NCBI RefSeq assembly: GCF_002020135.1
Contig: NZ_MPZS01000001.1
Location: 1,860,001-1,924,000 of the forward strand
DNA: 64,000 bases
Reading direction: 5' to 3'
Source of the DNA: Thioclava marina
Lineage (GTDB): Bacteria > Pseudomonadota > Alphaproteobacteria > Rhodobacterales > Rhodobacteraceae
Shown here: positions 1 to 64,000 of the stretch, piece after piece
How the letters are laid out: each line of letters starts with the position of its first letter
How positions within the stretch are numbered: position 1 is the first letter of the stretch
Made by a program: the position numbers and the translations under genes
The notes under the pieces: model-generated
What the model saw: the letters and a program-made list of their open reading frames with translations, nothing else
Told to the model about the DNA's origin: nothing
Databases searched by the model: none

Positions 1-1151
1 TGCAAACCTTGATCGCTGCGGTTCGACAGGAGCCGTCGGTGCAGGTGCTTGAGGGCGTTCTGGCTTCCGGGCTCGAAGTCGAGGACGGCCGCGTGACCGG
101 CGTCTGGATCGAGCGCGCTTTTGAGCCCTCCGGGGCTATTCTGGTGAAATGCCCTGCGGTTTTGCTGGCGGGCGGGGGCTCGGGTGGCCTTTTTGCCGTC
201 ACGACGAACCCGCCGCGCATTCGGGGCCAGGTTATCGGGATGGCCGCGCGTGCCGGCGCCCGGATTGCCGATCCGGAATTCGTGCAGTTCCATCCCACCG
301 CGATCGCGAGCGGCGAAGACCCTGCCCCGCTCGCGACCGAAGCTCTACGTGGCGAAGGCGCCACGCTGATCAACAATCGCGGCGAGCGGTTCATGATCCC
401 GGTCCATCCCGATGCCGAACTGGCTCCGCGCGATATCGTCGCCCGCGCCGTCTATGTCGAACGGCAAGCGGGCCGCGAGCCTGCGCTCGATACACGGGCC
501 GTTCTGGGTGAAGAAGTGCTCACGCGCTTCCCGGCCGTGGCCGATGCGTGCAAACGCGCCGGAATAGACCCTGTTTTGCAGACCATTCCGGTCGCGCCCG
601 CCGCGCATTACCACATGGGCGGCGTCGATACGGATGAACATGGGCGCAGCTCGCTTGATCGTCTTTGGGTTTGTGGCGAGGCGTCGTCGACCGGGCTGCA
701 CGGGGCCAACCGTCTTGCATCGAACGGGCTTCTCGAGGCGCTGGTCTTTGCGCGGATCTGTGCATTGGGTATCGCGGCGGAGCTTGGAAGTCTCGACGCG
801 GCGCCCGAGATTGCGCCGGATTTCCCATCCGGCGATATTCCGGTGAACGAAGCGGCGCTGCAACGGATGCGCAAGGCGATGACCGATGGGGTGGGCGTGG
901 TGCGCGATGCGGCGGGGCTGAAATCGGCCTTGCGCGTCATCGCCGAGGTCGAAGCCAACGCCATGACCGAAACGATGCGGAACATGACGGCGACCGCGAC
1001 GCTGATCGCGGCAGCTGCGCTCGCGCGTGAGGAAAGCCGCGGCGGGCATTTCCGCTCTGATTTCCCCGAAGCTGACCCTAAAATGGCCCATAGAACGAAA
1101 ATGACGCTGGCCGAGGCGCTGAAAATCCGCGCCGCCGCCCTGGAGGACTGA
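1..1151 (+). CDS. nadB: L-aspartate oxidase, 3' part (5' end outside window)
   Basis: The reading frame is already open at the window edge, so the N-terminus (with the first FAD-binding GxGxxG motif) lies outside; about 383 residues remain of a family of roughly 510-540. Family hallmarks are visible: a second glycine-rich FAD segment (LLAGGGSGGLF), the substrate-site run EFVQFHPTAI, the EALRGEGA loop, and near the C-terminal third HYHMGGV followed by GEASSTGLHGANRLASN. These fit the succinate dehydrogenase/fumarate reductase flavoprotein superfamily. L-aspartate oxidase oxidises aspartate to iminoaspartate for quinolinate and NAD synthesis. The stop is one base before the nadC start, so the two are probably cotranscribed. 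That neighbour favours nadB over sdhA or frdA. Confidence 0.95.
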   Translation, partial: QTLIAAVRQEPSVQVLEGVLASGLEVEDGRVTGVWIERAFEPSGAILVKCPAVLLAGGGSGGLFAVTTNPPRIRGQVIGMAARAGARIADPEFVQFHPTAIASGEDPAPLATEALRGEGATLINNRGERFMIPVHPDAELAPRDIVARAVYVERQAGREPALDTRAVLGEEVLTRFPAVADACKRAGIDPVLQTIPVAPAAHYHMGGVDTDEHGRSSLDRLWVCGEASSTGLHGANRLASNGLLEALVFARICALGIAAELGSLDAAPEIAPDFPSGDIPVNEAALQRMRKAMTDGVGVVRDAAGLKSALRVIAEVEANAMTETMRNMTATATLIAAAALAREESRGGHFRSDFPEADPKMAHRTKMTLAEALKIRAAALED

Positions 1152-1152
1152 C

Positions 1153-1989
1153 ATGCTGCCCGATCTGCTGCTCGAACCGATTGTCCGTGCCGCTCTGGTG
1201 GAAGACCTCTCGCCGATGGGCGACGCGACGACGAAAGCGGTGATCCCGGCGGGAAAGACCTATTCGGCGCGGCTCAATGCACGTGAAGATGGCGTTGTCT
1301 CGGGAATGCAGGTCGCGGCGATGGCGTTCCGTCTGGTCGACCCGGGTCTGCGGATTGCGGTTCTCGTGGGCGATGGAAAACCCTGCAAAAAGGGTGAGAC
1401 GCTGATGACGATCGACGGCTCGGCGGCCTCGATCCTGATGGGAGAGCGCGTGGCGCTCAATTTCGCGGGTCGCTTGAGCGGCATCGCGACGAAAACGGCG
1501 GGCTTCGTCGAGAAAACCAGGGGAACGAAAGCGCGGATCACCTGCACGCGCAAGACGACACCGGGTCTGCGTGTTCTGGAAAAGGCGGCAGTGACCCATG
1601 GCGGCGGGTTCAATCACCGCTACGGCCTGTCCGATGCAATTCTGATCAAGGACAATCACGTCGCGGCGGCGGGCGGGATCCGTCAGGTGCTCGAGGCGGC
1701 GAAGGCCGCGCGCAGCCATATGATGCGGATCGAGCTTGAGGTGGATACGCTGCGCCAGATGGAAGAGGCGCTGAAGATCGGTGGAGCGGATGTGATCCTG
1801 CTCGACAACATGGATACGTCGGAATTGCGCGCTGCCGTGGCTCTGAATGCGGGCCGTGTCGTGCTGGAAGCCTCGGGCAACATGACGCTGGAGCGCATCG
1901 CGGAAGTCGCGGCAACTGGTGTCGATTACATCTCGTCGGGCGCGCTGACCCACTCGGCGCGCACCCTCGACCTGGGCCTCGATTTCTGA
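1153..1989 (+). CDS. nadC: Nicotinate-nucleotide pyrophosphorylase (quinolinate phosphoribosyltransferase)
   Basis: 278 residues, the usual length. The enzyme converts quinolinate and PRPP to nicotinate mononucleotide, CO2 and PPi in the cytoplasm, the last step of the de novo branch. The N-terminal sandwich domain is followed by the phosphoribosyltransferase barrel. Visible motifs are RKTTPGLR near 133-140, GGGFNHRYGLSDAILIKDNH near 150-169 (substrate and PRPP contacts) and EASGNMTLERI near the C-terminus. The ATG follows the nadB stop by one base and GGAGG lies just upstream inside nadB. The gene ends four bases before the rppH stop on the other strand, a convergent junction without an obvious hairpin. 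Confidence 0.97.
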   Translation: MLPDLLLEPIVRAALVEDLSPMGDATTKAVIPAGKTYSARLNAREDGVVSGMQVAAMAFRLVDPGLRIAVLVGDGKPCKKGETLMTIDGSAASILMGERVALNFAGRLSGIATKTAGFVEKTRGTKARITCTRKTTPGLRVLEKAAVTHGGGFNHRYGLSDAILIKDNHVAAAGGIRQVLEAAKAARSHMMRIELEVDTLRQMEEALKIGGADVILLDNMDTSELRAAVALNAGRVVLEASGNMTLERIAEVAATGVDYISSGALTHSARTLDLGLDF

Positions 1990-1993
1990 AGAT

Positions 1994-2479
1994 TCAGCCG
2001 AGATAGTCTCGAAATTCGGCGCGAACCGCCTCGTAGACCGAGCGTTTGAACGGCACGATTTTCTCGATCAGCTCGTCAAAGGGCATCCATTGCCAGATCG
2101 AGAATTCCGGGTGATCGGTCTCGATCTTCACCTGATCGTCCGACCCCAGAAAGCGGTACAGGAACCATTTCTGTTCCTGCCCGCGCCAGCGCCCGTTCCA
2201 GATCTTCGGCACAAGATCATGCGGCAGGTCATAAGTGACCCATTCGCCGGTTTTCGCGACGAACTCCACAAGATCGGGGGTCACCCCGGTCTCTTCTTCC
2301 AGCTCGCGCAGCGCGGCCTGTTTCGGCTTTTCGCCCTTGTCGATACCGCCTTGCGGCATTTGCCAGGCGGGTTCGGGGTTGTCGATGCGCTGACCGGCAA
2401 AGACGAGCCCCGCCGGGTTCATCAGAACGACGCCGACATTGCGGCGATAGGGAAGTCTGGCGATGTCTTCGGGCGTCAT
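1994..2479 (-). CDS. rppH: RNA pyrophosphohydrolase (Nudix family)
   Basis: 161 residues with a complete Nudix box at about 44-66 ([20 protein letters not shown], then TGV), matching GX5EX7REUXEEXGU. It is the RppH/diadenosine-polyphosphate hydrolase type (family opening [11 protein letters not shown], then WQMPQGGID). RppH removes pyrophosphate from 5'-triphosphorylated RNA and starts 5'-dependent decay; the alphaproteobacterial homologues are also called IalA or NudH. The gene follows ctpA on the minus strand, but a terminator-like hairpin with a T-run lies between them. The ATG directly follows the T-run and no Shine-Dalgarno sequence is evident, so its translation signal is unusual. Confidence 0.93.
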
Positions 2480-2482
2480 TTG

Positions 2483-2505
2483 AAAAAGGGACCCTCGCGG
2501 GCCCC
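2483..2505 (-). terminator. Intrinsic terminator after ctpA, abutting rppH
   Basis: Read on the minus strand, GGGGCCC, a GCGA tetraloop (GNRA type) and GGGTCCC form a 7-bp stem with one G-U pair, followed at once by TTTTT. It sits between the ctpA stop and the rppH start. It could end the rsfS-to-ctpA transcript or attenuate read-through into rppH. Confidence 0.7.
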
Positions 2506-2511
2506 CTCCCC

Positions 2512-3909
2512 TCAGTTTTTCTTGGTTTCTTCCGCCGCGGTGGCCGGAGCAGCAGCGGCTTTCTCACCCTGCATTTCCGGCGCGAGCGCGGACAGGCCTT
2601 TGATCAGGTCGATCGCGTAGGACATCTGGAAATCGTCGAGCCGGCGTTTCGCGGCTTCTTCCGCCTTCGCGCGTTCATCCTCGGCTTGTTTCTTTTCGTC
2701 ATCGGTCATCGAGTCATTGGTGATCGCGCCCCGCAGATCGGCCTCGGAGGTCATCTGATGCGCGGCCTTGTCATCCTCTGCCTTCTGGTCGGCTTTCGGC
2801 TGATCGGGTTGCGGCACCACGACGTCGGGTGCAATACCCAGCGACTGGATCGAACGGCCCGAAGGCGTGTAATAGCGCGCGGTGGTCAGGCGCATCGCAC
2901 CCTCACCCTGGATCGGCATGACGGTCTGCACCGAGCCTTTGCCGAAGCTCTTGGTGCCGACGACGATCGCGCGGTGATGATCCTGAAGCGCGCCGGTCAC
3001 GATCTCGGAGGCTGAGGCGGACCCGCCGTTGATCAGAACGACGATCGGCTTGCCATCCGCCTGATCGCCCGGGGTTGCGTTGAACCGCTCGCTGTCTTGC
3101 GGGTTGCGGCCACGGGTCGAGACGATTTCCCCCTTGTCGAGGAAGGCATCGGCCACCTTGATCGCCTGGGTCAGCAACCCGCCGGGGTTGTTGCGCAGGT
3201 CGACGATGAAGCCGTCGACCTTGTCCATGCCGCCGATCTCCTCGACCTGTTTCTTGATCGAGTCTTCGAGGTTCGGATAGGTCTGGTCGTTGAACGTCGT
3301 GATACGCAGGATCACGGTGCTGCCGTCATGGCGGCCACGCACGGCGGTGAGCTTGATCGTGTCGCGGGTGAGCGTCACATCGAAAGGCTCCTGCTCACCT
3401 TCGCGCACGAGGGTGATGGTGATCTCGGAGCCAACCGGGCCGCGCATCTTGTCCACCGCCTGGTCGAGCGACATACCCATCAGGGATTCTCCATCGACCG
3501 CGGTGATGAAGTCACCCGATTGGATCCCGGCATCGGCGGCCGGCGTCCCATCCATCGGCGAGACGACTTTCACGAAGCCGTCTTCCTGCGTGACCTCGAT
3601 CCCCAGACCACCGAAGGAGCCGCGGGTCTGCACGCGCATATCGGCATAGTCATCGGGCGGCAGATAGCTCGAATGCGGGTCGAGCGAGCTCAGCATGCCG
3701 TTGATCGCGGCATCGATGAGCTTCTTGCTGTCCACGGGCTCGACGTAATCCTGGCGGATCTTCTCGAAGATATCGCCGAACAGGTCGAGCTGTTGGTAGA
3801 CGGTGTCGGGCTGCTTGGTTTCCTGAGCCATCAGCGGGGCCGCCACCTGCGTCGAAAGAACTGCGCCCGCGATCGTGCCGCCCAGCGCTGCCATCATGAA
3901 CTTTTTCAT
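2512..3909 (-). CDS. ctpA: C-terminal processing peptidase, S41 family
   Basis: 465 residues from the chosen ATG; the frame is open 12 codons further but enters the upstream gene. An N-terminal signal peptide or anchor ([20 protein letters not shown]) precedes a PDZ domain (about 98-170, with GGLGIEV). The S41 protease domain carries the catalytic serine in GGSASASEI (about 297-303) and the lysine in TKSFGKGS (about 324). It should act in the periplasm, trimming C-termini of exported or outer-membrane proteins. The C-terminal tail is rich in charged residues and Ala (about 375-465). The start lies two bases after the EnvC-like gene stop, which indicates cotranscription; the pairing of envC with ctpA is common in alphaproteobacteria. 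Confidence 0.95.
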
Positions 3910-3911
3910 AC

Positions 3912-5054
3912 TCAACCCTTGTCGTCTTTCGTCTGAATGAACCACGGTGTCGGGTCCACGGGCTTGCCGCCCTCTCTCAGCTCCAAATAAAGCGTCTCGC
4001 TGCGATCTGCACCAGCGCCATCTGACGCGGCCTTGACGAATTCCTCGCCGAATTCCTTCGCTCCCGGCTGGATTCCGCCCATGAGGCCGATTGGTGTTCC
4101 CTTCTGCAAGACGTCACCCACCTCACCATAGACGGTCCCGAGCCCGGCAAGAACCAGAAGATGACCCTCGGCCGGTTCCAGGACCATCACATTTCCGTAG
4201 TCCAGCAGGGGCCCACGATAGCGGATCGTCGCAGGCCAGGGCGTCGTGACGAGTGCGGCTGGCTCCGTTGCGATCACAAGTCCGGGACGCCTGATCCCGG
4301 CTGCATCGGTTTCGTTGAACCCGCGCAGGACCGAACCGATCACCGGCAGTTTCAGGCTGCCTTTTGCGCCTTCGAAATCATCCATCGGCGGGCCGATATC
4401 GTTTTCGAGCCCGCTCAGCCCCGTTGCGAACCCCTCCAGCGTATCGGCGCTCTGGACGAGTTTGGTCAGCTCTTCGGGTTCTTCGAGGTAGCGGCGCGGA
4501 AGCTTGTTGCGCTCCGAGATCGCCTCTGACAGCGCGGTGCGCGCTCTCGTCACCGAGACCATCCCGTCTTCAAGGACCGCGCGCGCGCCCTCCTGCAATT
4601 TGCGCAGGGTCGCGATCTCGTCGAGTTGCTTGCTGAGGACCTCTGCCTCTTCCTGAAGCGCCGGTGCGACCGAGGACAGAACCATGCCCGAGCGTGCAGA
4701 TCCCTGAGGACCGGAGGGGTGGAGCAGCAGCAGCGGCCCGTCCGATTGCTGCATCGTCGACATCACCGCCAGAAGCCCGCCAAGCTCTTCGCGCTTCGCA
4801 TCAAAGCCCTGCTTGATCTCGCGTTCGCGGATGGCTGCACGGCGCAGCCCGTCGCGCAAAGCGGCAAGACCGGTCTCATAGGCCTGGATCGTCTGTGTCA
4901 GCGCCGCGATCCGGTCCGCCTTGGTCTGCGCATCGTCGAGCGCGGTGATCGCCGCGCGCAGATCGGAGGAAGCCTTGATGGCCGTGTCGGCCGCGCTTTC
5001 TGCCCAAAGCGGCGCGGCCGAAATCAGCAAGGCTGCAAGCGCAAGGCGGATCAC
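3912..5054 (-). CDS. Murein hydrolase activator, EnvC family (degenerate M23 peptidase)
   Basis: 380 residues from a GTG start that makes a GTGA overlap with the gpmI stop. This start places a signal peptide exactly at the N-terminus (LALAALLISAAPLWA). The middle is a long charged helical region (about 25-235) with heptad-like spacing, and the C-terminus is an M23/LytM-like domain (YRGPLLDYGNVMVLEPAEGH, then GEVGDVLQKGTPIG). The metal-binding histidines of active M23 enzymes are not conserved there, as in EnvC-type activators that switch on amidases during daughter-cell separation. The frame extends 66 codons further upstream but only through gpmI sequence. Confidence 0.88.
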   Translation of the reverse strand: MIRLALAALLISAAPLWAESAADTAIKASSDLRAAITALDDAQTKADRIAALTQTIQAYETGLAALRDGLRRAAIREREIKQGFDAKREELGGLLAVMSTMQQSDGPLLLLHPSGPQGSARSGMVLSSVAPALQEEAEVLSKQLDEIATLRKLQEGARAVLEDGMVSVTRARTALSEAISERNKLPRRYLEEPEELTKLVQSADTLEGFATGLSGLENDIGPPMDDFEGAKGSLKLPVIGSVLRGFNETDAAGIRRPGLVIATEPAALVTTPWPATIRYRGPLLDYGNVMVLEPAEGHLLVLAGLGTVYGEVGDVLQKGTPIGLMGGIQPGAKEFGEEFVKAASDGAGADRSETLYLELREGGKPVDPTPWFIQTKDDKG

Positions 5055-6574
5055 GATACGATCAGACTCTTTCCGGTCATCTCCTCGGGCTGGGGCAGTT
5101 GCATCAACTCCAGCAGCGTCGGCGCGAGATCGGCAAGTCGCCCTTCGCGCAGCTTCGCCCCCTCCGGCCCGCCGATCATCGCGACCGGCACGAGGTTGGT
5201 CGTATGCGCGGTATGCGGTCCGCCCGTCACCGTGTCGATCATTGTTTCGCAATTGCCGTGATCTGCAGTGATGATCATCGCACCGCCCGCCTTTTCCAGC
5301 GCCTCGACGACACGGCCGATATCGCGGTCGATCTCTTCCACCGCGGCGATCGCGGCCTCGAGCGAGCCGGTATGGCCGACCATATCGGGGTTGGCATAAT
5401 TGACGATGATCAGGTCATAGCCCTTTTCGATCGCCTCGACGAATTTGTCGGTGACTTCCGGCGCGCTCATCTCGGGCTGAAGATCATAGGTCGCCACTTT
5501 CGGCGATTTCGGCATGAAACGATCCTCGCCTTTCCAGGGCTCTTCCTTGCCGCCGTTGAGGAAGAAGGTGACATGCGGATATTTCTCGGTCTCGGCGAGG
5601 TGGAATTGGGTAAGGCCTTGTTTGGAAACCCATTCACCGAGCGTATTGACCAGTTCGCGCTTCGGATAGGCGGTGGTCATATAGGCGTTGTGCCTGTCGG
5701 AATATTCGACCATGCCCAGCAGAGCGGCCCAATCCGGGCGGGTGCCCGTGTCGAATTCCGAGAAACCGGGTTCGCCAATGGCACGCAGGATCTCGCGCGC
5801 GCGGTCTGCGCGGAAGTTGAGGCAGAAGAAGCCGTCCCCATCCTTGGCGCCCGCGTAATCGCCGATCACGGTGGGCTTGATGAATTCGTCCATCTCCTTG
5901 CGTTCGTAGCTTGCCTCGACCGCAGCGACTGGCGTCTCGGCACTCGGCCCCTTGCCGTTGATCATCGCGTCATAGGCAAGGCCCACCCGTTCCCAGCGGT
6001 TGTCGCGGTCCATTGCGTAGTAGCGGCCATCGACCGTTGCGACGGTGCAGCCCTCGGGCAGCCGGTCGCAGAGATCGGCGACAAAGCGCTTGGCGCTGTC
6101 GGGCGCCACGTCGCGCCCGTCGGTGATCGCGTGGATCAGCACCGGCACGCCCGCCTCCGAGACCATCTTCGCGGCGGCCAGCGTGTGCTCGATATGACCA
6201 TGCACCCCGCCATCCGAGATCACGCCCATCAGATGCGCGCGCCCGCCGGATTGCTTCAGCGTGTCGATGAAAGCCAGGATCGCTTCGTTCTTGAAGAACG
6301 ACCCGTTCTCGATCGCAAGGTCGATCTGGCCGAGATCCATCGCCACCACCCGGCCTGCGCCGATATTGGTGTGGCCGACCTCGGAATTGCCCATCTGACC
6401 GCTTGGCAGCCCGACATCGGGGCCAAAGGTGATCAGGGTCGACTTGTTCGGGTTGTTCCAGATGATCCGGTCGAGGTTCGGGCTGTTGGCCAGCAAAGGC
6501 GCGTTGCCCTCGCGTTCCTTTCGCTCACCAAAGCCATCGAGAATGCACAGGACGACGGGTTTCGGGCGGGTCAT
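5051..6574 (-). CDS. gpmI: 2,3-bisphosphoglycerate-independent phosphoglycerate mutase
   Basis: 507 residues, the normal size for the Mn-dependent enzyme that interconverts 3- and 2-phosphoglycerate. The alkaline-phosphatase-fold metal site is visible: LDGFG (Asp13), MGNSEVGHTNIG (phosphorylated Ser64), DGRDVAPDSA and, near the C-terminus, TADHGN and GPHTAHT. The ATG has GGAGG nine bases upstream; an 18-codon upstream extension has no support. It is translationally coupled to the following EnvC-like gene by a 4-base overlap. Confidence 0.97.
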   Translation of the reverse strand: MTRPKPVVLCILDGFGERKEREGNAPLLANSPNLDRIIWNNPNKSTLITFGPDVGLPSGQMGNSEVGHTNIGAGRVVAMDLGQIDLAIENGSFFKNEAILAFIDTLKQSGGRAHLMGVISDGGVHGHIEHTLAAAKMVSEAGVPVLIHAITDGRDVAPDSAKRFVADLCDRLPEGCTVATVDGRYYAMDRDNRWERVGLAYDAMINGKGPSAETPVAAVEASYERKEMDEFIKPTVIGDYAGAKDGDGFFCLNFRADRAREILRAIGEPGFSEFDTGTRPDWAALLGMVEYSDRHNAYMTTAYPKRELVNTLGEWVSKQGLTQFHLAETEKYPHVTFFLNGGKEEPWKGEDRFMPKSPKVATYDLQPEMSAPEVTDKFVEAIEKGYDLIIVNYANPDMVGHTGSLEAAIAAVEEIDRDIGRVVEALEKAGGAMIITADHGNCETMIDTVTGGPHTAHTTNLVPVAMIGGPEGAKLREGRLADLAPTLLELMQLPQPEEMTGKSLIVS

Positions 6575-6633
6575 GGCGGCCTCCGTGATGTGTTGACCCC
6601 TCTTACGCCCAGCGGGGCTTTGCTTCAACAGGA

Positions 6634-7101
6634 TCAGACGCGGTGATAGGGGGTGCCGGCGATGATCTGGCCGGCGCGGTAGATCTGTTCGGACAACATG
6701 ACGCGGGCCAGCATATGCGGCCAGACCATCTTGCCGAAGGAAATCGAGAACTCGGCGCGCTCGCGTAACGACGGGTCGATCCCGTCCGCTCCGCCGATGA
6801 CGAAGCAGACATCGCGCGCGCCATCGCGCCAGCCTTCCAGCTTTTTCGCGAATTCCGGCGAGGAGATCAGGCTGCCGCGCTCATCCAGCGTAACGATGAC
6901 CGCGCCATCGGGGATCGCGCGTGCCAGAAGTTCCGCCTCCGCGCCCTGCCCCAGACCCTTCTTGTCCTCGACCTCGACGACGGAAGCCGGACCGAGCCCG
7001 AAGGCCCGTCCGGATTTCTCGAAACGTTTGAGGTAGTCGTCGATCAGCTCACGCTCGGGACCCTTGCGCAAGCGGCCCACCGCGCAGATCGTGATCTTCA
7101 T
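6634..7101 (-). CDS. rlmH: 23S rRNA (pseudouridine1915-N3)-methyltransferase
   Basis: 155 residues, the usual RlmH length. SPOUT-class features are the N-terminal MKITICAVGRLRKGPE, LDERG in the middle and the knot/SAM-binding loop FVIGGADG, then a C-terminal LLSEQIYRA segment typical of the family. It methylates pseudouridine 1915 in helix 69 of 23S rRNA on 70S ribosomes. It starts 10 bases after rsfS; the rsfS-rlmH pairing is widely conserved, which supports both calls. Confidence 0.96.
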   Translation of the reverse strand: MKITICAVGRLRKGPERELIDDYLKRFEKSGRAFGLGPASVVEVEDKKGLGQGAEAELLARAIPDGAVIVTLDERGSLISSPEFAKKLEGWRDGARDVCFVIGGADGIDPSLRERAEFSISFGKMVWPHMLARVMLSEQIYRAGQIIAGTPYHRV

Positions 7102-7111
7102 ATCGTCAAGC

Positions 7112-7474
7112 TCAGACGGGAGCGCCCGCGGGCATCCACATCTTCTCGAGCTGGTAGAACTCGCGCACTTCCGGGCGGAAGACGTGAACGATCACGTCGG
7201 AGCTGTCGATCAGCACCCAGTCACCCTGATCTTTCCCCTCGACCTTGCAGATGCGGCCGAAGTCCTCTTTGAGCCGTTCGGTCAGCTTTTCGGCGATCGC
7301 GCCGACCTGACGCGAGCTGCGACCCGAACAGATCACCATGTAATCACCGATCGAAGACCGGCCACGTAGGTCGATCGTCACGATGTCTTCGGCTTTGTCA
7401 TCTTCGAGGGAAGAAAGAACGCGAGCGAGGATCTCTTCGCTCGTAGCTTCGGCGTTCACGGCCTTCATACTCAT
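7112..7474 (-). CDS. rsfS: Ribosomal silencing factor RsfS
   Basis: 120 residues from the ATG chosen (MSMKAVN). It has AAAGGCGG upstream; an in-frame ATG 11 codons earlier and one 2 codons later are alternatives. The RsfS/Iojap core is clear: DIVTIDLRGRSSIGDYMVIC, then SSRQVGAIAEKL, KVEGKDQGDWVLIDSSDVIVH and FRPEVREFYQLEKMW. RsfS binds L14 of the large subunit and blocks subunit joining in starvation. It heads the conserved cell-maintenance string rsfS-rlmH-gpmI-envC-ctpA. Confidence 0.95.
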   Translation of the reverse strand: MSMKAVNAEATSEEILARVLSSLEDDKAEDIVTIDLRGRSSIGDYMVICSGRSSRQVGAIAEKLTERLKEDFGRICKVEGKDQGDWVLIDSSDVIVHVFRPEVREFYQLEKMWMPAGAPV

Positions 7475-7547
7475 GGCCGCCGCCTTTGTGCCGGCATCAC
7501 TCGGCACGAGAGAAAGATGAGACAGGACATGGTCCTCCAGAGGTTGC

Positions 7548-7581
7548 GCGCCGGAAAGGCCCCGGCGCAGGCCATGTTTTT
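7548..7581 (+). other. Hairpin of uncertain role upstream of rsfS
   Basis: GCGCCGG and CCGGCGC form a perfect 7-bp stem (7548-7554 with 7562-7568). On the plus strand a T-run follows after about 8 bases, but no plus-strand gene precedes it. On the minus strand, where it would follow the channel gene, there is no T-run. It may be a weak transcript end or a leader structure for rsfS. Confidence 0.3.
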
Positions 7582-7606
7582 AAGGTAGCATCGCCTCTGC
7601 ACGATT

Positions 7607-8950
7607 TCAATTTTCCTGCGGCGGTTTTTCGCGGTCAGGCTGAACGGCAAGTTGCGAGCCCTCCACCACGCGCACTTCGCGTTGCGGGAAGGGAATTGTG
7701 ATGCCGTTCTCGTGGAAAGCGTCCCAAAGCGCAAGATAGACCGCACCACGTACATTAGTCAGCCCTTCGACCGGGTCAGTAATCCAGAACCGCAGGATGT
7801 AATCGACCGAGCTGTCGCCAAAACCCGTTATGTGACAGACGGTTGGACGGTTCTTCAGCACGCGCCCCACCGATTGCGCGGCCTCGACCGCGAGCTTGCG
7901 GACCTTGTGGGGGTCGTCGTGATAAGACGTTCCGAAATGCAGGTCGATCCGCACGAACTCGTCGGAATGGGACCAGTTGACCACCTGCCCCGTGATCAGG
8001 TCCTCGTTCGGGATGAGGTATTCGCGACCGTCGCGCGTGACCACAGAGACATAGCGCGCGCCCAGAGAATTGATCCAACCGAAGGTTTCTCCTAGGCTGA
8101 TCACGTCGCCGGGCTTGATCGACTTGTCCATCAGGATGATCACGCCCGAGACGAGGTTCGAGACGACTTTCTGCAGGCCGAAGCCGAGGCCCACGCCGAT
8201 CGCGCCCGACAGAACCGCAAGCCCGGTCAGATCGAATCCCACCGCCTTGATGCCAATGAAGATCGCCGCGCCGTAGAGGGCGACCTGCATGACCTTGATC
8301 ACCAGTTCGCCCATCGAGGGGCTGATATCCTCGTTCGTGCGAATGCGCACCGAGGTGCGGCCCGAGACGATCCGGGCGACCGAAAGCAGGATCGTCGTCA
8401 GCACCAGAGCTTTCAGAAGCGCATAGGCTGTAAGGCGGAAGCCGCCGAACTCGATCGCCGCACCCTCGAGGATCTTCACCGTCTCGTCCCACAGACCGAG
8501 ATAGTAAAGCGTGACCCAGATCCACGCGCCCCAGCGCACGATGGCGCGCAGGAAACCGTTGCGGATCAGCCGTGCGACAAGGCCCACGAAGAGCCAGGCT
8601 GTGACGAGCGTCGCGGCGAGCACGACAAGAAAACGCCATGAATAAAAGCCCTTGAGAGCATCGAGGCCCAGAACAGCTCCCCAGGCGAGGATGATGAAGA
8701 TCAACCCGCGCAGACGTTGGCGCAGCAAGATCACCCAGCGTTTCTGGCGTGTGCTCAGTTCGCGGTTGCGCGCCCAGTCATCGACCTTGGGCGCCAGCCA
8801 GATCCGGCCGAGATGGGCGAGCGCGAAGCAGCCCGCGATGATCCCGAACTGCCAAAGCCGCGAGGGCAGCACCATCGAATTGAGGAAAATCTCGATCTGG
8901 CTCCAGATCGAGCCGAGTATCTTCAGAATGTCCCCGTTCGCGAAATCCAT
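7607..8950 (-). CDS. Mechanosensitive ion channel, MscS family
   Basis: 447 residues. Five or so hydrophobic segments fill about residues 25-230. The MscS pore helix and beta domain follow: TGLAVLSGAIGVGLGFGLQK, then VSNLVSGVIILMDKSIKPGD and GDVISLGETFGWINSLGARY, and NEDLITGQVVNWSHS. The Gly/Ala-rich pore helix and the following VGF/DLTGL turn are those of small-conductance channels that open under hypo-osmotic membrane tension. It is longer than E. coli MscS (286) because of extra N-terminal membrane segments. The ATG at 8950 has only a weak AGG upstream. It is about 130 bases before rsfS and may be a separate transcription unit. Confidence 0.9.
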   Translation of the reverse strand: MDFANGDILKILGSIWSQIEIFLNSMVLPSRLWQFGIIAGCFALAHLGRIWLAPKVDDWARNRELSTRQKRWVILLRQRLRGLIFIILAWGAVLGLDALKGFYSWRFLVVLAATLVTAWLFVGLVARLIRNGFLRAIVRWGAWIWVTLYYLGLWDETVKILEGAAIEFGGFRLTAYALLKALVLTTILLSVARIVSGRTSVRIRTNEDISPSMGELVIKVMQVALYGAAIFIGIKAVGFDLTGLAVLSGAIGVGLGFGLQKVVSNLVSGVIILMDKSIKPGDVISLGETFGWINSLGARYVSVVTRDGREYLIPNEDLITGQVVNWSHSDEFVRIDLHFGTSYHDDPHKVRKLAVEAAQSVGRVLKNRPTVCHITGFGDSSVDYILRFWITDPVEGLTNVRGAVYLALWDAFHENGITIPFPQREVRVVEGSQLAVQPDREKPPQEN

Positions 8951-9036
8951 CCTGTCACGTTAGCTTGCTTTGCGTGCTGCGCCAAACCCTGACTCTTCGA
9001 TTGCCTCAAGGGCGGATTCGCCGTATTTAGCGCGCC

Positions 9037-9123
9037 ATGACATTCGTTTTCGACATGGACGACCGCGCCCGCCTCCGCGAGCGCTTCTACGGCGAGAGCC
9101 GCTCGGTGCTGGCCCGACTTTGA
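9037..9123 (+). CDS. Possible 28-codon upstream ORF before leuC
   Basis: A short frame from ATG to TGA encodes a charged peptide ([16 protein letters not shown] at its start) ending in LARL, 73 bases before the leuC start. A GGGCG-TTCG-CGCCC hairpin follows it. Position and the hairpin would fit a leader peptide, but there are only three leucine codons, unlike a classic leu attenuator, and no strong ribosome-binding site. This is speculative. Confidence 0.25.
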
Positions 9124-9138
9124 CGGCGCGCCGCCCTT

Positions 9139-9152
9139 GGGCGTTCGCGCCC
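9139..9152 (+). promoter_or_regulatory. UUCG-tetraloop hairpin in the leuC leader
   Basis: GGGCG, TTCG, CGCCC is a perfect 5-bp stem with the very stable C(UUCG)G-like closing context, 45 bases before the leuC ATG. No T-run follows, so it is not a standard terminator. It may shape the leader or be a remnant of an attenuator. Confidence 0.4.
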
Positions 9153-9196
9153 GCATTCCCATGTCCAAAACCAGCTATCCAAGGAAAGTGAGAGCC

Positions 9197-10621
<1,425 letters not shown>

Positions 10622-10633
10622 GGAGCGACGAGA

Positions 10634-11239
10634 ATGGAAAAGTTCGAAAAAGTCACCGGGATCGCCGCCCCCATGCCGCTGGTCAATATCGACACCGATA
10701 TGATCATCCCCAAGGGCTTCCTGAAAACCATCAAGCGCACCGGCCTCGGCGTCCATGCGTTCGACGAGATGCGCTATGACCGCCAGGGCAACGAGATCCC
10801 CGATTTCGTTCTCAACAAGCCGCAATATCGCGAAGCCTCGATCCTGATCGCGGGCGACAATTTCGGCTGCGGCTCCTCGCGTGAGCACGCTCCCTGGGCG
10901 CTGGCGGATTTCGGCATCAAGGTGATCGTCTCGACCTCCTTTGCCGACATCTTCTACAACAACAGCTTCAAGAACGGCATGCTGCCGATCGTGTTGCCTC
11001 AGGAGCAGGTCGATCTGCTCATGAAGGATGCCGAGAAGGGCTCGAATGCGCGGATGACGGTGGATCTCGAAAATCAGGAGATCACCACCTCCGAGGGTGA
11101 GACGATCAAGTTCGACGTCGATCCGTTCAAGAAGCATTGCCTGCTCGAAGGGCTCGACGATATCGGCCTGACGCTGGCGAAGGCCGCGGCGATCGACGCC
11201 TTCGAAGCGAAGGCCGCACAGGCGCGTCCCTGGGTCTGA
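10634..11239 (+). CDS. leuD: 3-isopropylmalate dehydratase small subunit
   Basis: 201 residues, the normal length of the proteobacterial swivel-domain subunit. Motifs are [19 protein letters not shown] at the N-terminus, [18 protein letters not shown] in the middle and [17 protein letters not shown]. It forms the LeuCD heterodimer. TAAGGAG precedes the ATG by seven bases. A terminator hairpin follows about 20 bases after the stop, ending the leuCD unit. Confidence 0.98.
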
Positions 11240-11259
11240 TCGCACTCTTTACTGAAGCG

Positions 11260-11285
11260 AAGGCCGTCTCTCGGGGCGGCCTTTT
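11260..11285 (+). terminator. Intrinsic terminator after leuD
   Basis: GGCCG (11262-11266) pairs with CGGCC (11277-11281) around a 10-base loop, with AA before and TTTT directly after, so the stem can extend by two A-T pairs. It lies 21 bases after the leuD stop. Confidence 0.8.
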
Positions 11286-11354
11286 GCTTGAGCGCAGGGA
11301 ACCGGCCCCCATGTTCTGCGTTTGTCATTTGACATATTTCACGGGAGAGATGCG

Positions 11355-11867
11355 ATGAAACCTTCCACGCTTTTTTTCGCAAGCGGTGGCGCGATGATCC
11401 TCTTTGGCCTGTTGGCGCTGGCCAACCCCTTCGCGGCGTCACTCGCGATCACCACCTTTCTCGGAGCGCTCTTTCTGATCGGCGGGGTCATTCAGGCTTG
11501 GCTGTCCTTCAATGATCGGGGCGGAGCATACCGCGTCTGGCATGCCGTGGTTGCCTTTCTCAATATCGTCGTGGGCGTGTGGCTGATGGCTGATCCGCTT
11601 TCGGGGACGGTGTCCCTCGCTGCGGTGGTCGGCGCGCTGTTTCTGATCATGGGGGCGCTGCGGCTATTGATCGGGATGCAGCTGCCCAACGGGCAACTGC
11701 GCTGGATGCTTTTGCTAGCCGGGATCGCCTCCATCGTGATCGGGGTGCTCGTGTTCTCCGATTTCCAGAACGCGGCCACGGCAATCCTCGGGCTCTTGCT
11801 GGGGATTCAGCTGCTGGCCGACGGAATTGGTCTCGTCGTTTTTGGACTTTCGTCGCGCAACCTATGA
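11355..11867 (+). CDS. HdeD-like membrane protein (DUF308)
   Basis: 170 residues, nearly all hydrophobic, arranged as six transmembrane segments in short DUF308 repeats (for example FGLLALANPFAASLAITTFL, then LFLIGGVIQAW and a second copy LFLIMGALRLLIGMQL). HdeD proteins are inner-membrane proteins linked to acid stress in E. coli, with unknown biochemistry. The ATG at 11355 has GGGAGA upstream and removes an 11-codon extension. It sits after the leuD terminator as a separate unit. Confidence 0.82.
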   Translation: MKPSTLFFASGGAMILFGLLALANPFAASLAITTFLGALFLIGGVIQAWLSFNDRGGAYRVWHAVVAFLNIVVGVWLMADPLSGTVSLAAVVGALFLIMGALRLLIGMQLPNGQLRWMLLLAGIASIVIGVLVFSDFQNAATAILGLLLGIQLLADGIGLVVFGLSSRNL

Positions 11868-12021
11868 TTGTATAGATGCGTAAAATCCTTTAACCACAAG
11901 ATATTGTGACACCTTCTAGAGCGCCACATTTTCGCTGCTTTATTGATGCAAAGCCGCACCAGTTCTTCCCCCAAATAGGCAGAAACAAACTGTTAATCTT
12001 AAGGAAAGATTGCCAGGGGGC

Positions 12022-12132
12022 ATGAATATGGGCAAATTCATGGCAAGAATGAGGCAAGCCGTCACAATTGACGGCGATCACGAGGAAACGTGGTTCGACA
12101 ATGTATCGAACCCGACCGTGATGAAGGGGTAG
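12022..12132 (+). CDS. Possible small ORF (36 aa) upstream of a membrane protein gene
   Basis: ATG to TAG encodes 36 residues, starting MNMGKFMARMRQAV and ending in a more acidic half. AGGGGG lies just upstream of the ATG, and the stop is only four bases before the GTG of the next gene, an arrangement typical of an upstream or coupled ORF. The upstream 130 bases are markedly AT-richer than the surroundings and could hold the promoter. I do not recognise the peptide. Confidence 0.4.
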   Translation: MNMGKFMARMRQAVTIDGDHEETWFDNVSNPTVMKG

Positions 12133-12136
12133 GGCA

Positions 12137-12964
12137 GTGTTTTCACGTCTGGCAGGGGCGCTTGTACGCGCAATTCTGATCGCGGTGGTGATTTCCATCC
12201 CCGCTTTGATCCTTCCCGATACCAATAGCGATACTGCTCAGATCGTGGCGCTGATCTCGCTGTTCGCGGCGGCGCTGACTTTCTTCGAATATGCGTCGGT
12301 CTATCCGGGCCTCGTCGAGTTCCGTGACGCCCCGCCCTTCAACCGTATCCGTTTCATCTCGCTATTCGCGACGGTGTTGTTGCTCACACTGGCAGAGCTG
12401 TCCCAGTTCTACCCGTCCACGCTTACGCGTTTCATCGAGGTGATGGGATCGACCGTGGCCTCCTCGATCGACGTGCCCTATAGCCCGGTTCGCCTGCTGC
12501 AGCTTGCGCTGCCCGCCGACGCGGGCGCACAGCATATCGCGATGGTGCGCACGGCTGCGGGCATGGCCTACCTGATCTCGCTGATCACGCTGGGCTATTT
12601 CGTCGTCATCCTGCGTCTGATCGGCTGGCCGCAAGCGCAGACGAAATTCAATGTCTGGGTCAACCTTCCCACGTTTGATCCGACCGCGGGCGGGGATGTC
12701 GTCGAACGGCTGCGCCGCGACGCATGGTTCAACATCGCGCTGGGGTTTCTTCTGCCCTTCCTCATTCCCGCGGTGCTCAAGATTGTCTCGATCAATTTCG
12801 TCGTGGTGACCTTGGAAAGCCCGCATACGCTGATCTGGATGGTGACCGCATGGGCTTTCCTTCCTGCAAGCCTGTTCATGCGTGGCATCGCGCTGGGCCG
12901 GGTTGCGCATATGATCGAAGAAAAGCGCCGCCTTCAGGACGCAAACGAGTATCTGCCGGCCTGA
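12137..12964 (+). CDS. Integral membrane protein, function unknown
   Basis: 275 residues from a GTG start preceded by AAGGGGTAGGGC. About six or seven hydrophobic stretches are visible (near 8-27, 33-52, 70-90, 140-162, 190-215, 225-250), with a polar loop around 90-130. There is no catalytic motif and I recognise no family. The last residues overlap the probable N-terminus of the following exported phosphodiesterase in another frame, so the pair is likely cotranscribed. A membrane role coupled to that exported enzyme is possible but unproven. Confidence 0.7.
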   Translation: MFSRLAGALVRAILIAVVISIPALILPDTNSDTAQIVALISLFAAALTFFEYASVYPGLVEFRDAPPFNRIRFISLFATVLLLTLAELSQFYPSTLTRFIEVMGSTVASSIDVPYSPVRLLQLALPADAGAQHIAMVRTAAGMAYLISLITLGYFVVILRLIGWPQAQTKFNVWVNLPTFDPTAGGDVVERLRRDAWFNIALGFLLPFLIPAVLKIVSINFVVVTLESPHTLIWMVTAWAFLPASLFMRGIALGRVAHMIEEKRRLQDANEYLPA

Positions 12965-14001
12965 TCGCGGCACTGTTTCTGGCCGGACCGGCCGCCGCGG
13001 AAACGCTGCGCGTGGCCACCTGGGATGCCGGGTTGAGCCGCTCCGGTCCGGGATTGCTTTTGCAGGACATCGAGAAAGGCGATCCTCAGGTCGTTGCTGT
13101 GCGCGAAGTGATCGACACGGTCTCGCCCGACATCCTTCTGCTGACCGGGATCGACTGGGATTATGATGGGCAAGCGCTGGATGCGCTCAATAGATCGCTC
13201 GCCACGCCCTACCCCTATTTCTATGCGTCCCGCCCCAATAGCGGAATGCAGAGCGGCGCGGATCTCGACGGCAACGGCGTGCTTGGAGAGGCGCGCGATG
13301 CGCAGGGCTATGGGCGCTTTCCTGGGCAGGGTGGCATGGCGCTCCTGTCCCGCCGCCCGATCCGGGCCGACGCCGCGCGGGATTTCTCCGACCTGCTGTG
13401 GCGCGACCTGCCGGGGAGCGCGATCGGCAAAACCGGGATGTCGGACGAGGCGCAGGCGGTGCAGCGACTGAGCTCCAGTGCGCATTGGGATGTTCCTGTC
13501 GAGATCGGCACAGGCGCGCCGCTGCATCTCCTCGCATTCGCCGCGACACCTCCTGTTTTCGACGGCCCCGAAGATCGCAATGGCTGGCGCAACCATGACG
13601 AGGCGGCGTTCTGGCTGCGCTACCTCGATGGCGATCTGCCCGAGACGCCGCCCGCGCGGACGTATATCCTGCTCGGGGATGCCAATCTCGATCCGGCCGA
13701 CGCAGAGGGGCGGCGCGCGGCGCTTCAGTCCCTCCTCAGCGGTGGGTTTCTGCAAGATCCCGCGCCCCGAAGCAAAGGCGCCGAGCTTGCCGCGGACGCA
13801 GATCACAAAGGCGATCCGGGGCTCGATACGGCCGATTTCGATGGGCCGGGCAATCTGCGCGTCGATTATGTGTTGCCCTCGAGCGATCTGAAAATCGCGG
13901 CAGCGGGAGTGGTCTGGCCTGCCCCGGATGCCCCGCTTGCCAAAGCTGCCGCGCGTGCGTCGCGTCAGAAACTGGTCTGGGTCGACATCGTCTTGCCCTG
14001 A
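12850..14001 (+). CDS. Exported endonuclease/exonuclease/phosphatase-family protein
   Basis: The EEP fold is shown by TLRVATWDAGLSR (about 60), the central DILLLTGIDWDYDG, LLGDANLDPADAEGRRAAL and RVDYVLPSSDL at the C-terminus, which supply the metal and catalytic Asp/Asn residues. A signal-peptide-like stretch (SAGLIAALFLAGPAAA) lies directly before the domain, so it probably acts outside the cytoplasm on an unknown phosphodiester or phosphoester. The start is uncertain: no ATG, GTG or TTG lies close to the signal sequence. The nearest in-frame ATG (12850, GGTGA upstream) is inside the preceding gene and adds about 40 residues. The 3' end overlaps the convergent epimerase gene by 37 bases. 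Confidence 0.72.
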   Translation: MGFPSCKPVHAWHRAGPGCAYDRRKAPPSGRKRVSAGLIAALFLAGPAAAETLRVATWDAGLSRSGPGLLLQDIEKGDPQVVAVREVIDTVSPDILLLTGIDWDYDGQALDALNRSLATPYPYFYASRPNSGMQSGADLDGNGVLGEARDAQGYGRFPGQGGMALLSRRPIRADAARDFSDLLWRDLPGSAIGKTGMSDEAQAVQRLSSSAHWDVPVEIGTGAPLHLLAFAATPPVFDGPEDRNGWRNHDEAAFWLRYLDGDLPETPPARTYILLGDANLDPADAEGRRAALQSLLSGGFLQDPAPRSKGAELAADADHKGDPGLDTADFDGPGNLRVDYVLPSSDLKIAAAGVVWPAPDAPLAKAAARASRQKLVWVDIVLP

Positions 14002-14885
14002 TCGGGAACGACCTTCAGGCCGCGAATGTAGAGATGTTCGAACACGATCCGTTCAAGCGTTTTGGGCGTCATGTCGGGGAAGCGCGCAGAAAAGTCATTG
14101 CCGTCGATCGAGTGGCTCATATCGTAGAGATAACGCATCTCGCGCAATTCCCGCGCCAGCTCCCAGACCGGAGAGGCCAGCAACAGCGCCGTCCAGGGAA
14201 ACCGCCTGATCGCGATCTCGCGCCCCATCTGGCGCGACAGTTCCGTGGCCAGTTCCTGTGCCGAGAAGACCGTGCCCGGAAACCCGAGATCGAGCAGCCC
14301 CGGCTCGGCGTCGCCCGTTTCGGCCATTCGCACAGCAATGCGGGTCAGATCGTCGAGATCGCCATAGGTTCGACGGGCTTCCGGTTTGCCGAGCGTCGTG
14401 ATCCGGCCCTTGCGCAGATCCTTAAGCATAACCCGGTTGAGGATCGTATTCGTGGCCTCGGCATGGATGAAATCGCCGCTGCGCAGGATCACCACGGAAT
14501 GCCCGTCCGCGGCATGGGCATGGTAGCGTTCCTCCATCTCGGCGCGAATGCGGCCTTTCCGGGTGCAGGGGTGATGGGGCGTCTGCGCGGACCAGGGCGA
14601 GGGCTCGCGCCCGAAGACATAGACATTGCCCGGCACCATGACCGAGGCGCCACTATCGCGTGCGGCCGCCAGAACCTGGCTGGTGATCTTGGGGATTTCG
14701 CCGGCCCAATCGTGATAGTTGGGCGGGCTCATCGCGTTCACGATCCAGCGCGCCCCGCGCGCGGATATCCCCATATCGGTCCCGCGCCTGTAGCGATCGA
14801 CATCCCAACCGGCCGCCCGGAACGCCCGCGCGGCGGCGGATCCGAACACGCCGCCCATTCCCAGGATCAGCACCCTGCGAGTCAT
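13965..14885 (-). CDS. NAD-dependent epimerase/dehydratase-like protein
   Basis: 306 residues from an ATG that gives MTRRVLILGMGGVFGSAAAR, a Rossmann opening with an altered dinucleotide motif (GMGGVFG). The frame is open a further 53 codons but without a plausible N-terminus. Later segments MVPGNVYVFG and VVILRSGDF match extended SDR / NmrA-like proteins. The usual YxxxK pair is not obvious, so catalysis is doubtful; a NAD(P)-binding role is safer. It converges on and overlaps the phosphodiesterase gene and is divergent from leuB. Confidence 0.72.
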   Translation of the reverse strand: MTRRVLILGMGGVFGSAAARAFRAAGWDVDRYRRGTDMGISARGARWIVNAMSPPNYHDWAGEIPKITSQVLAAARDSGASVMVPGNVYVFGREPSPWSAQTPHHPCTRKGRIRAEMEERYHAHAADGHSVVILRSGDFIHAEATNTILNRVMLKDLRKGRITTLGKPEARRTYGDLDDLTRIAVRMAETGDAEPGLLDLGFPGTVFSAQELATELSRQMGREIAIRRFPWTALLLASPVWELARELREMRYLYDMSHSIDGNDFSARFPDMTPKTLERIVFEHLYIRGLKVVPDQGKTMSTQTSF

Positions 14886-15036
14886 TTCCGGCCTCATTTC
14901 ATCTCTGCTCTTGTGCGCAAGCATGCGCCGATCCGCGTGCGGGTGCCACTCGGTCCCGTCGCGATCCGCAAAACCCCGCCGAACCTTCGGCAAGCCATTG
15001 CCGATCGTCCAGACACGCTTTCGCGACCTCTGCCGC

Positions 15037-15065
15037 TTGACCAAGGGGCGGGCAGGGGATAGGCC
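15037..15065 (+). promoter_or_regulatory. Candidate sigma-70 type promoter for leuB
   Basis: TTGACC (15037-15042), a 17-base spacer and TAGGCC (15060-15065) stand 36 bases before the leuB ATG. The -35 is good and the -10 is poor. No other better pair was seen in the 215-base divergent region. Confidence 0.35.
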
Positions 15066-15100
15066 CTTCGCAACCCTGTTTTTCTTGGGAGATAAGCCTC

Positions 15101-16204
15101 ATGTCCAACCCCTCCATCCTCATCCTGCCCGGCGACGGGATCGGCCCCGAAGTCATGGCCGAGGTGCGCAAGATCATCGACTGGTTCGGCGCCAAGCGCG
15201 ATCTCGTCTTCGATGTCAGCGAAGACCTCGTGGGCGGTGCCGCCTATGACAAGCACGGCGTGCCGCTGGCCGATGAGACCATGGCCAAGGCGCAGGAAGT
15301 GGACGCGGTGCTGCTCGGCGCCGTCGGTGGGCCGAAATACGACGTGCTCGACTTCTCGGTGAAGCCCGAGCGCGGCCTGCTGCGTCTGCGCAAGGAGATG
15401 GACCTGTTCGCGAACCTGCGTCCGGCGCAATGCTTCGACGCGCTGGCCGATTTCTCGTCGCTCAAGAAGGATGTCGTGGCCGGTCTCGATATCATGATCG
15501 TGCGCGAACTGACCTCGGGCGTCTATTTCGGCGAACCGCGCGGTATCTTCAACGAGGGCAACGAGCGCGTGGGCATCAACACCCAGCGCTACACCGAGTC
15601 CGAGATCGAGCGCGTTGCCCGCGCCGCCTTCGAGCTCGCGATGAAGCGCAATAAGAAGCTGTGCTCGATGGAAAAGGCCAACGTCATGGAGTCGGGCATC
15701 CTCTGGCGCGAGGTCGTGACCCGCGTCGGTCAGGACTACCCGGAGGTCGAGCTGTCGCACATGTATGCCGACAACGGCGCGATGCAGCTGGTGCGCGCGC
15801 CCAAGCAGTTCGACGTGATCGTGACCGACAACCTCTTCGGCGACATCCTCTCGGATTGCGCGGCGATGCTGACCGGGTCGCTCGGGATGCTGCCTTCGGC
15901 CTCGCTCGGCGCGCCGATGGAAAACGGTCGCCCGAAAGCGATGTACGAGCCCGTGCACGGCTCGGCCCCCGATATCGCGGGTCAGGGCAAGGCCAACCCG
16001 ATCGCCTGTATCCTCAGCTTCGCCATGGCGCTGCGCTACAGCTTCGATCAGGGCGATGAGGCGACCCGCCTCGAAACCGCGATTGAGAAGGTGCTGGCAG
16101 ACGGCGTGCGCACGGCGGACCTGATGGGTCCCGAAGGCGGCGTGCCAGTTTCGACCGCCGAGATGGGCGACAAGATCATCGCGGCGCTCGACGCCTCGCT
16201 CTGA
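15101..16204 (+). CDS. leuB: 3-isopropylmalate dehydrogenase
   Basis: 367 residues, standard length. It oxidises and decarboxylates 3-isopropylmalate to 2-oxoisocaproate with NAD+. Motifs include [11 protein letters not shown] at the N-terminus, [56 protein letters not shown] and [14 protein letters not shown]. The ATG has GGGAGATAAG upstream. A strong terminator follows within about 20 bases. It is separated from leuCD by four unrelated genes, so leucine genes here form two units. Confidence 0.98.
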
Positions 16205-16223
16205 TCCAGTCAGACAGTCAGTC

Positions 16224-16254
16224 AAAAGGCGCGGGCAAAAGCTCGCGCCTTTTT
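16224..16254 (+). terminator. Intrinsic terminator after leuB
   Basis: GGCGCG (16228-16233) pairs with CGCGCC (16244-16249) around a 10-base loop. AAAA precedes and TTTTT follows, giving a longer A-T-extended stem. It lies about 20 bases after the leuB stop. Confidence 0.85.
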
Positions 16255-16320
16255 CGTCTGACAGCCTTGCAACTCCCGCGCAACCGCTCAAGATGTGAGC
16301 GGTAACACCGGGAAGCTCGA

Positions 16321-17304
16321 ATGTCCGAAATAGGCGGAAAATCCAATGCGCGCGGCGCGGGTCTTGGCCTGTTGTCGATGGCGATCTTTGCCACGCATGA
16401 CGTTATCATCAAACATCTCGGCCAGACCTATTCTCCCGTGCAGATCGTTTTCTTCGCGGCGCTTTTGTCGTTTCCTCTTCTGTCGGTCATCCTGCTCAAC
16501 GACAAGCGCGAAGGCAGCCTGCGCCCTGTCCATCCAGGTTGGGTCATCGCGCGGGTGATCACCACCGTCGTGACCGGTCTGTGCGCCTTCTACGCGTTTT
16601 CGACACTGCCTCTCGCGCAGGTCTACCCGCTTCTCTTCGCGATGCCGCTTCTGGTGACGGTCTTCTCGATCCCGCTTTTGGGCGAGAAGGTGGGCATTCA
16701 TCGCTGGGCGGCGGTGATCCTCGGGTTGATCGGCGTCGTGATCGTGGTGCGGCCGGGTCAATCCGATCTGGCGCTGGGCCATTTCGCGGCAATGACGGCG
16801 GCGGTGACCGGTGCGCTGGCCTCGGTGATCGTGCGTCGGATCGGCTCGGAGGAACGCTCCGTCGTTCTTCTCCTTTCGCCGCTTCTGGGAAATGTGATCG
16901 CCATGGGGCTCTCGCTCCCCTTTGTCTGGGTTCCGCTGCAACTCCCCGATCTGGGGCTGATGGCGGTGATCGCGATTTTCGGGCTGACCGCATCGTTTCT
17001 GCAAATTCTGGCCTACCGCGCCGGCGAGGCGGCGATCGTCGCGCCGATGCAATATTCGCAGATCCTCTGGGCGATTTTCTACGGCTGGGTGTTCTTCCAT
17101 GAAAGCGTCGATCTGCCGACGCTGATCGGGGCGGGGGTGGTGATTGCCTCGGGCCTCTACATCGTTTTCCGGGAGGCGACGGCGCATACTTCGGACAACC
17201 AGCCCGTGCTGCGCACCCGTGGCCGGAGTGAAACGGTGACCGCCCCGCGCTCGTCGATTCTGGGTCGCGTTCTGGGCCTGCGTGCACGCAATTCAAGAAG
17301 CTGA
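16321..17304 (+). CDS. DMT superfamily transporter (EamA domains)
   Basis: 327 residues with about ten hydrophobic segments in two EamA repeats (first about 15-150, second about 160-295). Recognisable pieces are IFATHDVIIKHLG, PLLFAMPLLVTVFSIPLLGEKV at the end of repeat one, and the matching YSQILWAIFYGWVFFHESVD in repeat two. Such proteins export or import small metabolites; the substrate cannot be told. The C-terminal 35 residues are a cytosolic basic tail. GGGAAG precedes the ATG. A tRNA-Pro follows on the same strand. Confidence 0.88.
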   Translation: MSEIGGKSNARGAGLGLLSMAIFATHDVIIKHLGQTYSPVQIVFFAALLSFPLLSVILLNDKREGSLRPVHPGWVIARVITTVVTGLCAFYAFSTLPLAQVYPLLFAMPLLVTVFSIPLLGEKVGIHRWAAVILGLIGVVIVVRPGQSDLALGHFAAMTAAVTGALASVIVRRIGSEERSVVLLLSPLLGNVIAMGLSLPFVWVPLQLPDLGLMAVIAIFGLTASFLQILAYRAGEAAIVAPMQYSQILWAIFYGWVFFHESVDLPTLIGAGVVIASGLYIVFREATAHTSDNQPVLRTRGRSETVTAPRSSILGRVLGLRARNSRS

Positions 17305-17315
17305 ACGAGACCCCC

Positions 17316-17343
17316 TTGCAAAAGCCTGCACAAGCCGCTAATT
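17316..17343 (+). promoter_or_regulatory. Candidate promoter of tRNA-Pro
   Basis: TTGCAA (17316-17321), a 16-base spacer and CTAATT (17338-17343) end 13 bases before the tRNA. Both boxes are partial matches to sigma-70 consensus. Confidence 0.4.
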
Positions 17344-17356
17344 CCCCGCCCACGGT

Positions 17357-17433
17357 CGGAGCGTAGCGCAGCCTGGTAGCGCACCTGCTTCGGGAGCAGG
17401 GGGTCGGAGGTTCGAATCCTCTCGCTCCGACCA
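17357..17433 (+). tRNA. tRNA-Pro (anticodon CGG)
   Basis: 77 bases including an encoded CCA. The acceptor stem CGGAGCG pairs with CGCTCCG, the D-arm is GCGC with AGCCTGGTA, the anticodon arm is CCTGC / TTCGGGA / GCAGG with anticodon CGG, and the T-arm holds the TTCGAAT loop. It reads proline CCG codons, frequent in this GC-rich genome. Confidence 0.97.
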
Positions 17434-17891
17434 TTTCCCGAAATTCAAGGTCAGGGCATTTCCCCCTGTGGTGTCACAAGCCGCCCCTTGGGTGATCTGG
17501 CACCTCGTCTTCGCTGGCTCGACGGTCAAGCGCCTAGACCTGATCGGCGGGCAGTTCGGGCCCGCACTGCCTCATAAAAACATGAATGACCTGCGGGACT
17601 ATCACAGCAAGTGAGATGTGGCTTGGGCCAGCGAAGCGGGCGGACAGCTTCCCGCATTGCGAAGGCAAATTCGTCACCAGACTGAGGCTAGCGCACCGGT
17701 GGAGTGGTGCCAAAGCCGTGGTTTTCTTGGCGGGTGGCATCACTTCATCGACAGCAACTGAAAATCCGGCGGTCAGAATCGCCTTGCTTCGCTCTCGTCG
17801 AACGGTAGTCCCGGTGACGGCGCGGCCCCTCAAGTGGCATCCGGACCGCATGGGTCAGGGCGGCGGAGCCATCGCCCCGCCGCCCATCGCA
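17434..17891. other. 458-base stretch without a convincing gene
   Basis: Between tRNA-Pro and the SDR gene I see no frame with a good start and ribosome-binding site. A 105-codon minus-strand frame (17534-17851) and an overlapping plus-strand frame exist, but neither resembles a known protein and codon use looks random. No inverted repeats or direct repeat of the tRNA 3' end were noticed. It may be a decayed insertion next to the tRNA. Confidence 0.5.
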
Positions 17892-18632
17892 TCACCAGGC
17901 CTGAACGGTCGGCCCGACGGTCAGTTCGCTGACATTGGTGTCCGCAGGCTGCTCGATCGCAAAGGCCACGACATTGGCGATCCGGTCGGGGGTGATGCCG
18001 ACCTGTTCATAGAGCGCAGCCATGCCCGCCGCGGTGCCCGGCTCGCTGATCGTGTGAAGAAGCTCGGTGTTGATGGCGGCGGGGAAGATCGTCGCAGTGC
18101 GAATGTTGGTGCCTTCCATCGCCGACTCCATGCGCAGGATTTCCATGAAATCGCGCACGAAGAATTTGGTGCCGCCATAGACCGCCGCTGCCGGATAGGC
18201 CTTGAGCCCCGCCACTGAAGAGGTGGCGATCACATGGCCCGATTTCTGCGCGACGAATTCGGGCAGAACGGCCGCGACACCATTGAGCACGCCCTTGATG
18301 TTGATATCGACCATCGCATGCCAGTCGTCGGTCTTGAGCGCCGAGAGCGGCGAGCTGGGCATGATCCCCGCATTGAGGAAAATCACGTCGACGCGGCCAT
18401 AGGTCTCCTTCGCCAGTTTCACGATGGCGTCGTTGTCGGCCTGTCTGGTGACGTCGAGCACCTGCCAGATGGCCTCGCCGCCCGCCGCGCGGATCTCCTC
18501 GGCCAAAGCCTTCAGCCGCTCTTCGCGCCGCGCACCGAGGACGACCTTGGCGCCCTTTTCGGCCAGCAGTTTCGCGGTGGCCTCGCCGATACCGGACGAG
18601 GCGCCGGTGATGATGATGACCTTGTCTTTCAT
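17892..18632 (-). CDS. Short-chain dehydrogenase/reductase
   Basis: 246 residues of the classical SDR type: cofactor motif TGASSGIGEAT near 8-18, NAG (LNAGIMPSSPL) near 90, the catalytic serine in ATSSVAGLKAYP and the YxxxK in VYGGTKFF. The basic residues after the second strand (GARREERL) suggest NADP(H). The ATG at 18632 has AAAGGAAA upstream; a 12-codon extension is not supported. It follows the cyclophilin-like and cupin genes on the same strand, so it is likely the last gene of a three-gene unit controlled by the divergent LysR regulator. The substrate is unknown. Confidence 0.92.
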   Translation of the reverse strand: MKDKVIIITGASSGIGEATAKLLAEKGAKVVLGARREERLKALAEEIRAAGGEAIWQVLDVTRQADNDAIVKLAKETYGRVDVIFLNAGIMPSSPLSALKTDDWHAMVDINIKGVLNGVAAVLPEFVAQKSGHVIATSSVAGLKAYPAAAVYGGTKFFVRDFMEILRMESAMEGTNIRTATIFPAAINTELLHTISEPGTAAGMAALYEQVGITPDRIANVVAFAIEQPADTNVSELTVGPTVQAW

Positions 18633-18660
18633 GTCGGTTTCCTTTCGTTGAAACAGGCCC

Positions 18661-19095
18661 TCAGCCATGAGAGATCACGTTGAGGGGATAGGTGCCGCGC
18701 AGCTTGAGCGGGGCGATGTCGCCCTCGACCTGGCCCAGCCGGATCAGGCCACGGGAATAGCGATAGGGTGCGTGGAAAAACACGAGGTTGCCCCAGGGCG
18801 CATAGGTGCAGACATCCCCAATCGCCTCGTCCGAGAAGGCGGTCGCGCCCTGCTCGGTCAGCTTGCGTGGCAGATAGGCGATCTTTTCGTTCTGCGCGTA
18901 ATCCTCGATCGTCAACTCGAGCGGGAGCAGCGACAGCAGATCGCGCGCCGCCCGACTGTCGTTCAGCGTGACGTCAAAGGACTGATCGGCAAATCGGCAG
19001 GTGAGGCGCATCGGAGGCTCCTTTGGTGTCGCGCGCGCGGGGCGGCTCATCGGCAGCGCACAGGTAGCGCCTACGACAAAGCCACGCCGCGTCAT
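18661..19095 (-). CDS. Cyclophilin-like fold protein, possibly Tat-exported
   Basis: The domain (about 30 to the end) matches the cyclophilin-like fold family: NDSRAARDLLSLLPLELTIEDYAQ, EKIAYLPRKL, YAPWGNLVFFHAPYRYSRGLI and LGQVEGDIAPL. It is not a proline isomerase of the classical type and has no settled function. The start is ambiguous. From 19095 the protein begins MTRRGFVVGATCALP and then PARA, which looks like a twin-arginine signal. An internal ATG at 19011 (116 residues, cytosolic form) has a much better ribosome-binding site (AAAGGAG), and one at 19125 would overlap the cupin gene. It lies between cupin and SDR genes. Confidence 0.78.
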   Translation of the reverse strand: MTRRGFVVGATCALPMSRPARATPKEPPMRLTCRFADQSFDVTLNDSRAARDLLSLLPLELTIEDYAQNEKIAYLPRKLTEQGATAFSDEAIGDVCTYAPWGNLVFFHAPYRYSRGLIRLGQVEGDIAPLKLRGTYPLNVISHG

Positions 19096-19105
19096 CACGG
19101 CGGAT

Positions 19106-19501
19106 TCAGCCGCGGTAATCCGCATCACTGACCTTCTCGAGCCAGGTGACGACCTCACCGTCGACCGCTTCCTGAATGGCGATATGGGTCATTGCCACGT
19201 CGGGGGCGGCGCCATGCCAGTGCTTCTCCCCTGCCGGGAACCAGACCACATCGCCGGGGCGGATCTCTTCGATTGGGCCGCCATCGCGTTGCACCCGGCC
19301 AAGTCCTGCGGTCACGATCAGCGTCTGGCCCGCCGGGTGGGTGTGCCATGCGGTGCGTGCGCCGGGTTCGAAGGTCACGGCCGCCCCTGCCGCCTGACCG
19401 GGCGGTTCGGCCTGAAAGAGCGGGTCGATCCGGACTGTGCCGGAAAACCAGTCATCCGGTCCCTTGACCGAGGGCGTACTGCCTGCGCGGGTGATTTTCA
19501 T
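19106..19501 (-). CDS. Cupin-domain protein (mandelonitrile lyase / QdoI-like small cupin)
   Basis: 131 residues, a single cupin barrel. Motif 1 is [23 protein letters not shown], with HTH and a Gln where many cupins have Glu. Motif 2 is [20 protein letters not shown], giving the third histidine, so a divalent metal site is likely. Small cupins of this type often sit beside SDR and carboxymuconolactone decarboxylase-like genes; their substrates are mostly unknown. GGAGG is nine bases before the ATG. It is the first gene of the minus-strand unit and is divergent from the LysR gene. Confidence 0.9.
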
Positions 19502-19614
19502 GAGAGCCTCCAGCTTTCGGGTTGCTGTGGTTGTTATATGGCTTGCCGAGACTTATTGATTAGGGTCGGAGCCTCGTTTGAACTTATCGACTACAGCCAT
19601 GAATTGGAGCCGCG

Positions 19615-20502
19615 ATGGCACAGACCGATTTCAACGATCTGATGTGGTTTCTCGCCGTCACTGAGGAGGGTAGCTTCACCCGCGCGGCGGCCAAGCTTGG
19701 CGTGGTGCAATCAACATTGAGCCACCGGATCAAGAAACTCGAGACGAAGATGGGCATGCGTCTTCTGGCGCGCACGACCCGCTCTGTCTCCACGACCGAG
19801 GCGGGCGAGCGGTTGCGCCGGACGCTGGCACCACGTGTGAGCGAGATCGAGGAAGAGATCGCGGCATTGATGGAGCTGCGTGACAGGCCTGCGGGTTCGG
19901 TGCGGATCACACTGTCGCATCATGCGCTGACGCAGCTGATCTGGCCCAAGCTACGGCCCGTCCTGCGTGACTATCCCGACATCCGGCTGGAGCTGAGCGT
20001 CGATGGTGGTTTTCGCGACATTGTCGAGGATGGATTCGATGCCGGGATCCGATTGGGCGAGAGCGTCGAGCATGACATGATCGCCCTGCGCGTCGGGCCG
20101 GATTGGCGATTGGTCGCGGTCGCGACCCCCGACTATCTCGCCGCCCGGGGGCGCCCCGCTCATCCGCAGGACCTGCTTGCGCATGACTGCATCAACCGGC
20201 GTCTGGTGACGGCGGGCGGCCTTTATGCATGGGAGTTCGAGAAGGACGGCAAGGAGTTGCGGGTGCGCGTCGAGGGGCGCTTGACGCTGAATGACGAAGC
20301 AACGATCGTCGCGGCGGCGCTTGATGGTGTCGGCATCGCCTATGTTCCCGAGGATATGGTCGCCGAGCATCTTGAAAGCGGAGCGCTCGAGCTTCTTCTG
20401 GATGACTGGTCGCCGCGCTTCGCCGGATATCACATCTACTACCCGAGCCGGCATCAGAACCTTCCCGCCTTCAAGGTCGTCGTGAACGCATTGCGGCATT
20501 GA
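19615..20502 (+). CDS. LysR-family transcriptional regulator
   Basis: 295 residues. The winged helix-turn-helix occupies 1-65 (FNDLMWFLAVTEEGSFTRAA, then KLGVVQSTLSHRIKKLE), and the effector-binding domain covers about 90-290 with typical strands (RLELSVDGGFRDIVEDGFDA). It belongs to the large group resembling DsdC/AaeR/YafC-like regulators that control a divergent oxidoreductase operon. GGAGC precedes the ATG. The 113-base space to the cupin gene should hold the shared operator, but no unmistakable T-N11-A palindrome was picked. Confidence 0.93.
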   Translation: MAQTDFNDLMWFLAVTEEGSFTRAAAKLGVVQSTLSHRIKKLETKMGMRLLARTTRSVSTTEAGERLRRTLAPRVSEIEEEIAALMELRDRPAGSVRITLSHHALTQLIWPKLRPVLRDYPDIRLELSVDGGFRDIVEDGFDAGIRLGESVEHDMIALRVGPDWRLVAVATPDYLAARGRPAHPQDLLAHDCINRRLVTAGGLYAWEFEKDGKELRVRVEGRLTLNDEATIVAAALDGVGIAYVPEDMVAEHLESGALELLLDDWSPRFAGYHIYYPSRHQNLPAFKVVVNALRH

Positions 20503-20757
20503 GGGCGGCGGCTCGAACGCCTCGGCCCCCTCGAAACGTGACCCCCGCTGCGAGACAGGCGCGCTTGCCCTGCAACTCACGCAATGCCTCTTTACCTCGA
20601 AGTGGCCCTCGAGTTTTCATTGGGTTTGCGAGGGGTGCGAAAACGACAAATCCGGTGTGCCTCCATAACATCCCCCGAATTCGAGCCGCGCCCCAAAGCG
20701 TCTGGCTTTTGTGGCCCGGCTTTGGCACAAATCCACAAAGCAATAAAGGCAGGTCGG

Positions 20758-21330
20758 ATGCAGGTTGAGACAACCCCTTTGAGCGGCGTTCTGGTGATCA
20801 CGCCCCCGCGCTTTGGCGATCATCGTGGGTTCTTCTCGGAGAGCTACTCGGCGAAGCGCTTCGCCGAGGCGGGGATCGCGATCGGTTTCGTTCAGGACAA
20901 TCACTCGGTCTCGGAAACCTTGGGCACCGTGCGCGGTCTGCATTTCCAGGCGCCACCCCATGCGCAGGCAAAGCTCGTGCGTTGCGGGCGGGGGCGGCTT
21001 TGGGATGCCGCGGTCGATATCCGCAAGGGCAGCCCGACTTATGGCCAGTGGTTCGGCACGGAACTCAGCTTCGAGAATGGCAAGCAGCTCCTGATCCCTG
21101 CGGGCTTTGCGCATGGGTTCGTCACGCTCGAGCCGGGCACCGAGATCGTCTACAAATGCTCGGATTACTACGCGCCGGAGTGCGAGGGCGCCATCCGTTG
21201 GGACGACCCCGATCTGGCGATTGACTGGCCGCTTTCCGCAGGAACAGAGCCTGTCCTGTCGGGCAAGGATGCCGAAGCGCCTGCCTTCGCCGATCTCGAC
21301 AGCCCCTTTGTCTGGGAGGGTGCGGCATGA
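20758..21330 (+). CDS. rfbC: dTDP-4-dehydrorhamnose 3,5-epimerase
   Basis: 190 residues (RmlC). Motifs are [13 protein letters not shown], the QDNHSVS loop, [17 protein letters not shown] (catalytic His region), [12 protein letters not shown] and [12 protein letters not shown]. It epimerises the 4-keto-6-deoxy sugar. The chosen ATG has AGG upstream and the family N-terminus [11 protein letters not shown]; the frame is open another 58 codons with no support. It opens the rfbC-rfbB-rfbD-rfbA-glycosyltransferase string and overlaps rfbB by four bases. The 255 bases before it hold no gene; they probably carry the promoter. Confidence 0.97.
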
Positions 21331-22364
21331 AGATCCTCGTCACAGGCGGCGCCGGGTTCATCGGCTCGGCGGTCGTGCGCCTCGCCGTCTCGCGCGGCCA
21401 TAAGGTCGTCAACCTCGACGCGCTGACTTATGCCGCCTGCCTCGAGAACGTCGCCTCCGTGGCCGATAGCCCGCTCTACGCGTTCGAGAAGGCAGATATC
21501 CGCGACCCCAAGGCGCTGGCCGAGATCTTCGTGCGTCACAAGCCTGACGCGGTGATGCATCTGGCGGCGGAAAGCCATGTGGATCGCTCGATCGACGGCC
21601 CCGGCGCCTTCATCGAGACCAACGTGATGGGCACCTACAACATGCTGCAGGCGGCCCGCAGCTTTTGGGAGGCCGAGGGCCGCCCCGAGGGCTTCCGCTT
21701 CCACCACATCTCGACCGACGAGGTCTATGGCACGCTTGGCCCGACGGGGCAGTTCACCGAAGAGACACCCTACGCGCCGAACAGTCCCTATTCCGCCTCG
21801 AAAGCGGGCTCGGACCACCTCGTGCGCGCCTGGCACGAGACCTATGGGCTGCCGGTCGTGCTCACCAATTGCTCGAACAATTACGGCCCCTACCACTTCC
21901 CCGAAAAGCTCATCCCGGTGGTGATCCTCAACGCGCTCGCGGGCAAGCCGCTGCCGATCTATGGCGACGGCTCGAACGTGCGCGACTGGCTCTATGTCGA
22001 GGATCACGCGGATGCTTTGCTTCTGGTGCTGGAGAAGGGCGCTTTGGGGCGCAGCTACAATATCGGCGGCGAGAACGAGCGCTCGAACCTCGAACTGGTG
22101 CGCACGATCTGCGCCATTCTCGACCGGTTGCGCCCAGCCAAGCAGCCTTACGCCGAGCAAATCACCTTCGTCACCGACCGCCCCGGCCACGACGCGCGTT
22201 ACGCGATCGACCCGACCCGCATCCGCGAGGAACTGGGCTGGCGGCCGAGCGTGACGGTCGAGGAAGGGCTGGAGCGCACCGTGCGGTGGTATCTCGAGAA
22301 CGAAGACTGGTGGCGGCCGCTCTTGGAGCGGCACGGCGTCGGCGAGAGGTTGGGCAAGGCATGA
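21327..22364 (+). CDS. rfbB: dTDP-glucose 4,6-dehydratase
   Basis: 345 residues. The extended-SDR signature [16 protein letters not shown] is at the N-terminus, [16 protein letters not shown] and ISTDEVYG contain the catalytic Thr/Asp/Glu region, and [12 protein letters not shown] has the Yxxx[17 protein letters not shown] is typical of RmlB. It makes dTDP-4-keto-6-deoxyglucose. ATGA overlaps link it to rfbC and rfbD. Confidence 0.98.
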
Positions 22365-23206
22365 TCCTGGTCTTTGGACAGACGGGCCAGGTTGCGCAGG
22401 AGATGCAACAGCTCGTGCCTGATGCGACGTTTTTGGGCCGTGATAGGGTCGATTTGAGCGAGCCCGAAGCTGCCGCCACAGCAATCCGCGAGGCAAATCC
22501 GAGTGCCGTGATCAACGCGGCCGCCTATACGGCTGTCGATAGAGCCGAAGAGGAAGAGGCACTCGCGAAGGTGGTCAATGGCGACGCTCTCGGCGCAATG
22601 GCCGAGGCCTGTCGTGACCTGGGAATTCCGCTCGTTCATATCTCGACCGATTACGTGTTCGACGGTTCGGGCGAACGACCGTTCACGCCGATCGATCCGA
22701 CCCGGCCCCTTGGTGCCTATGGCAGGACCAAGCTCGCGGGCGAAGAGGCAATTCGCGCGGCGGGTGGCCCCTATGCGATCCTGCGCACCAGCTGGGTCTT
22801 CTCCGCCCATGGCGCGAATTTCGTAAAGACGATGCTGCGCCTGTCGGAAAGCCGCGATCATCTGCGGGTGGTGGCCGACCAGATCGGTGGGCCGACGCCT
22901 GCCCGCGCTATCGCCGAGGCCTGCCTGACGATCGCGCAAGACTTGCAGCGCGCGCCGGAGAAAAGCGGCGTTTACCATTTCTCAGGGGCTCCGGATGTAA
23001 GCTGGGCAGGCTTCGCACGAGAGATCTTCGCGCGGGCCGGGCGTCAGGTAAACGTGGAGGAGATCCCCTCCACCGCCTATCCGACGCCTGCGAAACGGCC
23101 GCTCAACTCACGACTCGACTGCAGCGATCTGGCCGTGTTCGGCCTGCAAAGACCCGATTGGAGATCGGGATTGGATGAAGTTTTGACCGAATTGGGGGCG
23201 ATATGA
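22361..23206 (+). CDS. rfbD: dTDP-4-dehydrorhamnose reductase
   Basis: 281 residues. It has the glycine motif [59 protein letters not shown] (YxxxK) and [18 protein letters not shown]. It performs the last step to dTDP-L-rhamnose with NAD(P)H. The ATG sits in an ATGA overlap with rfbB; the longer open frame through rfbB is a shadow. Confidence 0.97.
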
Positions 23207-24072
23207 TGCGCAAGGGGATCATTCTGGCAGGCGGTTCCGGCACGCGGCTTTATCCGATCACGATGGGCGTCTCGAAGCAGCTCCTGCCGGTCTATGACAA
23301 GCCGATGATCTACTATCCGCTGACGACGCTGATGCTGGCGGGCATTCGCGAGATCGCGGTGATCACCACGCCCCACGATCAGGAGCAGTTCATCCGGACG
23401 CTGGGCGATGGCAGCCAATGGGGGCTGACCCTCACCTATATCACCCAACCCTCGCCCGATGGTCTCGCGCAGGCCTATCTGCTGGCCGAGGATTTCCTTG
23501 CCGGCAGCCCTTCGGCAATGGTTCTGGGGGACAACATCTTCTTCGGCGCGGGGCTTCAGAACGTCTTGAGGTCCGCCAACGAGCAGACCGAGGGCGGCAC
23601 TGTCTTCGGCTACCGCGTCCGCGACCCCGAGCGCTATGGCGTGGTCGATTTCGACGAGAGCGGCAAAGCCCGCGCGATCATCGAGAAACCCGAGGTCCCG
23701 CCGTCGCAATTCGCGGTGACCGGGCTCTATTTCCTCGACGGGACCGCGCCGGAGCGAGCGAAGACGATCACCCCCTCGGCCCGCGGTGAGCTGGAAATCA
23801 CGACGCTCCTCGAGACCTATCTGCACGAGGGCAACCTTTCGGTCACCCAGATGGGCCGCGGCTTTGCCTGGCTCGACACCGGCACCCATGGCAGCCTGCT
23901 GGACGCGGGAAATTTCGTGCGGACGCTGGAGGAACGTCAGGGGCTGCAAAGCGGGTCGCCCGACGAGATCGCTTATGAAAAAGGCTGGATCAGCGACGAG
24001 CAACTGGCTGACCGAGCGAAGAAATTCGGCAAGAACAGCTATGGTGAGTATCTGCTGCGTCTGATCGAGTGA
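23203..24072 (+). CDS. rfbA: Glucose-1-phosphate thymidylyltransferase
   Basis: 289 residues. Nucleotidyltransferase motif [17 protein letters not shown], then [35 protein letters not shown] and VLGDNIFFG are those of RmlA. It makes dTDP-glucose from dTTP and glucose-1-phosphate. Two adjacent ATG codons (23203, 23206) are possible; both follow GGGGGCG and the first overlaps the rfbD stop. The order C-B-D-A is unlike the B-D-A-C order of enterobacteria but normal for related alphaproteobacteria. Confidence 0.98.
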
Positions 24073-24078
24073 GCCGGG

Positions 24079-24993
24079 ATGGCTCGCGTCACGATCTTGA
24101 TGGCGGTGCATGAGCCGGGGCCGGAACTGGCTGAACAGCTTGCCAGTTTCTCGGCTCAGACACATCGGAATTGGCATTTGATCGAGAGCGACGACAGCAG
24201 GACCGCGTCGGCGCGCGCGGCTCTGGACCGCTTTGAAGCGGAGGGGCATTCGGTTATCACGGTGCAGGGGCCGGGGCAGGGCCCAGGTCCGAACTTTCAG
24301 TTTCTTTTGCAGCACACCGACGCGAATGCGCGGGATTTCATTGCTTTTTCAGATCAGGACGATGTCTGGTTTCCCGAGAAACTCGAACGCGCGCTTCTGG
24401 CGCTGAAGGCTGAAGATTGCCCTGCGCTTTACTGTTCACGCAGCCTCGTGACCGGGGCGTCGCTCGAAGATCCGCAGCCGTCGCCGCCACGTCCGCGCCC
24501 GCTCGGGTTTCACAACGCGTTGGTCCAAAACGTCGCCGCGGGCAACACGATCGTGCTCAACCCGGCGGCGGCGCGGCTCGCGCGGGAGGCGGCGGCCGAG
24601 GCCGGGCCGATCCTCAAGTTCGATTGGTGGCTGTATCAAGTGCTGTCCGCTTGTGGTGCGGCGTTGATCCATGATGATCGTCCGACGCTTTATTACCGCC
24701 AGCACGGCGGCAATGCCGAAGGGGAGAACCTGTCCGCCCAAGCGAGGGTAAGCCGCCTGCGCCGTTTTCTCAAAGGCGAATGGCGCAACTGGACCGATGC
24801 GCAACTGAGGGCACTGGCTGCCTCGCGCCACCGTTTCACCCCTGAAAACCGGGTGCTTTTCGATAGATTCGTTCGGATACGCCAAGCGCCCCTGCCGTCC
24901 CGTTTCACGCAATTCGCGCGGCTCGGGCTTTATCGCCAAAGCCGGGCGGGAACGGTTGCGATCTGGTTCGGGGCGCTGTTTCGGCTGATATAG
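24079..24993 (+). CDS. Family 2 glycosyltransferase, candidate rhamnosyltransferase
   Basis: 304 residues. The GT-A core is visible: VTILMAVHEPGPELAEQLAS at the N-terminus, ESDDSRTASARA and the signature FIAFSDQDDVWFPEKLE (about 94-105), which is typical of GT2 enzymes adding rhamnose or related sugars in O-antigen and polyrhamnose synthesis. The sequence later has a W-type acceptor loop (FDWWLYQVLSACG) and a C-terminal basic region. It is the last gene of the dTDP-rhamnose string, six bases after rfbA, which suggests it uses dTDP-L-rhamnose. Its acceptor is unknown. Confidence 0.85.
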   Translation: MARVTILMAVHEPGPELAEQLASFSAQTHRNWHLIESDDSRTASARAALDRFEAEGHSVITVQGPGQGPGPNFQFLLQHTDANARDFIAFSDQDDVWFPEKLERALLALKAEDCPALYCSRSLVTGASLEDPQPSPPRPRPLGFHNALVQNVAAGNTIVLNPAAARLAREAAAEAGPILKFDWWLYQVLSACGAALIHDDRPTLYYRQHGGNAEGENLSAQARVSRLRRFLKGEWRNWTDAQLRALAASRHRFTPENRVLFDRFVRIRQAPLPSRFTQFARLGLYRQSRAGTVAIWFGALFRLI

Positions 24994-24996
24994 AGC

Positions 24997-25635
24997 CTAA
25001 ATGCGGAAGATCGGTTGCAGCAGCCGCGGCAGGAAGCTCTTGAATTTCAGTGGCGCGTCGGTTGCTGCAAGGCAGATGCAGACGTCCTCCATCCCGGCAA
25101 CCGGGGTGTGGTCGAGATCGTCGCTGGCCACTTCCACGTCACCGACGCCGAACCGCCCGGTCTCATCCGAGAACGAACCCTGCAAGACCAGTGTCAGCTC
25201 CAGCCCGTTATGGCCATGATCGGGCACGGCCATGCCCGGCGGGATGTAAAGCAATCGGGCCGAGCCCTCGCGATCCTCGCTCAGGATTGCCTGACGAATA
25301 CCGCCGCCAAGCGCGCGCCAGCGCGGTTCGGCCCCACCCATCGCCTCGACGACGGCACCGGGATAAATGCCCGAGCGCGCGGGTGCGGTGAATGCCGCCG
25401 GCGGATCGCTGTCGAGCCCGTCAAAGACCCGTTTGCGCAGATCGTCGCTTGCAGAGACCGCGTCGAGCGATTCCAGAACGACCCCCCCGGCCAACTCCTC
25501 GGCTTCCAGCCGCGCCCGACAGTCGTCGCATTGGCTCACATGTGCCGCCACGACCAGCGAAAACGCATGGCCCAGCGAGCCGGTCGCATAGGACCGGATC
25601 AGCCAATCGGGCAAATGATGCGTAATCTCCGTCAT
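24997..25635 (-). CDS. chrR: ChrR-type zinc anti-sigma factor
   Basis: 212 residues. The N-terminal zinc anti-sigma domain has His6/His7, His32, Cys36 and Cys39 (AAHVSQCDDC), matching the H-H-x3-C-x2-C ligand set of R. sphaeroides ChrR. A cupin domain follows, with DHGHNGLE giving His140, His142 and Glu146, and His176 in DDLDHTPVA, again nearly superposable in number on the R. sphaeroides cupin ligands. ChrR holds RpoE inactive until singlet oxygen or peroxide releases it. Its ATG overlaps the rpoE stop (ATGA), so both are cotranscribed. Confidence 0.93.
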   Translation of the reverse strand: MTEITHHLPDWLIRSYATGSLGHAFSLVVAAHVSQCDDCRARLEAEELAGGVVLESLDAVSASDDLRKRVFDGLDSDPPAAFTAPARSGIYPGAVVEAMGGAEPRWRALGGGIRQAILSEDREGSARLLYIPPGMAVPDHGHNGLELTLVLQGSFSDETGRFGVGDVEVASDDLDHTPVAGMEDVCICLAATDAPLKFKSFLPRLLQPIFRI

Positions 25636-26219
25636 TCCTCTCTCAGATCCTTCAATTCGTGCCGCAGTTTCTCCAGCGCCAACCGGATCCGCGACTTGAT
25701 CGTTCCCAGTGCAAGGCCCGTTGCCTCGCGAATTTCTGCCTGAGTGAGCTCGCCCACATAGGCGCGCTCGATGATCTCGCGCTGCGCTTCGGGCAGGGTC
25801 TCGAGCGCCTGGCGCAGCTGTGCGGCTTCCTGTTCCAACCCGACCAGAGCATCGGCCTCGGGCGACTCGCGCGTTTCGGCCTCGGCAATCATCTCGTCTG
25901 GAACGGGGCGCGGGCGCCTCCGGATCACATCGATCTGCCGATTGCGCGCGATCCGGTAAATCCAGGCCGAAGCCCGGGCCCTGCTCTCATCGTAGAGATG
26001 GGCCTTGTGCCAGATCGTCAGCATCACATCCTGCACCACGTCTTCCGCCGCCGCGCCGGACATCCCCGAACGCATCAGCATCCCCTTCAGACGCGGCACG
26101 AAGTGATCGTAGAGCCGCGCGAAGGCTGCCTTGTCGCGTCGATCCCGCACCGCGACCAGCCATTCGGTCTGTTCGCAGGCCTCGTCGGACGCATTTGCTG
26201 ACGTTTTGCGGTTGTCCAT
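25632..26219 (-). CDS. rpoE: RpoE-type ECF sigma factor
   Basis: 195 residues from an ATG with GGGAAGAG upstream. The frame is open another 51 codons, but these lie in the promoter region. Region 2 is FARLYDHFVPRLKGMLMR through WIYRIARNRQIDVIRR; region 4 is LRQALETLPEAQREIIERAY through LGTIKSRIRLALEKLRHEL. Coupling to chrR marks it as the ChrR-controlled group that directs the singlet-oxygen response. It is divergent from the lipid-modification operon, and a TGATCT box on its own strand suggests autoregulation. Confidence 0.93.
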   Translation of the reverse strand: MDNRKTSANASDEACEQTEWLVAVRDRRDKAAFARLYDHFVPRLKGMLMRSGMSGAAAEDVVQDVMLTIWHKAHLYDESRARASAWIYRIARNRQIDVIRRRPRPVPDEMIAEAETRESPEADALVGLEQEAAQLRQALETLPEAQREIIERAYVGELTQAEIREATGLALGTIKSRIRLALEKLRHELKDLREE

Positions 26220-26304
26220 TCTCTTCCCGGCAGAGGCGAGCCCCGCCGCCATTGGCGCGGGCAATTTCGTCTCAAGGTTTGTGGTCGCTTCCCTCAGCAT
26301 GAAC

Positions 26305-26334
26305 CAACTACGCGCACAATGCGCAGACAGATCA
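26305..26334 (-). promoter_or_regulatory. Candidate sigma-E promoter of rpoE-chrR
   Basis: On the minus strand TGATCT (26334-26329), an 18-base spacer and TAGTTG (26310-26305). The -35 is one base from TGATCC, the known -35 of RpoE-dependent promoters in R. sphaeroides. It lies about 86 bases before the rpoE start. Confidence 0.5.
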
Positions 26335-26354
26335 CACGGAGGCGAAAAAACTTC

Positions 26355-26384
26355 TGATCCAAACCCTAACATCCGCCGTTACGT
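26355..26384 (+). promoter_or_regulatory. Candidate sigma-E promoter of the lipid-modification operon
   Basis: TGATCC (26355-26360), an 18-base spacer and TTACGT (26379-26384), 24 bases before the ATG of the amine-oxidase-like gene. The -35 is identical to that of RpoE-dependent promoters of R. sphaeroides. With the opposite-strand box it forms a divergent pair 20 bases apart. Confidence 0.6.
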
Positions 26385-26408
26385 CTTCAAGTCTTTGGGA
26401 GAACTGCG

Positions 26409-27719
26409 ATGTCCTTCGATGCCTTGCATCCTCACGCCCAGCGGATCGCCATAATTGGATCTGGGATCTCGGGTCTCGCCGCGGCCTGGCAGCTGGCGCC
26501 GCACAACCGCGTGACGGTGTTCGAGGCGGAAGCGCGTCTTGGCGGCCATTCGCGCACGATCGTTGCGGGGCGCAATGGCGATCAGCCGGTCGATACGGGC
26601 TTCATCGTGTTCAATTACGCTAATTATCCCCACCTGACGCGGCTTTTCTCGGAGCTGGATGTGCCGGTGGAAAAATCGGATATGGGGTTTGGCGTCACGA
26701 TCGATCAGGGGCGGATCGAATACGCGCTGCGCGACCTCGGCAGCCTGTTTGCCCAAAAGCGTAACCTGTTGCGGCCGGGATTTGGCCGGATGATCGCCGA
26801 TATCGCGAAGTTCAACACCAAGGCGGTCGCGCTGGCGCAAAGTGACGATGTGACGATCGATCAGCTGCTTGACGAGCTGCGTATGGGAGAGTGGTTCCGC
26901 CGCTATTATCTTCTGCCCATCTGCGGCGCGATCTGGTCGACCCCGGCGGACACGATCGGGGAATTTCCGGCCCGCAGCCTTCTGCGCTTCTTCGAGAACC
27001 ACGCGCTCTTGTCGGCCACCGGGCAACATCAGTGGTGGACGGTTTCGGGCGGCTCGATCGAATATGTGAAGCGGCTGGAGCGTGCCTTGCGCCTGCGCGG
27101 GGTCGAATTCCGCCTAGGCTCGGCAGTGAAAGCGATTCAGCGCAGCCCGAAATCAGTCACTATTTCAGTGGAAAATGCTGCTCCGGAACAGTTCGATCAG
27201 GTGATCATCGCCACGCATTCCGATCAGGCACTCAAGCTTTTGCCGAACCCGACCGGGGAGGAGCGCACGGCACTTTCGGCGGTGCGCTATCAGCCCAACG
27301 ATGTCTATCTGCATCGCGACGAACGCCAGATGCCCGTGCGGCGTGCCTGCTGGTCGAGTTGGGTCTATCAGGCGCAGACGCGAGCGAACGAGACCCGCCT
27401 TGGCGTGACCTACTGGATGAACCGGTTGCAAAATATTCCCGAGAGCGATCCGCTCTTTGTCACGCTCAATCCCGAGAACCCGATTGCCGATGAAGCGATC
27501 TATGATCACGAGGTTTTCTGGCATCCCGTTTTCGACCGCGCGGCCCTGCGGGCTCAGGAACAGATTCAGGCGATTCAGGGCCAGAACCGGACTTGGTATG
27601 CGGGCGCGTGGCTGCGGCACGGGTTCCACGAGGACGGCTTTGCCTCGGCGGTACGGGTTGCCCGCGCGCTCAATCGCGGCGCCATCCCCGCATCCGAGCT
27701 TGAGGCGGTCCCCGCATGA
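26409..27719 (+). CDS. FAD-dependent amine-oxidase-like protein, UfaD-type candidate
   Basis: 436 residues. The FAD motif IAIIGSGISGLAAAWQLAP is followed by VFEAEARLGGHSRT, the PVDTGFIVFNYANYPHLTRLF segment typical of this group, and a C-terminal FAD region (NRTWYAGAWLRHGFHEDGFASA). In R. sphaeroides the homologous gene beside rpoE-chrR (RSP_1091) is needed to turn methylated unsaturated fatty acyl chains into furan fatty acids; such proteins act as desaturases of phospholipid acyl chains. GGGAGA precedes the ATG and a TGATCC promoter box lies upstream. The stop overlaps the DUF1365 gene by four bases. Confidence 0.88.
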   Translation: MSFDALHPHAQRIAIIGSGISGLAAAWQLAPHNRVTVFEAEARLGGHSRTIVAGRNGDQPVDTGFIVFNYANYPHLTRLFSELDVPVEKSDMGFGVTIDQGRIEYALRDLGSLFAQKRNLLRPGFGRMIADIAKFNTKAVALAQSDDVTIDQLLDELRMGEWFRRYYLLPICGAIWSTPADTIGEFPARSLLRFFENHALLSATGQHQWWTVSGGSIEYVKRLERALRLRGVEFRLGSAVKAIQRSPKSVTISVENAAPEQFDQVIIATHSDQALKLLPNPTGEERTALSAVRYQPNDVYLHRDERQMPVRRACWSSWVYQAQTRANETRLGVTYWMNRLQNIPESDPLFVTLNPENPIADEAIYDHEVFWHPVFDRAALRAQEQIQAIQGQNRTWYAGAWLRHGFHEDGFASAVRVARALNRGAIPASELEAVPA

Positions 27720-28468
27720 TCGCCCAGTTCTGCCCCGGCGAAACGACCCATGCGCGCCGCGGCTCGATCGGGCACAAGTTTCGCTATCACGTGGATTATG
27801 TGTTGCTCGATCCCGAGGCGCACGGTCCTTGGCCGCGCCTTTTCTCACGAAAGGGCGGCAATCTCGCGCGGGTGGATGACCGCGATTATGGCGGGGCGCC
27901 GGGGAAGGGCGAGGGGGCGGCCTGGGTGCGCCGCAAGCTGGCCGAATTCGGGGCGCCGGAGCCTGCACGGCTGTTTTTGCTGACGCAGCCGCGGATCTTC
28001 GGCTCGGGCTTCAATCCGGTGAATTTCTGGCTGGTCTATGATGGCGGGGATAAGCTCCGCTGTGTGATCGCGGAGGTGAACAATACTTTCGGCGACCGGC
28101 ACTCCTACCTCTGTGCGACACCCCAATTCGACCCTATTACAGCGGAAACCGAGCTTCAGGCGGAGAAAATCTTTCACGTTTCTCCCTTTCAGAAGATCGC
28201 GGGCGAATACCGCTTCCGCTTCCATATCGACGCCGAGCGGATCCGCATCCGCATCGACCATCGCAACGGTGAGGAGGGGGTGATCGCCACGCTCACCACC
28301 GCACGCCGCCCGCTCAGCTCGAAAGCGCTGCTGATGGCTGCGATACGCCGTCCGCTTACTCCGATCCGCACGCTGGGCCTGATCTATTGGCAGGCTCTGC
28401 AACTCAAGCTCAAAGGCGCGCGCTACCTGCCGCGTCCGACACCCCCAAGCGAGGAGATCAGCCGATGA
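27716..28468 (+). CDS. DUF1365 protein
   Basis: 250 residues. Family features are HARRGSIGHKFRYHVDYVLLD near the N-terminus, LLTQPRIFGSGFNPVNFWLVYD, VIAEVNNTFGDRHSYL and EKIFHVSPFQ. The biochemical function is unknown, but the family is nearly always found between a FAD amine-oxidase-like gene and a cyclopropane-fatty-acid-synthase-like gene, and the R. sphaeroides counterpart (RSP_1090) belongs to the RpoE regulon. ATGA overlaps with both neighbours indicate one operon. Confidence 0.9.
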   Translation: MIAQFCPGETTHARRGSIGHKFRYHVDYVLLDPEAHGPWPRLFSRKGGNLARVDDRDYGGAPGKGEGAAWVRRKLAEFGAPEPARLFLLTQPRIFGSGFNPVNFWLVYDGGDKLRCVIAEVNNTFGDRHSYLCATPQFDPITAETELQAEKIFHVSPFQKIAGEYRFRFHIDAERIRIRIDHRNGEEGVIATLTTARRPLSSKALLMAAIRRPLTPIRTLGLIYWQALQLKLKGARYLPRPTPPSEEISR

Positions 28469-29631
28469 TGCCCTTCCTGACGAACCGCATCCGCGCGGAA
28501 TTTCTCGATATGTGCGAGCGGATTTCGCACGGGTCCCTGACCCTGCGCCTTCCCGACGGCACGCGGCGCCATTTCGGACGTGGCCAGCCGCAGGCCGAGA
28601 TGGAGATCCGCGACTGGCAGGCGGTGGTGATGATGGCCTCGCGCGGCGATGTCGGCCTGGGCGAGGCCTATATTGCGGGTCTCTGGGAGACGCCCTCGAT
28701 CGAAGCGCTTCTGAGCGTTGCGCTCAAGAACCTCGAACTGGTCGACAGCTACGCCTATGCGGGCTTCTGGTCGAACCTGAAATTCCGGATCATCGACCGG
28801 TTGATGCGGGCGAATTCTCTGCGTGGCGCCTCGCGCAATATCCGTGCGCATTACGATGTCGGCAACGAGTTCTACCAGATCTGGCTTGATGAGGGGATGA
28901 GCTATTCCTCTGCGCTTTTCGCCCCGGGCGATCGCGATCTTCACCGGGCGCAGAACCGCAAGCTCGACCGGATTCTCGATAGTCTGGGCGATGGCGAGCG
29001 GGTGCTGGAGATCGGCTGCGGCTGGGGCCATTTTGCCGAGCGCGCGGCCGAGCAGGGGCGCCACGTCACGGGCATCACCATCTCGCCCAGCCAGAAAGGT
29101 TACGCCGATGCGCGGCTCGACGGGCGGGCGGAAATCCGGCTTCAGGATTACCGCAAGACCCCCGGCACATTCGATCACATCGTGTCGATCGAAATGATCG
29201 AGGCCGTGGGCGAGCGCTATTGGCCAACCTACTTCGCCACGCTCAAGGAGCGCCTGAGCGAGGGTGGATCTGCGATGATTCAGGCCATAACAGTTTCTGA
29301 TTCCTACTTCCCGACCTATCGCAAGACGTCGGACTTCATCCGCCAATATACGTTCCCCGGCGGGATGCTTCTGTCGGACGGCGTGATCCGCGATCAGGCG
29401 GCGAAGGCGGGGCTTGCGGTCAAGGAAAGCTTCGCCTTCGGTCAGGATTACGCAGAGACCTGCCGACAATGGGCAACCCGGTTGAAAGAGCGCAGCGCGC
29501 GCGCCGCCCAGCTTGGCTTCGGGCCGGAGTTTCTGCGCAACTGGCAGTATTACCTCGAGGCCTGCGCGGCCGCCTTCGCGGTCGGTCATACCAACGTGGT
29601 GCAGGTCCAGCTGGCACATGTGAGGGCTTGA
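28465..29631 (+). CDS. Cyclopropane-fatty-acid synthase-family SAM methyltransferase
   Basis: 388 residues from an ATG with GAGGAG upstream. Motifs are HYDVGNEFYQIWLDEGMSYS (about 129-148), the SAM site VLEIGCGWGHFAERA (about 180-194), GITISPSQKGYA and SIEMIEAVGERYW (Glu246). It transfers a methylene or methyl group from SAM to a lipid double bond. Of the residues that bind bicarbonate in E. coli Cfa, Glu is kept, but Cys is Ser149 and His is Gln273. That suggests the product could be a methylated rather than a cyclopropane chain, as in UfaM. The protein is translationally coupled to the DUF1365 gene. Confidence 0.92.
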   Translation: MMPFLTNRIRAEFLDMCERISHGSLTLRLPDGTRRHFGRGQPQAEMEIRDWQAVVMMASRGDVGLGEAYIAGLWETPSIEALLSVALKNLELVDSYAYAGFWSNLKFRIIDRLMRANSLRGASRNIRAHYDVGNEFYQIWLDEGMSYSSALFAPGDRDLHRAQNRKLDRILDSLGDGERVLEIGCGWGHFAERAAEQGRHVTGITISPSQKGYADARLDGRAEIRLQDYRKTPGTFDHIVSIEMIEAVGERYWPTYFATLKERLSEGGSAMIQAITVSDSYFPTYRKTSDFIRQYTFPGGMLLSDGVIRDQAAKAGLAVKESFAFGQDYAETCRQWATRLKERSARAAQLGFGPEFLRNWQYYLEACAAAFAVGHTNVVQVQLAHVRA

Positions 29632-29632
29632 G

Positions 29633-30199
29633 ATGTTGACCAAGATCCTTCTGGCTTTGGCGATCCTCATTTTGGCGGCGATCCTGATCCGTCACCTCTT
29701 CTTCGCCTTCCCCGCGCAGACCAGCGCGGACTATGCCGCCGAGACCCCGGAATTCGACATTCGCCGCGCTTTCGAGGGGCCCGTTGAGGCGCATGGGATG
29801 ATCTACGGCCCGACCGGCCGCATCACGTCGCGGTTTCGGGCGATCATGCGGGGCAGCTTCACCAATGAAGGCGGCGTGATCGAGGAAGAATTCGACTATG
29901 CCTCGGGCCGCCGCCAAACCCGCGCCTGGAACATCCAGTTCGGGCCCGATGGCGAGATCAGCTCCACCGCCGCCGATATTGAGGGCACCGCAGAGATGGA
30001 GCAGATGGGCAACGCCCTGCGGATGCGCTACCGGCTGCGCCTGCCGGAAGATGCGGGCGGGCATGTGCTCGACGTGACAGACTGGATCTACCTGATGCCG
30101 GACGGGACGATGCTGAACCGCTCGCAGATGCGCAAATTCGGGGTCAAGGTAGCAGAGCTTTTCGCGGTCATGCGCCCGATGGTCGAACCGGCCGAGTGA
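29633..30199 (+). CDS. DUF3833 protein, membrane-anchored
   Basis: 188 residues with one N-terminal hydrophobic helix (about 4-26), so probably an inner-membrane anchor with the rest in the periplasm. DUF3833 hallmarks are YGPTGRITSRFRAIM, EEFDYASGRRQTRAW, IEGTAEMEQMGNALRMRY and DWIYLMPDGTMLNRSQMRKF. Function unknown; homologues in gamma- and alphaproteobacteria sit at the end of amine-oxidase / DUF1365 / Cfa operons. The ATG is one base after the preceding stop, and the gene ends directly against the mtgA stop. Confidence 0.88.
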   Translation: MLTKILLALAILILAAILIRHLFFAFPAQTSADYAAETPEFDIRRAFEGPVEAHGMIYGPTGRITSRFRAIMRGSFTNEGGVIEEEFDYASGRRQTRAWNIQFGPDGEISSTAADIEGTAEMEQMGNALRMRYRLRLPEDAGGHVLDVTDWIYLMPDGTMLNRSQMRKFGVKVAELFAVMRPMVEPAE

Positions 30200-30943
30200 T
30201 CACTCGAAACAGCTTGCGCGACCGTCATTCTTGATCGTCGCGGCCCCATCCATGATCGACTGCGCCCGCCGCGCGAGGAATTTCGTAGGCTTCGCGGCGG
30301 AGCGATCCTTCGGATCGGGGAGCACGGCGGCGATCAGGGCGGACTGATACGGGCTGAGCTTGTCGGGCGAGGTGCGGAAATAGCGGAAGGCGGCCGCATC
30401 GACCCCGAAGGCGCCCTCGTCGAACTCGGCGACGTTCAGATAAATCTCGAGGATGCGGCGCTTGCCCCAGATCGCCTCGACGAAGGGGGTCAGAACCGCT
30501 TCCATCGCCTTGCGCGGCCAGCTGCGTCCTTGCCAGAGAAAGACGTTCTTGACCGTTTGCTGGGTGATCGTCGAAGCGCCGCGATTGCCGCCCTCGTCGA
30601 GGGCCTCGCGGATCGCGCGCATGTCGAAGCCCCAGTGATTGCAGAAATTCGCATCCTCCGCGGCCACGACAGACCGCGCGAGCACCGGTGAGATCTCCTC
30701 GAGGGCGACCCATTGCTGATCCACTGCACCAAGGCGCTGGCGTTCGCTCCACATCGTCCAGGTGGTCGGCGGGTTCACGAATTTGAACGTCACGATCAGC
30801 GCCAGAAGCACCGCGACGAAAACGAGTGCGCCCCGACCAAGCCATTTCAACGCCACCCGAAACGGGGCGCCTGCCGCTTGGCTGAGGCCGGAACGGGCCT
30901 TGCGCTTGCCCGAGGTTCTGCTCGTTTTCTTCTTCGTCGCCAT
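30200..30943 (-). CDS. mtgA: Monofunctional peptidoglycan transglycosylase
   Basis: 247 residues. A basic N-terminal tail and one transmembrane helix (about 38-58) are followed by the GT51 domain: SRSVVAAEDANFCNHWGFD-type motif (first catalytic Glu), GGNRGASTITQQTVKNVFLW, RKAMEAVLTPFVEAIWGKRRILEIYLN and NVAEFDEGAFGVDAAAFRYF. It polymerises lipid II at the outer face of the inner membrane and has no transpeptidase domain. The ATG (MATKKK) is preferred over one five codons earlier; neither has a strong ribosome-binding site. Confidence 0.95.
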   Translation of the reverse strand: MATKKKTSRTSGKRKARSGLSQAAGAPFRVALKWLGRGALVFVAVLLALIVTFKFVNPPTTWTMWSERQRLGAVDQQWVALEEISPVLARSVVAAEDANFCNHWGFDMRAIREALDEGGNRGASTITQQTVKNVFLWQGRSWPRKAMEAVLTPFVEAIWGKRRILEIYLNVAEFDEGAFGVDAAAFRYFRTSPDKLSPYQSALIAAVLPDPKDRSAAKPTKFLARRAQSIMDGAATIKNDGRASCFE

Positions 30944-30974
30944 GCGCCCATAAGTCATGGGGAGGCGGGACCGG

Positions 30975-31901
30975 TCAAGCCGCCAGAAGTGCGATTTCCG
31001 GTCCGCGCGCGACCTGTCGCGCAGTTACCATGGTCTCGATCGGCCGGGTGCTGCGGCGGGCCCAGGCGGCGCGGATTTCGGCACTGATCCGGCGGTCTTC
31101 TTCAAGGATCATGTTGCCGGGAAAGAGGCTCTCGCTGGGCGCCCCTTCGGCGATGAGAATGTGATGCGCATCGAGGAGAACATGAACATAGTGCAGATGC
31201 GCCATCTCGGTCAGGCGCACAGATTGTCCGTCAACCAGATGCTTTGCAGCGACCAGAACCTCGTCGGAGCCGCAGGCAAGCTCGGCGCGCCAGCCGCTTA
31301 CCAGCATCCGGTGCTGTTGCGACACCAGAAGCGGGCGCGAATTGCCCAGCGAACCGGTTTCGAACCGGACCGGCGCGTAGCTTCCATAACCGCGCACCTG
31401 TCGCCCGCCCGTCCAGAGGATGGGCTGCGGTCCCGCGTCGCGTGTCATCACCAGATCGCCGATGCGCAGCCATTCGACGGGTTTCTCCCCCTCGGGCGTG
31501 GCGATCATCGTGCCGGCGGTAAAGCACTCCGGGCCGAGATCACCCACCGCCATTTGCGTGCTCTGGGTGACATAGGTCGAGCTGATGAAGGTGGAATTGT
31601 GCAGGATCGAGCCATCGATCGGGGTAAAGACCGCCCTGCCGTCTTGAAGATAGAAGGTGGTGCCGGTGATCGAGTATTCGACGCCATTGGGTTTGGCGAG
31701 CGTGATCGTATCGCCTTCCCAGACCGCCGTGACCCGAACGCCATCGACCATGTCATAGCGGCCACCGCCGCCGGTCGTGGGGGTGACCCAGCCGTCATTG
31801 TTTCGATCGTTGATCGAGAGCGTCGCAGGCGACACAGCCGTACCCAGAGGAGGCGGATTCCCCGGATCAAGCGTGTAAAACTGATCGTAATAGATTGCCA
31901 T
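30975..31901 (-). CDS. Hint-domain protein
   Basis: 308 residues. The first 125 residues are low in charge and beta-rich (YYDQFYTLDPGNPPP, with a Gly-rich loop). The Hint (hedgehog/intein) domain begins at Cys126 (ECFTAGTMIATPEGEKPVEW, then LRIGDLVMTRD) and runs to about 265 (HVLLDAHHILIAEG). Such proteins are common in Rhodobacterales, where the Hint module ends a secreted or surface protein and may self-cleave. The canonical C-terminal Asn of inteins is not seen, so splicing is unlikely; cleavage at Cys126 is possible. There is no signal peptide, as in type I-secreted relatives. Confidence 0.8.
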   Translation of the reverse strand: MAIYYDQFYTLDPGNPPPLGTAVSPATLSINDRNNDGWVTPTTGGGGRYDMVDGVRVTAVWEGDTITLAKPNGVEYSITGTTFYLQDGRAVFTPIDGSILHNSTFISSTYVTQSTQMAVGDLGPECFTAGTMIATPEGEKPVEWLRIGDLVMTRDAGPQPILWTGGRQVRGYGSYAPVRFETGSLGNSRPLLVSQQHRMLVSGWRAELACGSDEVLVAAKHLVDGQSVRLTEMAHLHYVHVLLDAHHILIAEGAPSESLFPGNMILEEDRRISAEIRAAWARRSTRPIETMVTARQVARGPEIALLAA

Positions 31902-32039
31902 TAGCGCTGCTCGATGGCGATTTTCGCCGTTTGATTGTTTCCAATCTAACGACAGAATGTGGCGCAAATGGGGCGCGTGTCCGCGCGCTATCTAGTGTTT
32001 ACGTAGGTTTGCATTAGGTTTTGCAGGGGTTCTGGGCTC

Positions 32040-32615
32040 TCAGAGCGCCGAGGGACCGACCATCCGGGCCAGCGACCCGGTCGCCCCTTCCGCGATCTCT
32101 TCGCCGGTAAAGGCCGTTGTGCCGCCCGTCTTGAGAGCGGTTTCGAGGCGTTGGTGAAAGTCTTCGGGCACGGGGATCTTGAGGACGCGACCCGTCGCGT
32201 GGCCCAGCGTCTGCATGCGCTCCAGCATATCGGCCGCCGTGCCTTTGCGCAGCAGCACGAACACCGCAGACCCGCCCAGCGGCAGGCTTTGACCGGCATC
32301 GCGCAGGAATTCGTCATTGATCCCGAGATCGGTCGCGTGACCGGCGACTGCGCCCGCTCCCGCCCCGATCGCGGCGCCCACCACCGGCGACATGAAGACG
32401 AGCCCGATCAGCCCGCCCCACACCGCGCCGCCAATTGCGCCCAGGGCGGTTGTATTCGTGTCCTGATGCAGGCGGACCTCGCCGTTTTCCTCGCGCGTCA
32501 CGACGACGATATCCTCGGCATCGAAGAAGCCCTCCTTGCGCAGCGCCTCCAGTTCCTCGCGCATCGCGAAACCGGCGGCTTCCGTTTCATGGGCCATGAC
32601 GAGCAGTTCGGACAT
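32040..32615 (-). CDS. DUF1269 membrane protein
   Basis: 191 residues from an ATG with GGAGG ten bases upstream; an extra 17 codons are not supported. A soluble N-terminal part (VMAHETEAAGFAMREELEAL, DIVVVTREENGEV) precedes a glycine-rich membrane segment (GGAVWGGLIGLVFMSPVVGA, then AIGAGAGAVAGHATDLG) and a C-terminal soluble part. This is the DUF1269 arrangement; function unknown. The following 30 bases before the gltB stop are free of hairpins. Confidence 0.85.
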   Translation of the reverse strand: MSELLVMAHETEAAGFAMREELEALRKEGFFDAEDIVVVTREENGEVRLHQDTNTTALGAIGGAVWGGLIGLVFMSPVVGAAIGAGAGAVAGHATDLGINDEFLRDAGQSLPLGGSAVFVLLRKGTAADMLERMQTLGHATGRVLKIPVPEDFHQRLETALKTGGTTAFTGEEIAEGATGSLARMVGPSAL

Positions 32616-32690
32616 CGTTACCTCCAGACAAAGCAAAGGGGCGAGACTTGCGCCTCGCCCCCTCAACGTATGCTGTCCGGGAAGGTTCCC

Positions 32691-37225
<4,535 letters not shown>

Positions 37226-37229
<4 letters not shown>

Positions 37230-37984
37230 CTCAGTGCCTCCTTGGAGAATGAGCGGGAATTGGGGGCGAGCCCGATGCGCAACGGCGCCGGAACGGTCGC
37301 CTCGGTCATCATCAGGTCGCAGTCATATTCGGGAACTTCGGTCGAGAAACCGGGATCCCCGGGAAAGTCGAAGCGCACGGGGCTGTCGTCATATTCGACG
37401 ACATCGCCCTGCGCGTTCTCGAACCGCTCGGCGCCGCTGAGAAACAGACGGTGCTTGCGGCTGACATATTGCGTGCCGGTCCGGTGCGAGAGAAGCGCGC
37501 CGGTTTCATCGTCTTCGCGCAGATCGAAGGTGATCGTCTCGAGCGGCACGTCGTCGATCGTGACCGACTGGCCGGTCAGCGTATCGGTGCCGCGATAACG
37601 CTGGAGACCGCGGAAATTGCTGCGCGTGACGAAATCGTAATCGTCCTCGCCATCCGAGAGCAGCGCCGAGAAGGACGGCGCGTCCTTCGACGCACCCGGA
37701 TCGAAAAGCTCGATCTCGCCGGTATCGGTCGAGATGCTTTCAATCCAGCGCGTCTCGGCATCGATATGGCTGATGTAATAGACGCCCTCGCCATCGGCAT
37801 AGGCCGACCATTGATCGCCCGCCGGATCGCCCGCGCAGGTGTAGTAGTTGGCAACTTGGCAATTGCGCATCTGCACGGTCATGTAGATCTCGCAGCCCTT
37901 CGGCGGGGCGAAATTCGCGGCATGGGCCGAGAGGGCGCTGAAGAGCACCCCGCCGATCGCCAAGCCGAGAGAGTTCGACCGCAT
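37226..37984 (-). CDS. Exported protein of unknown function between gltD and gltB
   Basis: 252 residues. A signal peptide occupies 1-23 (LAIGGVLFSALSAHA), so the mature protein is periplasmic. It has four cysteines (31, 42, 50 and near 220), which could form two disulfides, a high Asp/Glu content and no transmembrane helix or known catalytic motif. I recognise no family with confidence. It starts 36 bases after gltD and its stop overlaps the gltB start, so it is transcribed and translated with the glutamate synthase subunits. E. coli has an unrelated periplasmic GltF after gltBD. A role in nitrogen metabolism is only inference. Confidence 0.85.
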
Positions 37985-38020
37985 TGCCAGTTCATCCTTT
38001 CGCGAAAGCGCGGGGGCGGA

Positions 38021-39454
38021 TCACTCCGCCGCGACCGCCGCCTGGTTCTCGAGATAGCGCAGGATCGCATCGCCCGCCTCGCGACCGTCGCGGATCGCCC
38101 AGACGACGAGGCTCGCACCGCGCACGATATCGCCCACCGCATAGACGCCGGGGATCGAGGTTGCATGGGTGCCGAAGGATGCTTTCACCGTGCCCCAGCG
38201 GGTCGTTTCGAGATCCTTGCTCTCCCACTGGTTCGCGAGATCCTCGGGCTCGAAGCCGAGCGCCTTGATCACCAGATCGGCCTCTTCCTCGTACAGACCG
38301 CCCTCGATCTTCTCAGGGCTTTGACGGCCCGAGGCATCCGGCGCGCCGAGGCGCATCTTCTGCACCGTCACCGAAGAGACGGGATTGCCCGAGAAACCGG
38401 CCGGAGCCGCGAGCCAGACGAATTCCACGCCCTCTTCCTCGGCATTCTGCACTTCGCGCTGCGAGCCCGGCATGTTGGCACGGTCGCGGCGGTAGAGACA
38501 TTTCACGCTCGTCGCGCCCTGGCGGATCGCGGTGCGCACGCAGTCCATCGCGGTGTCGCCGCCGCCGATCACGACGACGCGCTTACCTTCGGCATTCAGC
38601 GTGCCATCCTCGAATTCGGGAACCTCATCGCCGAAGCTGAGCTTGTTCGACACAGTCAGGTAATCGATCGCGCGCACGATGCCCGCCGCGTCCGAGCCCG
38701 GATCGGTCAGCTCGCGCGTCTTGTAGACGCCGGTCGCGATGAGCACCGCGTCATGCTTGCCGCGGATCGCGTCGAAGGAGATATCGGTGCCGACATTGCA
38801 GTTCAGCACGAACTCGACGCCGCCATCTTCGAGCTGCTTCACGCGCTGCATGACGATGTCTTTTTCCAGCTTGAAGCCGGGGATGCCATAGGTCAGCAGC
38901 CCGCCCGCGCGGTCATAGCGGTCATAGACCGTGACCTGCACGCCCGCGCGGCGCAGCACGTCGGCCGCCGCGAGGCCGCCGGGGCCGGCGCCGATGATGC
39001 CGACGCTTTCGGCACGCTCGGTGGCGGGCTTGATCGGCTTGACCCAGCCCATGTCCCAGGCCGTGTCGGTGATGTATTTCTCGACCGCGCCGATGGTGAC
39101 GGTGCCGTGGCCCGACTGCTCGATCACGCAATTGCCTTCGCACAGGCGGTCCTGCGGGCAGATGCGGCCGCAGATCTCGGGGAAGGTGTTGGTGGCCTGG
39201 CTGATCTCGTAGGCCTCTTGCAGACGGCCCTCGGCGGTCAGACGCAGCCAGTCGGGGATGTTGTTATGCAGCGGGCAATGCGTGTGGCAGTAGGGCACGC
39301 CGCACTGGCTGCACCGGCTCGCCTGCTCCTTCGCCTTTTCATCGGCAAACTCGCGATAGATCTCATTGAAGTCATGGGAGCGGACATCCGCATCGCGCTT
39401 TTGAGGCATCTCCTTCGCCGTGTGGACGAACTTGAGCATCGGTTGCTTGGCCAT
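38021..39454 (-). CDS. gltD: Glutamate synthase (NADPH) small subunit
   Basis: 477 residues. The N-terminal domain has the 4Fe-4S cysteines in SRCSQCGVPYCHTHCPLHNN and CGRICPQDRLCEGNC. It is followed by the FAD motif GIIGAGPGGLAAADVL, the NADPH motif VVIGGGDTAMDCVRTAI and the C-terminal GVYAVGDIVRGASLVVWAI. It delivers NADPH electrons to GltB. GGGAGG precedes the ATG. Here gltD comes first, then an exported protein, then gltB. Confidence 0.98.
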   Translation of the reverse strand: MAKQPMLKFVHTAKEMPQKRDADVRSHDFNEIYREFADEKAKEQASRCSQCGVPYCHTHCPLHNNIPDWLRLTAEGRLQEAYEISQATNTFPEICGRICPQDRLCEGNCVIEQSGHGTVTIGAVEKYITDTAWDMGWVKPIKPATERAESVGIIGAGPGGLAAADVLRRAGVQVTVYDRYDRAGGLLTYGIPGFKLEKDIVMQRVKQLEDGGVEFVLNCNVGTDISFDAIRGKHDAVLIATGVYKTRELTDPGSDAAGIVRAIDYLTVSNKLSFGDEVPEFEDGTLNAEGKRVVVIGGGDTAMDCVRTAIRQGATSVKCLYRRDRANMPGSQREVQNAEEEGVEFVWLAAPAGFSGNPVSSVTVQKMRLGAPDASGRQSPEKIEGGLYEEEADLVIKALGFEPEDLANQWESKDLETTRWGTVKASFGTHATSIPGVYAVGDIVRGASLVVWAIRDGREAGDAILRYLENQAAVAAE

Positions 39455-39673
39455 GTCGGCGCCTCCCTGGGTAAATCTTGGGTGCGCATTGCTACACCGC
39501 TTCGCGCGGCATTAAAAGTAAACTATGCTGACCTATTTGTAGGAAAAACGATGCCAAACGCGACGAATATGCGTCGACACCGTGAATTTTATGTCAGTGT
39601 CTGTTACCTAAACCTCGCGGGACCCTGAAAATCTTGAGGTTGCGAAGGTCGGAAATAGTGATTCGCGACGTAG

Positions 39674-40471
39674 TCAGCCTAGCACGCCGATGCCCGCAAG
39701 CGTCAGAAGAAGCCCGCCGAAGAGGATCCGGTAGATCGCGAAGATCGTGAAACGGTGCCCCTGAATGTATCCGAGCAGCCATTTCACCGCGATGAAGGCG
39801 GTGACGGTCGAGACCACGAAAGCGATCCCGAGGCCTGTCCAATCCTCCGATTGCGCGCTGCCCGAGGTGAATTGCTTGAGCAGCTCATAGCCGCTCGCTG
39901 CATACATCGTCGGGATGCCGACGAGAAAGGCGAACTCCGTCGCGGCGGCGCGGTTCGACGTGCCCAGCAGCATCGCCACGAAGATCGTGGTTGCCGAACG
40001 CGACGTACCCGGGAAGATCCCGGCGACGATCTGTGCGATGCCGACCGCAATCGCCACGCGCCAGAAGATCTCGGAGTTGTCCTCCTGCCGGTCGGCGACA
40101 CGTTCGGCAAAGAGCATCCAGAAACCGCCGATCACTAGCGCCCAGGCGACGGGCTGGATCGTGGTGGGCAGCTCGAACCCCATCTTTTTCACGATCAGGC
40201 CGAGAACGGCGGTGATCAGGAAGGCGACGGTCAGTTTCGCGAGGTAATCGCGGTTCTCCGGCTCACGCCAGTTGAACAACAGCTCCATCAGCCGCCGCCA
40301 GTAGATCAGCGTCACGGCAAGGATCGCCCCGGCCTGAATGACGATATTGTAGGTATCCGAGCGCGTGCCCAGCCAATGCTCGGCGAGGATCAGGTGCCCG
40401 GTGCTCGAAATGGGAAGGAACTCGGTGATCCCCTCGATCACACCGAGCAGCACATCGTTGAGATAAATCAC
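39674..40471 (-). CDS. uppP: Undecaprenyl-diphosphatase (BacA)
   Basis: 265 residues with about eight transmembrane segments. The two family motifs are visible: GVIEGITEFLPISSTGHLIL (about 10-29, with catalytic Glu/Ser residues) and FPGTSRSATTIFVAM (about 158-172). It recycles undecaprenyl-PP to undecaprenyl-P on the periplasmic side and gives bacitracin resistance. The start codon is GTG with AAGGCAAG upstream. The 219-base space to gltD is AT-richer than its surroundings and probably holds the gltD promoter. Confidence 0.96.
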   Translation of the reverse strand: MIYLNDVLLGVIEGITEFLPISSTGHLILAEHWLGTRSDTYNIVIQAGAILAVTLIYWRRLMELLFNWREPENRDYLAKLTVAFLITAVLGLIVKKMGFELPTTIQPVAWALVIGGFWMLFAERVADRQEDNSEIFWRVAIAVGIAQIVAGIFPGTSRSATTIFVAMLLGTSNRAAATEFAFLVGIPTMYAASGYELLKQFTSGSAQSEDWTGLGIAFVVSTVTAFIAVKWLLGYIQGHRFTIFAIYRILFGGLLLTLAGIGVLG

Positions 40472-40535
40472 GAAATCTTGCCTTGTTCAGATGCGCGACG
40501 CGCGCGGGACACTCGTATCAGACCCCGCGCAGGCC

Positions 40536-41522
40536 TCAGATCTTGCGCAGGTTCTTCGCCGATGCCTTGATTGCATCATACTGCCCGCCCGGACGGAAGC
40601 GCCACAGGTAGCCCGGCAGAATCGCGCCCATTGCGACTGGCTGGATGCCGAGATCGGCAAAGCTCTTCGCGCCTGCGGCGACGACATTGTCCGCTTGCAG
40701 GTTCTTCACCTGATCGCGCGTGAGGATGCGGTTGACCAGAAGCCCGCCGGTGACGGCCTGCACCAGATCGAACGCGCCACCCAGGATCGAGGCGATCCAG
40801 CGCGGCAGCGACAGCACGACGCGGCGACGGTTGATCACCTCGAGCATCTGCTTCATCAGGTCGTGGAAGGTTTCGACATCGGGCCCGCCAAGCTCGTAAA
40901 TGCCCGGGGCGACCTTGCCTTCAGCGCCCAGAACCGCCGCCTTGGCCACGTCATCGACGAAGACCGGCTGGAATTTCGTTGCTCCGCCAGTGATCGGCAG
41001 GACCGGGGTGAATCGCGCCATCGAGGCGAATTTGTTGAAGAACCCGTCTTCGTTGCCGAAGATGATCGAGGGGCGAAGGATCACCGCCTGCGGATAGGCT
41101 TCGAGGACGGCTTTCTCGCCGGCGGCCTTGGAACGCGCATATTCGCTCTCGCTATTGGCGTCGGCCCCGATTGCCGAGATCTGCACTAGCGACTTCACGC
41201 CCATTTCCGCAGCGATCTTGGCCACGCGGCCCGCGCCTTCGGTCTGCACCGGGCCGAACTTGTTCTTGCCCTCGTTCACGAGGATGCCCACGCAGTTGAT
41301 CACCGCATCGGCGCCCTGCATTGCGGCGCGCACGCTCGCGTCGTCGCGGATGTTGCACAGAACGGGTTCGACCTGTCCCACGGCGCCGTAAGGTTTGACG
41401 AAGAGCGCCTCATTCGGACGACGCACCGCGACCCGGATGCGCCAGCCATCCTTGGCCATGCGCCGCGCGATATAGCGCCCTACGAACCCCGAACCGCCAT
41501 AGATCGTGACCAGCTTGGACAT
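40536..41522 (-). CDS. NDUFA9-like atypical SDR (complex I NDUFA9 subunit family)
   Basis: 328 residues from an ATG giving [20 protein letters not shown], the GxxGxxG NAD(P) motif. The 139 extra codons of the open frame run across the tRNA-Leu and are not coding. [40 protein letters not shown] and [20 protein letters not shown] are typical of the NDUFA9 subunit / YbjT-like proteins of alphaproteobacteria. The bacterial role may be in complex I or quinone metabolism. AAGGAAAGG lies upstream. Confidence 0.88.
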
Positions 41523-41637
41523 GGGCAGAGGCCTTTCCTTGCGACAAATTTGTCCCTTGATTACCGCCAAGACCCCACAGGAACAAGGGTAAAGACCCGC
41601 AACCGGCGCGGGCGCGAAAATTTCCTGCCGATCCCCG

Positions 41638-41666
41638 TTGACAGTGCTCGCGGGCCTCTGTATCTC
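41638..41666 (+). promoter_or_regulatory. Sigma-70 promoter of tRNA-Leu
   Basis: TTGACA (41638-41643), a 17-base spacer and TATCTC (41661-41666), 16 bases before the tRNA. The -35 is perfect and the -10 has TAT-C, with optimum spacing. A GC-rich stretch follows, as in stringently controlled stable RNA promoters. Confidence 0.75.
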
Positions 41667-41682
41667 GCGCTCCACGACACCT

Positions 41683-41767
41683 GCCCAGGTGGCGGAATTG
41701 GTAGACGCGCACGGTTCAGGTCCGTGTGCCGCAAGGCGTGGAGGTTCGAGTCCTCTCCTGGGCACCA
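41683..41767 (+). tRNA. tRNA-Leu (anticodon CAG)
   Basis: 85 bases including encoded CCA. The acceptor stem GCCCAGG pairs with CCTGGGC, the anticodon arm is CACGG / TTCAGGT / CCGTG with anticodon CAG, a long variable arm follows (class II), and the T-arm has the TTCGAGT loop. It reads CUG, the main leucine codon in this genome. Confidence 0.97.
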
Positions 41768-41776
41768 AATACAGCC

Positions 41777-41818
41777 AAGAGCCCCGAGACCATCTGGTTT
41801 CTCGGGGCTCTTGCTTTT
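41777..41818 (+). terminator. Intrinsic terminator after tRNA-Leu
   Basis: A 13-bp perfect stem (41777-41789 with 41800-41812; arm AAGAGCCCCGAGA) around a 10-base loop, followed by TTGCTTTT. It ends the tRNA transcript. Confidence 0.9.
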
Positions 41819-41917
41819 CCGGGCATGGGAAATTCGGTCCGAATGACCAGGACTTCGCGCGGTTCACAATCGCGGAAAGATCCCCGAAATCTTTGAAATA
41901 AAAGCCTGTCGGCGCGA

Positions 41918-42268
41918 TCAGCCGTCGCTTTCGGCGCAATGCTGGCGGAAGGCGCGCTTGAGCAGGTCAAGTTCGGCGCGCAGCAATTCGATCTCGGCGC
42001 GAAGATCCTCGGCCAGCGGCGCGCCGGCGACGAGGGTGAAGCGATCCACGATTTCCTCGTGCCCTTTGCGGCAAACAAGAAAGGTCAGAACCCCTTCGTT
42101 CAGGAGTTCGGGGGGAATCGGCTGAACGATCCGCCAGTCGCCCGGTCCGCCGCTCACCTCAAGCCCGTCAAGCACCTCGCTCAGATGGCGCACTTCCAGC
42201 TCGGGGCAATCCTGCGCTTTCGACCGGGCTTCCCAGCGCCCACCCTTGATCCGCGTCCTCTCCAGCAT
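41918..42268 (-). CDS. Conserved hypothetical protein with C-terminal coiled coil
   Basis: 116 residues. The N-terminal part is small and mixed ([36 protein letters not shown]), and about 83-113 is a leucine-rich amphipathic helix ([20 protein letters not shown]), likely a dimerising coiled coil. I do not recognise a named family. AGGGAGACG precedes the ATG. It starts 11 bases after the DUF6478-like gene, with which it is probably cotranscribed. Confidence 0.72.
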
Positions 42269-42279
42269 GCGCGTCTCCC

Positions 42280-43059
42280 TCAGATTTCCGCCCGCGGATA
42301 GCGCGCGAAGGTCACGTCCCGCAGCTCGATCTCGTTCAGGCGGGGGCTTTCAAAGATAATGTCGACCCAGGCCTTCTCGAGGCGTTTCTCGTTCATCCGG
42401 GTATAGGCGAGGTCGAATTCGACGAATTGCGCGCCCTCGCCACCAGGCATTTCGCGCACCAACTGCTCGTGATTGGGGCCGTGCTTGATGTTGAGCCGAC
42501 AGAAAATCTCGAGCGGGCGCTCCAGCGCCAGATCCATCTCGAGGCGCAGCAGGTGATTGAGCTGCAATCCGTGCAGCGCGCTTTCGGGAAGGTCGATCAC
42601 CAGCGACAGGAAACTGCCGTCGAAACCCAACACATCCATGCGCAGCCCGTAAGGCGCCACGGTGTCGGCACCCGTGTTGCGCAGCTGGCGCAAGGTGATC
42701 TCGGAGCGGGCACAATCGTGAAACAGCGTCAGTTCGTGCCCGAGCTTCGCCCGGTTTTCGGCCCCTGCGAGCCCGATCGGCCGCACCGGCGCGCGCCAGA
42801 GTTCGGGCCGCCAGACCCAGTCGCTGCCCGGGGGCTGGGCGGGTGAGACCGTGTCGGGAAAGGCGGCTTGAAGCCGGGATTGCGTCGCGCGCAGCACGGC
42901 ATCGAGTTCATTGCGCAGACCACGCGCCTGACCGCGCAGACTGCGCAGCCCGTCGGCGTCCAGACCATCGAGCGATTTCGCCGCGCGCTGCCAGCGCCGA
43001 AGCGTCCGGCGCTCATTCATGCGGTCAAAGAAGGAAGAGCCTCGCCCCACGGCCATCAT
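42280..43059 (-). CDS. DUF6478-like conserved protein
   Basis: 259 residues, mostly soluble. Features are an Arg-rich N-terminal helix region (about 13-60), DWVWRPELWRAP, LGHELTLFHDCARSEITLRQ and LNIKHGPNHEQLVREM. I associate this with the Rhodobacterales DUF6478 family on pattern memory only; function unknown. Two adjacent ATG codons (43059, 43056) are possible starts, both close to an AGG. Confidence 0.7.
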   Translation of the reverse strand: MMAVGRGSSFFDRMNERRTLRRWQRAAKSLDGLDADGLRSLRGQARGLRNELDAVLRATQSRLQAAFPDTVSPAQPPGSDWVWRPELWRAPVRPIGLAGAENRAKLGHELTLFHDCARSEITLRQLRNTGADTVAPYGLRMDVLGFDGSFLSLVIDLPESALHGLQLNHLLRLEMDLALERPLEIFCRLNIKHGPNHEQLVREMPGGEGAQFVEFDLAYTRMNEKRLEKAWVDIIFESPRLNEIELRDVTFARYPRAEI

Positions 43060-43213
43060 CCTGTAAACGTTTACAAAACCTAGGCCTTGCGGGATGCGAA
43101 GCCGTTTTCATTGATCCGAGTTATTTCTTAAAATCCACCCTTACGAAAGGGGAATTCTGAGAAAAACAGCTCATAAAACAGGGCGTTGGTGCCGCGCCGG
43201 CGGCATTCAGGCG

Positions 43214-43855
43214 TCAGTTCGCCGCCCGGATCGCCGCCGCGAAATCGCGCATCAGCCCGCGCTGGGCATCGGCGCTCATTTCGCCGTCTTTCAAGGGCAT
43301 GACCGCCAGCGCGGTGATCCGGCCGCTTAGATCGGTGATCCCGCGCAGATAGGTCGTCGCGATCGGCGGGCCGCCGGATTTCGAGCGATCGCTGATGGTG
43401 AGCAACAGCATGTCGTCGGCGATTTCGGATTTCTGGATCGTCACGTCTTTGGCTTCGCCCGAGCGGGCCAGTGCGGCACGTCCGATCTCGGAGCGGAAGA
43501 ATTCCCCGATCTTCTGAAGCCGCGCCTTCGACAGTTTTCCGGCCTCATCTTCGATGGCGGGCGGGCCGACTGTGACGCTCAGCAGCGCGGGCTGGCGCGC
43601 ATGGGAGTCGTCAGGATTTTTCGAGATCGCGGCGCAATTTCCGAACAGGGCGAAGCCGCCCGCCCCGGAGTTGCGCAGGCTCTTGGGGTCGATGCACCAG
43701 CCCTTCGGCGCCGCCACCGTCAGCGCGCCATTGGCGAGCGAGGTGCGCGATTGCGCGACCTGGGCGGTGCCGAACTCCCCGGGTACGCAGCCGCTCAGAA
43801 GCCCTGCGATCGCGAGGCTCGCGACAAGCGCGGTGACAGGACGGAACAGAGACAT
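43214..43855 (-). CDS. Lipoprotein of unknown function
   Basis: 213 residues from an ATG that places a lipobox correctly: MSLFRPVTALVASLAIAG, then LLSGC with the lipidated Cys at about 23. After the anchor the protein is soluble, with ALTVAAPKGWCIDPKSLRNS, EIGRAALARSGEAKDV and YLRGITDLSGRITALAV. It has no recognised domain. The open frame extends 24 codons further with no ribosome-binding site; none is evident for this start either. It is 83 bases from the ABC transporter genes. Confidence 0.75.
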   Translation of the reverse strand: MSLFRPVTALVASLAIAGLLSGCVPGEFGTAQVAQSRTSLANGALTVAAPKGWCIDPKSLRNSGAGGFALFGNCAAISKNPDDSHARQPALLSVTVGPPAIEDEAGKLSKARLQKIGEFFRSEIGRAALARSGEAKDVTIQKSEIADDMLLLTISDRSKSGGPPIATTYLRGITDLSGRITALAVMPLKDGEMSADAQRGLMRDFAAAIRAAN

Positions 43856-43938
43856 CGAGACATGGCCAAACATGGCAAAGGGGATAATTCCAAGGCGGCT
43901 CTCCCGCAAGCCCGGGCAGGTCGGCAAACCGGCGGCTT

Positions 43939-44577
43939 TCAGCCGTGCAAGGTGACAGTGCGTGCGGCGGCGAGCGCGTCGCCCTCGTCATGGCTGACCA
44001 TTAGCGCCGGTATTTCGCGCGCGCGAATGTGATCGAGGACGAAGCTGCGGATCTCTTCGCGCAACCCGGTATCGAGCGCGGCGAAGGGTTCGTCGATGAG
44101 GATCGCGCGCGGTTGGGCGAGCAGCGTGCGCATCAGCGCCGCCCGCGTGCGCTGCCCGCCCGAGAGCGTCGCCGGATCGCGGTCTTCCATCCCCGCAAGC
44201 CCTGCCCGTTCGAGCGCCTCGCGCACGGCCTCGCGCCTTGCAACCCTCCCGCGCAGCTTCGGGGTCAGGCCGAAGGCGAGATTGTCACCGACCGAGAGAT
44301 GCGGGAAAAGCTGCGCCTGCTGGAACAGCATTCCAATTCCACGTTTCTCGGCGGGCAGCGCGGTGACATACTGCCCGTCGAGCCGAACCTCGCCCGTGGT
44401 GCGAAACCCGCGCGCCAGGTGGCCGCCGATATGGGCGAGCAGGCTCGATTTGCCGATGCCCGATGGCCCCATGACGCAGACCACCTCGCCGGGCTCCACA
44501 CTCAGCGACAGGGCTGCGAACAGCGGTGCGTCGGCCCCCGGCGCGGTCAGGCTCAGCTCGATCAGTTCCAATGTCAT
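43939..44577 (-). CDS. ABC transporter ATP-binding protein (YnjD-like)
   Basis: 212 residues. Walker A is VMGPSGIGKSSLLAHIG, the signature is LSGGQRTRAALMRTL, Walker B is AILIDEPFAALD and the switch His is in MVSHDEGD. It is similar in size and context to YnjD of the E. coli YnjBCD system and to ThiQ. The start overlaps the permease stop (ATGA); the upstream extension of the frame is a shadow of the permease gene. It is the last gene of the operon and energises the permease encoded upstream. Confidence 0.92.
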   Translation of the reverse strand: MTLELIELSLTAPGADAPLFAALSLSVEPGEVVCVMGPSGIGKSSLLAHIGGHLARGFRTTGEVRLDGQYVTALPAEKRGIGMLFQQAQLFPHLSVGDNLAFGLTPKLRGRVARREAVREALERAGLAGMEDRDPATLSGGQRTRAALMRTLLAQPRAILIDEPFAALDTGLREEIRSFVLDHIRAREIPALMVSHDEGDALAAARTVTLHG

Positions 44578-46229
44578 ACTGCCCCTCCGCGCAGCCCGCG
44601 CCGATTGCGATGCCACCATGCGGGGACCGCGAGCGCCAGCGCAAATCCGGCCCAGGGCAGCGCCGCCTGCATCAGCGCAAGGATCGCCGCCAGCCGCCGA
44701 TCCGCCCCCGAGGCCAACGCCACGGCCTCTGTCGCCAGTGCCTGCACCCGGCCCGCAGCAGGCAGCAGCACGGCGAGATATTGCGCTACCGAAACCGCCA
44801 CTCCGATCGCCGCCGCCGCGCAGATCGGACCAAGCAGCATCGGCAGTTTCACCGCGACAAGCCTGCGCCAAGGCCCCGCCCCGAGGCTCGCCGCGCTCGC
44901 GAGATGCGCGCGGTCCAGTGCCCGCCACGGCCCCGCCAGCGCGATCATCACATAGGGAAAGACGAACAGCAGCTCCGCCCAAGTCACCGCGAGCGCCCCG
45001 GGCGGCAGGCCAAGCCAGAGAAACCCGGTCGTCAGCCCCTGCAGGAACCCGATCTGCGGCAGTAGCAGCGGCAGGACGATTAGCGCGCCCAGATGCAGGC
45101 GCTTGCCGGATCGATCTTCACTCTCCAGCCAGAGCACGGCGAGGATCAGGGCGAGCAAGGTCGACGCCACCGCAAGGTTAAGGCTGGTAAGCGCAGGCCC
45201 CGCCCAATCGGCACTGGCCCAGCGTTCGAGCGTCAGGCGCGCAGGCAGCGCATCGGGAAAGCGCCAGAAGCTCGCGAGGCTCCAGAGGATCAGCGCGCCG
45301 AGCGCTCCAAGCGCCAGCGCGCCGCCCGCGCCGATCAGCCCGGCAGCGGCCCAATTCCCGCGCGACACCCCGCGATGTCCCTGCTGGATCAGGGCTTTTG
45401 CAAGCCGCGCCACGGCCTTCTCGCCCGCCAGCCATAGCACCACGCTCCCCGCCATCACCGCCAGCAGCAGCACCGCCAGCGCCGAAGCCGGGACCGCCTG
45501 CGCCGGATCGGGCGCCCCATAGAGCCGCAAGATCCGCACCGCGAGCGTCGGCGGGTTCGAAGGCCCGAGGATCAGCGCCATGTCCACCACCGACAGCGAA
45601 AACGCCAGAACGATCAGCACCGGCAGCCGCAGCGCCGAGTAAAGCTGCGGCCAGACGATGCGCGTCCAGACCCGCCCCGGCGCATAGCCAAGCGCCCGGC
45701 CCGCCGCCATCTGTCCACAGACCGGGCGCTGCGCCGCGGCTACCAAAGTCATCAGTGTCAGGAACGGCACCTCTTTCAGCATCAGCCCGAGGATCAGCGA
45801 CAGCCCCCAGGGGTCGCCCACCGTCACGACCTGCGGCGGCAGCGCCCACCCCGTCGCCCAGGGCGAGACCAGCCGCGCGGCCCAGCCCGAGGGCGCGATC
45901 AAAAAGGCCAATCCGATCGCCAGCGCCGCATGGGGCACCGCCAGCAAGGGCGTCAGCCACCGCGCCGCGGCCTCTCGCGTCACCAGCCAGCGCGCGAGCG
46001 GGATCGAGGCCGCCAGCGACAGAACCGTCGCGCCGATCCCCGTCACCAGCGTCAGCCGCAGCGAGGTCAGGATGCCGGGGGCGCCGAAAGCGTCGACAAA
46101 TCCCTGCCAACCCAGATCGACCCGTCCCAGCCCCGGCTGCCAGCTGAACGCCGTCGCGAGCGTCAGCGCCGCGCCGATCATCACCGGCGCGCCGATCACC
46201 AGCGTCAGGATCGCCCCGGCGAGCCGCAT
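44574..46229 (-). CDS. ABC transporter permease (YnjC/ThiP-like, two fused halves)
   Basis: 551 residues, about twelve transmembrane segments in two homologous halves, as in ThiP and YnjC. The first half (about 1-265) contains the EAA-type loop around AAGRALGYAPGRVWTRIVWP and the second around ASLGAGPWRRLVAVKLPML. It follows the binding-protein gene by seven bases and overlaps the ATPase gene by four. It forms the inner-membrane channel; the substrate is unknown. Confidence 0.9.
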   Translation of the reverse strand: MRLAGAILTLVIGAPVMIGAALTLATAFSWQPGLGRVDLGWQGFVDAFGAPGILTSLRLTLVTGIGATVLSLAASIPLARWLVTREAAARWLTPLLAVPHAALAIGLAFLIAPSGWAARLVSPWATGWALPPQVVTVGDPWGLSLILGLMLKEVPFLTLMTLVAAAQRPVCGQMAAGRALGYAPGRVWTRIVWPQLYSALRLPVLIVLAFSLSVVDMALILGPSNPPTLAVRILRLYGAPDPAQAVPASALAVLLLAVMAGSVVLWLAGEKAVARLAKALIQQGHRGVSRGNWAAAGLIGAGGALALGALGALILWSLASFWRFPDALPARLTLERWASADWAGPALTSLNLAVASTLLALILAVLWLESEDRSGKRLHLGALIVLPLLLPQIGFLQGLTTGFLWLGLPPGALAVTWAELLFVFPYVMIALAGPWRALDRAHLASAASLGAGPWRRLVAVKLPMLLGPICAAAAIGVAVSVAQYLAVLLPAAGRVQALATEAVALASGADRRLAAILALMQAALPWAGFALALAVPAWWHRNRRGLRGGAV

Positions 46230-46236
46230 CAGGACC

Positions 46237-47424
46237 TCACTTCGTGTAGCGCTGGGCCCAATCCTCGGTAAGCCGCGTCATCCAGCTTGGATGCGGCTCG
46301 GGCAGGGTCGGGCCGAGTTCGTCGAGCGTCGGCAGCGCAGGCGCGGTGGGCAGCGCCGCGAAGGCCGCCTTCGCCCCTTCGTCCAGCTTCGCCGGATCGA
46401 GCACCGAGAAACTGCCCAGCACGCGGATATCCTGCATATGCGCCTGCGTGGCCGGGTCGAGCAGGAAATTCGCCACCAACTCCGCCCCCGCCCTATGCGC
46501 CGCGTTAGAGGGGATCGCGACGTAGGAGATATTCCCGATCGTCCCGCCTTCGGGCACCCAGACGCGCACCGAGGGCGGCAGCACGCCCTGCTCGATCATC
46601 GCCGCCGGGGCGGCCGGATCGAAATGCATCCCGAAATCGACCTCGCCATCGGCCAGAAGCTGCGCCTGCACGCTCTCGTTCTCCGGGAAGGCCTCTCCCT
46701 CGCGCCACATCAAGGGGCGCAGCGCGTCATACCAGGCCCAGAGCGGCGCAGTCTCTGTCGCATAGGTTTCATCCGTCACCGGCTGCGCCAGTGCCGCCGG
46801 ATCATGCGCCATCCCGACAAGCGCCTGTTTGAGGAAGGTCGCGCCGATGAAATTCGACGGGTTGGGATGGGTGAAGCGGCCCGGGTTCACCTGGGCCCAG
46901 TCCAGAAGCCCCGCCATATCCTTCGGCGGGGTCTTCACCCGCTCCTCATCGTAATCGAACACGAATTTCGCAAGCCGCCACGGGCTCTCATAGCCATCGG
47001 TCGGCACGGTAAAATCGGTGCTCGCCGCCGCGCCTTCCGACAGATCCAGATATTTCGCATTCGGCAGATCGGCCACGAAGGGCCCGTGCAAAAGCCCCGC
47101 CTCTTTCATCGCCAGAAAGTTCGGCCCGTTGATCCAGATAAGATCGACCGCCCCGCCCTCGTCCTTGCCCGCCGCCTTCTCGGCCTGCACGCGCGAGACG
47201 GCCTCGGCGGTGTCGGTCAGCTTCACCTGCTCGACCGTGACGCCGTATGTCTCCTGCATTTGATCCGAGACCCATTCGATGAAGGCGTTGGTGCGCGGAT
47301 CGCCGCCCCAGGCGTTGAAATAGACCGTCTGGCCCTTGGCCTCGGCTTGCGTTTGCGCCCAGTCGGCGAAGGCAGGCGTCGCGAGCGACAGCGTTATGGT
47401 AAGGGCGGCAAGAAGGGGTCTCAT
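46237..47424 (-). CDS. ABC transporter substrate-binding protein (YnjB-like)
   Basis: 395 residues with a signal peptide (LLAALTITLSLATPAFA). The mature protein has the type II periplasmic-binding fold with TVYFNAWGGDPRTNAFIEWV at the N-terminus, DLIWINGPNFLAMKEAGLLH and ADGEVDFGMHFDPAA. It matches the YnjB branch in length and in the NAWGG and WINGPNF segments. GGAGAAAG precedes the ATG. YnjB has no agreed ligand. Confidence 0.9.
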   Translation of the reverse strand: MRPLLAALTITLSLATPAFADWAQTQAEAKGQTVYFNAWGGDPRTNAFIEWVSDQMQETYGVTVEQVKLTDTAEAVSRVQAEKAAGKDEGGAVDLIWINGPNFLAMKEAGLLHGPFVADLPNAKYLDLSEGAAASTDFTVPTDGYESPWRLAKFVFDYDEERVKTPPKDMAGLLDWAQVNPGRFTHPNPSNFIGATFLKQALVGMAHDPAALAQPVTDETYATETAPLWAWYDALRPLMWREGEAFPENESVQAQLLADGEVDFGMHFDPAAPAAMIEQGVLPPSVRVWVPEGGTIGNISYVAIPSNAAHRAGAELVANFLLDPATQAHMQDIRVLGSFSVLDPAKLDEGAKAAFAALPTAPALPTLDELGPTLPEPHPSWMTRLTEDWAQRYTK

Positions 47425-47436
47425 ACTTTCTCCACT

Positions 47437-48042
47437 TTAGGAAAACGCCCGCCAGCCCATCAGCCAGCGGGTCAGGGTGGTCACGAAACAGGCGGCGGAA
47501 AAGATCGCGGCAAGGATCGGGAAGGCCTGCGGAAACAGGCAGATCGCCGCGAAGAAGAGTATCGTCTCGGCCCCCTCAGTGAGGCCGCCAAGGTAGTAGA
47601 TGCCCTTGGTCGGGTAGCTCTCAGCGCTCATCCCGCGCTTCGCGGCGATCGAGGCGAAGGCGAGAAAGCTCGACCCGGTGCCGACGAAAGCGGCGATCAG
47701 GATCGCGGCGGGCAGCGCATTGCGCGCCGGATCGGCCAGAGCGAAGCCCACCGGGATCAGCGCGTAGAACAGGAAATCGAGTGCGATATCGAGAAAGGCC
47801 CCGCGATCGGTCGGGCCCTTGATCCGCGCGATGGCCCCGTCGAGACCATCCGCGATGCGGTTCAGCAAGATCAGCGCCAGCGCCAGCCAATAGGCATGCA
47901 ACGCGATGGCCGGAATCGCCAGCAGGCCCAGCAAGAAGCCCGCCACCGTCACCTGATCGGCCCGGATTCCACGCGCGGCCAGCGCCTCGGCGGGCGGCTG
48001 CAACATCGCGCGTTGCAGGGGAAGGAGAGCGGCGTCGATCAT
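47437..48042 (-). CDS. CDP-alcohol phosphatidyltransferase family protein (YnjF-like)
   Basis: 201 residues, several transmembrane helices. The signature D-x2-DG-x2-AR-x8-G-x3-D appears as NRIADGLDGAIARIKGPTDR then GAFLDIALD. It resembles YnjF of E. coli, located near ynjBCD there too. It would transfer a phosphatidyl or related group to a small alcohol, but the acceptor is unknown. The start overlaps the stop of the fusion gene (ATGA). Confidence 0.88.
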   Translation of the reverse strand: MIDAALLPLQRAMLQPPAEALAARGIRADQVTVAGFLLGLLAIPAIALHAYWLALALILLNRIADGLDGAIARIKGPTDRGAFLDIALDFLFYALIPVGFALADPARNALPAAILIAAFVGTGSSFLAFASIAAKRGMSAESYPTKGIYYLGGLTEGAETILFFAAICLFPQAFPILAAIFSAACFVTTLTRWLMGWRAFS

Positions 48043-50153
48043 CCGCGCCTCCAGGACATGAAGCGCTCCGCGATCTTCAGTGTGCTTGGGTTCACATGGG
48101 CCTGCCGCCAGCGCCCCGCGGCGTTCTTCGCGGCCTCGGACCAGCTCGGATAGACATGCGGCGTCGCGAGGATCTTGCCCAGCCCCAGCCCGTGGCGCAT
48201 AGCCAAGACGAATTCCGCCAGAACCTCGGCGGCATGGGCCCCGCAGATCGTCACGCCAAGGATCTTGTCGGAGCCTTTCGCGGTCACGATCCGCACGAAC
48301 CCCTCTCCCGCGCCTTCCGCCAGCGCCCGGTCGAGATCGCCGAGCGGATATGTCGTGACCTCATGCGCGACACCCTCCGCCTCGGCCTGGGCCGCTGTCA
48401 TGCCCACCCGCGCCAGCTCGGGCGCGGTGAAGACCGCATGCGGGATCGGCGCGGCATGGGCCTTGAAGCGCCAGAACGGGGAGGCCAGCGCATTGGCCGC
48501 AGCAATCCAGCCCTGATGGCCGGCCGCATTGGTCAGCTGCATCGGCCCCGCCACATCACCCGCGGCGTAGATATTCGGCATCAGCGTCTCGAGATAATCG
48601 TTTGTCTCGATCACTCTGTCGGCCGGAATACCGAGGTCTTCCAGCCCGAACCCCTCCAACCGCGCCTTGCGTCCGACCGCGACCAGCAGCGTATCGAACT
48701 GAAGTTTCGATCCGTCCTCCAGCTCCAGCCATTTGCCCGCATCGCGCCCGAAGCGGATCGCCTTCGCGCCAGTCATCACTTCGATCCCATCCGCGCGCAA
48801 CGCAGCCTCAATCGTCTCGGCCGCCTCCGCATCCTCGCGGATCAAAAGCCGCTCCGCCGCCTCGATCAGGGTCACCCCCGCCCCAAGCCGCGCCAAGGCC
48901 TGCGCGATCTCACAGCCGATCGGACCGCCGCCGAGGATCACCATCTTCCCGGGCGGCGCAGCCATCGCCGCGAGCGCGTCCCAGAGCGTGTCCGAGGTCA
49001 GCGGCTCCACCGTCTCGATCCCCTCGATCGGCGGGATCACCGGCGCGGCGCCGGTCGCCAGAACGATCCCGCGCGCGGTCAGGCGTCGTTCACCCACCCG
49101 CACCGTCCATGGGTCTTCCAGCCGCGCATGGCCCTCGATCACCTCGACGCCTAGCCCTTGATACCGCTCGACGGAATCATTCGGCGCGATCTGCGCGATC
49201 ACCTCGGAAATACGGCGCATAACCACGGGCCAATCGACACTAACCTCGGCCTTCACACCCAGATCAGCGGATCTCCGCGCCACGCCCGCCGCGCGCGCCG
49301 AGGCAATCAGCGCCTTCGACGGCACACAGCCGAAATTCAGGCAATCGCCCCCCATCGGGCCTTCCTGCACCAGCGTCACCTTCGCCTTGGCCTGCGCCGC
49401 GACATACGACGCCACCAGCCCCGCCGCCCCGGCCCCGATCACGATCAGGTTGCGATCGAACTTCGCCGGACGCTTATACACGCGATAGGCCCGCCTCCGC
49501 GTCCAGATCCGCAGCGCCGCCCGCGCAACCCACGGAAACACCGCCAGCGCCGCGAAGGCTCCCAGCAGCCCCGGCGAGACGATGCCCGACAGGCTGTCCA
49601 GCTCCCCAAGCTGCGCGCCCGCCGCGACATAGACCGCCGTTCCGGGCAGCATCCCGAGCTGCGACACGCCATAGAATTTCCACGCCTTCATCCGCGTCAG
49701 CCCAAAGGCGAGGTTGATCACGAAGAAGGGCACCACCGGGATCAGCCGCAGCGAGAACAGGTAAAACTCGCCGTCGCGCGCCGCTCCTTTCTCGATCTTC
49801 GCCAGCCGCGGCCCGAGCCGCCCGCGCACCCAATCCCGCATCAGGTAGCGCGCCACCAAGAACGCCAGCAAAGCACCGAACGAGGAGGCAAACGAGATCA
49901 GCACCAGCCCCTGCCAAAAGCCCAGCAATGCCGCCCCCAGCAGCGTCAGCCAGACCGCAAAAGGCAGCGACAGCGCCGTCACCACGACATAGGTCACGAA
50001 AAAACCGATTGGCAGCGCAAGCGGATGTGCATCGCGCCAATCCACCAGACCGTCGCGCAAAGAACGCAGCTTGTCGGGATCGGGATCGGCGACAAGCACC
50101 GCCGCGATTACCGCCAAAGCGATCAGGCTCAGAAATATCAGGGGCTTGCGCAT
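48039..50153 (-). CDS. TVP38/TMEM64 domain fused to FAD-dependent disulfide oxidoreductase
   Basis: 704 residues from an ATG with GGGAGAACC upstream. Residues about 5-220 form a membrane domain of the TVP38/TMEM64 (VTT) type: TALSLPFAVWLTLLGAALLG, LISFASSFGALLAFLVARYL, RLIPVVPFFVINLAFGLTRM. From about 230 a class I pyridine nucleotide-disulfide oxidoreductase starts (LIVIGAGAAGLVASYVAAQ), with the redox pair C271-LNFG-C276 (GGDCLNFGCVPSKAL), an NAD site (ILGGGPIGCEIAQALARLG), YAAGDVAGPMQLTNAA and a dimerisation domain ending in TPHVYPSWSEAAK. The closest known shape is a mercuric-reductase-like enzyme without the extra C-terminal cysteines. It opens the operon with ynjF- and ynjBCD-like genes. 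Confidence 0.88.
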   Translation of the reverse strand: MRKPLIFLSLIALAVIAAVLVADPDPDKLRSLRDGLVDWRDAHPLALPIGFFVTYVVVTALSLPFAVWLTLLGAALLGFWQGLVLISFASSFGALLAFLVARYLMRDWVRGRLGPRLAKIEKGAARDGEFYLFSLRLIPVVPFFVINLAFGLTRMKAWKFYGVSQLGMLPGTAVYVAAGAQLGELDSLSGIVSPGLLGAFAALAVFPWVARAALRIWTRRRAYRVYKRPAKFDRNLIVIGAGAAGLVASYVAAQAKAKVTLVQEGPMGGDCLNFGCVPSKALIASARAAGVARRSADLGVKAEVSVDWPVVMRRISEVIAQIAPNDSVERYQGLGVEVIEGHARLEDPWTVRVGERRLTARGIVLATGAAPVIPPIEGIETVEPLTSDTLWDALAAMAAPPGKMVILGGGPIGCEIAQALARLGAGVTLIEAAERLLIREDAEAAETIEAALRADGIEVMTGAKAIRFGRDAGKWLELEDGSKLQFDTLLVAVGRKARLEGFGLEDLGIPADRVIETNDYLETLMPNIYAAGDVAGPMQLTNAAGHQGWIAAANALASPFWRFKAHAAPIPHAVFTAPELARVGMTAAQAEAEGVAHEVTTYPLGDLDRALAEGAGEGFVRIVTAKGSDKILGVTICGAHAAEVLAEFVLAMRHGLGLGKILATPHVYPSWSEAAKNAAGRWRQAHVNPSTLKIAERFMSWRRG

Positions 50154-50287
50154 GGTTCTCCCGCAGCTCACGCCCCAGTGATAGAGGCGTTCCGATCTTT
50201 CCCCAAGTCGTTTTGCGCGCACTCTTCGTTACGCGCTTTCTCTCGGGCGCATGATTTGGCACTGTTACGCGCAAAACGGAGGCGGGG

Positions 50288-51109
50288 ATGCATTTTCTGG
50301 GTGTCGATGGCGGAGGCAGCGGGTGCCGGGCGGCTCTCGCCGATGCGTCTGGCCGCGTGATCGGGCGCGGCGAAGCGGGCCCGGCCAATATCGCCTCCGA
50401 CCCGGAAGGGGCCCTCGGCAATATCCTCGCCGCGTGTTCGGCCGCGATGGACGAGATCCCCGCGCAGGACATCCGCGCCGTTCTCGGGCTCGCAGGCGCC
50501 AATCTGACCCCGAATGGCGAGGCGTTGATCGAGAGACTGCCTTTTCGTGCTCGTGTGGTTCAGGACGTGACGACCTCGGTGCGCGGAGCGCTGGGTTCGT
50601 CGGACGGTATCGTTGCGGCGATCGGCACCGGGTCGGTCTTCGCGCGCCAGATCGGTGGGAAGATCCATTCGATCGGCGGTTGGGGGCTGCGGCTGGGCGA
50701 CGAGGCCTCGGGCGCGTGGATCGGCCGCGCGCTGGGTATGCGCGCGGGGCGGGCGCTCGACGGGTTCTGCGACGTGACGCCCCTGTTGCGCGCCTTTCTT
50801 GAAGAGATCGACGGGCGCTCGGGCCTGATCGCATTCAGCCTGCGCGCCACACCCGCCGACTGGGCGCGCTTCGCCCCGCGCGTGCTTGAGGCGGACGATC
50901 CGGCAGCGACTGCGATCCGGGTTGCGGCGGCCGAGGAAATTCGTGCGGCGATCACGCTTTTGCAACCCGAAGACCGGCTGCCGGTGACCTGGATCGGCGG
51001 GCTCGGACCGGCACTGGCGCTGGACGACTGGCCCCGCGCCGAGGCGAAGGGCAATGCGCTCGACGGGGCCCTGGCGCTGGCAATGGAGGATGTGTTTTGG
51101 ACCGGTTGA
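50288..51109 (+). CDS. BadF/BadG-type ATPase, candidate N-acetylglucosamine kinase
   Basis: 273 residues. The ASKHA nucleotide motif opens the protein (MHFLGVDGGGSGCRAALADA), followed by AVLGLAGANLTPNG, the phosphate-2 motif IVAAIGTGSVFARQ and IGGWGLRLGDEASGAWIG. Members of this group phosphorylate glucosamine or N-acetylglucosamine. It overlaps nagA by 13 bases, which supports an amino-sugar substrate. The 134-base space to the divergent fusion gene should hold both promoters. Confidence 0.88.
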   Translation: MHFLGVDGGGSGCRAALADASGRVIGRGEAGPANIASDPEGALGNILAACSAAMDEIPAQDIRAVLGLAGANLTPNGEALIERLPFRARVVQDVTTSVRGALGSSDGIVAAIGTGSVFARQIGGKIHSIGGWGLRLGDEASGAWIGRALGMRAGRALDGFCDVTPLLRAFLEEIDGRSGLIAFSLRATPADWARFAPRVLEADDPAATAIRVAAAEEIRAAITLLQPEDRLPVTWIGGLGPALALDDWPRAEAKGNALDGALALAMEDVFWTG

Positions 51110-52239
51110 TCCTGACGGCTGCGCGCGTTTTCGACGGCACAGCTTTCCATGAAAACCATGCCATCGTGCTGGAACAGGGTCGAATTTCGGCGCTCTGCCC
51201 GATCGCGGAGCTGCCCGAGGGCCAAGTGATCGAACTCCCCGGCGGCACGCTCGCGCCGGGCCTTGTCGATTTGCAGGTGAATGGCGGCGGTGGCGTGATG
51301 CTCGACGGGCACGCAACGCTCGACACACTCGCGACGATCTGCGCGGCGCACGCTCGGCTTGGGGCAACGACGATCCTGCCCACGCTGATTACCGACACCC
51401 GCGCCTCGACCCAGACCGTGCTGGCCGCAGGAATCGCCGCGGTGTCGCGGGTGCCGGGGTTTGGCGGGCTGCATCTCGAAGGCCCGCATCTCGACCCCAA
51501 GCGCCCCGGCTGCCACCCGTCTGACCGCATTCGTCCGATGGACCAGGACGACATCGAGACGCTGCTGGAGGCCAAGACCGGCCTGCCCGCGCTGATCGTC
51601 ACCCTCTCGCCCGCCAACGCCACGCCCGAACAGATCGCGCGCCTGTCCGAGGCCGGGATCGCGGTCAGCCTCGGCCATTCCGAATGCACGTTCGATCAGG
51701 CTCAAGAGGCCATCGCCGCAGGCGCGCGCATGGTCACGCATCTCTTCAACGCTATGAGCCAGCTTGGCAGCCGCGAACCGGGGCTGGTCGGCGGCGCCCT
51801 CGCGACCCCGGTCTCAACCGGCCTCATTGCAGACGGAATCCATGTCCACCCCGAGTCGATTCGGCTGGCATTGGCCGCGAAACGACAGGGCGAGATCTTC
51901 CTCGTCTCCGATGCGATGGCCTGCGCGGGCTCGGACCTGACCGAATTCACCCTCGCCGGCCGCCGCATCCTGCGCTGCGACGGCGCGCTGCGGCTGGAGG
52001 ATGGCACACTTGCGGGCGCCGATCTGTCATTGCCTCAGGCTGTGCGCTTCATGATCGAGACGGTCGGCGTCACCCCGGAACAGGCGCTCGCCATGGCGAC
52101 CCGCATCCCGGCCGAGGCCATCGGTGCGCCCGTGGGCCGGATCGCGCCGGGCCTTGTCGGGGATCTGGTGCATCTCGATGAAGATTGGCGCCTGACCGAG
52201 GTCTGGCAGGGCGGTCAGGCGAAGTCCCCGATCGCGTAG
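51097..52239 (+). CDS. nagA: N-acetylglucosamine-6-phosphate deacetylase
   Basis: 380 residues, starting at TTG with ATGGAGGATG upstream. The amidohydrolase fold is visible in LAPGLVDLQVNGGGGVMLDG, HLEGPHLDPKRPGCHP (metal-binding Glu/His), VSLGHSECTFDQA, HLFNAMSQLGSREPGLVG and VSDAMACAGSDL with the catalytic Asp. It deacetylates GlcNAc-6-P for entry to glycolysis or peptidoglycan recycling. The gene ends four bases before the serB stop. No nagB is in the window. Confidence 0.95.
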   Translation: MDRLILTAARVFDGTAFHENHAIVLEQGRISALCPIAELPEGQVIELPGGTLAPGLVDLQVNGGGGVMLDGHATLDTLATICAAHARLGATTILPTLITDTRASTQTVLAAGIAAVSRVPGFGGLHLEGPHLDPKRPGCHPSDRIRPMDQDDIETLLEAKTGLPALIVTLSPANATPEQIARLSEAGIAVSLGHSECTFDQAQEAIAAGARMVTHLFNAMSQLGSREPGLVGGALATPVSTGLIADGIHVHPESIRLALAAKRQGEIFLVSDAMACAGSDLTEFTLAGRRILRCDGALRLEDGTLAGADLSLPQAVRFMIETVGVTPEQALAMATRIPAEAIGAPVGRIAPGLVGDLVHLDEDWRLTEVWQGGQAKSPIA

Positions 52240-52243
52240 GCGA

Positions 52244-53116
52244 TCAAGCGAAATCCTCGACCGCGTAGCCCTGGATGTAGAGCAGCGCGCTCAGATCACC
52301 GAAGTTGATCCGGATGTCGCATTCCGCGGCGACCGAGGGTTTGGCATGCAGCGCCACGCCCGCCCCGGCGAGCTTGAGCATGCCGAGATCGTTCGCCCCG
52401 TCGCCCACGGCCATCACCTGCGCATGATCAAGCTTCAGCATTTCCGAGATTTCCAGCAAAGCCTGAACCTTGGCCTCGCGCCCGAGGATCGGCTGCGAGG
52501 GCACGCCGGTCAGCTTGCCTTCCTCGACCAGCAGCAGGTTCGCGCGGTTTTCATCAAAGCCCAGCGTCTCGGCGACATAGCCGGTGAACGCCGTGAACCC
52601 GCCCGAGACCAGCGCGCAATAGGCCCCGTTCGCCTTCATCGTCGCGATCAGGTCATGCCCACCCGGCATGAAGGTGATACGTTCCTCGATCACCCGCGCG
52701 ATGACTCCCTCGGGCAGCCCCTTGAGCAGACCGACCCGCTCGGTCAAGGCGCCCTCGAAATCCAGCTCGCCATTCATCGCCCGCGCGGTGATCTCCTTCA
52801 CGCGCTCTCCCACGCCCGCTACATCGGCCAGCTCGTCGATGCATTCCTGCTGGATCATCGTCGAATCCATATCCGCCAGCAGCATCTGTTTGCGCCGCCC
52901 TTCACTGGGCTGCACCACCAGATCGACGCCGAGCCCCTGAAGCCCTTCCCAGGCCTCCCAGCGATTCGACGGCACCTGTTCGACGCTGAACTCCGCCGCG
53001 ACATTCGGGTTGAGCCAGCGCGCATCGCCCCCGCCCCAGGCGCCGCACAGCGCATCGAGCGTGGCCTGATCCAGGTTGGCCTCTTTCGGGTCGGCGATCA
53101 GCGTGGCGGTAAACAT
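52244..53116 (-). CDS. serB: Phosphoserine phosphatase
   Basis: 290 residues. An N-terminal ACT-like domain (1-75) precedes the HAD phosphatase domain with DxDxT as LADMDSTMIQQE (Asp82, Asp84), the ALVSGGFTAF motif, and MAVGDGANDLGMLKLAG. It makes L-serine from phosphoserine. AAGGAGCGCGC precedes the ATG. It is divergent from serC-serA, so all three steps of serine synthesis meet here. Confidence 0.97.
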   Translation of the reverse strand: MFTATLIADPKEANLDQATLDALCGAWGGGDARWLNPNVAAEFSVEQVPSNRWEAWEGLQGLGVDLVVQPSEGRRKQMLLADMDSTMIQQECIDELADVAGVGERVKEITARAMNGELDFEGALTERVGLLKGLPEGVIARVIEERITFMPGGHDLIATMKANGAYCALVSGGFTAFTGYVAETLGFDENRANLLLVEEGKLTGVPSQPILGREAKVQALLEISEMLKLDHAQVMAVGDGANDLGMLKLAGAGVALHAKPSVAAECDIRINFGDLSALLYIQGYAVEDFA

Positions 53117-53219
53117 GCGCGCTCCTTGAGGAAAGTCCGTGGAAATGTCGGTTCCGTGACCTGATGCGGCGCATTAGACCAAAAATTTCCCTTGCGCCAG
53201 AGCGGGCGCGGGCGTAATG

Positions 53220-53275
53220 GCGGCGGTGGGACACCCTTCCCCAACGAAGGGCGCTTATCTGGAAGGATACCAGCA
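53220..53275 (+). promoter_or_regulatory. Structured serC leader (serC RNA motif candidate)
   Basis: Directly before the serC ATG, CCCTTC (53234-53239) pairs with GAAGGG (53246-53251) around a six-base loop. CTGG (53259-53262) then pairs with CCAG (53270-53273) around AAGGATA, which puts the Shine-Dalgarno sequence in a hairpin loop. Alphaproteobacteria are known to carry a conserved 'serC' RNA element at this place; the GCGCTTATCTGG and CCAGC parts fit my memory of it. Not verified against the covariance model. Confidence 0.6.
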
Positions 53276-54421
<1,146 letters not shown>

Positions 54422-54432
54422 TCTGAAAACAG

Positions 54433-54459
54433 AGACGGCGGGCCGCGCGGCCCGTCTTT
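54433..54459 (+). terminator. Weak hairpin between serC and serA
   Basis: GGGCC-GCGC-GGCCC (54440-54453) is extended by AGAC / GTCT across a three-base bulge and followed by only TT. It may attenuate read-through into serA or protect the 3' end of serC RNA. Confidence 0.45.
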
Positions 54460-54493
54460 CCCCGATTTTCTGAAAATTCAAGGAGCCCCGAAA

Positions 54494-56089
54494 ATGGCGC
54501 CCAAAGTTCTCGTCTCCGACAGCCTCTCCGAAACCGCTGTCCAGATCTTCCGCGACCGTGGCATCGAGGTCGATTTCGAACCCAAGCTCGGCAAGGATAA
54601 GGAAAAGCTCGCCGAGGTGATCGGCAAGTATGACGGTCTCGCGATCCGCTCGGCCACCAAGGTCACCGCGAAGCTGCTCGAAAACGCGACCAACCTGAAG
54701 GTTGTCGGCCGCGCCGGTATCGGCACCGACAACGTCGACAAGGAAGCGGCCTCGAAAAAAGGCGTGATCGTCATGAACACGCCCTTCGGCAACATGATCA
54801 CCACCGCCGAGCATGCCATCGCGATGATGTTCGCGGTCGCCCGCCAGATCCCCGAAGCCGATGCCTCGACGCAGGCCGGCAAGTGGGAAAAGTCGAAATT
54901 CATGGGGGTCGAGCTGACCGCAAAGACCCTCGGCGTGATCGGCGCGGGCAATATCGGCGGCATCGTCTGCGACCGCGCGCGTGGCCTGAAGATGAAGGTC
55001 ATCGCCTATGATCCCTTCCTCGGCGAAGAGAAGGCCGCGAATATGGGCGTGGAAAAGGTCGAACTCGACGAGCTGCTCAAGCGCGCCGATTTCATCACGC
55101 TGCACGTGCCGCTCACCGACTCGACCCGCAACATCCTGTCGCGCGAAAACCTGCAGAAGACCAAGCCGGGTGTCCGCATCATCAACTGCGCCCGTGGCGG
55201 TCTGGTGGACGAGCAAGCGCTGGCCGATCTCATCAAGTCGGGCCATGTCGCGGGCGCTGCCTTCGACGTGTTCTCGGTAGAGCCCGCCACCGAAAACCCG
55301 CTCTTCGGTCTGCCGAACGTGGTCTGCACCCCGCACCTCGGCGCCTCGACGACCGAGGCACAGGAGAACGTGGCGCTGCAAGTGGCCGAGCAGATGTCGA
55401 ACTACCTGCTCGACGGCGCGGTCGAGAATGCGCTCAACATGCCTTCGATGACCGCTGAAGAAGCGAAGGTAATGGGCCCGTGGGTGAAACTCGCCCAGCA
55501 CCTCGGCGGCTTCATCGGCCAGATGACCGACGACGCGATCAAGGCGATCAACATCACCTTCGACGGCGTGGCCTCGGAAATGAACCTCAAGGCGCTCGAC
55601 GCCGCGGTGGTCTCGGGCATCCTGAAAGCGTCGCAGCCCGACGTGAACATGGTGTCTGCCCCGGTCATCGCGAAAGAGCGTGGCATCCAGATCTCGACCA
55701 CCTCGCAGGATCAGACCGGCGTCTTTGAAGGCTACATCAAGGTCACCGTCGTGTCGGAAAGCAAGGAGCGTTCGATCGCGGGCACCGTGTTCTCGGATGG
55801 CAAGCCGCGCTTCATCCAGATCAAGGGCATCAATATCGACGCCGAAGTGGGCGAGCACATGCTCTACACCACCAACGAGGACGTGCCCGGCATCATCGGC
55901 AAGCTCGGCACCGTTCTGGGCGAGCATGGCGTGAACCTCGCGAACTTCACCCTTGGTCGCTCGAAGCAGGGCGGTGAGGCGATCGCGATTGCCTATGTCG
56001 ATGACGTGGTTTCGCCCGAGGTGGTGAAAGCCCTCAAGGAAAGCGGCAACTTCAAGCAGGTGAAGCCGCTGGAATTCACCCTCGGCTGA
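54494..56089 (+). CDS. serA: D-3-phosphoglycerate dehydrogenase
   Basis: 531 residues, the long SerA form. The NAD domain carries TLGVIGAGNIGGIVCDRARG and ARGGLVDEQALADL, with the catalytic Arg/Glu/His set spread over NCARGG, DVFSVEP and TPHLGASTTEAQENV. An allosteric substrate-binding (intervening) domain (about 320-450) and a C-terminal ACT domain (DVPGIIGKLGTVLGEHGVNL) follow; the ACT domain senses serine in this form. AGGAGC precedes the ATG. It starts 72 bases after serC. Confidence 0.98.
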   Translation: MAPKVLVSDSLSETAVQIFRDRGIEVDFEPKLGKDKEKLAEVIGKYDGLAIRSATKVTAKLLENATNLKVVGRAGIGTDNVDKEAASKKGVIVMNTPFGNMITTAEHAIAMMFAVARQIPEADASTQAGKWEKSKFMGVELTAKTLGVIGAGNIGGIVCDRARGLKMKVIAYDPFLGEEKAANMGVEKVELDELLKRADFITLHVPLTDSTRNILSRENLQKTKPGVRIINCARGGLVDEQALADLIKSGHVAGAAFDVFSVEPATENPLFGLPNVVCTPHLGASTTEAQENVALQVAEQMSNYLLDGAVENALNMPSMTAEEAKVMGPWVKLAQHLGGFIGQMTDDAIKAINITFDGVASEMNLKALDAAVVSGILKASQPDVNMVSAPVIAKERGIQISTTSQDQTGVFEGYIKVTVVSESKERSIAGTVFSDGKPRFIQIKGINIDAEVGEHMLYTTNEDVPGIIGKLGTVLGEHGVNLANFTLGRSKQGGEAIAIAYVDDVVSPEVVKALKESGNFKQVKPLEFTLG

Positions 56090-56110
56090 TCTAGCTGAGG
56101 CCGGACACAG

Positions 56111-56138
56111 GGCCCTCCGCACCTGCGGGGGGCCTTTT
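56111..56138 (+). terminator. Intrinsic terminator after serA
   Basis: GGCCC-TCCGCA and TGCGGGGGGCC form a GC-rich stem with a two-base bulge and a tiny CC loop, then TTTT at 56135-56138. It lies 22 bases after the serA stop and ends the ser unit. Confidence 0.8.
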
Positions 56139-56154
56139 ACATTCGGGGATCAAG

Positions 56155-56889
56155 ATGCGGACCTATGCGATCGGAGACATTCACGGCCATCTGGCGAAAC
56201 TGCGCGGCGCCCATGCGTTGATCGCAGCGGATCGCGCGGCCTGCGGCGATCAGGAGGCCCCGATCGTGCATGTGGGGGATCTCGTCGATCGCGGCCCGGA
56301 ATCTGCGGGCGTGATCGACTATCTGATGAGCGGTCAGACGCGGGGCGAAGACTGGATCGTCCTGCGCGGCAATCACGACCGGATGTTCCTGGGCTTTCTC
56401 GACGATCCCTTCACCGAGGATCACCTGCTCAGCTCCGAGGTCTCCTATCTCAACCCGCGTGTGGGCGGCGAGGCGACGCTCGAAAGTTACGGCATCGCGG
56501 ATGCGTTTTCCCGCCCGCTGGCAGAGATCGCGTCCGAACTCGGCGCCATCCCGCGGGCCCATCGCGACTGGCTCGCCTCCCAGCCCGCGTATTTCACCCG
56601 CGGCGAAGCGATCTTCGTGCATGCGGGGCTGCGTCCCGGTATCCCGCTCGAAGATCAGGTCGAGGATGATCTGCTGTGGATCCGCAAGCCTTTCCTGACC
56701 GACCCGCGCGATCACGGCGCGCTCGTCGTGCACGGTCACACCAATATCGAGGCGGCCACCCATTACGGTAACCGCCTCAATCTCGATTCCGGCGCGGGCT
56801 ATGGCCGCCCGCTTTCGACCGTGGTGATCGAGGGCCGCGACGCATGGCTGCTCACACCCGAGGGCCGGGCGGAGCTGCCACGCGGCTGA
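56155..56889 (+). CDS. PP2B-like metallophosphatase (serine/threonine or bis(5'-nucleosyl)-tetraphosphate type)
   Basis: 244 residues. All calcineurin-like metal motifs are present: AIGDIHGHLAKL at 5-16, HVGDLVDRGPES at about 41-52, VLRGNHDRMFL, VHAGLRPG and VVHGHTN. It is a cytoplasmic phosphatase similar to the PrpA/PrpB group; whether it acts on phosphoproteins or Ap4A is not determinable. The ATG is 17 bases after the serA terminator and has GGGG upstream. It ends three bases before the convergent MBL gene. Confidence 0.9.
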   Translation: MRTYAIGDIHGHLAKLRGAHALIAADRAACGDQEAPIVHVGDLVDRGPESAGVIDYLMSGQTRGEDWIVLRGNHDRMFLGFLDDPFTEDHLLSSEVSYLNPRVGGEATLESYGIADAFSRPLAEIASELGAIPRAHRDWLASQPAYFTRGEAIFVHAGLRPGIPLEDQVEDDLLWIRKPFLTDPRDHGALVVHGHTNIEAATHYGNRLNLDSGAGYGRPLSTVVIEGRDAWLLTPEGRAELPRG

Positions 56890-56892
56890 ACC

Positions 56893-57765
56893 TCAGCGCG
56901 GCTCGAAATAGTCGAGCGGGATCTTGAGGTAGGACCGCCCGTTGCCTTCCGCCTCGGGCTTGCGACCGCCACGGATATTCACCTGTAGCGCGGCCAGCAT
57001 CAGTTTCGGCAGCGGCAGAGTCGCATCGCGCGCCTCGCGGGTGGCGATGAATTCCTCGCGGCTGACCCCGTCCTTCACATGCTTGTTGTGCGCGCGGTGC
57101 TCGGCCACCGTCGCCTCGCAACGCGGCTCTTCCCCCTCGCCGGGATAATCGTGACCGATGAACAGCCGCGTGTCGGCTGGCAGATCGAGGATTGCGCGCA
57201 CCGAATCCCACAGCTCGGCCGCCGAGCCTCCGGGGAAATCTGCGCGGCTCGTGCCGCTTTCGGGCATCATCAGCGTGTCATGCACGAAGGCCGCATCGCC
57301 CACGACATAGGTGATCGAGGCCAGAGTATGACCGGTCGAAAGCATCACCCGAACATCGAGATTGCCGATCTTGAAGGTTTCGCCCTCGGCAAAGAGGTGA
57401 TCCCACTGGCTGCCATCCTGCGGCAGATCGGGCGTGTCGTAGATCCCGGCCCAGAGGCTCTGCACCTTGCGCACGCGCTCGCCGATCCCGCGCCTGGCGC
57501 CCAGCTTTTCGGCCAGCCAGACGGCAGAGGAGAAGTGATCGGCATGCGGATGCGTATCGAGCACCCATTCCACCTCGATCCCGGTCTCGCGGATGTAATC
57601 GAGGATCTTCTCGGCATTTCCATAGCCCGTGGCTCCCGCTTGGTGATCGTAATCCCAGACCGGATCGACCACGGCGCCCTTCATCGTCTCGGGGTCGTGG
57701 AAGACATATTGCCAGCTTCCGGTGGGCTTGTCCCAGAATCCCTTCACAATCGGGTTCGCGCTCAT
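56893..57765 (-). CDS. MBL-fold hydrolase, ETHE1-like persulfide dioxygenase candidate
   Basis: 290 residues. The metallo-beta-lactamase motif is DTHPHADHFSSAVWLAEKLG, with further ligands in LSTGHTLASITYVVGD, VHDTLMMPESGTSRADFPGG and FIGHDYPG. The SGTSRADFPGG segment is typical of ETHE1/persulfide dioxygenases rather than of glyoxalase II. Such enzymes oxidise glutathione persulfide to sulfite. AGGAGAG precedes the chosen ATG; ten upstream codons are optional. It is divergent from the thiolase gene. Confidence 0.85.
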   Translation of the reverse strand: MSANPIVKGFWDKPTGSWQYVFHDPETMKGAVVDPVWDYDHQAGATGYGNAEKILDYIRETGIEVEWVLDTHPHADHFSSAVWLAEKLGARRGIGERVRKVQSLWAGIYDTPDLPQDGSQWDHLFAEGETFKIGNLDVRVMLSTGHTLASITYVVGDAAFVHDTLMMPESGTSRADFPGGSAAELWDSVRAILDLPADTRLFIGHDYPGEGEEPRCEATVAEHRAHNKHVKDGVSREEFIATREARDATLPLPKLMLAALQVNIRGGRKPEAEGNGRSYLKIPLDYFEPR

Positions 57766-57930
57766 TTCTCTCTCCTGTCTCACATTCGTCTTCATGAATG
57801 TGTTTGCGACCTCTCCTGTTTCAACCCCACCTGAGGGCGTTTATGACGTGTCGTCATTATGACGCAGTCGTGCTGGCCCGGGCTCCACCAAGGGATTACG
57901 CTCCCGCTCAAAGTAACCATGGAGGCCCCC

Positions 57931-59106
57931 ATGACTGGCATCGTCATTCTTTCCGGCACCCGCACGCCCATCGGTACATTCGGCGGATCGCTCTCGGGTT
58001 TCGCACCCATCGACCTCGCCACCCTCGTCTCGAAAGAGGCGATCGCCCGCGCCGGCATCGCCCCCGAAAAGATCGACCAGGTCGTCTTCGGGCACATCAT
58101 CAACACCGAGCCGCGCGACATGTATCTCAGCCGCGTCGCCGCCGTGCAGGCGGGCGTTCCGGTCGGCACGCCCGCAATGAACGTGAACCGCCTGTGTGGC
58201 TCGGGTGTTCAGGCGGTGGTCTCGGCGGCGCAGATGCTGATGCTCGGCGATGGCGATTTCGCCCTCGCGGGCGGCTGCGACGTGATGAGCAAATCGCCCT
58301 ATATCGTGCCCGCTGCGCGCTTCGGCCAGAAGATGGGCGACACGCGGATGCTCGACATGATGACCGGCGCGCTGTCGTGCCCCTTCGGCACTGGCCATAT
58401 GGGTGTCACCGCCGAAAACGTGGCTGCGGAGTGCACCATCTCGCGTGAGGATCAGGACGCCTTCGCGATGGAAAGCCAGGAACGCGCGGCCAAGGCGATC
58501 GCCGCGGGTCACTTCAAGGACGAGATCACCCCGGTCGAGATCACCTCGCGCAAGGGCACCGTCGTCTTCGACACCGACGAGCATCCCAAGGCGACCAGCC
58601 TCGAGAAACTCGCAACCCTCAAGCCCGTCTTCCAGAAGGACGGCTCGGTCACCGCCGGCAACGCTTCGGGCATCAACGACGGCGCGGCCGCGCTTGTCAT
58701 TGCACGCGAAGAGGCTGCCGCCGCGGCTGGGCTGAAGGCGCGCGCCAAGATCACCGGCTACGCCATCGCGGGCGTGCGCCCCGAGGTGATGGGTCTCGGC
58801 CCGATCCCCGCCGTTCGTGCGCTCCTCGAGAAAACCGGCCTTTCGGCTGCGGATTTCGACTGGATCGAGAGCAACGAGGCCTTTGCGGCGCAGGCTCTCG
58901 CGGTTTCGCGCGAACTCGGCCTCGACCCGGCCAAGGTCAACCCCGATGGCGGCGCCATCGCGCTTGGTCACCCGATCGGCGCCACCGGCGCGATTCTGAT
59001 CGTGAAGGCGATGCATGCGCTCGAGCGCACCGGCGGCAAGCGCGCGCTGGTGACCATGTGCATCGGCGGCGGCCAGGGCATCGCAATCGCGATCGAGCTG
59101 GCCTGA
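57931..59106 (+). CDS. Acetyl-CoA acyltransferase (beta-ketothiolase)
   Basis: 391 residues. Thiolase motifs are complete: catalytic Cys89 in [43 protein letters not shown] with the catalytic His, and MCIGGGQG with the second Cys. It could serve fatty-acid oxidation, branched-chain or polyhydroxybutyrate metabolism; the closest relatives are BktB-type. GGAGG is five bases before the chosen ATG; the frame is open a further 24 codons. A hairpin follows the stop. Confidence 0.94.
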
Positions 59107-59112
59107 CCCGGC

Positions 59113-59151
59113 GGCGGGAGAAAGATCGGATTTTCACAATTTTCTCCCGCC
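59113..59151 (+). terminator. Long hairpin after the thiolase gene
   Basis: GGCGGGAGAAA (59113-59123) pairs perfectly with TTTCTCCCGCC (59141-59151) around a 17-base loop. No T-run follows on the plus strand, so it may be a non-canonical terminator or an RNA-stabilising 3' end. Confidence 0.55.
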
Positions 59152-59234
59152 CACCTCCCCATCGCGGTTAAGCGGCTGTTCATGCGGCTCTGCCAACCTG
59201 CCTGCCGAAAGATTTTCGGGGGCAATCGGGCGGC

Positions 59235-61454
59235 ATGCATGCGACGATCGCGAATAAACTCGCTCAGGAGCGACGCTCACGACTGGCCGCAGAGAAACTT
59301 CTGGAGCAAAAAAGCCGGGAGCTTTTCGCAGCCAATCAAAAGCTCGCGCTGCATGCGCGCATGCTCTCCGATCAGATCGTCGAACAGCGCGAGGGGCTCG
59401 CCCGGGCCTTGTCAGAACGCGCCAGCCTGATCGGCGAAAATGACCGCGTCCGCACCGATCTCGAACGCGCCAATTCGTTGGTAATGATCGCGCAGCGCCG
59501 GCTTTGGGATGCGGTCGACGCGATCTCGGACGGGTTCGCGGTCTATGACAGCGAGTTGCGCCTCGTTGCCGCCAACCATGTCTATCTCTCCTTTTTCGTG
59601 GGGGAGATCCCGATCGGCCCGGGCATTTCCTATGATGAGGTCACGCGCATCGCGGCGGATCGCGGCCTTTTCGACCTGCAAGGCCGCGACCCGCTCGACT
59701 GGCATTTCGAAATGAGCGAGCGGATCCGCCGCAGGGAAATCCCCCCGCTCGAGATCCAGACCCGTGACGGCCGCTGGTTTCGCATCAACAACCGCTGGGG
59801 TGCGCAGGGCGATCTGGTCACCTATGCGCAGGACATCTCCGACGCGGTCCGCCGCGAGGAAGACCTGCGCGAGGCACGCGACCGCGCAGAGGCTGCCAGT
59901 CGTGTGAAATCCGCCTTCCTGGCCAATATGAGCCACGAGATCCGCACCCCTATGAACGGTGTCGTGGGCATGGCGGATCTGCTCGCCGAAACCGACCTGA
60001 CCGAGGAGCAACGCCTCTACGCCGATACGATCCGCTCCTCGGGCGAGGCGCTTCTGACCATCATCAATGATGTGCTCGACTATTCCAAGATCGAGGCAGA
60101 GCGGATGCGCCTCTACCCCGAGCCCTTCGATCTCGAACGCTGCCTGCACGAGATCATGGTGCTGCTGCAGCCCGGCACGAAGGATCGCGCGGTGAAACTG
60201 CTCGTGGATTACGACCTCTTCCTGCCCACCCGCTTCATCGGCGATCCCGGCCGTATGCGTCAGATCCTCACCAACCTGCTCGGGAACGCTGTGAAATTCA
60301 CGCAAGCCGGTCATGTTCTCGCCCGCGTCGTCGGCTTCGAGCGCGACGCAGGCCGATACGAGCTCCACATCACGGTCGAGGATACCGGGATCGGCATTGC
60401 GCCCGAGCTGCTCGAACATGTCTTTGGCGAGTTCAATCAGGTCGAGGCGGAATCGAACCGCAAGTTCGAGGGGACTGGGCTGGGCCTTGCGATCACCCAT
60501 CGCCTCGTGCAGCTGATGGGCGGAGAGGTCTGGGTCGACAGCGCGCCGGGGGAGGGGTCGTGTTTCGGCTTCAAGCTCACCTTGCCGCGCGCCGAACCCG
60601 CGACCCCAATCGACGCGCCGTGCCCGCCGATCACCCTGCGCACGGCCCTCGTGGTCGACGATCTTTTCGTCAACCGGGTCATCCTCGAGCGCCAGTTGCG
60701 GACCTACGGGCTCGACGTCACGCTTTGCCGCACCACCGAAGAGGCCTTGCGGGTGCTCGGCGACGGGGCGAAATGCGACGTCATCCTCACCGATCACCGC
60801 CTGCCCTCGCTTGACGGGATCGCCTTCGCCCAAAGCCTGAGCGCCTCCGGCTACGACGTGCCGATCCTGCTGATCAGCTCCGATCCCGAGCTGGCAGGCG
60901 CGGTGCAGCTCCCCGAAATCGCGGGCTGCCTGCAAAAGCCGGTGCTGCGATCAGAGCTGTTTCGCGCCCTGCAAGACCTCTCGCGGCGCAGCTTGCCTGA
61001 CCCTGCCGCATTGCCCGATCCGCCGCCCGCATCCGACCCGCCGGCCCGCCAGATGCGCGTGCTCGCCGCCGAGGACAATCGCACCAACCAGCTCGTCTTT
61101 TCCAAGATGGTGAAGGATCTCGATATCGAGCTGCGCTTCGCCAACAACGGGCGTGAGGCGGTCGAGATCTGGCGGGATTTTGTCCCGGACCTGATCTTCA
61201 TGGATATATCGATGCCGGAAATGGACGGGCGTGAAGCTACCCGCGCGATCCGCGCGGCGGAGGGGCCGGGGGCGCATGTGCCGATCTGTGCGCTCACCGC
61301 CCACGCGATGGACGGCGACAGCGAGTCGATCTTTGCCGCAGGGATCGACCACTACCTCACGAAGCCGCTGAAGAAGCCATTGATCGCAGAGCGGATCGGC
61401 GCCTCCGCTCACGGTCACATCCGCTCCCCGCTACCCGCAGCGGATCAGCGATAG
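59235..61454 (+). CDS. Soluble hybrid sensor histidine kinase with two receiver domains
   Basis: 739 residues without a transmembrane helix. Order: an N-terminal coiled coil (about 8-80), a PAS domain (about 88-205, ending TYAQDISDAVRREE), HisKA with His234 (FLANMSHEIRTPMNGVVGMA), HATPase (LLGNAVKFTQAGH, DTGIGI, GTGLGLAI), a first receiver (about 485-605, DVILTDHRLPSLDG and LQKP) and a second (about 613-735, AEDNRTNQLVF, LIFMDISMPEMDG, YLTKPLKK). Both receivers keep the Asp and Lys. The N-terminus resembles cytosolic hybrids that sense redox or ligands through PAS. The 3' end overlaps recQ by ten bases. Confidence 0.94.
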   Translation: MHATIANKLAQERRSRLAAEKLLEQKSRELFAANQKLALHARMLSDQIVEQREGLARALSERASLIGENDRVRTDLERANSLVMIAQRRLWDAVDAISDGFAVYDSELRLVAANHVYLSFFVGEIPIGPGISYDEVTRIAADRGLFDLQGRDPLDWHFEMSERIRRREIPPLEIQTRDGRWFRINNRWGAQGDLVTYAQDISDAVRREEDLREARDRAEAASRVKSAFLANMSHEIRTPMNGVVGMADLLAETDLTEEQRLYADTIRSSGEALLTIINDVLDYSKIEAERMRLYPEPFDLERCLHEIMVLLQPGTKDRAVKLLVDYDLFLPTRFIGDPGRMRQILTNLLGNAVKFTQAGHVLARVVGFERDAGRYELHITVEDTGIGIAPELLEHVFGEFNQVEAESNRKFEGTGLGLAITHRLVQLMGGEVWVDSAPGEGSCFGFKLTLPRAEPATPIDAPCPPITLRTALVVDDLFVNRVILERQLRTYGLDVTLCRTTEEALRVLGDGAKCDVILTDHRLPSLDGIAFAQSLSASGYDVPILLISSDPELAGAVQLPEIAGCLQKPVLRSELFRALQDLSRRSLPDPAALPDPPPASDPPARQMRVLAAEDNRTNQLVFSKMVKDLDIELRFANNGREAVEIWRDFVPDLIFMDISMPEMDGREATRAIRAAEGPGAHVPICALTAHAMDGDSESIFAAGIDHYLTKPLKKPLIAERIGASAHGHIRSPLPAADQR

Positions 61455-63508
61455 GCGTCGAGAATTCCGAGGATGGGCTCGGCAAAGCGGTCGAGCTTCG
61501 ACTCGCCCATTCCCGCAATCCGCCCCAGCGCGGTGCGGTCGCGGGGCCGCGTCTCGGCGATCTTGCGCAGCGTCGTATGGGTCAGCGAAAGGGGTTTGCC
61601 GATCCCGTCCTCGCCGCGCAGGAGCCGCGTGACCTCGGCCAGAAGTGCGTCGAAGATCTCGCCCTCCTGCCGTCCCGCGAGCTTGCGCCGCGTGGGGTGC
61701 ATCTCCTCCACGGCGCCGGCGATCACCGACAGGAACTCCGCACCATAGCTTTCCAGTTTCTTTGCGCCCACACCGCCGATCCCCGCCATCTCGTCGAGGC
61801 TCATCGGCCGCTTCTCGGCCATCTCGATCAGGGTTCGGTCGGTGAAGACGATATAGGCGGGCACGCCCTGCGCCTCGGCCAGCGCACGGCGCTTGGCCTT
61901 GAGCGCAGATAGAAGCGGCGCGTCTTCCTCGCTCACCAGCGTCTTGATCACGTTTTTCGCTTTGGCCGATGCCACCAGATCGCGGCGCAAGGTGATCGAC
62001 TGTTCGCCGCGCAGGATCGGACGCGCCGCCTCGGTCATCACCAATGCCCCGTGCCGCGCCGCATCGGGGCGGATCAGGTCATGGCCCATCATCTGCCGGA
62101 ACACCGCCTGCCATTGCGCACGGCTCAGATCCCTGCCCACGCCGAAGGTCGGCAGCTTGTCATGGCTCCATTGCCGGATCTTGTCGGTCTCGGACCCCAG
62201 CAGGATCTCGATCAGGTGGCCCGCGCCGAAGCGTTCCTCCGAGCGCAAAGCCGCCGAGAGCGCCTTGCGCACCGCTTCCGTCCCGTCGAACAGCTCGGGC
62301 GGGGTGTCGCACAGATCGCAATTCCCGCACGGGGCCGCTTTCTCACCGAAATAGCGCAGCAGCTTCACCCGGCGGCATTCGGTCGCCTCCGCGAGACCCA
62401 GCAACGCATTGAGCCGCCCGTGATCAGCCTCCTTGCGCTCGGGCGGCGCCAGCCCCTCGTCGATCTGGCTTCGCCGCAGCTTGATATCGTCGGGCCCGTA
62501 GAGCGTCAGCGTCTCGGCGGCCGCGCCATCCCGGCCCGCGCGGCCGATCTCCTGGTAATAGGCCTCGATCGATTTCGGCAGATCGGCATGGGCGACCCAG
62601 CGGATATCGGGCTTGTCCACGCCCATCCCGAAGGCCACGGTCGCGACCACGATCAGCCCGTCTTCCTGCTGGAAGCGCACTTCCACCGCACGGCGGTCAT
62701 CCGCCTCCATCCCGCCGTGATAATGGCAGGCCAGATGCCCCGCCTCGGTCAGCGCCTTCGCCAAGGTCTCGGTCTTGGCCCGCGTGCCGCAATAGACGAT
62801 CCCCGACTGCCCCTTGCGCGCGGCGGCGAAGTTCAGGATCTGACGGCGCGGCTGATCCTTGGGCGAAAAGGCGAGGTGAATATTCGGCCGGTCGAAACCG
62901 CGCAGGAAACTCTCCGGCGCCTGCCCGTCGAACAGCCGGTTGACGATCTCGGCGCGGGTTTCTTCATCTGCGGTGGCGGTGAAGGCCGCAAGCGGCACGC
63001 CGAGGCTGCGCCGCAGCTCGCCGATGCGCAGGTAATCGGGGCGGAAATCATGGCCCCACTGGCTGACGCAATGCGCCTCGTCCACCGCGATCAGGCTCAC
63101 GCCCGCCCGTCTGAGCAGCTGATGCGCTCCGCCCGAAGCCAGCCGCTCGGGCGCCATGTAGAGGAGTTTCAACCGCCCCTCTTCGATCGCGGCAAAGACC
63201 TCCTCGGTCTCTTCGTCGGTGTTCCCCGAGGTCAGCGCGCCCGCCTCGACGCCTGCTTGCCGCAGCGCGCGCACCTGATCGCGCATCAACGCGATCAGCG
63301 GCGAAATCACCACCGTCACGCCCTCTCGTGCCAGTGCAGGCAATTGATAGCAGAGGGATTTTCCCCCACCCGTCGGCATGATCGCAAGCACGTTATGCCC
63401 TGCGATCACCGCGCGCACGATCTCTTCCTGACCGGGCCGGAAGGCATCGAACCCCCAGACCCGCGCCAGTAGCTCGGCGGGGGCTTCGGCTGCCGCAGCC
63501 GCAGGCAT
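61445..63508 (-). CDS. recQ: ATP-dependent DNA helicase RecQ, with two HRDC domains
   Basis: 687 residues. Helicase motifs are Walker A LAIMPTGGGKSLCYQLPAL (about 42-60), the DEAH box IAVDEAHCVSQWGHDFRPD, the ARFTATAD-like LAAFTATADEETR and QEIGRAGRDGAAA (motif VI). The RQC zinc site is in CRRVKLLRYFGEKAAPCGNC. An HRDC domain follows at about 525-600 (KRRALAEAQGVPAYIVFTD) and a second HRDC-like copy at about 615-685. RecQ unwinds branched DNA in repair and restart. Its ATG overlaps the YggT-family stop by one base (TGATG), so the two are coupled. Confidence 0.95.
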   Translation of the reverse strand: MPAAAAAEAPAELLARVWGFDAFRPGQEEIVRAVIAGHNVLAIMPTGGGKSLCYQLPALAREGVTVVISPLIALMRDQVRALRQAGVEAGALTSGNTDEETEEVFAAIEEGRLKLLYMAPERLASGGAHQLLRRAGVSLIAVDEAHCVSQWGHDFRPDYLRIGELRRSLGVPLAAFTATADEETRAEIVNRLFDGQAPESFLRGFDRPNIHLAFSPKDQPRRQILNFAAARKGQSGIVYCGTRAKTETLAKALTEAGHLACHYHGGMEADDRRAVEVRFQQEDGLIVVATVAFGMGVDKPDIRWVAHADLPKSIEAYYQEIGRAGRDGAAAETLTLYGPDDIKLRRSQIDEGLAPPERKEADHGRLNALLGLAEATECRRVKLLRYFGEKAAPCGNCDLCDTPPELFDGTEAVRKALSAALRSEERFGAGHLIEILLGSETDKIRQWSHDKLPTFGVGRDLSRAQWQAVFRQMMGHDLIRPDAARHGALVMTEAARPILRGEQSITLRRDLVASAKAKNVIKTLVSEEDAPLLSALKAKRRALAEAQGVPAYIVFTDRTLIEMAEKRPMSLDEMAGIGGVGAKKLESYGAEFLSVIAGAVEEMHPTRRKLAGRQEGEIFDALLAEVTRLLRGEDGIGKPLSLTHTTLRKIAETRPRDRTALGRIAGMGESKLDRFAEPILGILDAYR

Positions 63509-63807
63509 CAGAAGCTGTTGCCGTAGAAGAAGGCCGCGTTGTTGAAGAGCGCCTGGCGGATGATGATCAGCGCGATGAAGGCCACCAGCGGCGCCAGATC
63601 GAGCCCGCCCGTGTCAGGCAGGAAGCGCCGGATGCGCCCGTAGATCGGCTCGAGCAGATTGTTCAAACCGAACCAGATCTGTGCCACCAGCGGCTGACGC
63701 AGGTTGAGCACCTGGAAATTGATCAGCCAGCTCATGATGATATGGGCGATCATGACGAACCAGATGACGTTCAGGATCAGCACGAGCGCCTGAAAGAGCG
63801 TGACCAT
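63508..63807 (-). CDS. YggT family membrane protein
   Basis: 99 residues from an ATG with GGAGGTG upstream; the open frame continues 25 codons without support. Two hydrophobic segments (about 5-30 and 70-92) surround NFQVLNLRQPLVAQIWFGLN and LLEPIYGRIRRFLPDTGGLD, the YggT signature. YggT (YlmG) proteins take part in membrane or division-site organisation. It is coupled to recQ through TGATG. Confidence 0.9.
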   Translation of the reverse strand: MVTLFQALVLILNVIWFVMIAHIIMSWLINFQVLNLRQPLVAQIWFGLNNLLEPIYGRIRRFLPDTGGLDLAPLVAFIALIIIRQALFNNAAFFYGNSF

Positions 63808-63935
63808 CGAACACCTCCGCTTTGGGTCGCAAAGACAGGTAAGCGAGCCGCCCGGCCTTTGCAACCGCAGGCTGGGTGGCATTTTCCGTAACGTCGTTCT
63901 TGACGCTTCCGCTGCGTCGCAGCACCACTGATCGC

Positions 63936-64000
63936 ATGTATCCCGTCGTTCGCATGGCCAAAGAGATCGTCAAGTTCCGCAATGCGCCTGCGTTGCCGAT
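63936..64000 (+). CDS. Start of a probable acyl-CoA thioesterase (partial)
   Basis: An ATG opens a frame that runs to the window end without a stop. It begins MYPVVRMAKEIVKFRNAP, which resembles the N-terminus of 4HBT-type thioesterases of Rhodobacterales, in which the start MYPxxRxAKE recurs. Only 21 residues are visible, so this is tentative. It is divergent from the YggT gene. Confidence 0.55.
   Translation, partial: MYPVVRMAKEIVKFRNAPALP

Follow-up and report, generated by a model that had tools for sequence, protein, structure and literature searches.

Gene content of the locus

The window, a 64,000-nucleotide stretch of the Thioclava marina genome, carries two divergent gene groups in its list of open reading frames (ORFs): chrR and rpoE on the reverse strand, and ufaD, ufaO, ufaM and a DUF3833 gene on the forward strand. 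Gene families were assigned by Pfam and NCBIfam profile matches over the window ORFs. chrR (24997-25635, minus strand), encoding the putative anti-sigma factor of RpoE, matches TIGR02451 with 185.6 bits (cut-off 124.5) and Pfam Cupin_7. Its product contains, besides the cupin domain, residues H6, H32, C36, and C39, which we take to be zinc ligands as in Rhodobacter sphaeroides ChrR. rpoE (25632-26219, minus strand) encodes an ECF-type sigma factor with regions 2 and 4 (Pfam Sigma70_r2 and Sigma70_r4_2). Its start was set at the point where Thioclava relatives align from residue 1, and longer starts are possible.

On the plus strand, ufaD (26409-27719) matches PF01593 with 85.5 bits and is a putative FAD-dependent methylated-acyl desaturase, its assignment also resting on a gene order like that of RPA2571-2570-2569 of Rhodopseudomonas palustris. 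ufaO (27716-28468) matches DUF1365 (PF07103, 225.2 bits, model positions 2-235 of 235) and probably encodes the O2-dependent furan-forming enzyme. The Cfa-like gene ufaM (28465-29631; PF02353, 247.7 bits) is assigned as a SAM-dependent vaccenate methyltransferase, in keeping with its location downstream of ufaO; the genome encodes another full-length CMAS protein elsewhere (G000:C2:250927). The last gene (29633-30199; PF12915, 172.9 bits) encodes a DUF3833 protein with an N-terminal membrane helix and a predicted calycin-like barrel. Reading the DNA revealed ATGA overlaps at ufaD/ufaO, ufaO/ufaM, and rpoE/chrR, and a gap of one base between ufaM and the DUF3833 gene. The order, places and junctions given in an earlier note on this DNA were thus borne out, and its interval (25632-30199) does hold the genes placed there, though it leaves out the body of chrR.

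Promoters and conservation among relatives

Two RpoE-type promoters are predicted between the divergent groups, TGATCT-N16-CGTA (26309-26334, minus strand) for rpoE-chrR and TGATCC-N16-CGTT (26355-26380, plus strand) for the ufa operon, each one base off the TGATCC-N16-CGTA consensus. Among 73 intergenic regions, window included, the motif was found on the ufaD side in 63, on the rpoE side in 69, and facing both ways in 61, against a background of 0.14% of single-base shuffles (one strand). The ufaD promoter ends in CGTT in the window and in four named Thioclava loci, whereas all 58 other matches end in CGTA, so the strength of the window's ufaD promoter is uncertain. Genome-wide, the pattern has 59 matches in 3.65 Mb, the ufaD promoter being one of them, compared with 2 for the reversed pattern; with this number of matches, the attempt to list RpoE targets by pattern only was abandoned. 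Two of seven matches examined more closely precede genes with a family name, namely msrP-msrQ and a pyruvate-kinase-like gene.

A genome survey of gene order, as the earlier note had suggested, was carried out. The six genes occur in identical order in 11 of 15 other sampled Thioclava species and, with or without extra genes between them, in the same order in 32 of 80 named loci that were fetched by DUF3833 alone. This conservation is far beyond chance. chrR, rpoE, ufaD, and ufaO adjoin DUF3833 in 73 of the 80. A close parallel, Thioclava pacifica DSM 10166, shares the six genes, their order and the ufaD-side promoter form, and its DUF3833 protein is 96% identical. Beside DUF3833, 58 of the 80 named relatives have an MFS_2 transporter and 74 a short-chain dehydrogenase; both are absent from the window locus. 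A single search of the window's genome for the transporter, run without a positive control, gave no match, and its short-chain dehydrogenases (21 matches) show no more than 38% identity to the cluster enzyme. The operon, called complete in the earlier note, is therefore a reduced form compared with its relatives. DUF2878 (PF11086), a neighbour in other clusters, had no match in the window's genome and none in the control genomes either, which makes that search uninformative.

Across the Rhodobacteraceae, ChrR was detected in 157 of 172 genomes with DUF1365 compared with 2 of 27 without it. DUF1365 is present in 129 of 130 family genomes with DUF3833, and in the sole exception (G109) DUF3833 is of another, ttcA-linked type; 43 of the 172 DUF1365 genomes lack DUF3833. 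In a set of 21 relatives with DUF3833, one genome, 77% complete (G035), has it without DUF1365.

Published systems provide further comparison; papers are cited here by PMC number. R. sphaeroides likewise has rpoE-chrR beside ufaD-ufaO, in RSP_1091-1087, and RpoE promoters are known there for both operons (PMC3818230). Its ufaM (RSP_2144) lies elsewhere in the genome, whereas ufaM is inside the operon in the window, and its locus includes a transporter and a dehydrogenase that the window locus lacks. Lying between the GPH transporter and the short-chain dehydrogenase, RSP_1088 (186 aa) agrees with DUF3833 in gene order and length. In R. palustris, ufaD, ufaO, and ufaM stand under consecutive locus tags, RPA2571-2569, in the order seen in the window (PMC7380195), and the order FAD enzyme-DUF1365-cfa also occurs in relatives from Pseudomonas syringae and Aeromonas (PMC5507510, PMC10012899). 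The earlier note had regarded the one-unit layout as special. The R. palustris cluster, the RSP_1091-1087 genes adjoining rpoE-chrR (published in 2013), and the 32 named loci carrying all six genes contradict this.

A putative singlet-oxygen switch and furan-fatty-acid pathway

We conclude that the locus is very probably an ECF11 RpoE-ChrR singlet-oxygen switch beside a furan-fatty-acid operon under its control. By family and order, the FAD enzyme fits UfaD, the DUF1365 protein UfaO, and the Cfa-like protein UfaM of the published pathway, and an RpoE-type promoter is predicted before both operons, in agreement with the oxidant-triggered membrane-lipid pathway proposed in the earlier note. The same note listed DUF1365 as undescribed; it is the UfaO family, whose formation of the furan ring with O2 was shown in 2020 (PMC7380195). 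Orthology was judged from family, order, promoters, and published text; neither R. sphaeroides nor R. palustris appears by name in the set of 80 loci. Experimental proof comes from elsewhere, for the enzyme steps from R. sphaeroides and R. palustris and for the switch from R. sphaeroides. The enzymology of UfaM, UfaD, and UfaO has been published, with O2 as the oxygen source, and the R. palustris genes RPA2571-2569 were shown to be both required and enough to make the mono-methyl furan chain (PMC7380195). What is observed directly here is the gene families with their order, conservation, and promoters; from the genes we infer the same furan product in this strain.

In the proposed mechanism, RpoE would be kept inactive by ChrR until singlet oxygen or an organic peroxide leads to loss of ChrR. 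Freed RpoE would then transcribe rpoE-chrR and ufaD-ufaO-ufaM-DUF3833 from the two diverging promoters. UfaM would add a methyl group to cis-vaccenoyl chains of phospholipids, UfaD would put in a second double bond, and UfaO would introduce oxygen taken from O2, producing the methyl-furan chain. This chain would protect the membrane and be needed for ChrR turnover by singlet oxygen. In published work, furan fatty acids are required for ChrR turnover (review PMC6852236), and full RpoE activation in R. sphaeroides needs RSP_1091 and RSP_1090 (PMC3818230).

The three enzymes might instead yield a related but different lipid, for example 11-methyl or methyl-diene chains alone, or a dimethyl furan. 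In R. sphaeroides, ufaM alone, or ufaM with ufaD, does lead to a methyl or methyl-diene chain (PMC7380195), yet the reading frames of ufaD, ufaO, and ufaM are all open and overlapping in the window, and 44 columns are invariant across 61 UfaO homologues, window protein included, which leaves this outcome very improbable. A structure search with the predicted UfaO model (pLDDT 93.3) did not single out any solved structure: the best Foldseek E value was 0.0012, with no match at 0.001 or below, and the best Z of 7.4 lies within the tool's warning range. Sequence matches of UfaO to an RNase P protein and a methane monooxygenase gamma chain (E 0.03 to 0.9) were judged to be chance.

Predicted fold and candidate roles of DUF3833

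For the DUF3833 protein we predict a calycin-like barrel of ten strands with a membrane anchor, a description that is new here. The model (mean pLDDT 94.1) forms an antiparallel beta barrel resembling those of nitrobindin, FABP, CpeS-type proteins, and BFA1 (Z 10 to 15), including BFA1 at Z 14.8 over 141 residues, a nitrobindin mutant at 13.6, and human FABP3 at 10.3. By sequence, it has no significant match in the PDB (five matches, E 0.36 to 1.2). What DUF3833 adds to the calycin barrels is the N-terminal membrane helix, or a lipobox in the five proteins examined from outside the family. A designed barrel scores Z 14.9 against the model, no worse than the natural ones, and the shared barrel by itself shows no function. 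Of the two parts that the earlier note called undescribed, DUF3833 does fit that label; in the published study, deletion of its probable counterpart RSP_1088 caused no detectable change in fatty acids (PMC7380195). We tentatively suggest, with less than even confidence, that the membrane-tethered barrel holds a hydrophobic ligand after synthesis, most likely a furan chain, an oxidised acyl chain, or a breakdown product of it. Counting against this role are the unchanged fatty acids of the RSP_1088 deletion, the resistance restored by RSP_1091 and RSP_1090 without RSP_1088 (described below), the DUF1365 genomes that lack DUF3833, the converse case of G035, and P. syringae, where the gene matching RSP_1088 is located away from the ufa genes and has no RpoE-type motif (PMC5507510).

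Another reading makes DUF3833 a passenger with a general envelope role unconnected to furan lipids. A second DUF3833 type with a lipobox exists in the family, unlinked to ufa genes and neighbouring a ttcA homologue in six of the nine loci inspected, and some ufa loci lack DUF3833. Among the 80 named ufa-linked proteins, a scan covering residues 1-45 of every open frame, with some frames beginning too far upstream, gave a lipobox pattern in one, read as a chance match within the membrane helix, and an aligned set of 64 DUF3833 proteins has no cysteine as majority residue in the N-terminal region. Against the passenger role, 73 of the 80 loci fetched by DUF3833 alone carry its four neighbours, and we consider this role rather unlikely.

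DUF3833 might also belong to the ChrR release signal, as a membrane barrel that senses oxidised lipid and relays this to ChrR proteolysis. Within Thioclava, it is present in 12 of 12 species with ChrR and absent in 4 of 4 without detectable ChrR; those four, however, may go back to just one or two losses of adjacent genes in an ancestor. Family-wide, 15 genomes combine DUF1365 with a lack of ChrR, and 8 of these have a DUF3833 of either type (Fisher p 0.06, without kinship correction); in addition, three small genomes of other families (G029, G030, and G032) have DUF3833 and no ChrR. Moreover, RSP_1091 and RSP_1090 alone, without RSP_1088, restored singlet-oxygen resistance in an R. sphaeroides strain deleted for the whole operon (PMC3818230). 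A signalling role is accordingly a distant prospect.

The four Thioclava relatives without detectable ChrR keep ufaD-ufaO-ufaM and carry a different motif upstream of ufaD, TGAAAC-N17-CGTA, which in three of four reads CGTATCT at -10; in 400 kb of one such genome, the ufaD site is the only match. An RpoH promoter is unlikely because the motif has GTG or CTG at -35, where published mutants in R. sphaeroides show that TTG matters for both RpoH proteins (PMC3441632), and the sigma factor for the motif was not found. It is conceivable, though unlikely, that the furan operon is a movable module, read by another sigma factor through this motif in the Thioclava that lost RpoE-ChrR together with DUF3833; in those that retain RpoE-ChrR, the anchored DUF3833 barrel would be an accessory handling the furan chain or its oxidation product.

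The locus adds one more genus to an already published pathway, in a layout common in its family. The compact Thioclava operon, with transporter and dehydrogenase absent at the locus, offers a clean setting for asking what DUF3833 does, and the relatives without detectable ChrR could show, as a natural experiment, whether furan lipids bring a benefit in the absence of ChrR feedback.

Gene layout and furan-fatty-acid enzymes

The gene positions given in the earlier note match open reading frames in the window DNA, and a Pfam or NCBIfam match names the family of each gene from chrR to DUF3833. On the minus strand, chrR (24997-25635) and rpoE (25632-26219) share an ATGA overlap. On the plus strand, ufaD (26409-27719) overlaps the DUF1365 gene ufaO (27716-28468) by ATGA, as ufaO does the Cfa-like gene ufaM (28465-29631). 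DUF3833 (29633-30199) follows one base later, and mtgA on the minus strand (30200-30958) closes the unit. Among the named records, the closest is that of Thioclava pacifica DSM 10166, whose DUF3833 is 96% identical (scan of named genomes, best 80 of 561 candidates, a set that may leave aside the window's own record).

According to excerpts from Lemke and colleagues (PMC7380195), UfaM methylates the cis-vaccenoyl chains of phospholipids, UfaD yields the methyl-diene, and the DUF1365 protein UfaO builds the furan ring with O2. The R. palustris genes ufaD, ufaO, and ufaM (RPA2571, 2570, and 2569 in that source) belong to the three families found in the window and run in the order seen there. DUF1365, which the earlier note had called an undescribed part, is therefore the family of the furan-ring enzyme. 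Excerpts on P. syringae (PSPTO_1118-1116; PMC5507510) and Aeromonas salmonicida (PMC10012899) describe the same run of FAD enzyme, DUF1365, and cfa. Besides the copy in the cluster, the window's genome encodes one more full-length CMAS protein (contig C2, 250927), which matches the general family better (324 bits versus 249), and a short, incomplete match at 40 bits. Assignment of the in-cluster copy as UfaM follows its position.

RpoE-type promoters and the spread of the arrangement

In R. sphaeroides, one RpoE promoter each serves rpoE-chrR and RSP_1091-1087, and full RpoE activation by singlet oxygen requires RSP_1091 with RSP_1090 (excerpts of PMC3818230). A system of the same kind in P. 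syringae uses the motif TGATCC-N16-CGTA (excerpt of PMC5507510). We looked for TGATC[CT]-N15-18-CGT[AT] between rpoE and ufaD in 73 intergenic regions, the window's and 72 distinct named ones. The pattern faces ufaD in 63, rpoE in 69, and both in 61, and occurs on one strand in 0.14% of single-base shuffles; one of the misses, L150, is a zero-length extracted region rather than a true miss. In the window, TGATCC...CGTT faces ufaD (26355-26380, plus) and TGATCT...CGTA faces rpoE (26309-26334, minus). The ufaD-side -10 element is CGTT in the window and four named Thioclava regions, whereas all 58 other ufaD-side matches carry CGTA, which may make the ufaD promoter of Thioclava a weaker or a tuned one.

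Elsewhere in this genome, beyond the window, a TGATCC-N16-CGTA site precedes the methionine-sulfoxide repair genes msrP-msrQ (G000:C1:2096857, L187:1058), a possible further RpoE target. A TGATCC-N16-CGTT site precedes a pyruvate-kinase-like gene (G000:C3:432, L189).

Named genomes were scanned with an alignment of DUF3833, and the best 80 of 561 confirmed candidate loci were evaluated; nearly all are titled Rhodobacteraceae, with one Proteobacteria and one Flavobacteriia. Among these 80, chrR, rpoE, ufaD, and ufaO adjoin DUF3833 in 73, ufaM is in the cluster in 36, and the full six-gene set is found in 32, a count that includes L081 and L082, apparently one contig twice. L082, titled Flavobacteriia bacterium, equals the Roseobacter record L081 in length, contig label, and match, and probably comes from a metagenome bin that was mislabelled or contaminated. 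MFS_2 is present in 58 of the same 80 loci and a dehydrogenase follows DUF3833 in 74, some contigs ending early. The most frequent order (34/80), chrR-rpoE / ufaD-ufaO-MFS_2-DUF3833-SDR, is that of R. sphaeroides. Outside the family, ufaM is the next recognised gene after ufaO in 6 of 9 DUF1365 loci, and an MFS_2 gene precedes DUF3833 in 4 of those six. The window locus is therefore a shortened form of the arrangement: its genome gave no MFS_2 match (one query, run without a positive control), and none of its 21 matches to the cluster dehydrogenase is close (identity 38% or less).

Predicted fold and probable dispensability of DUF3833

In the most frequent order, DUF3833 sits between the MFS_2 transporter and the short-chain dehydrogenase. 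Because RSP_1089 and RSP_1087 are annotated as a GPH-family symporter and a short-chain dehydrogenase (excerpt of PMC7074977) and RSP_1088 has 186 residues (excerpt of PMC7380195), RSP_1088 is very probably DUF3833, judged by neighbours and length rather than sequence. Deleting RSP_1088 caused no detectable change in fatty acids (PMC7380195). With the whole operon missing, RSP_1091 and RSP_1090 alone were enough to restore resistance (excerpt of PMC3818230), and the P. syringae counterpart, annotated as a lipoprotein, is located apart and lacks the motif (excerpt of PMC5507510). These reports argue that DUF3833 is not a required biosynthetic enzyme nor, by the resistance test, a required part of the response. 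Excerpts of open-licence papers named no fold or role for DUF3833, a weak negative.

A model predicted from 64 sequences (mean pLDDT 94.1) places ten strands after an N-terminal helix. By sequence, no protein of known structure matched significantly. By fold, the best matches among solved structures are BFA1 (Z 14.8, with 141 residues at 3.0 Å), a mutant of nitrobindin (Z 13.6), the lyase CpeS (Z 12.4), Ycf58, an FABP-like protein of cyanobacteria (Z 11.6), and human FABP3 (Z 10.3). The predicted barrel fold is secure; it says little about function, because a designed barrel scores equally high (Z 14.9).

Two types of DUF3833 can be distinguished. By reading, 79 of the 80 named ufa-linked proteins (best 80 of 561) have no lipobox and carry a membrane helix in its place. 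A lipobox was found in all five proteins examined, out of seven from relatives outside the family. Some Rhodobacteraceae encode a separate lipobox type elsewhere, present in all nine chosen loci (L194-L202; for example L199:4726-5304) and adjoining a ttcA homologue in six, one confirmed by NCBIfam. In L200 it stands in tandem with the first type, adjoining a ufaD homologue.

Co-occurrence with ChrR and an apparent change of promoter

Among 41 genomes (40 relatives and the window's own), DUF1365 occurs in 33 and DUF3833 in 21. Of these 21, 20 also have DUF1365, and the one without it, G035, is 77% complete. We extended the comparison to 199 genomes from the family, each representing one genus, counting strong matches as ChrR. 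DUF3833 of either type was found in 130, DUF1365 in 172, and ChrR in 159. DUF1365 accompanies DUF3833 in 129 of 130 genomes; in the remaining one, G109, the DUF3833 is of the ttcA-linked type. All three occur in 121 genomes, DUF1365 and ChrR without DUF3833 in 36, DUF1365 and DUF3833 without ChrR in 8, DUF1365 alone in 7, ChrR alone in 2, and none in 24. Within DUF1365 genomes, the tie between DUF3833 and ChrR is weak (p 0.06, uncorrected for kinship). Within the genus, DUF3833 is present in 12/12 species with ChrR and absent from 4/4 without detectable ChrR, a clean tie that may reflect few events.

Those four Thioclava (G003, G007, G010, and G011; L044-L047) retain ufaD-ufaO-ufaM, with no RpoE motif within 350 bases upstream of ufaD. 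All four carry TGAAAC-N17-CGTA (CGTT in one) 63 to 68 bases before ufaD; the pattern was derived from these same sequences, so that 4/4 is no independent test. The looser TGAAAC-N14-19-CGT[ATC] occurs in 1 of 76 named loci, and 400 kb of one ChrR-less Thioclava genome holds a single motif match. The conserved position, the rarity elsewhere, and this single match favour a genuine promoter, read by a different sigma factor that is probably an ECF type. From these sequences, the sigma factor of ufaD has apparently changed in the ChrR-less Thioclava.

The RpoE-ChrR module and the furan-fatty-acid pathway are already known, and their layout is common. What is new are two leads: the barrel predicted for DUF3833, and the switch to another sigma factor that the relatives appear to have made.
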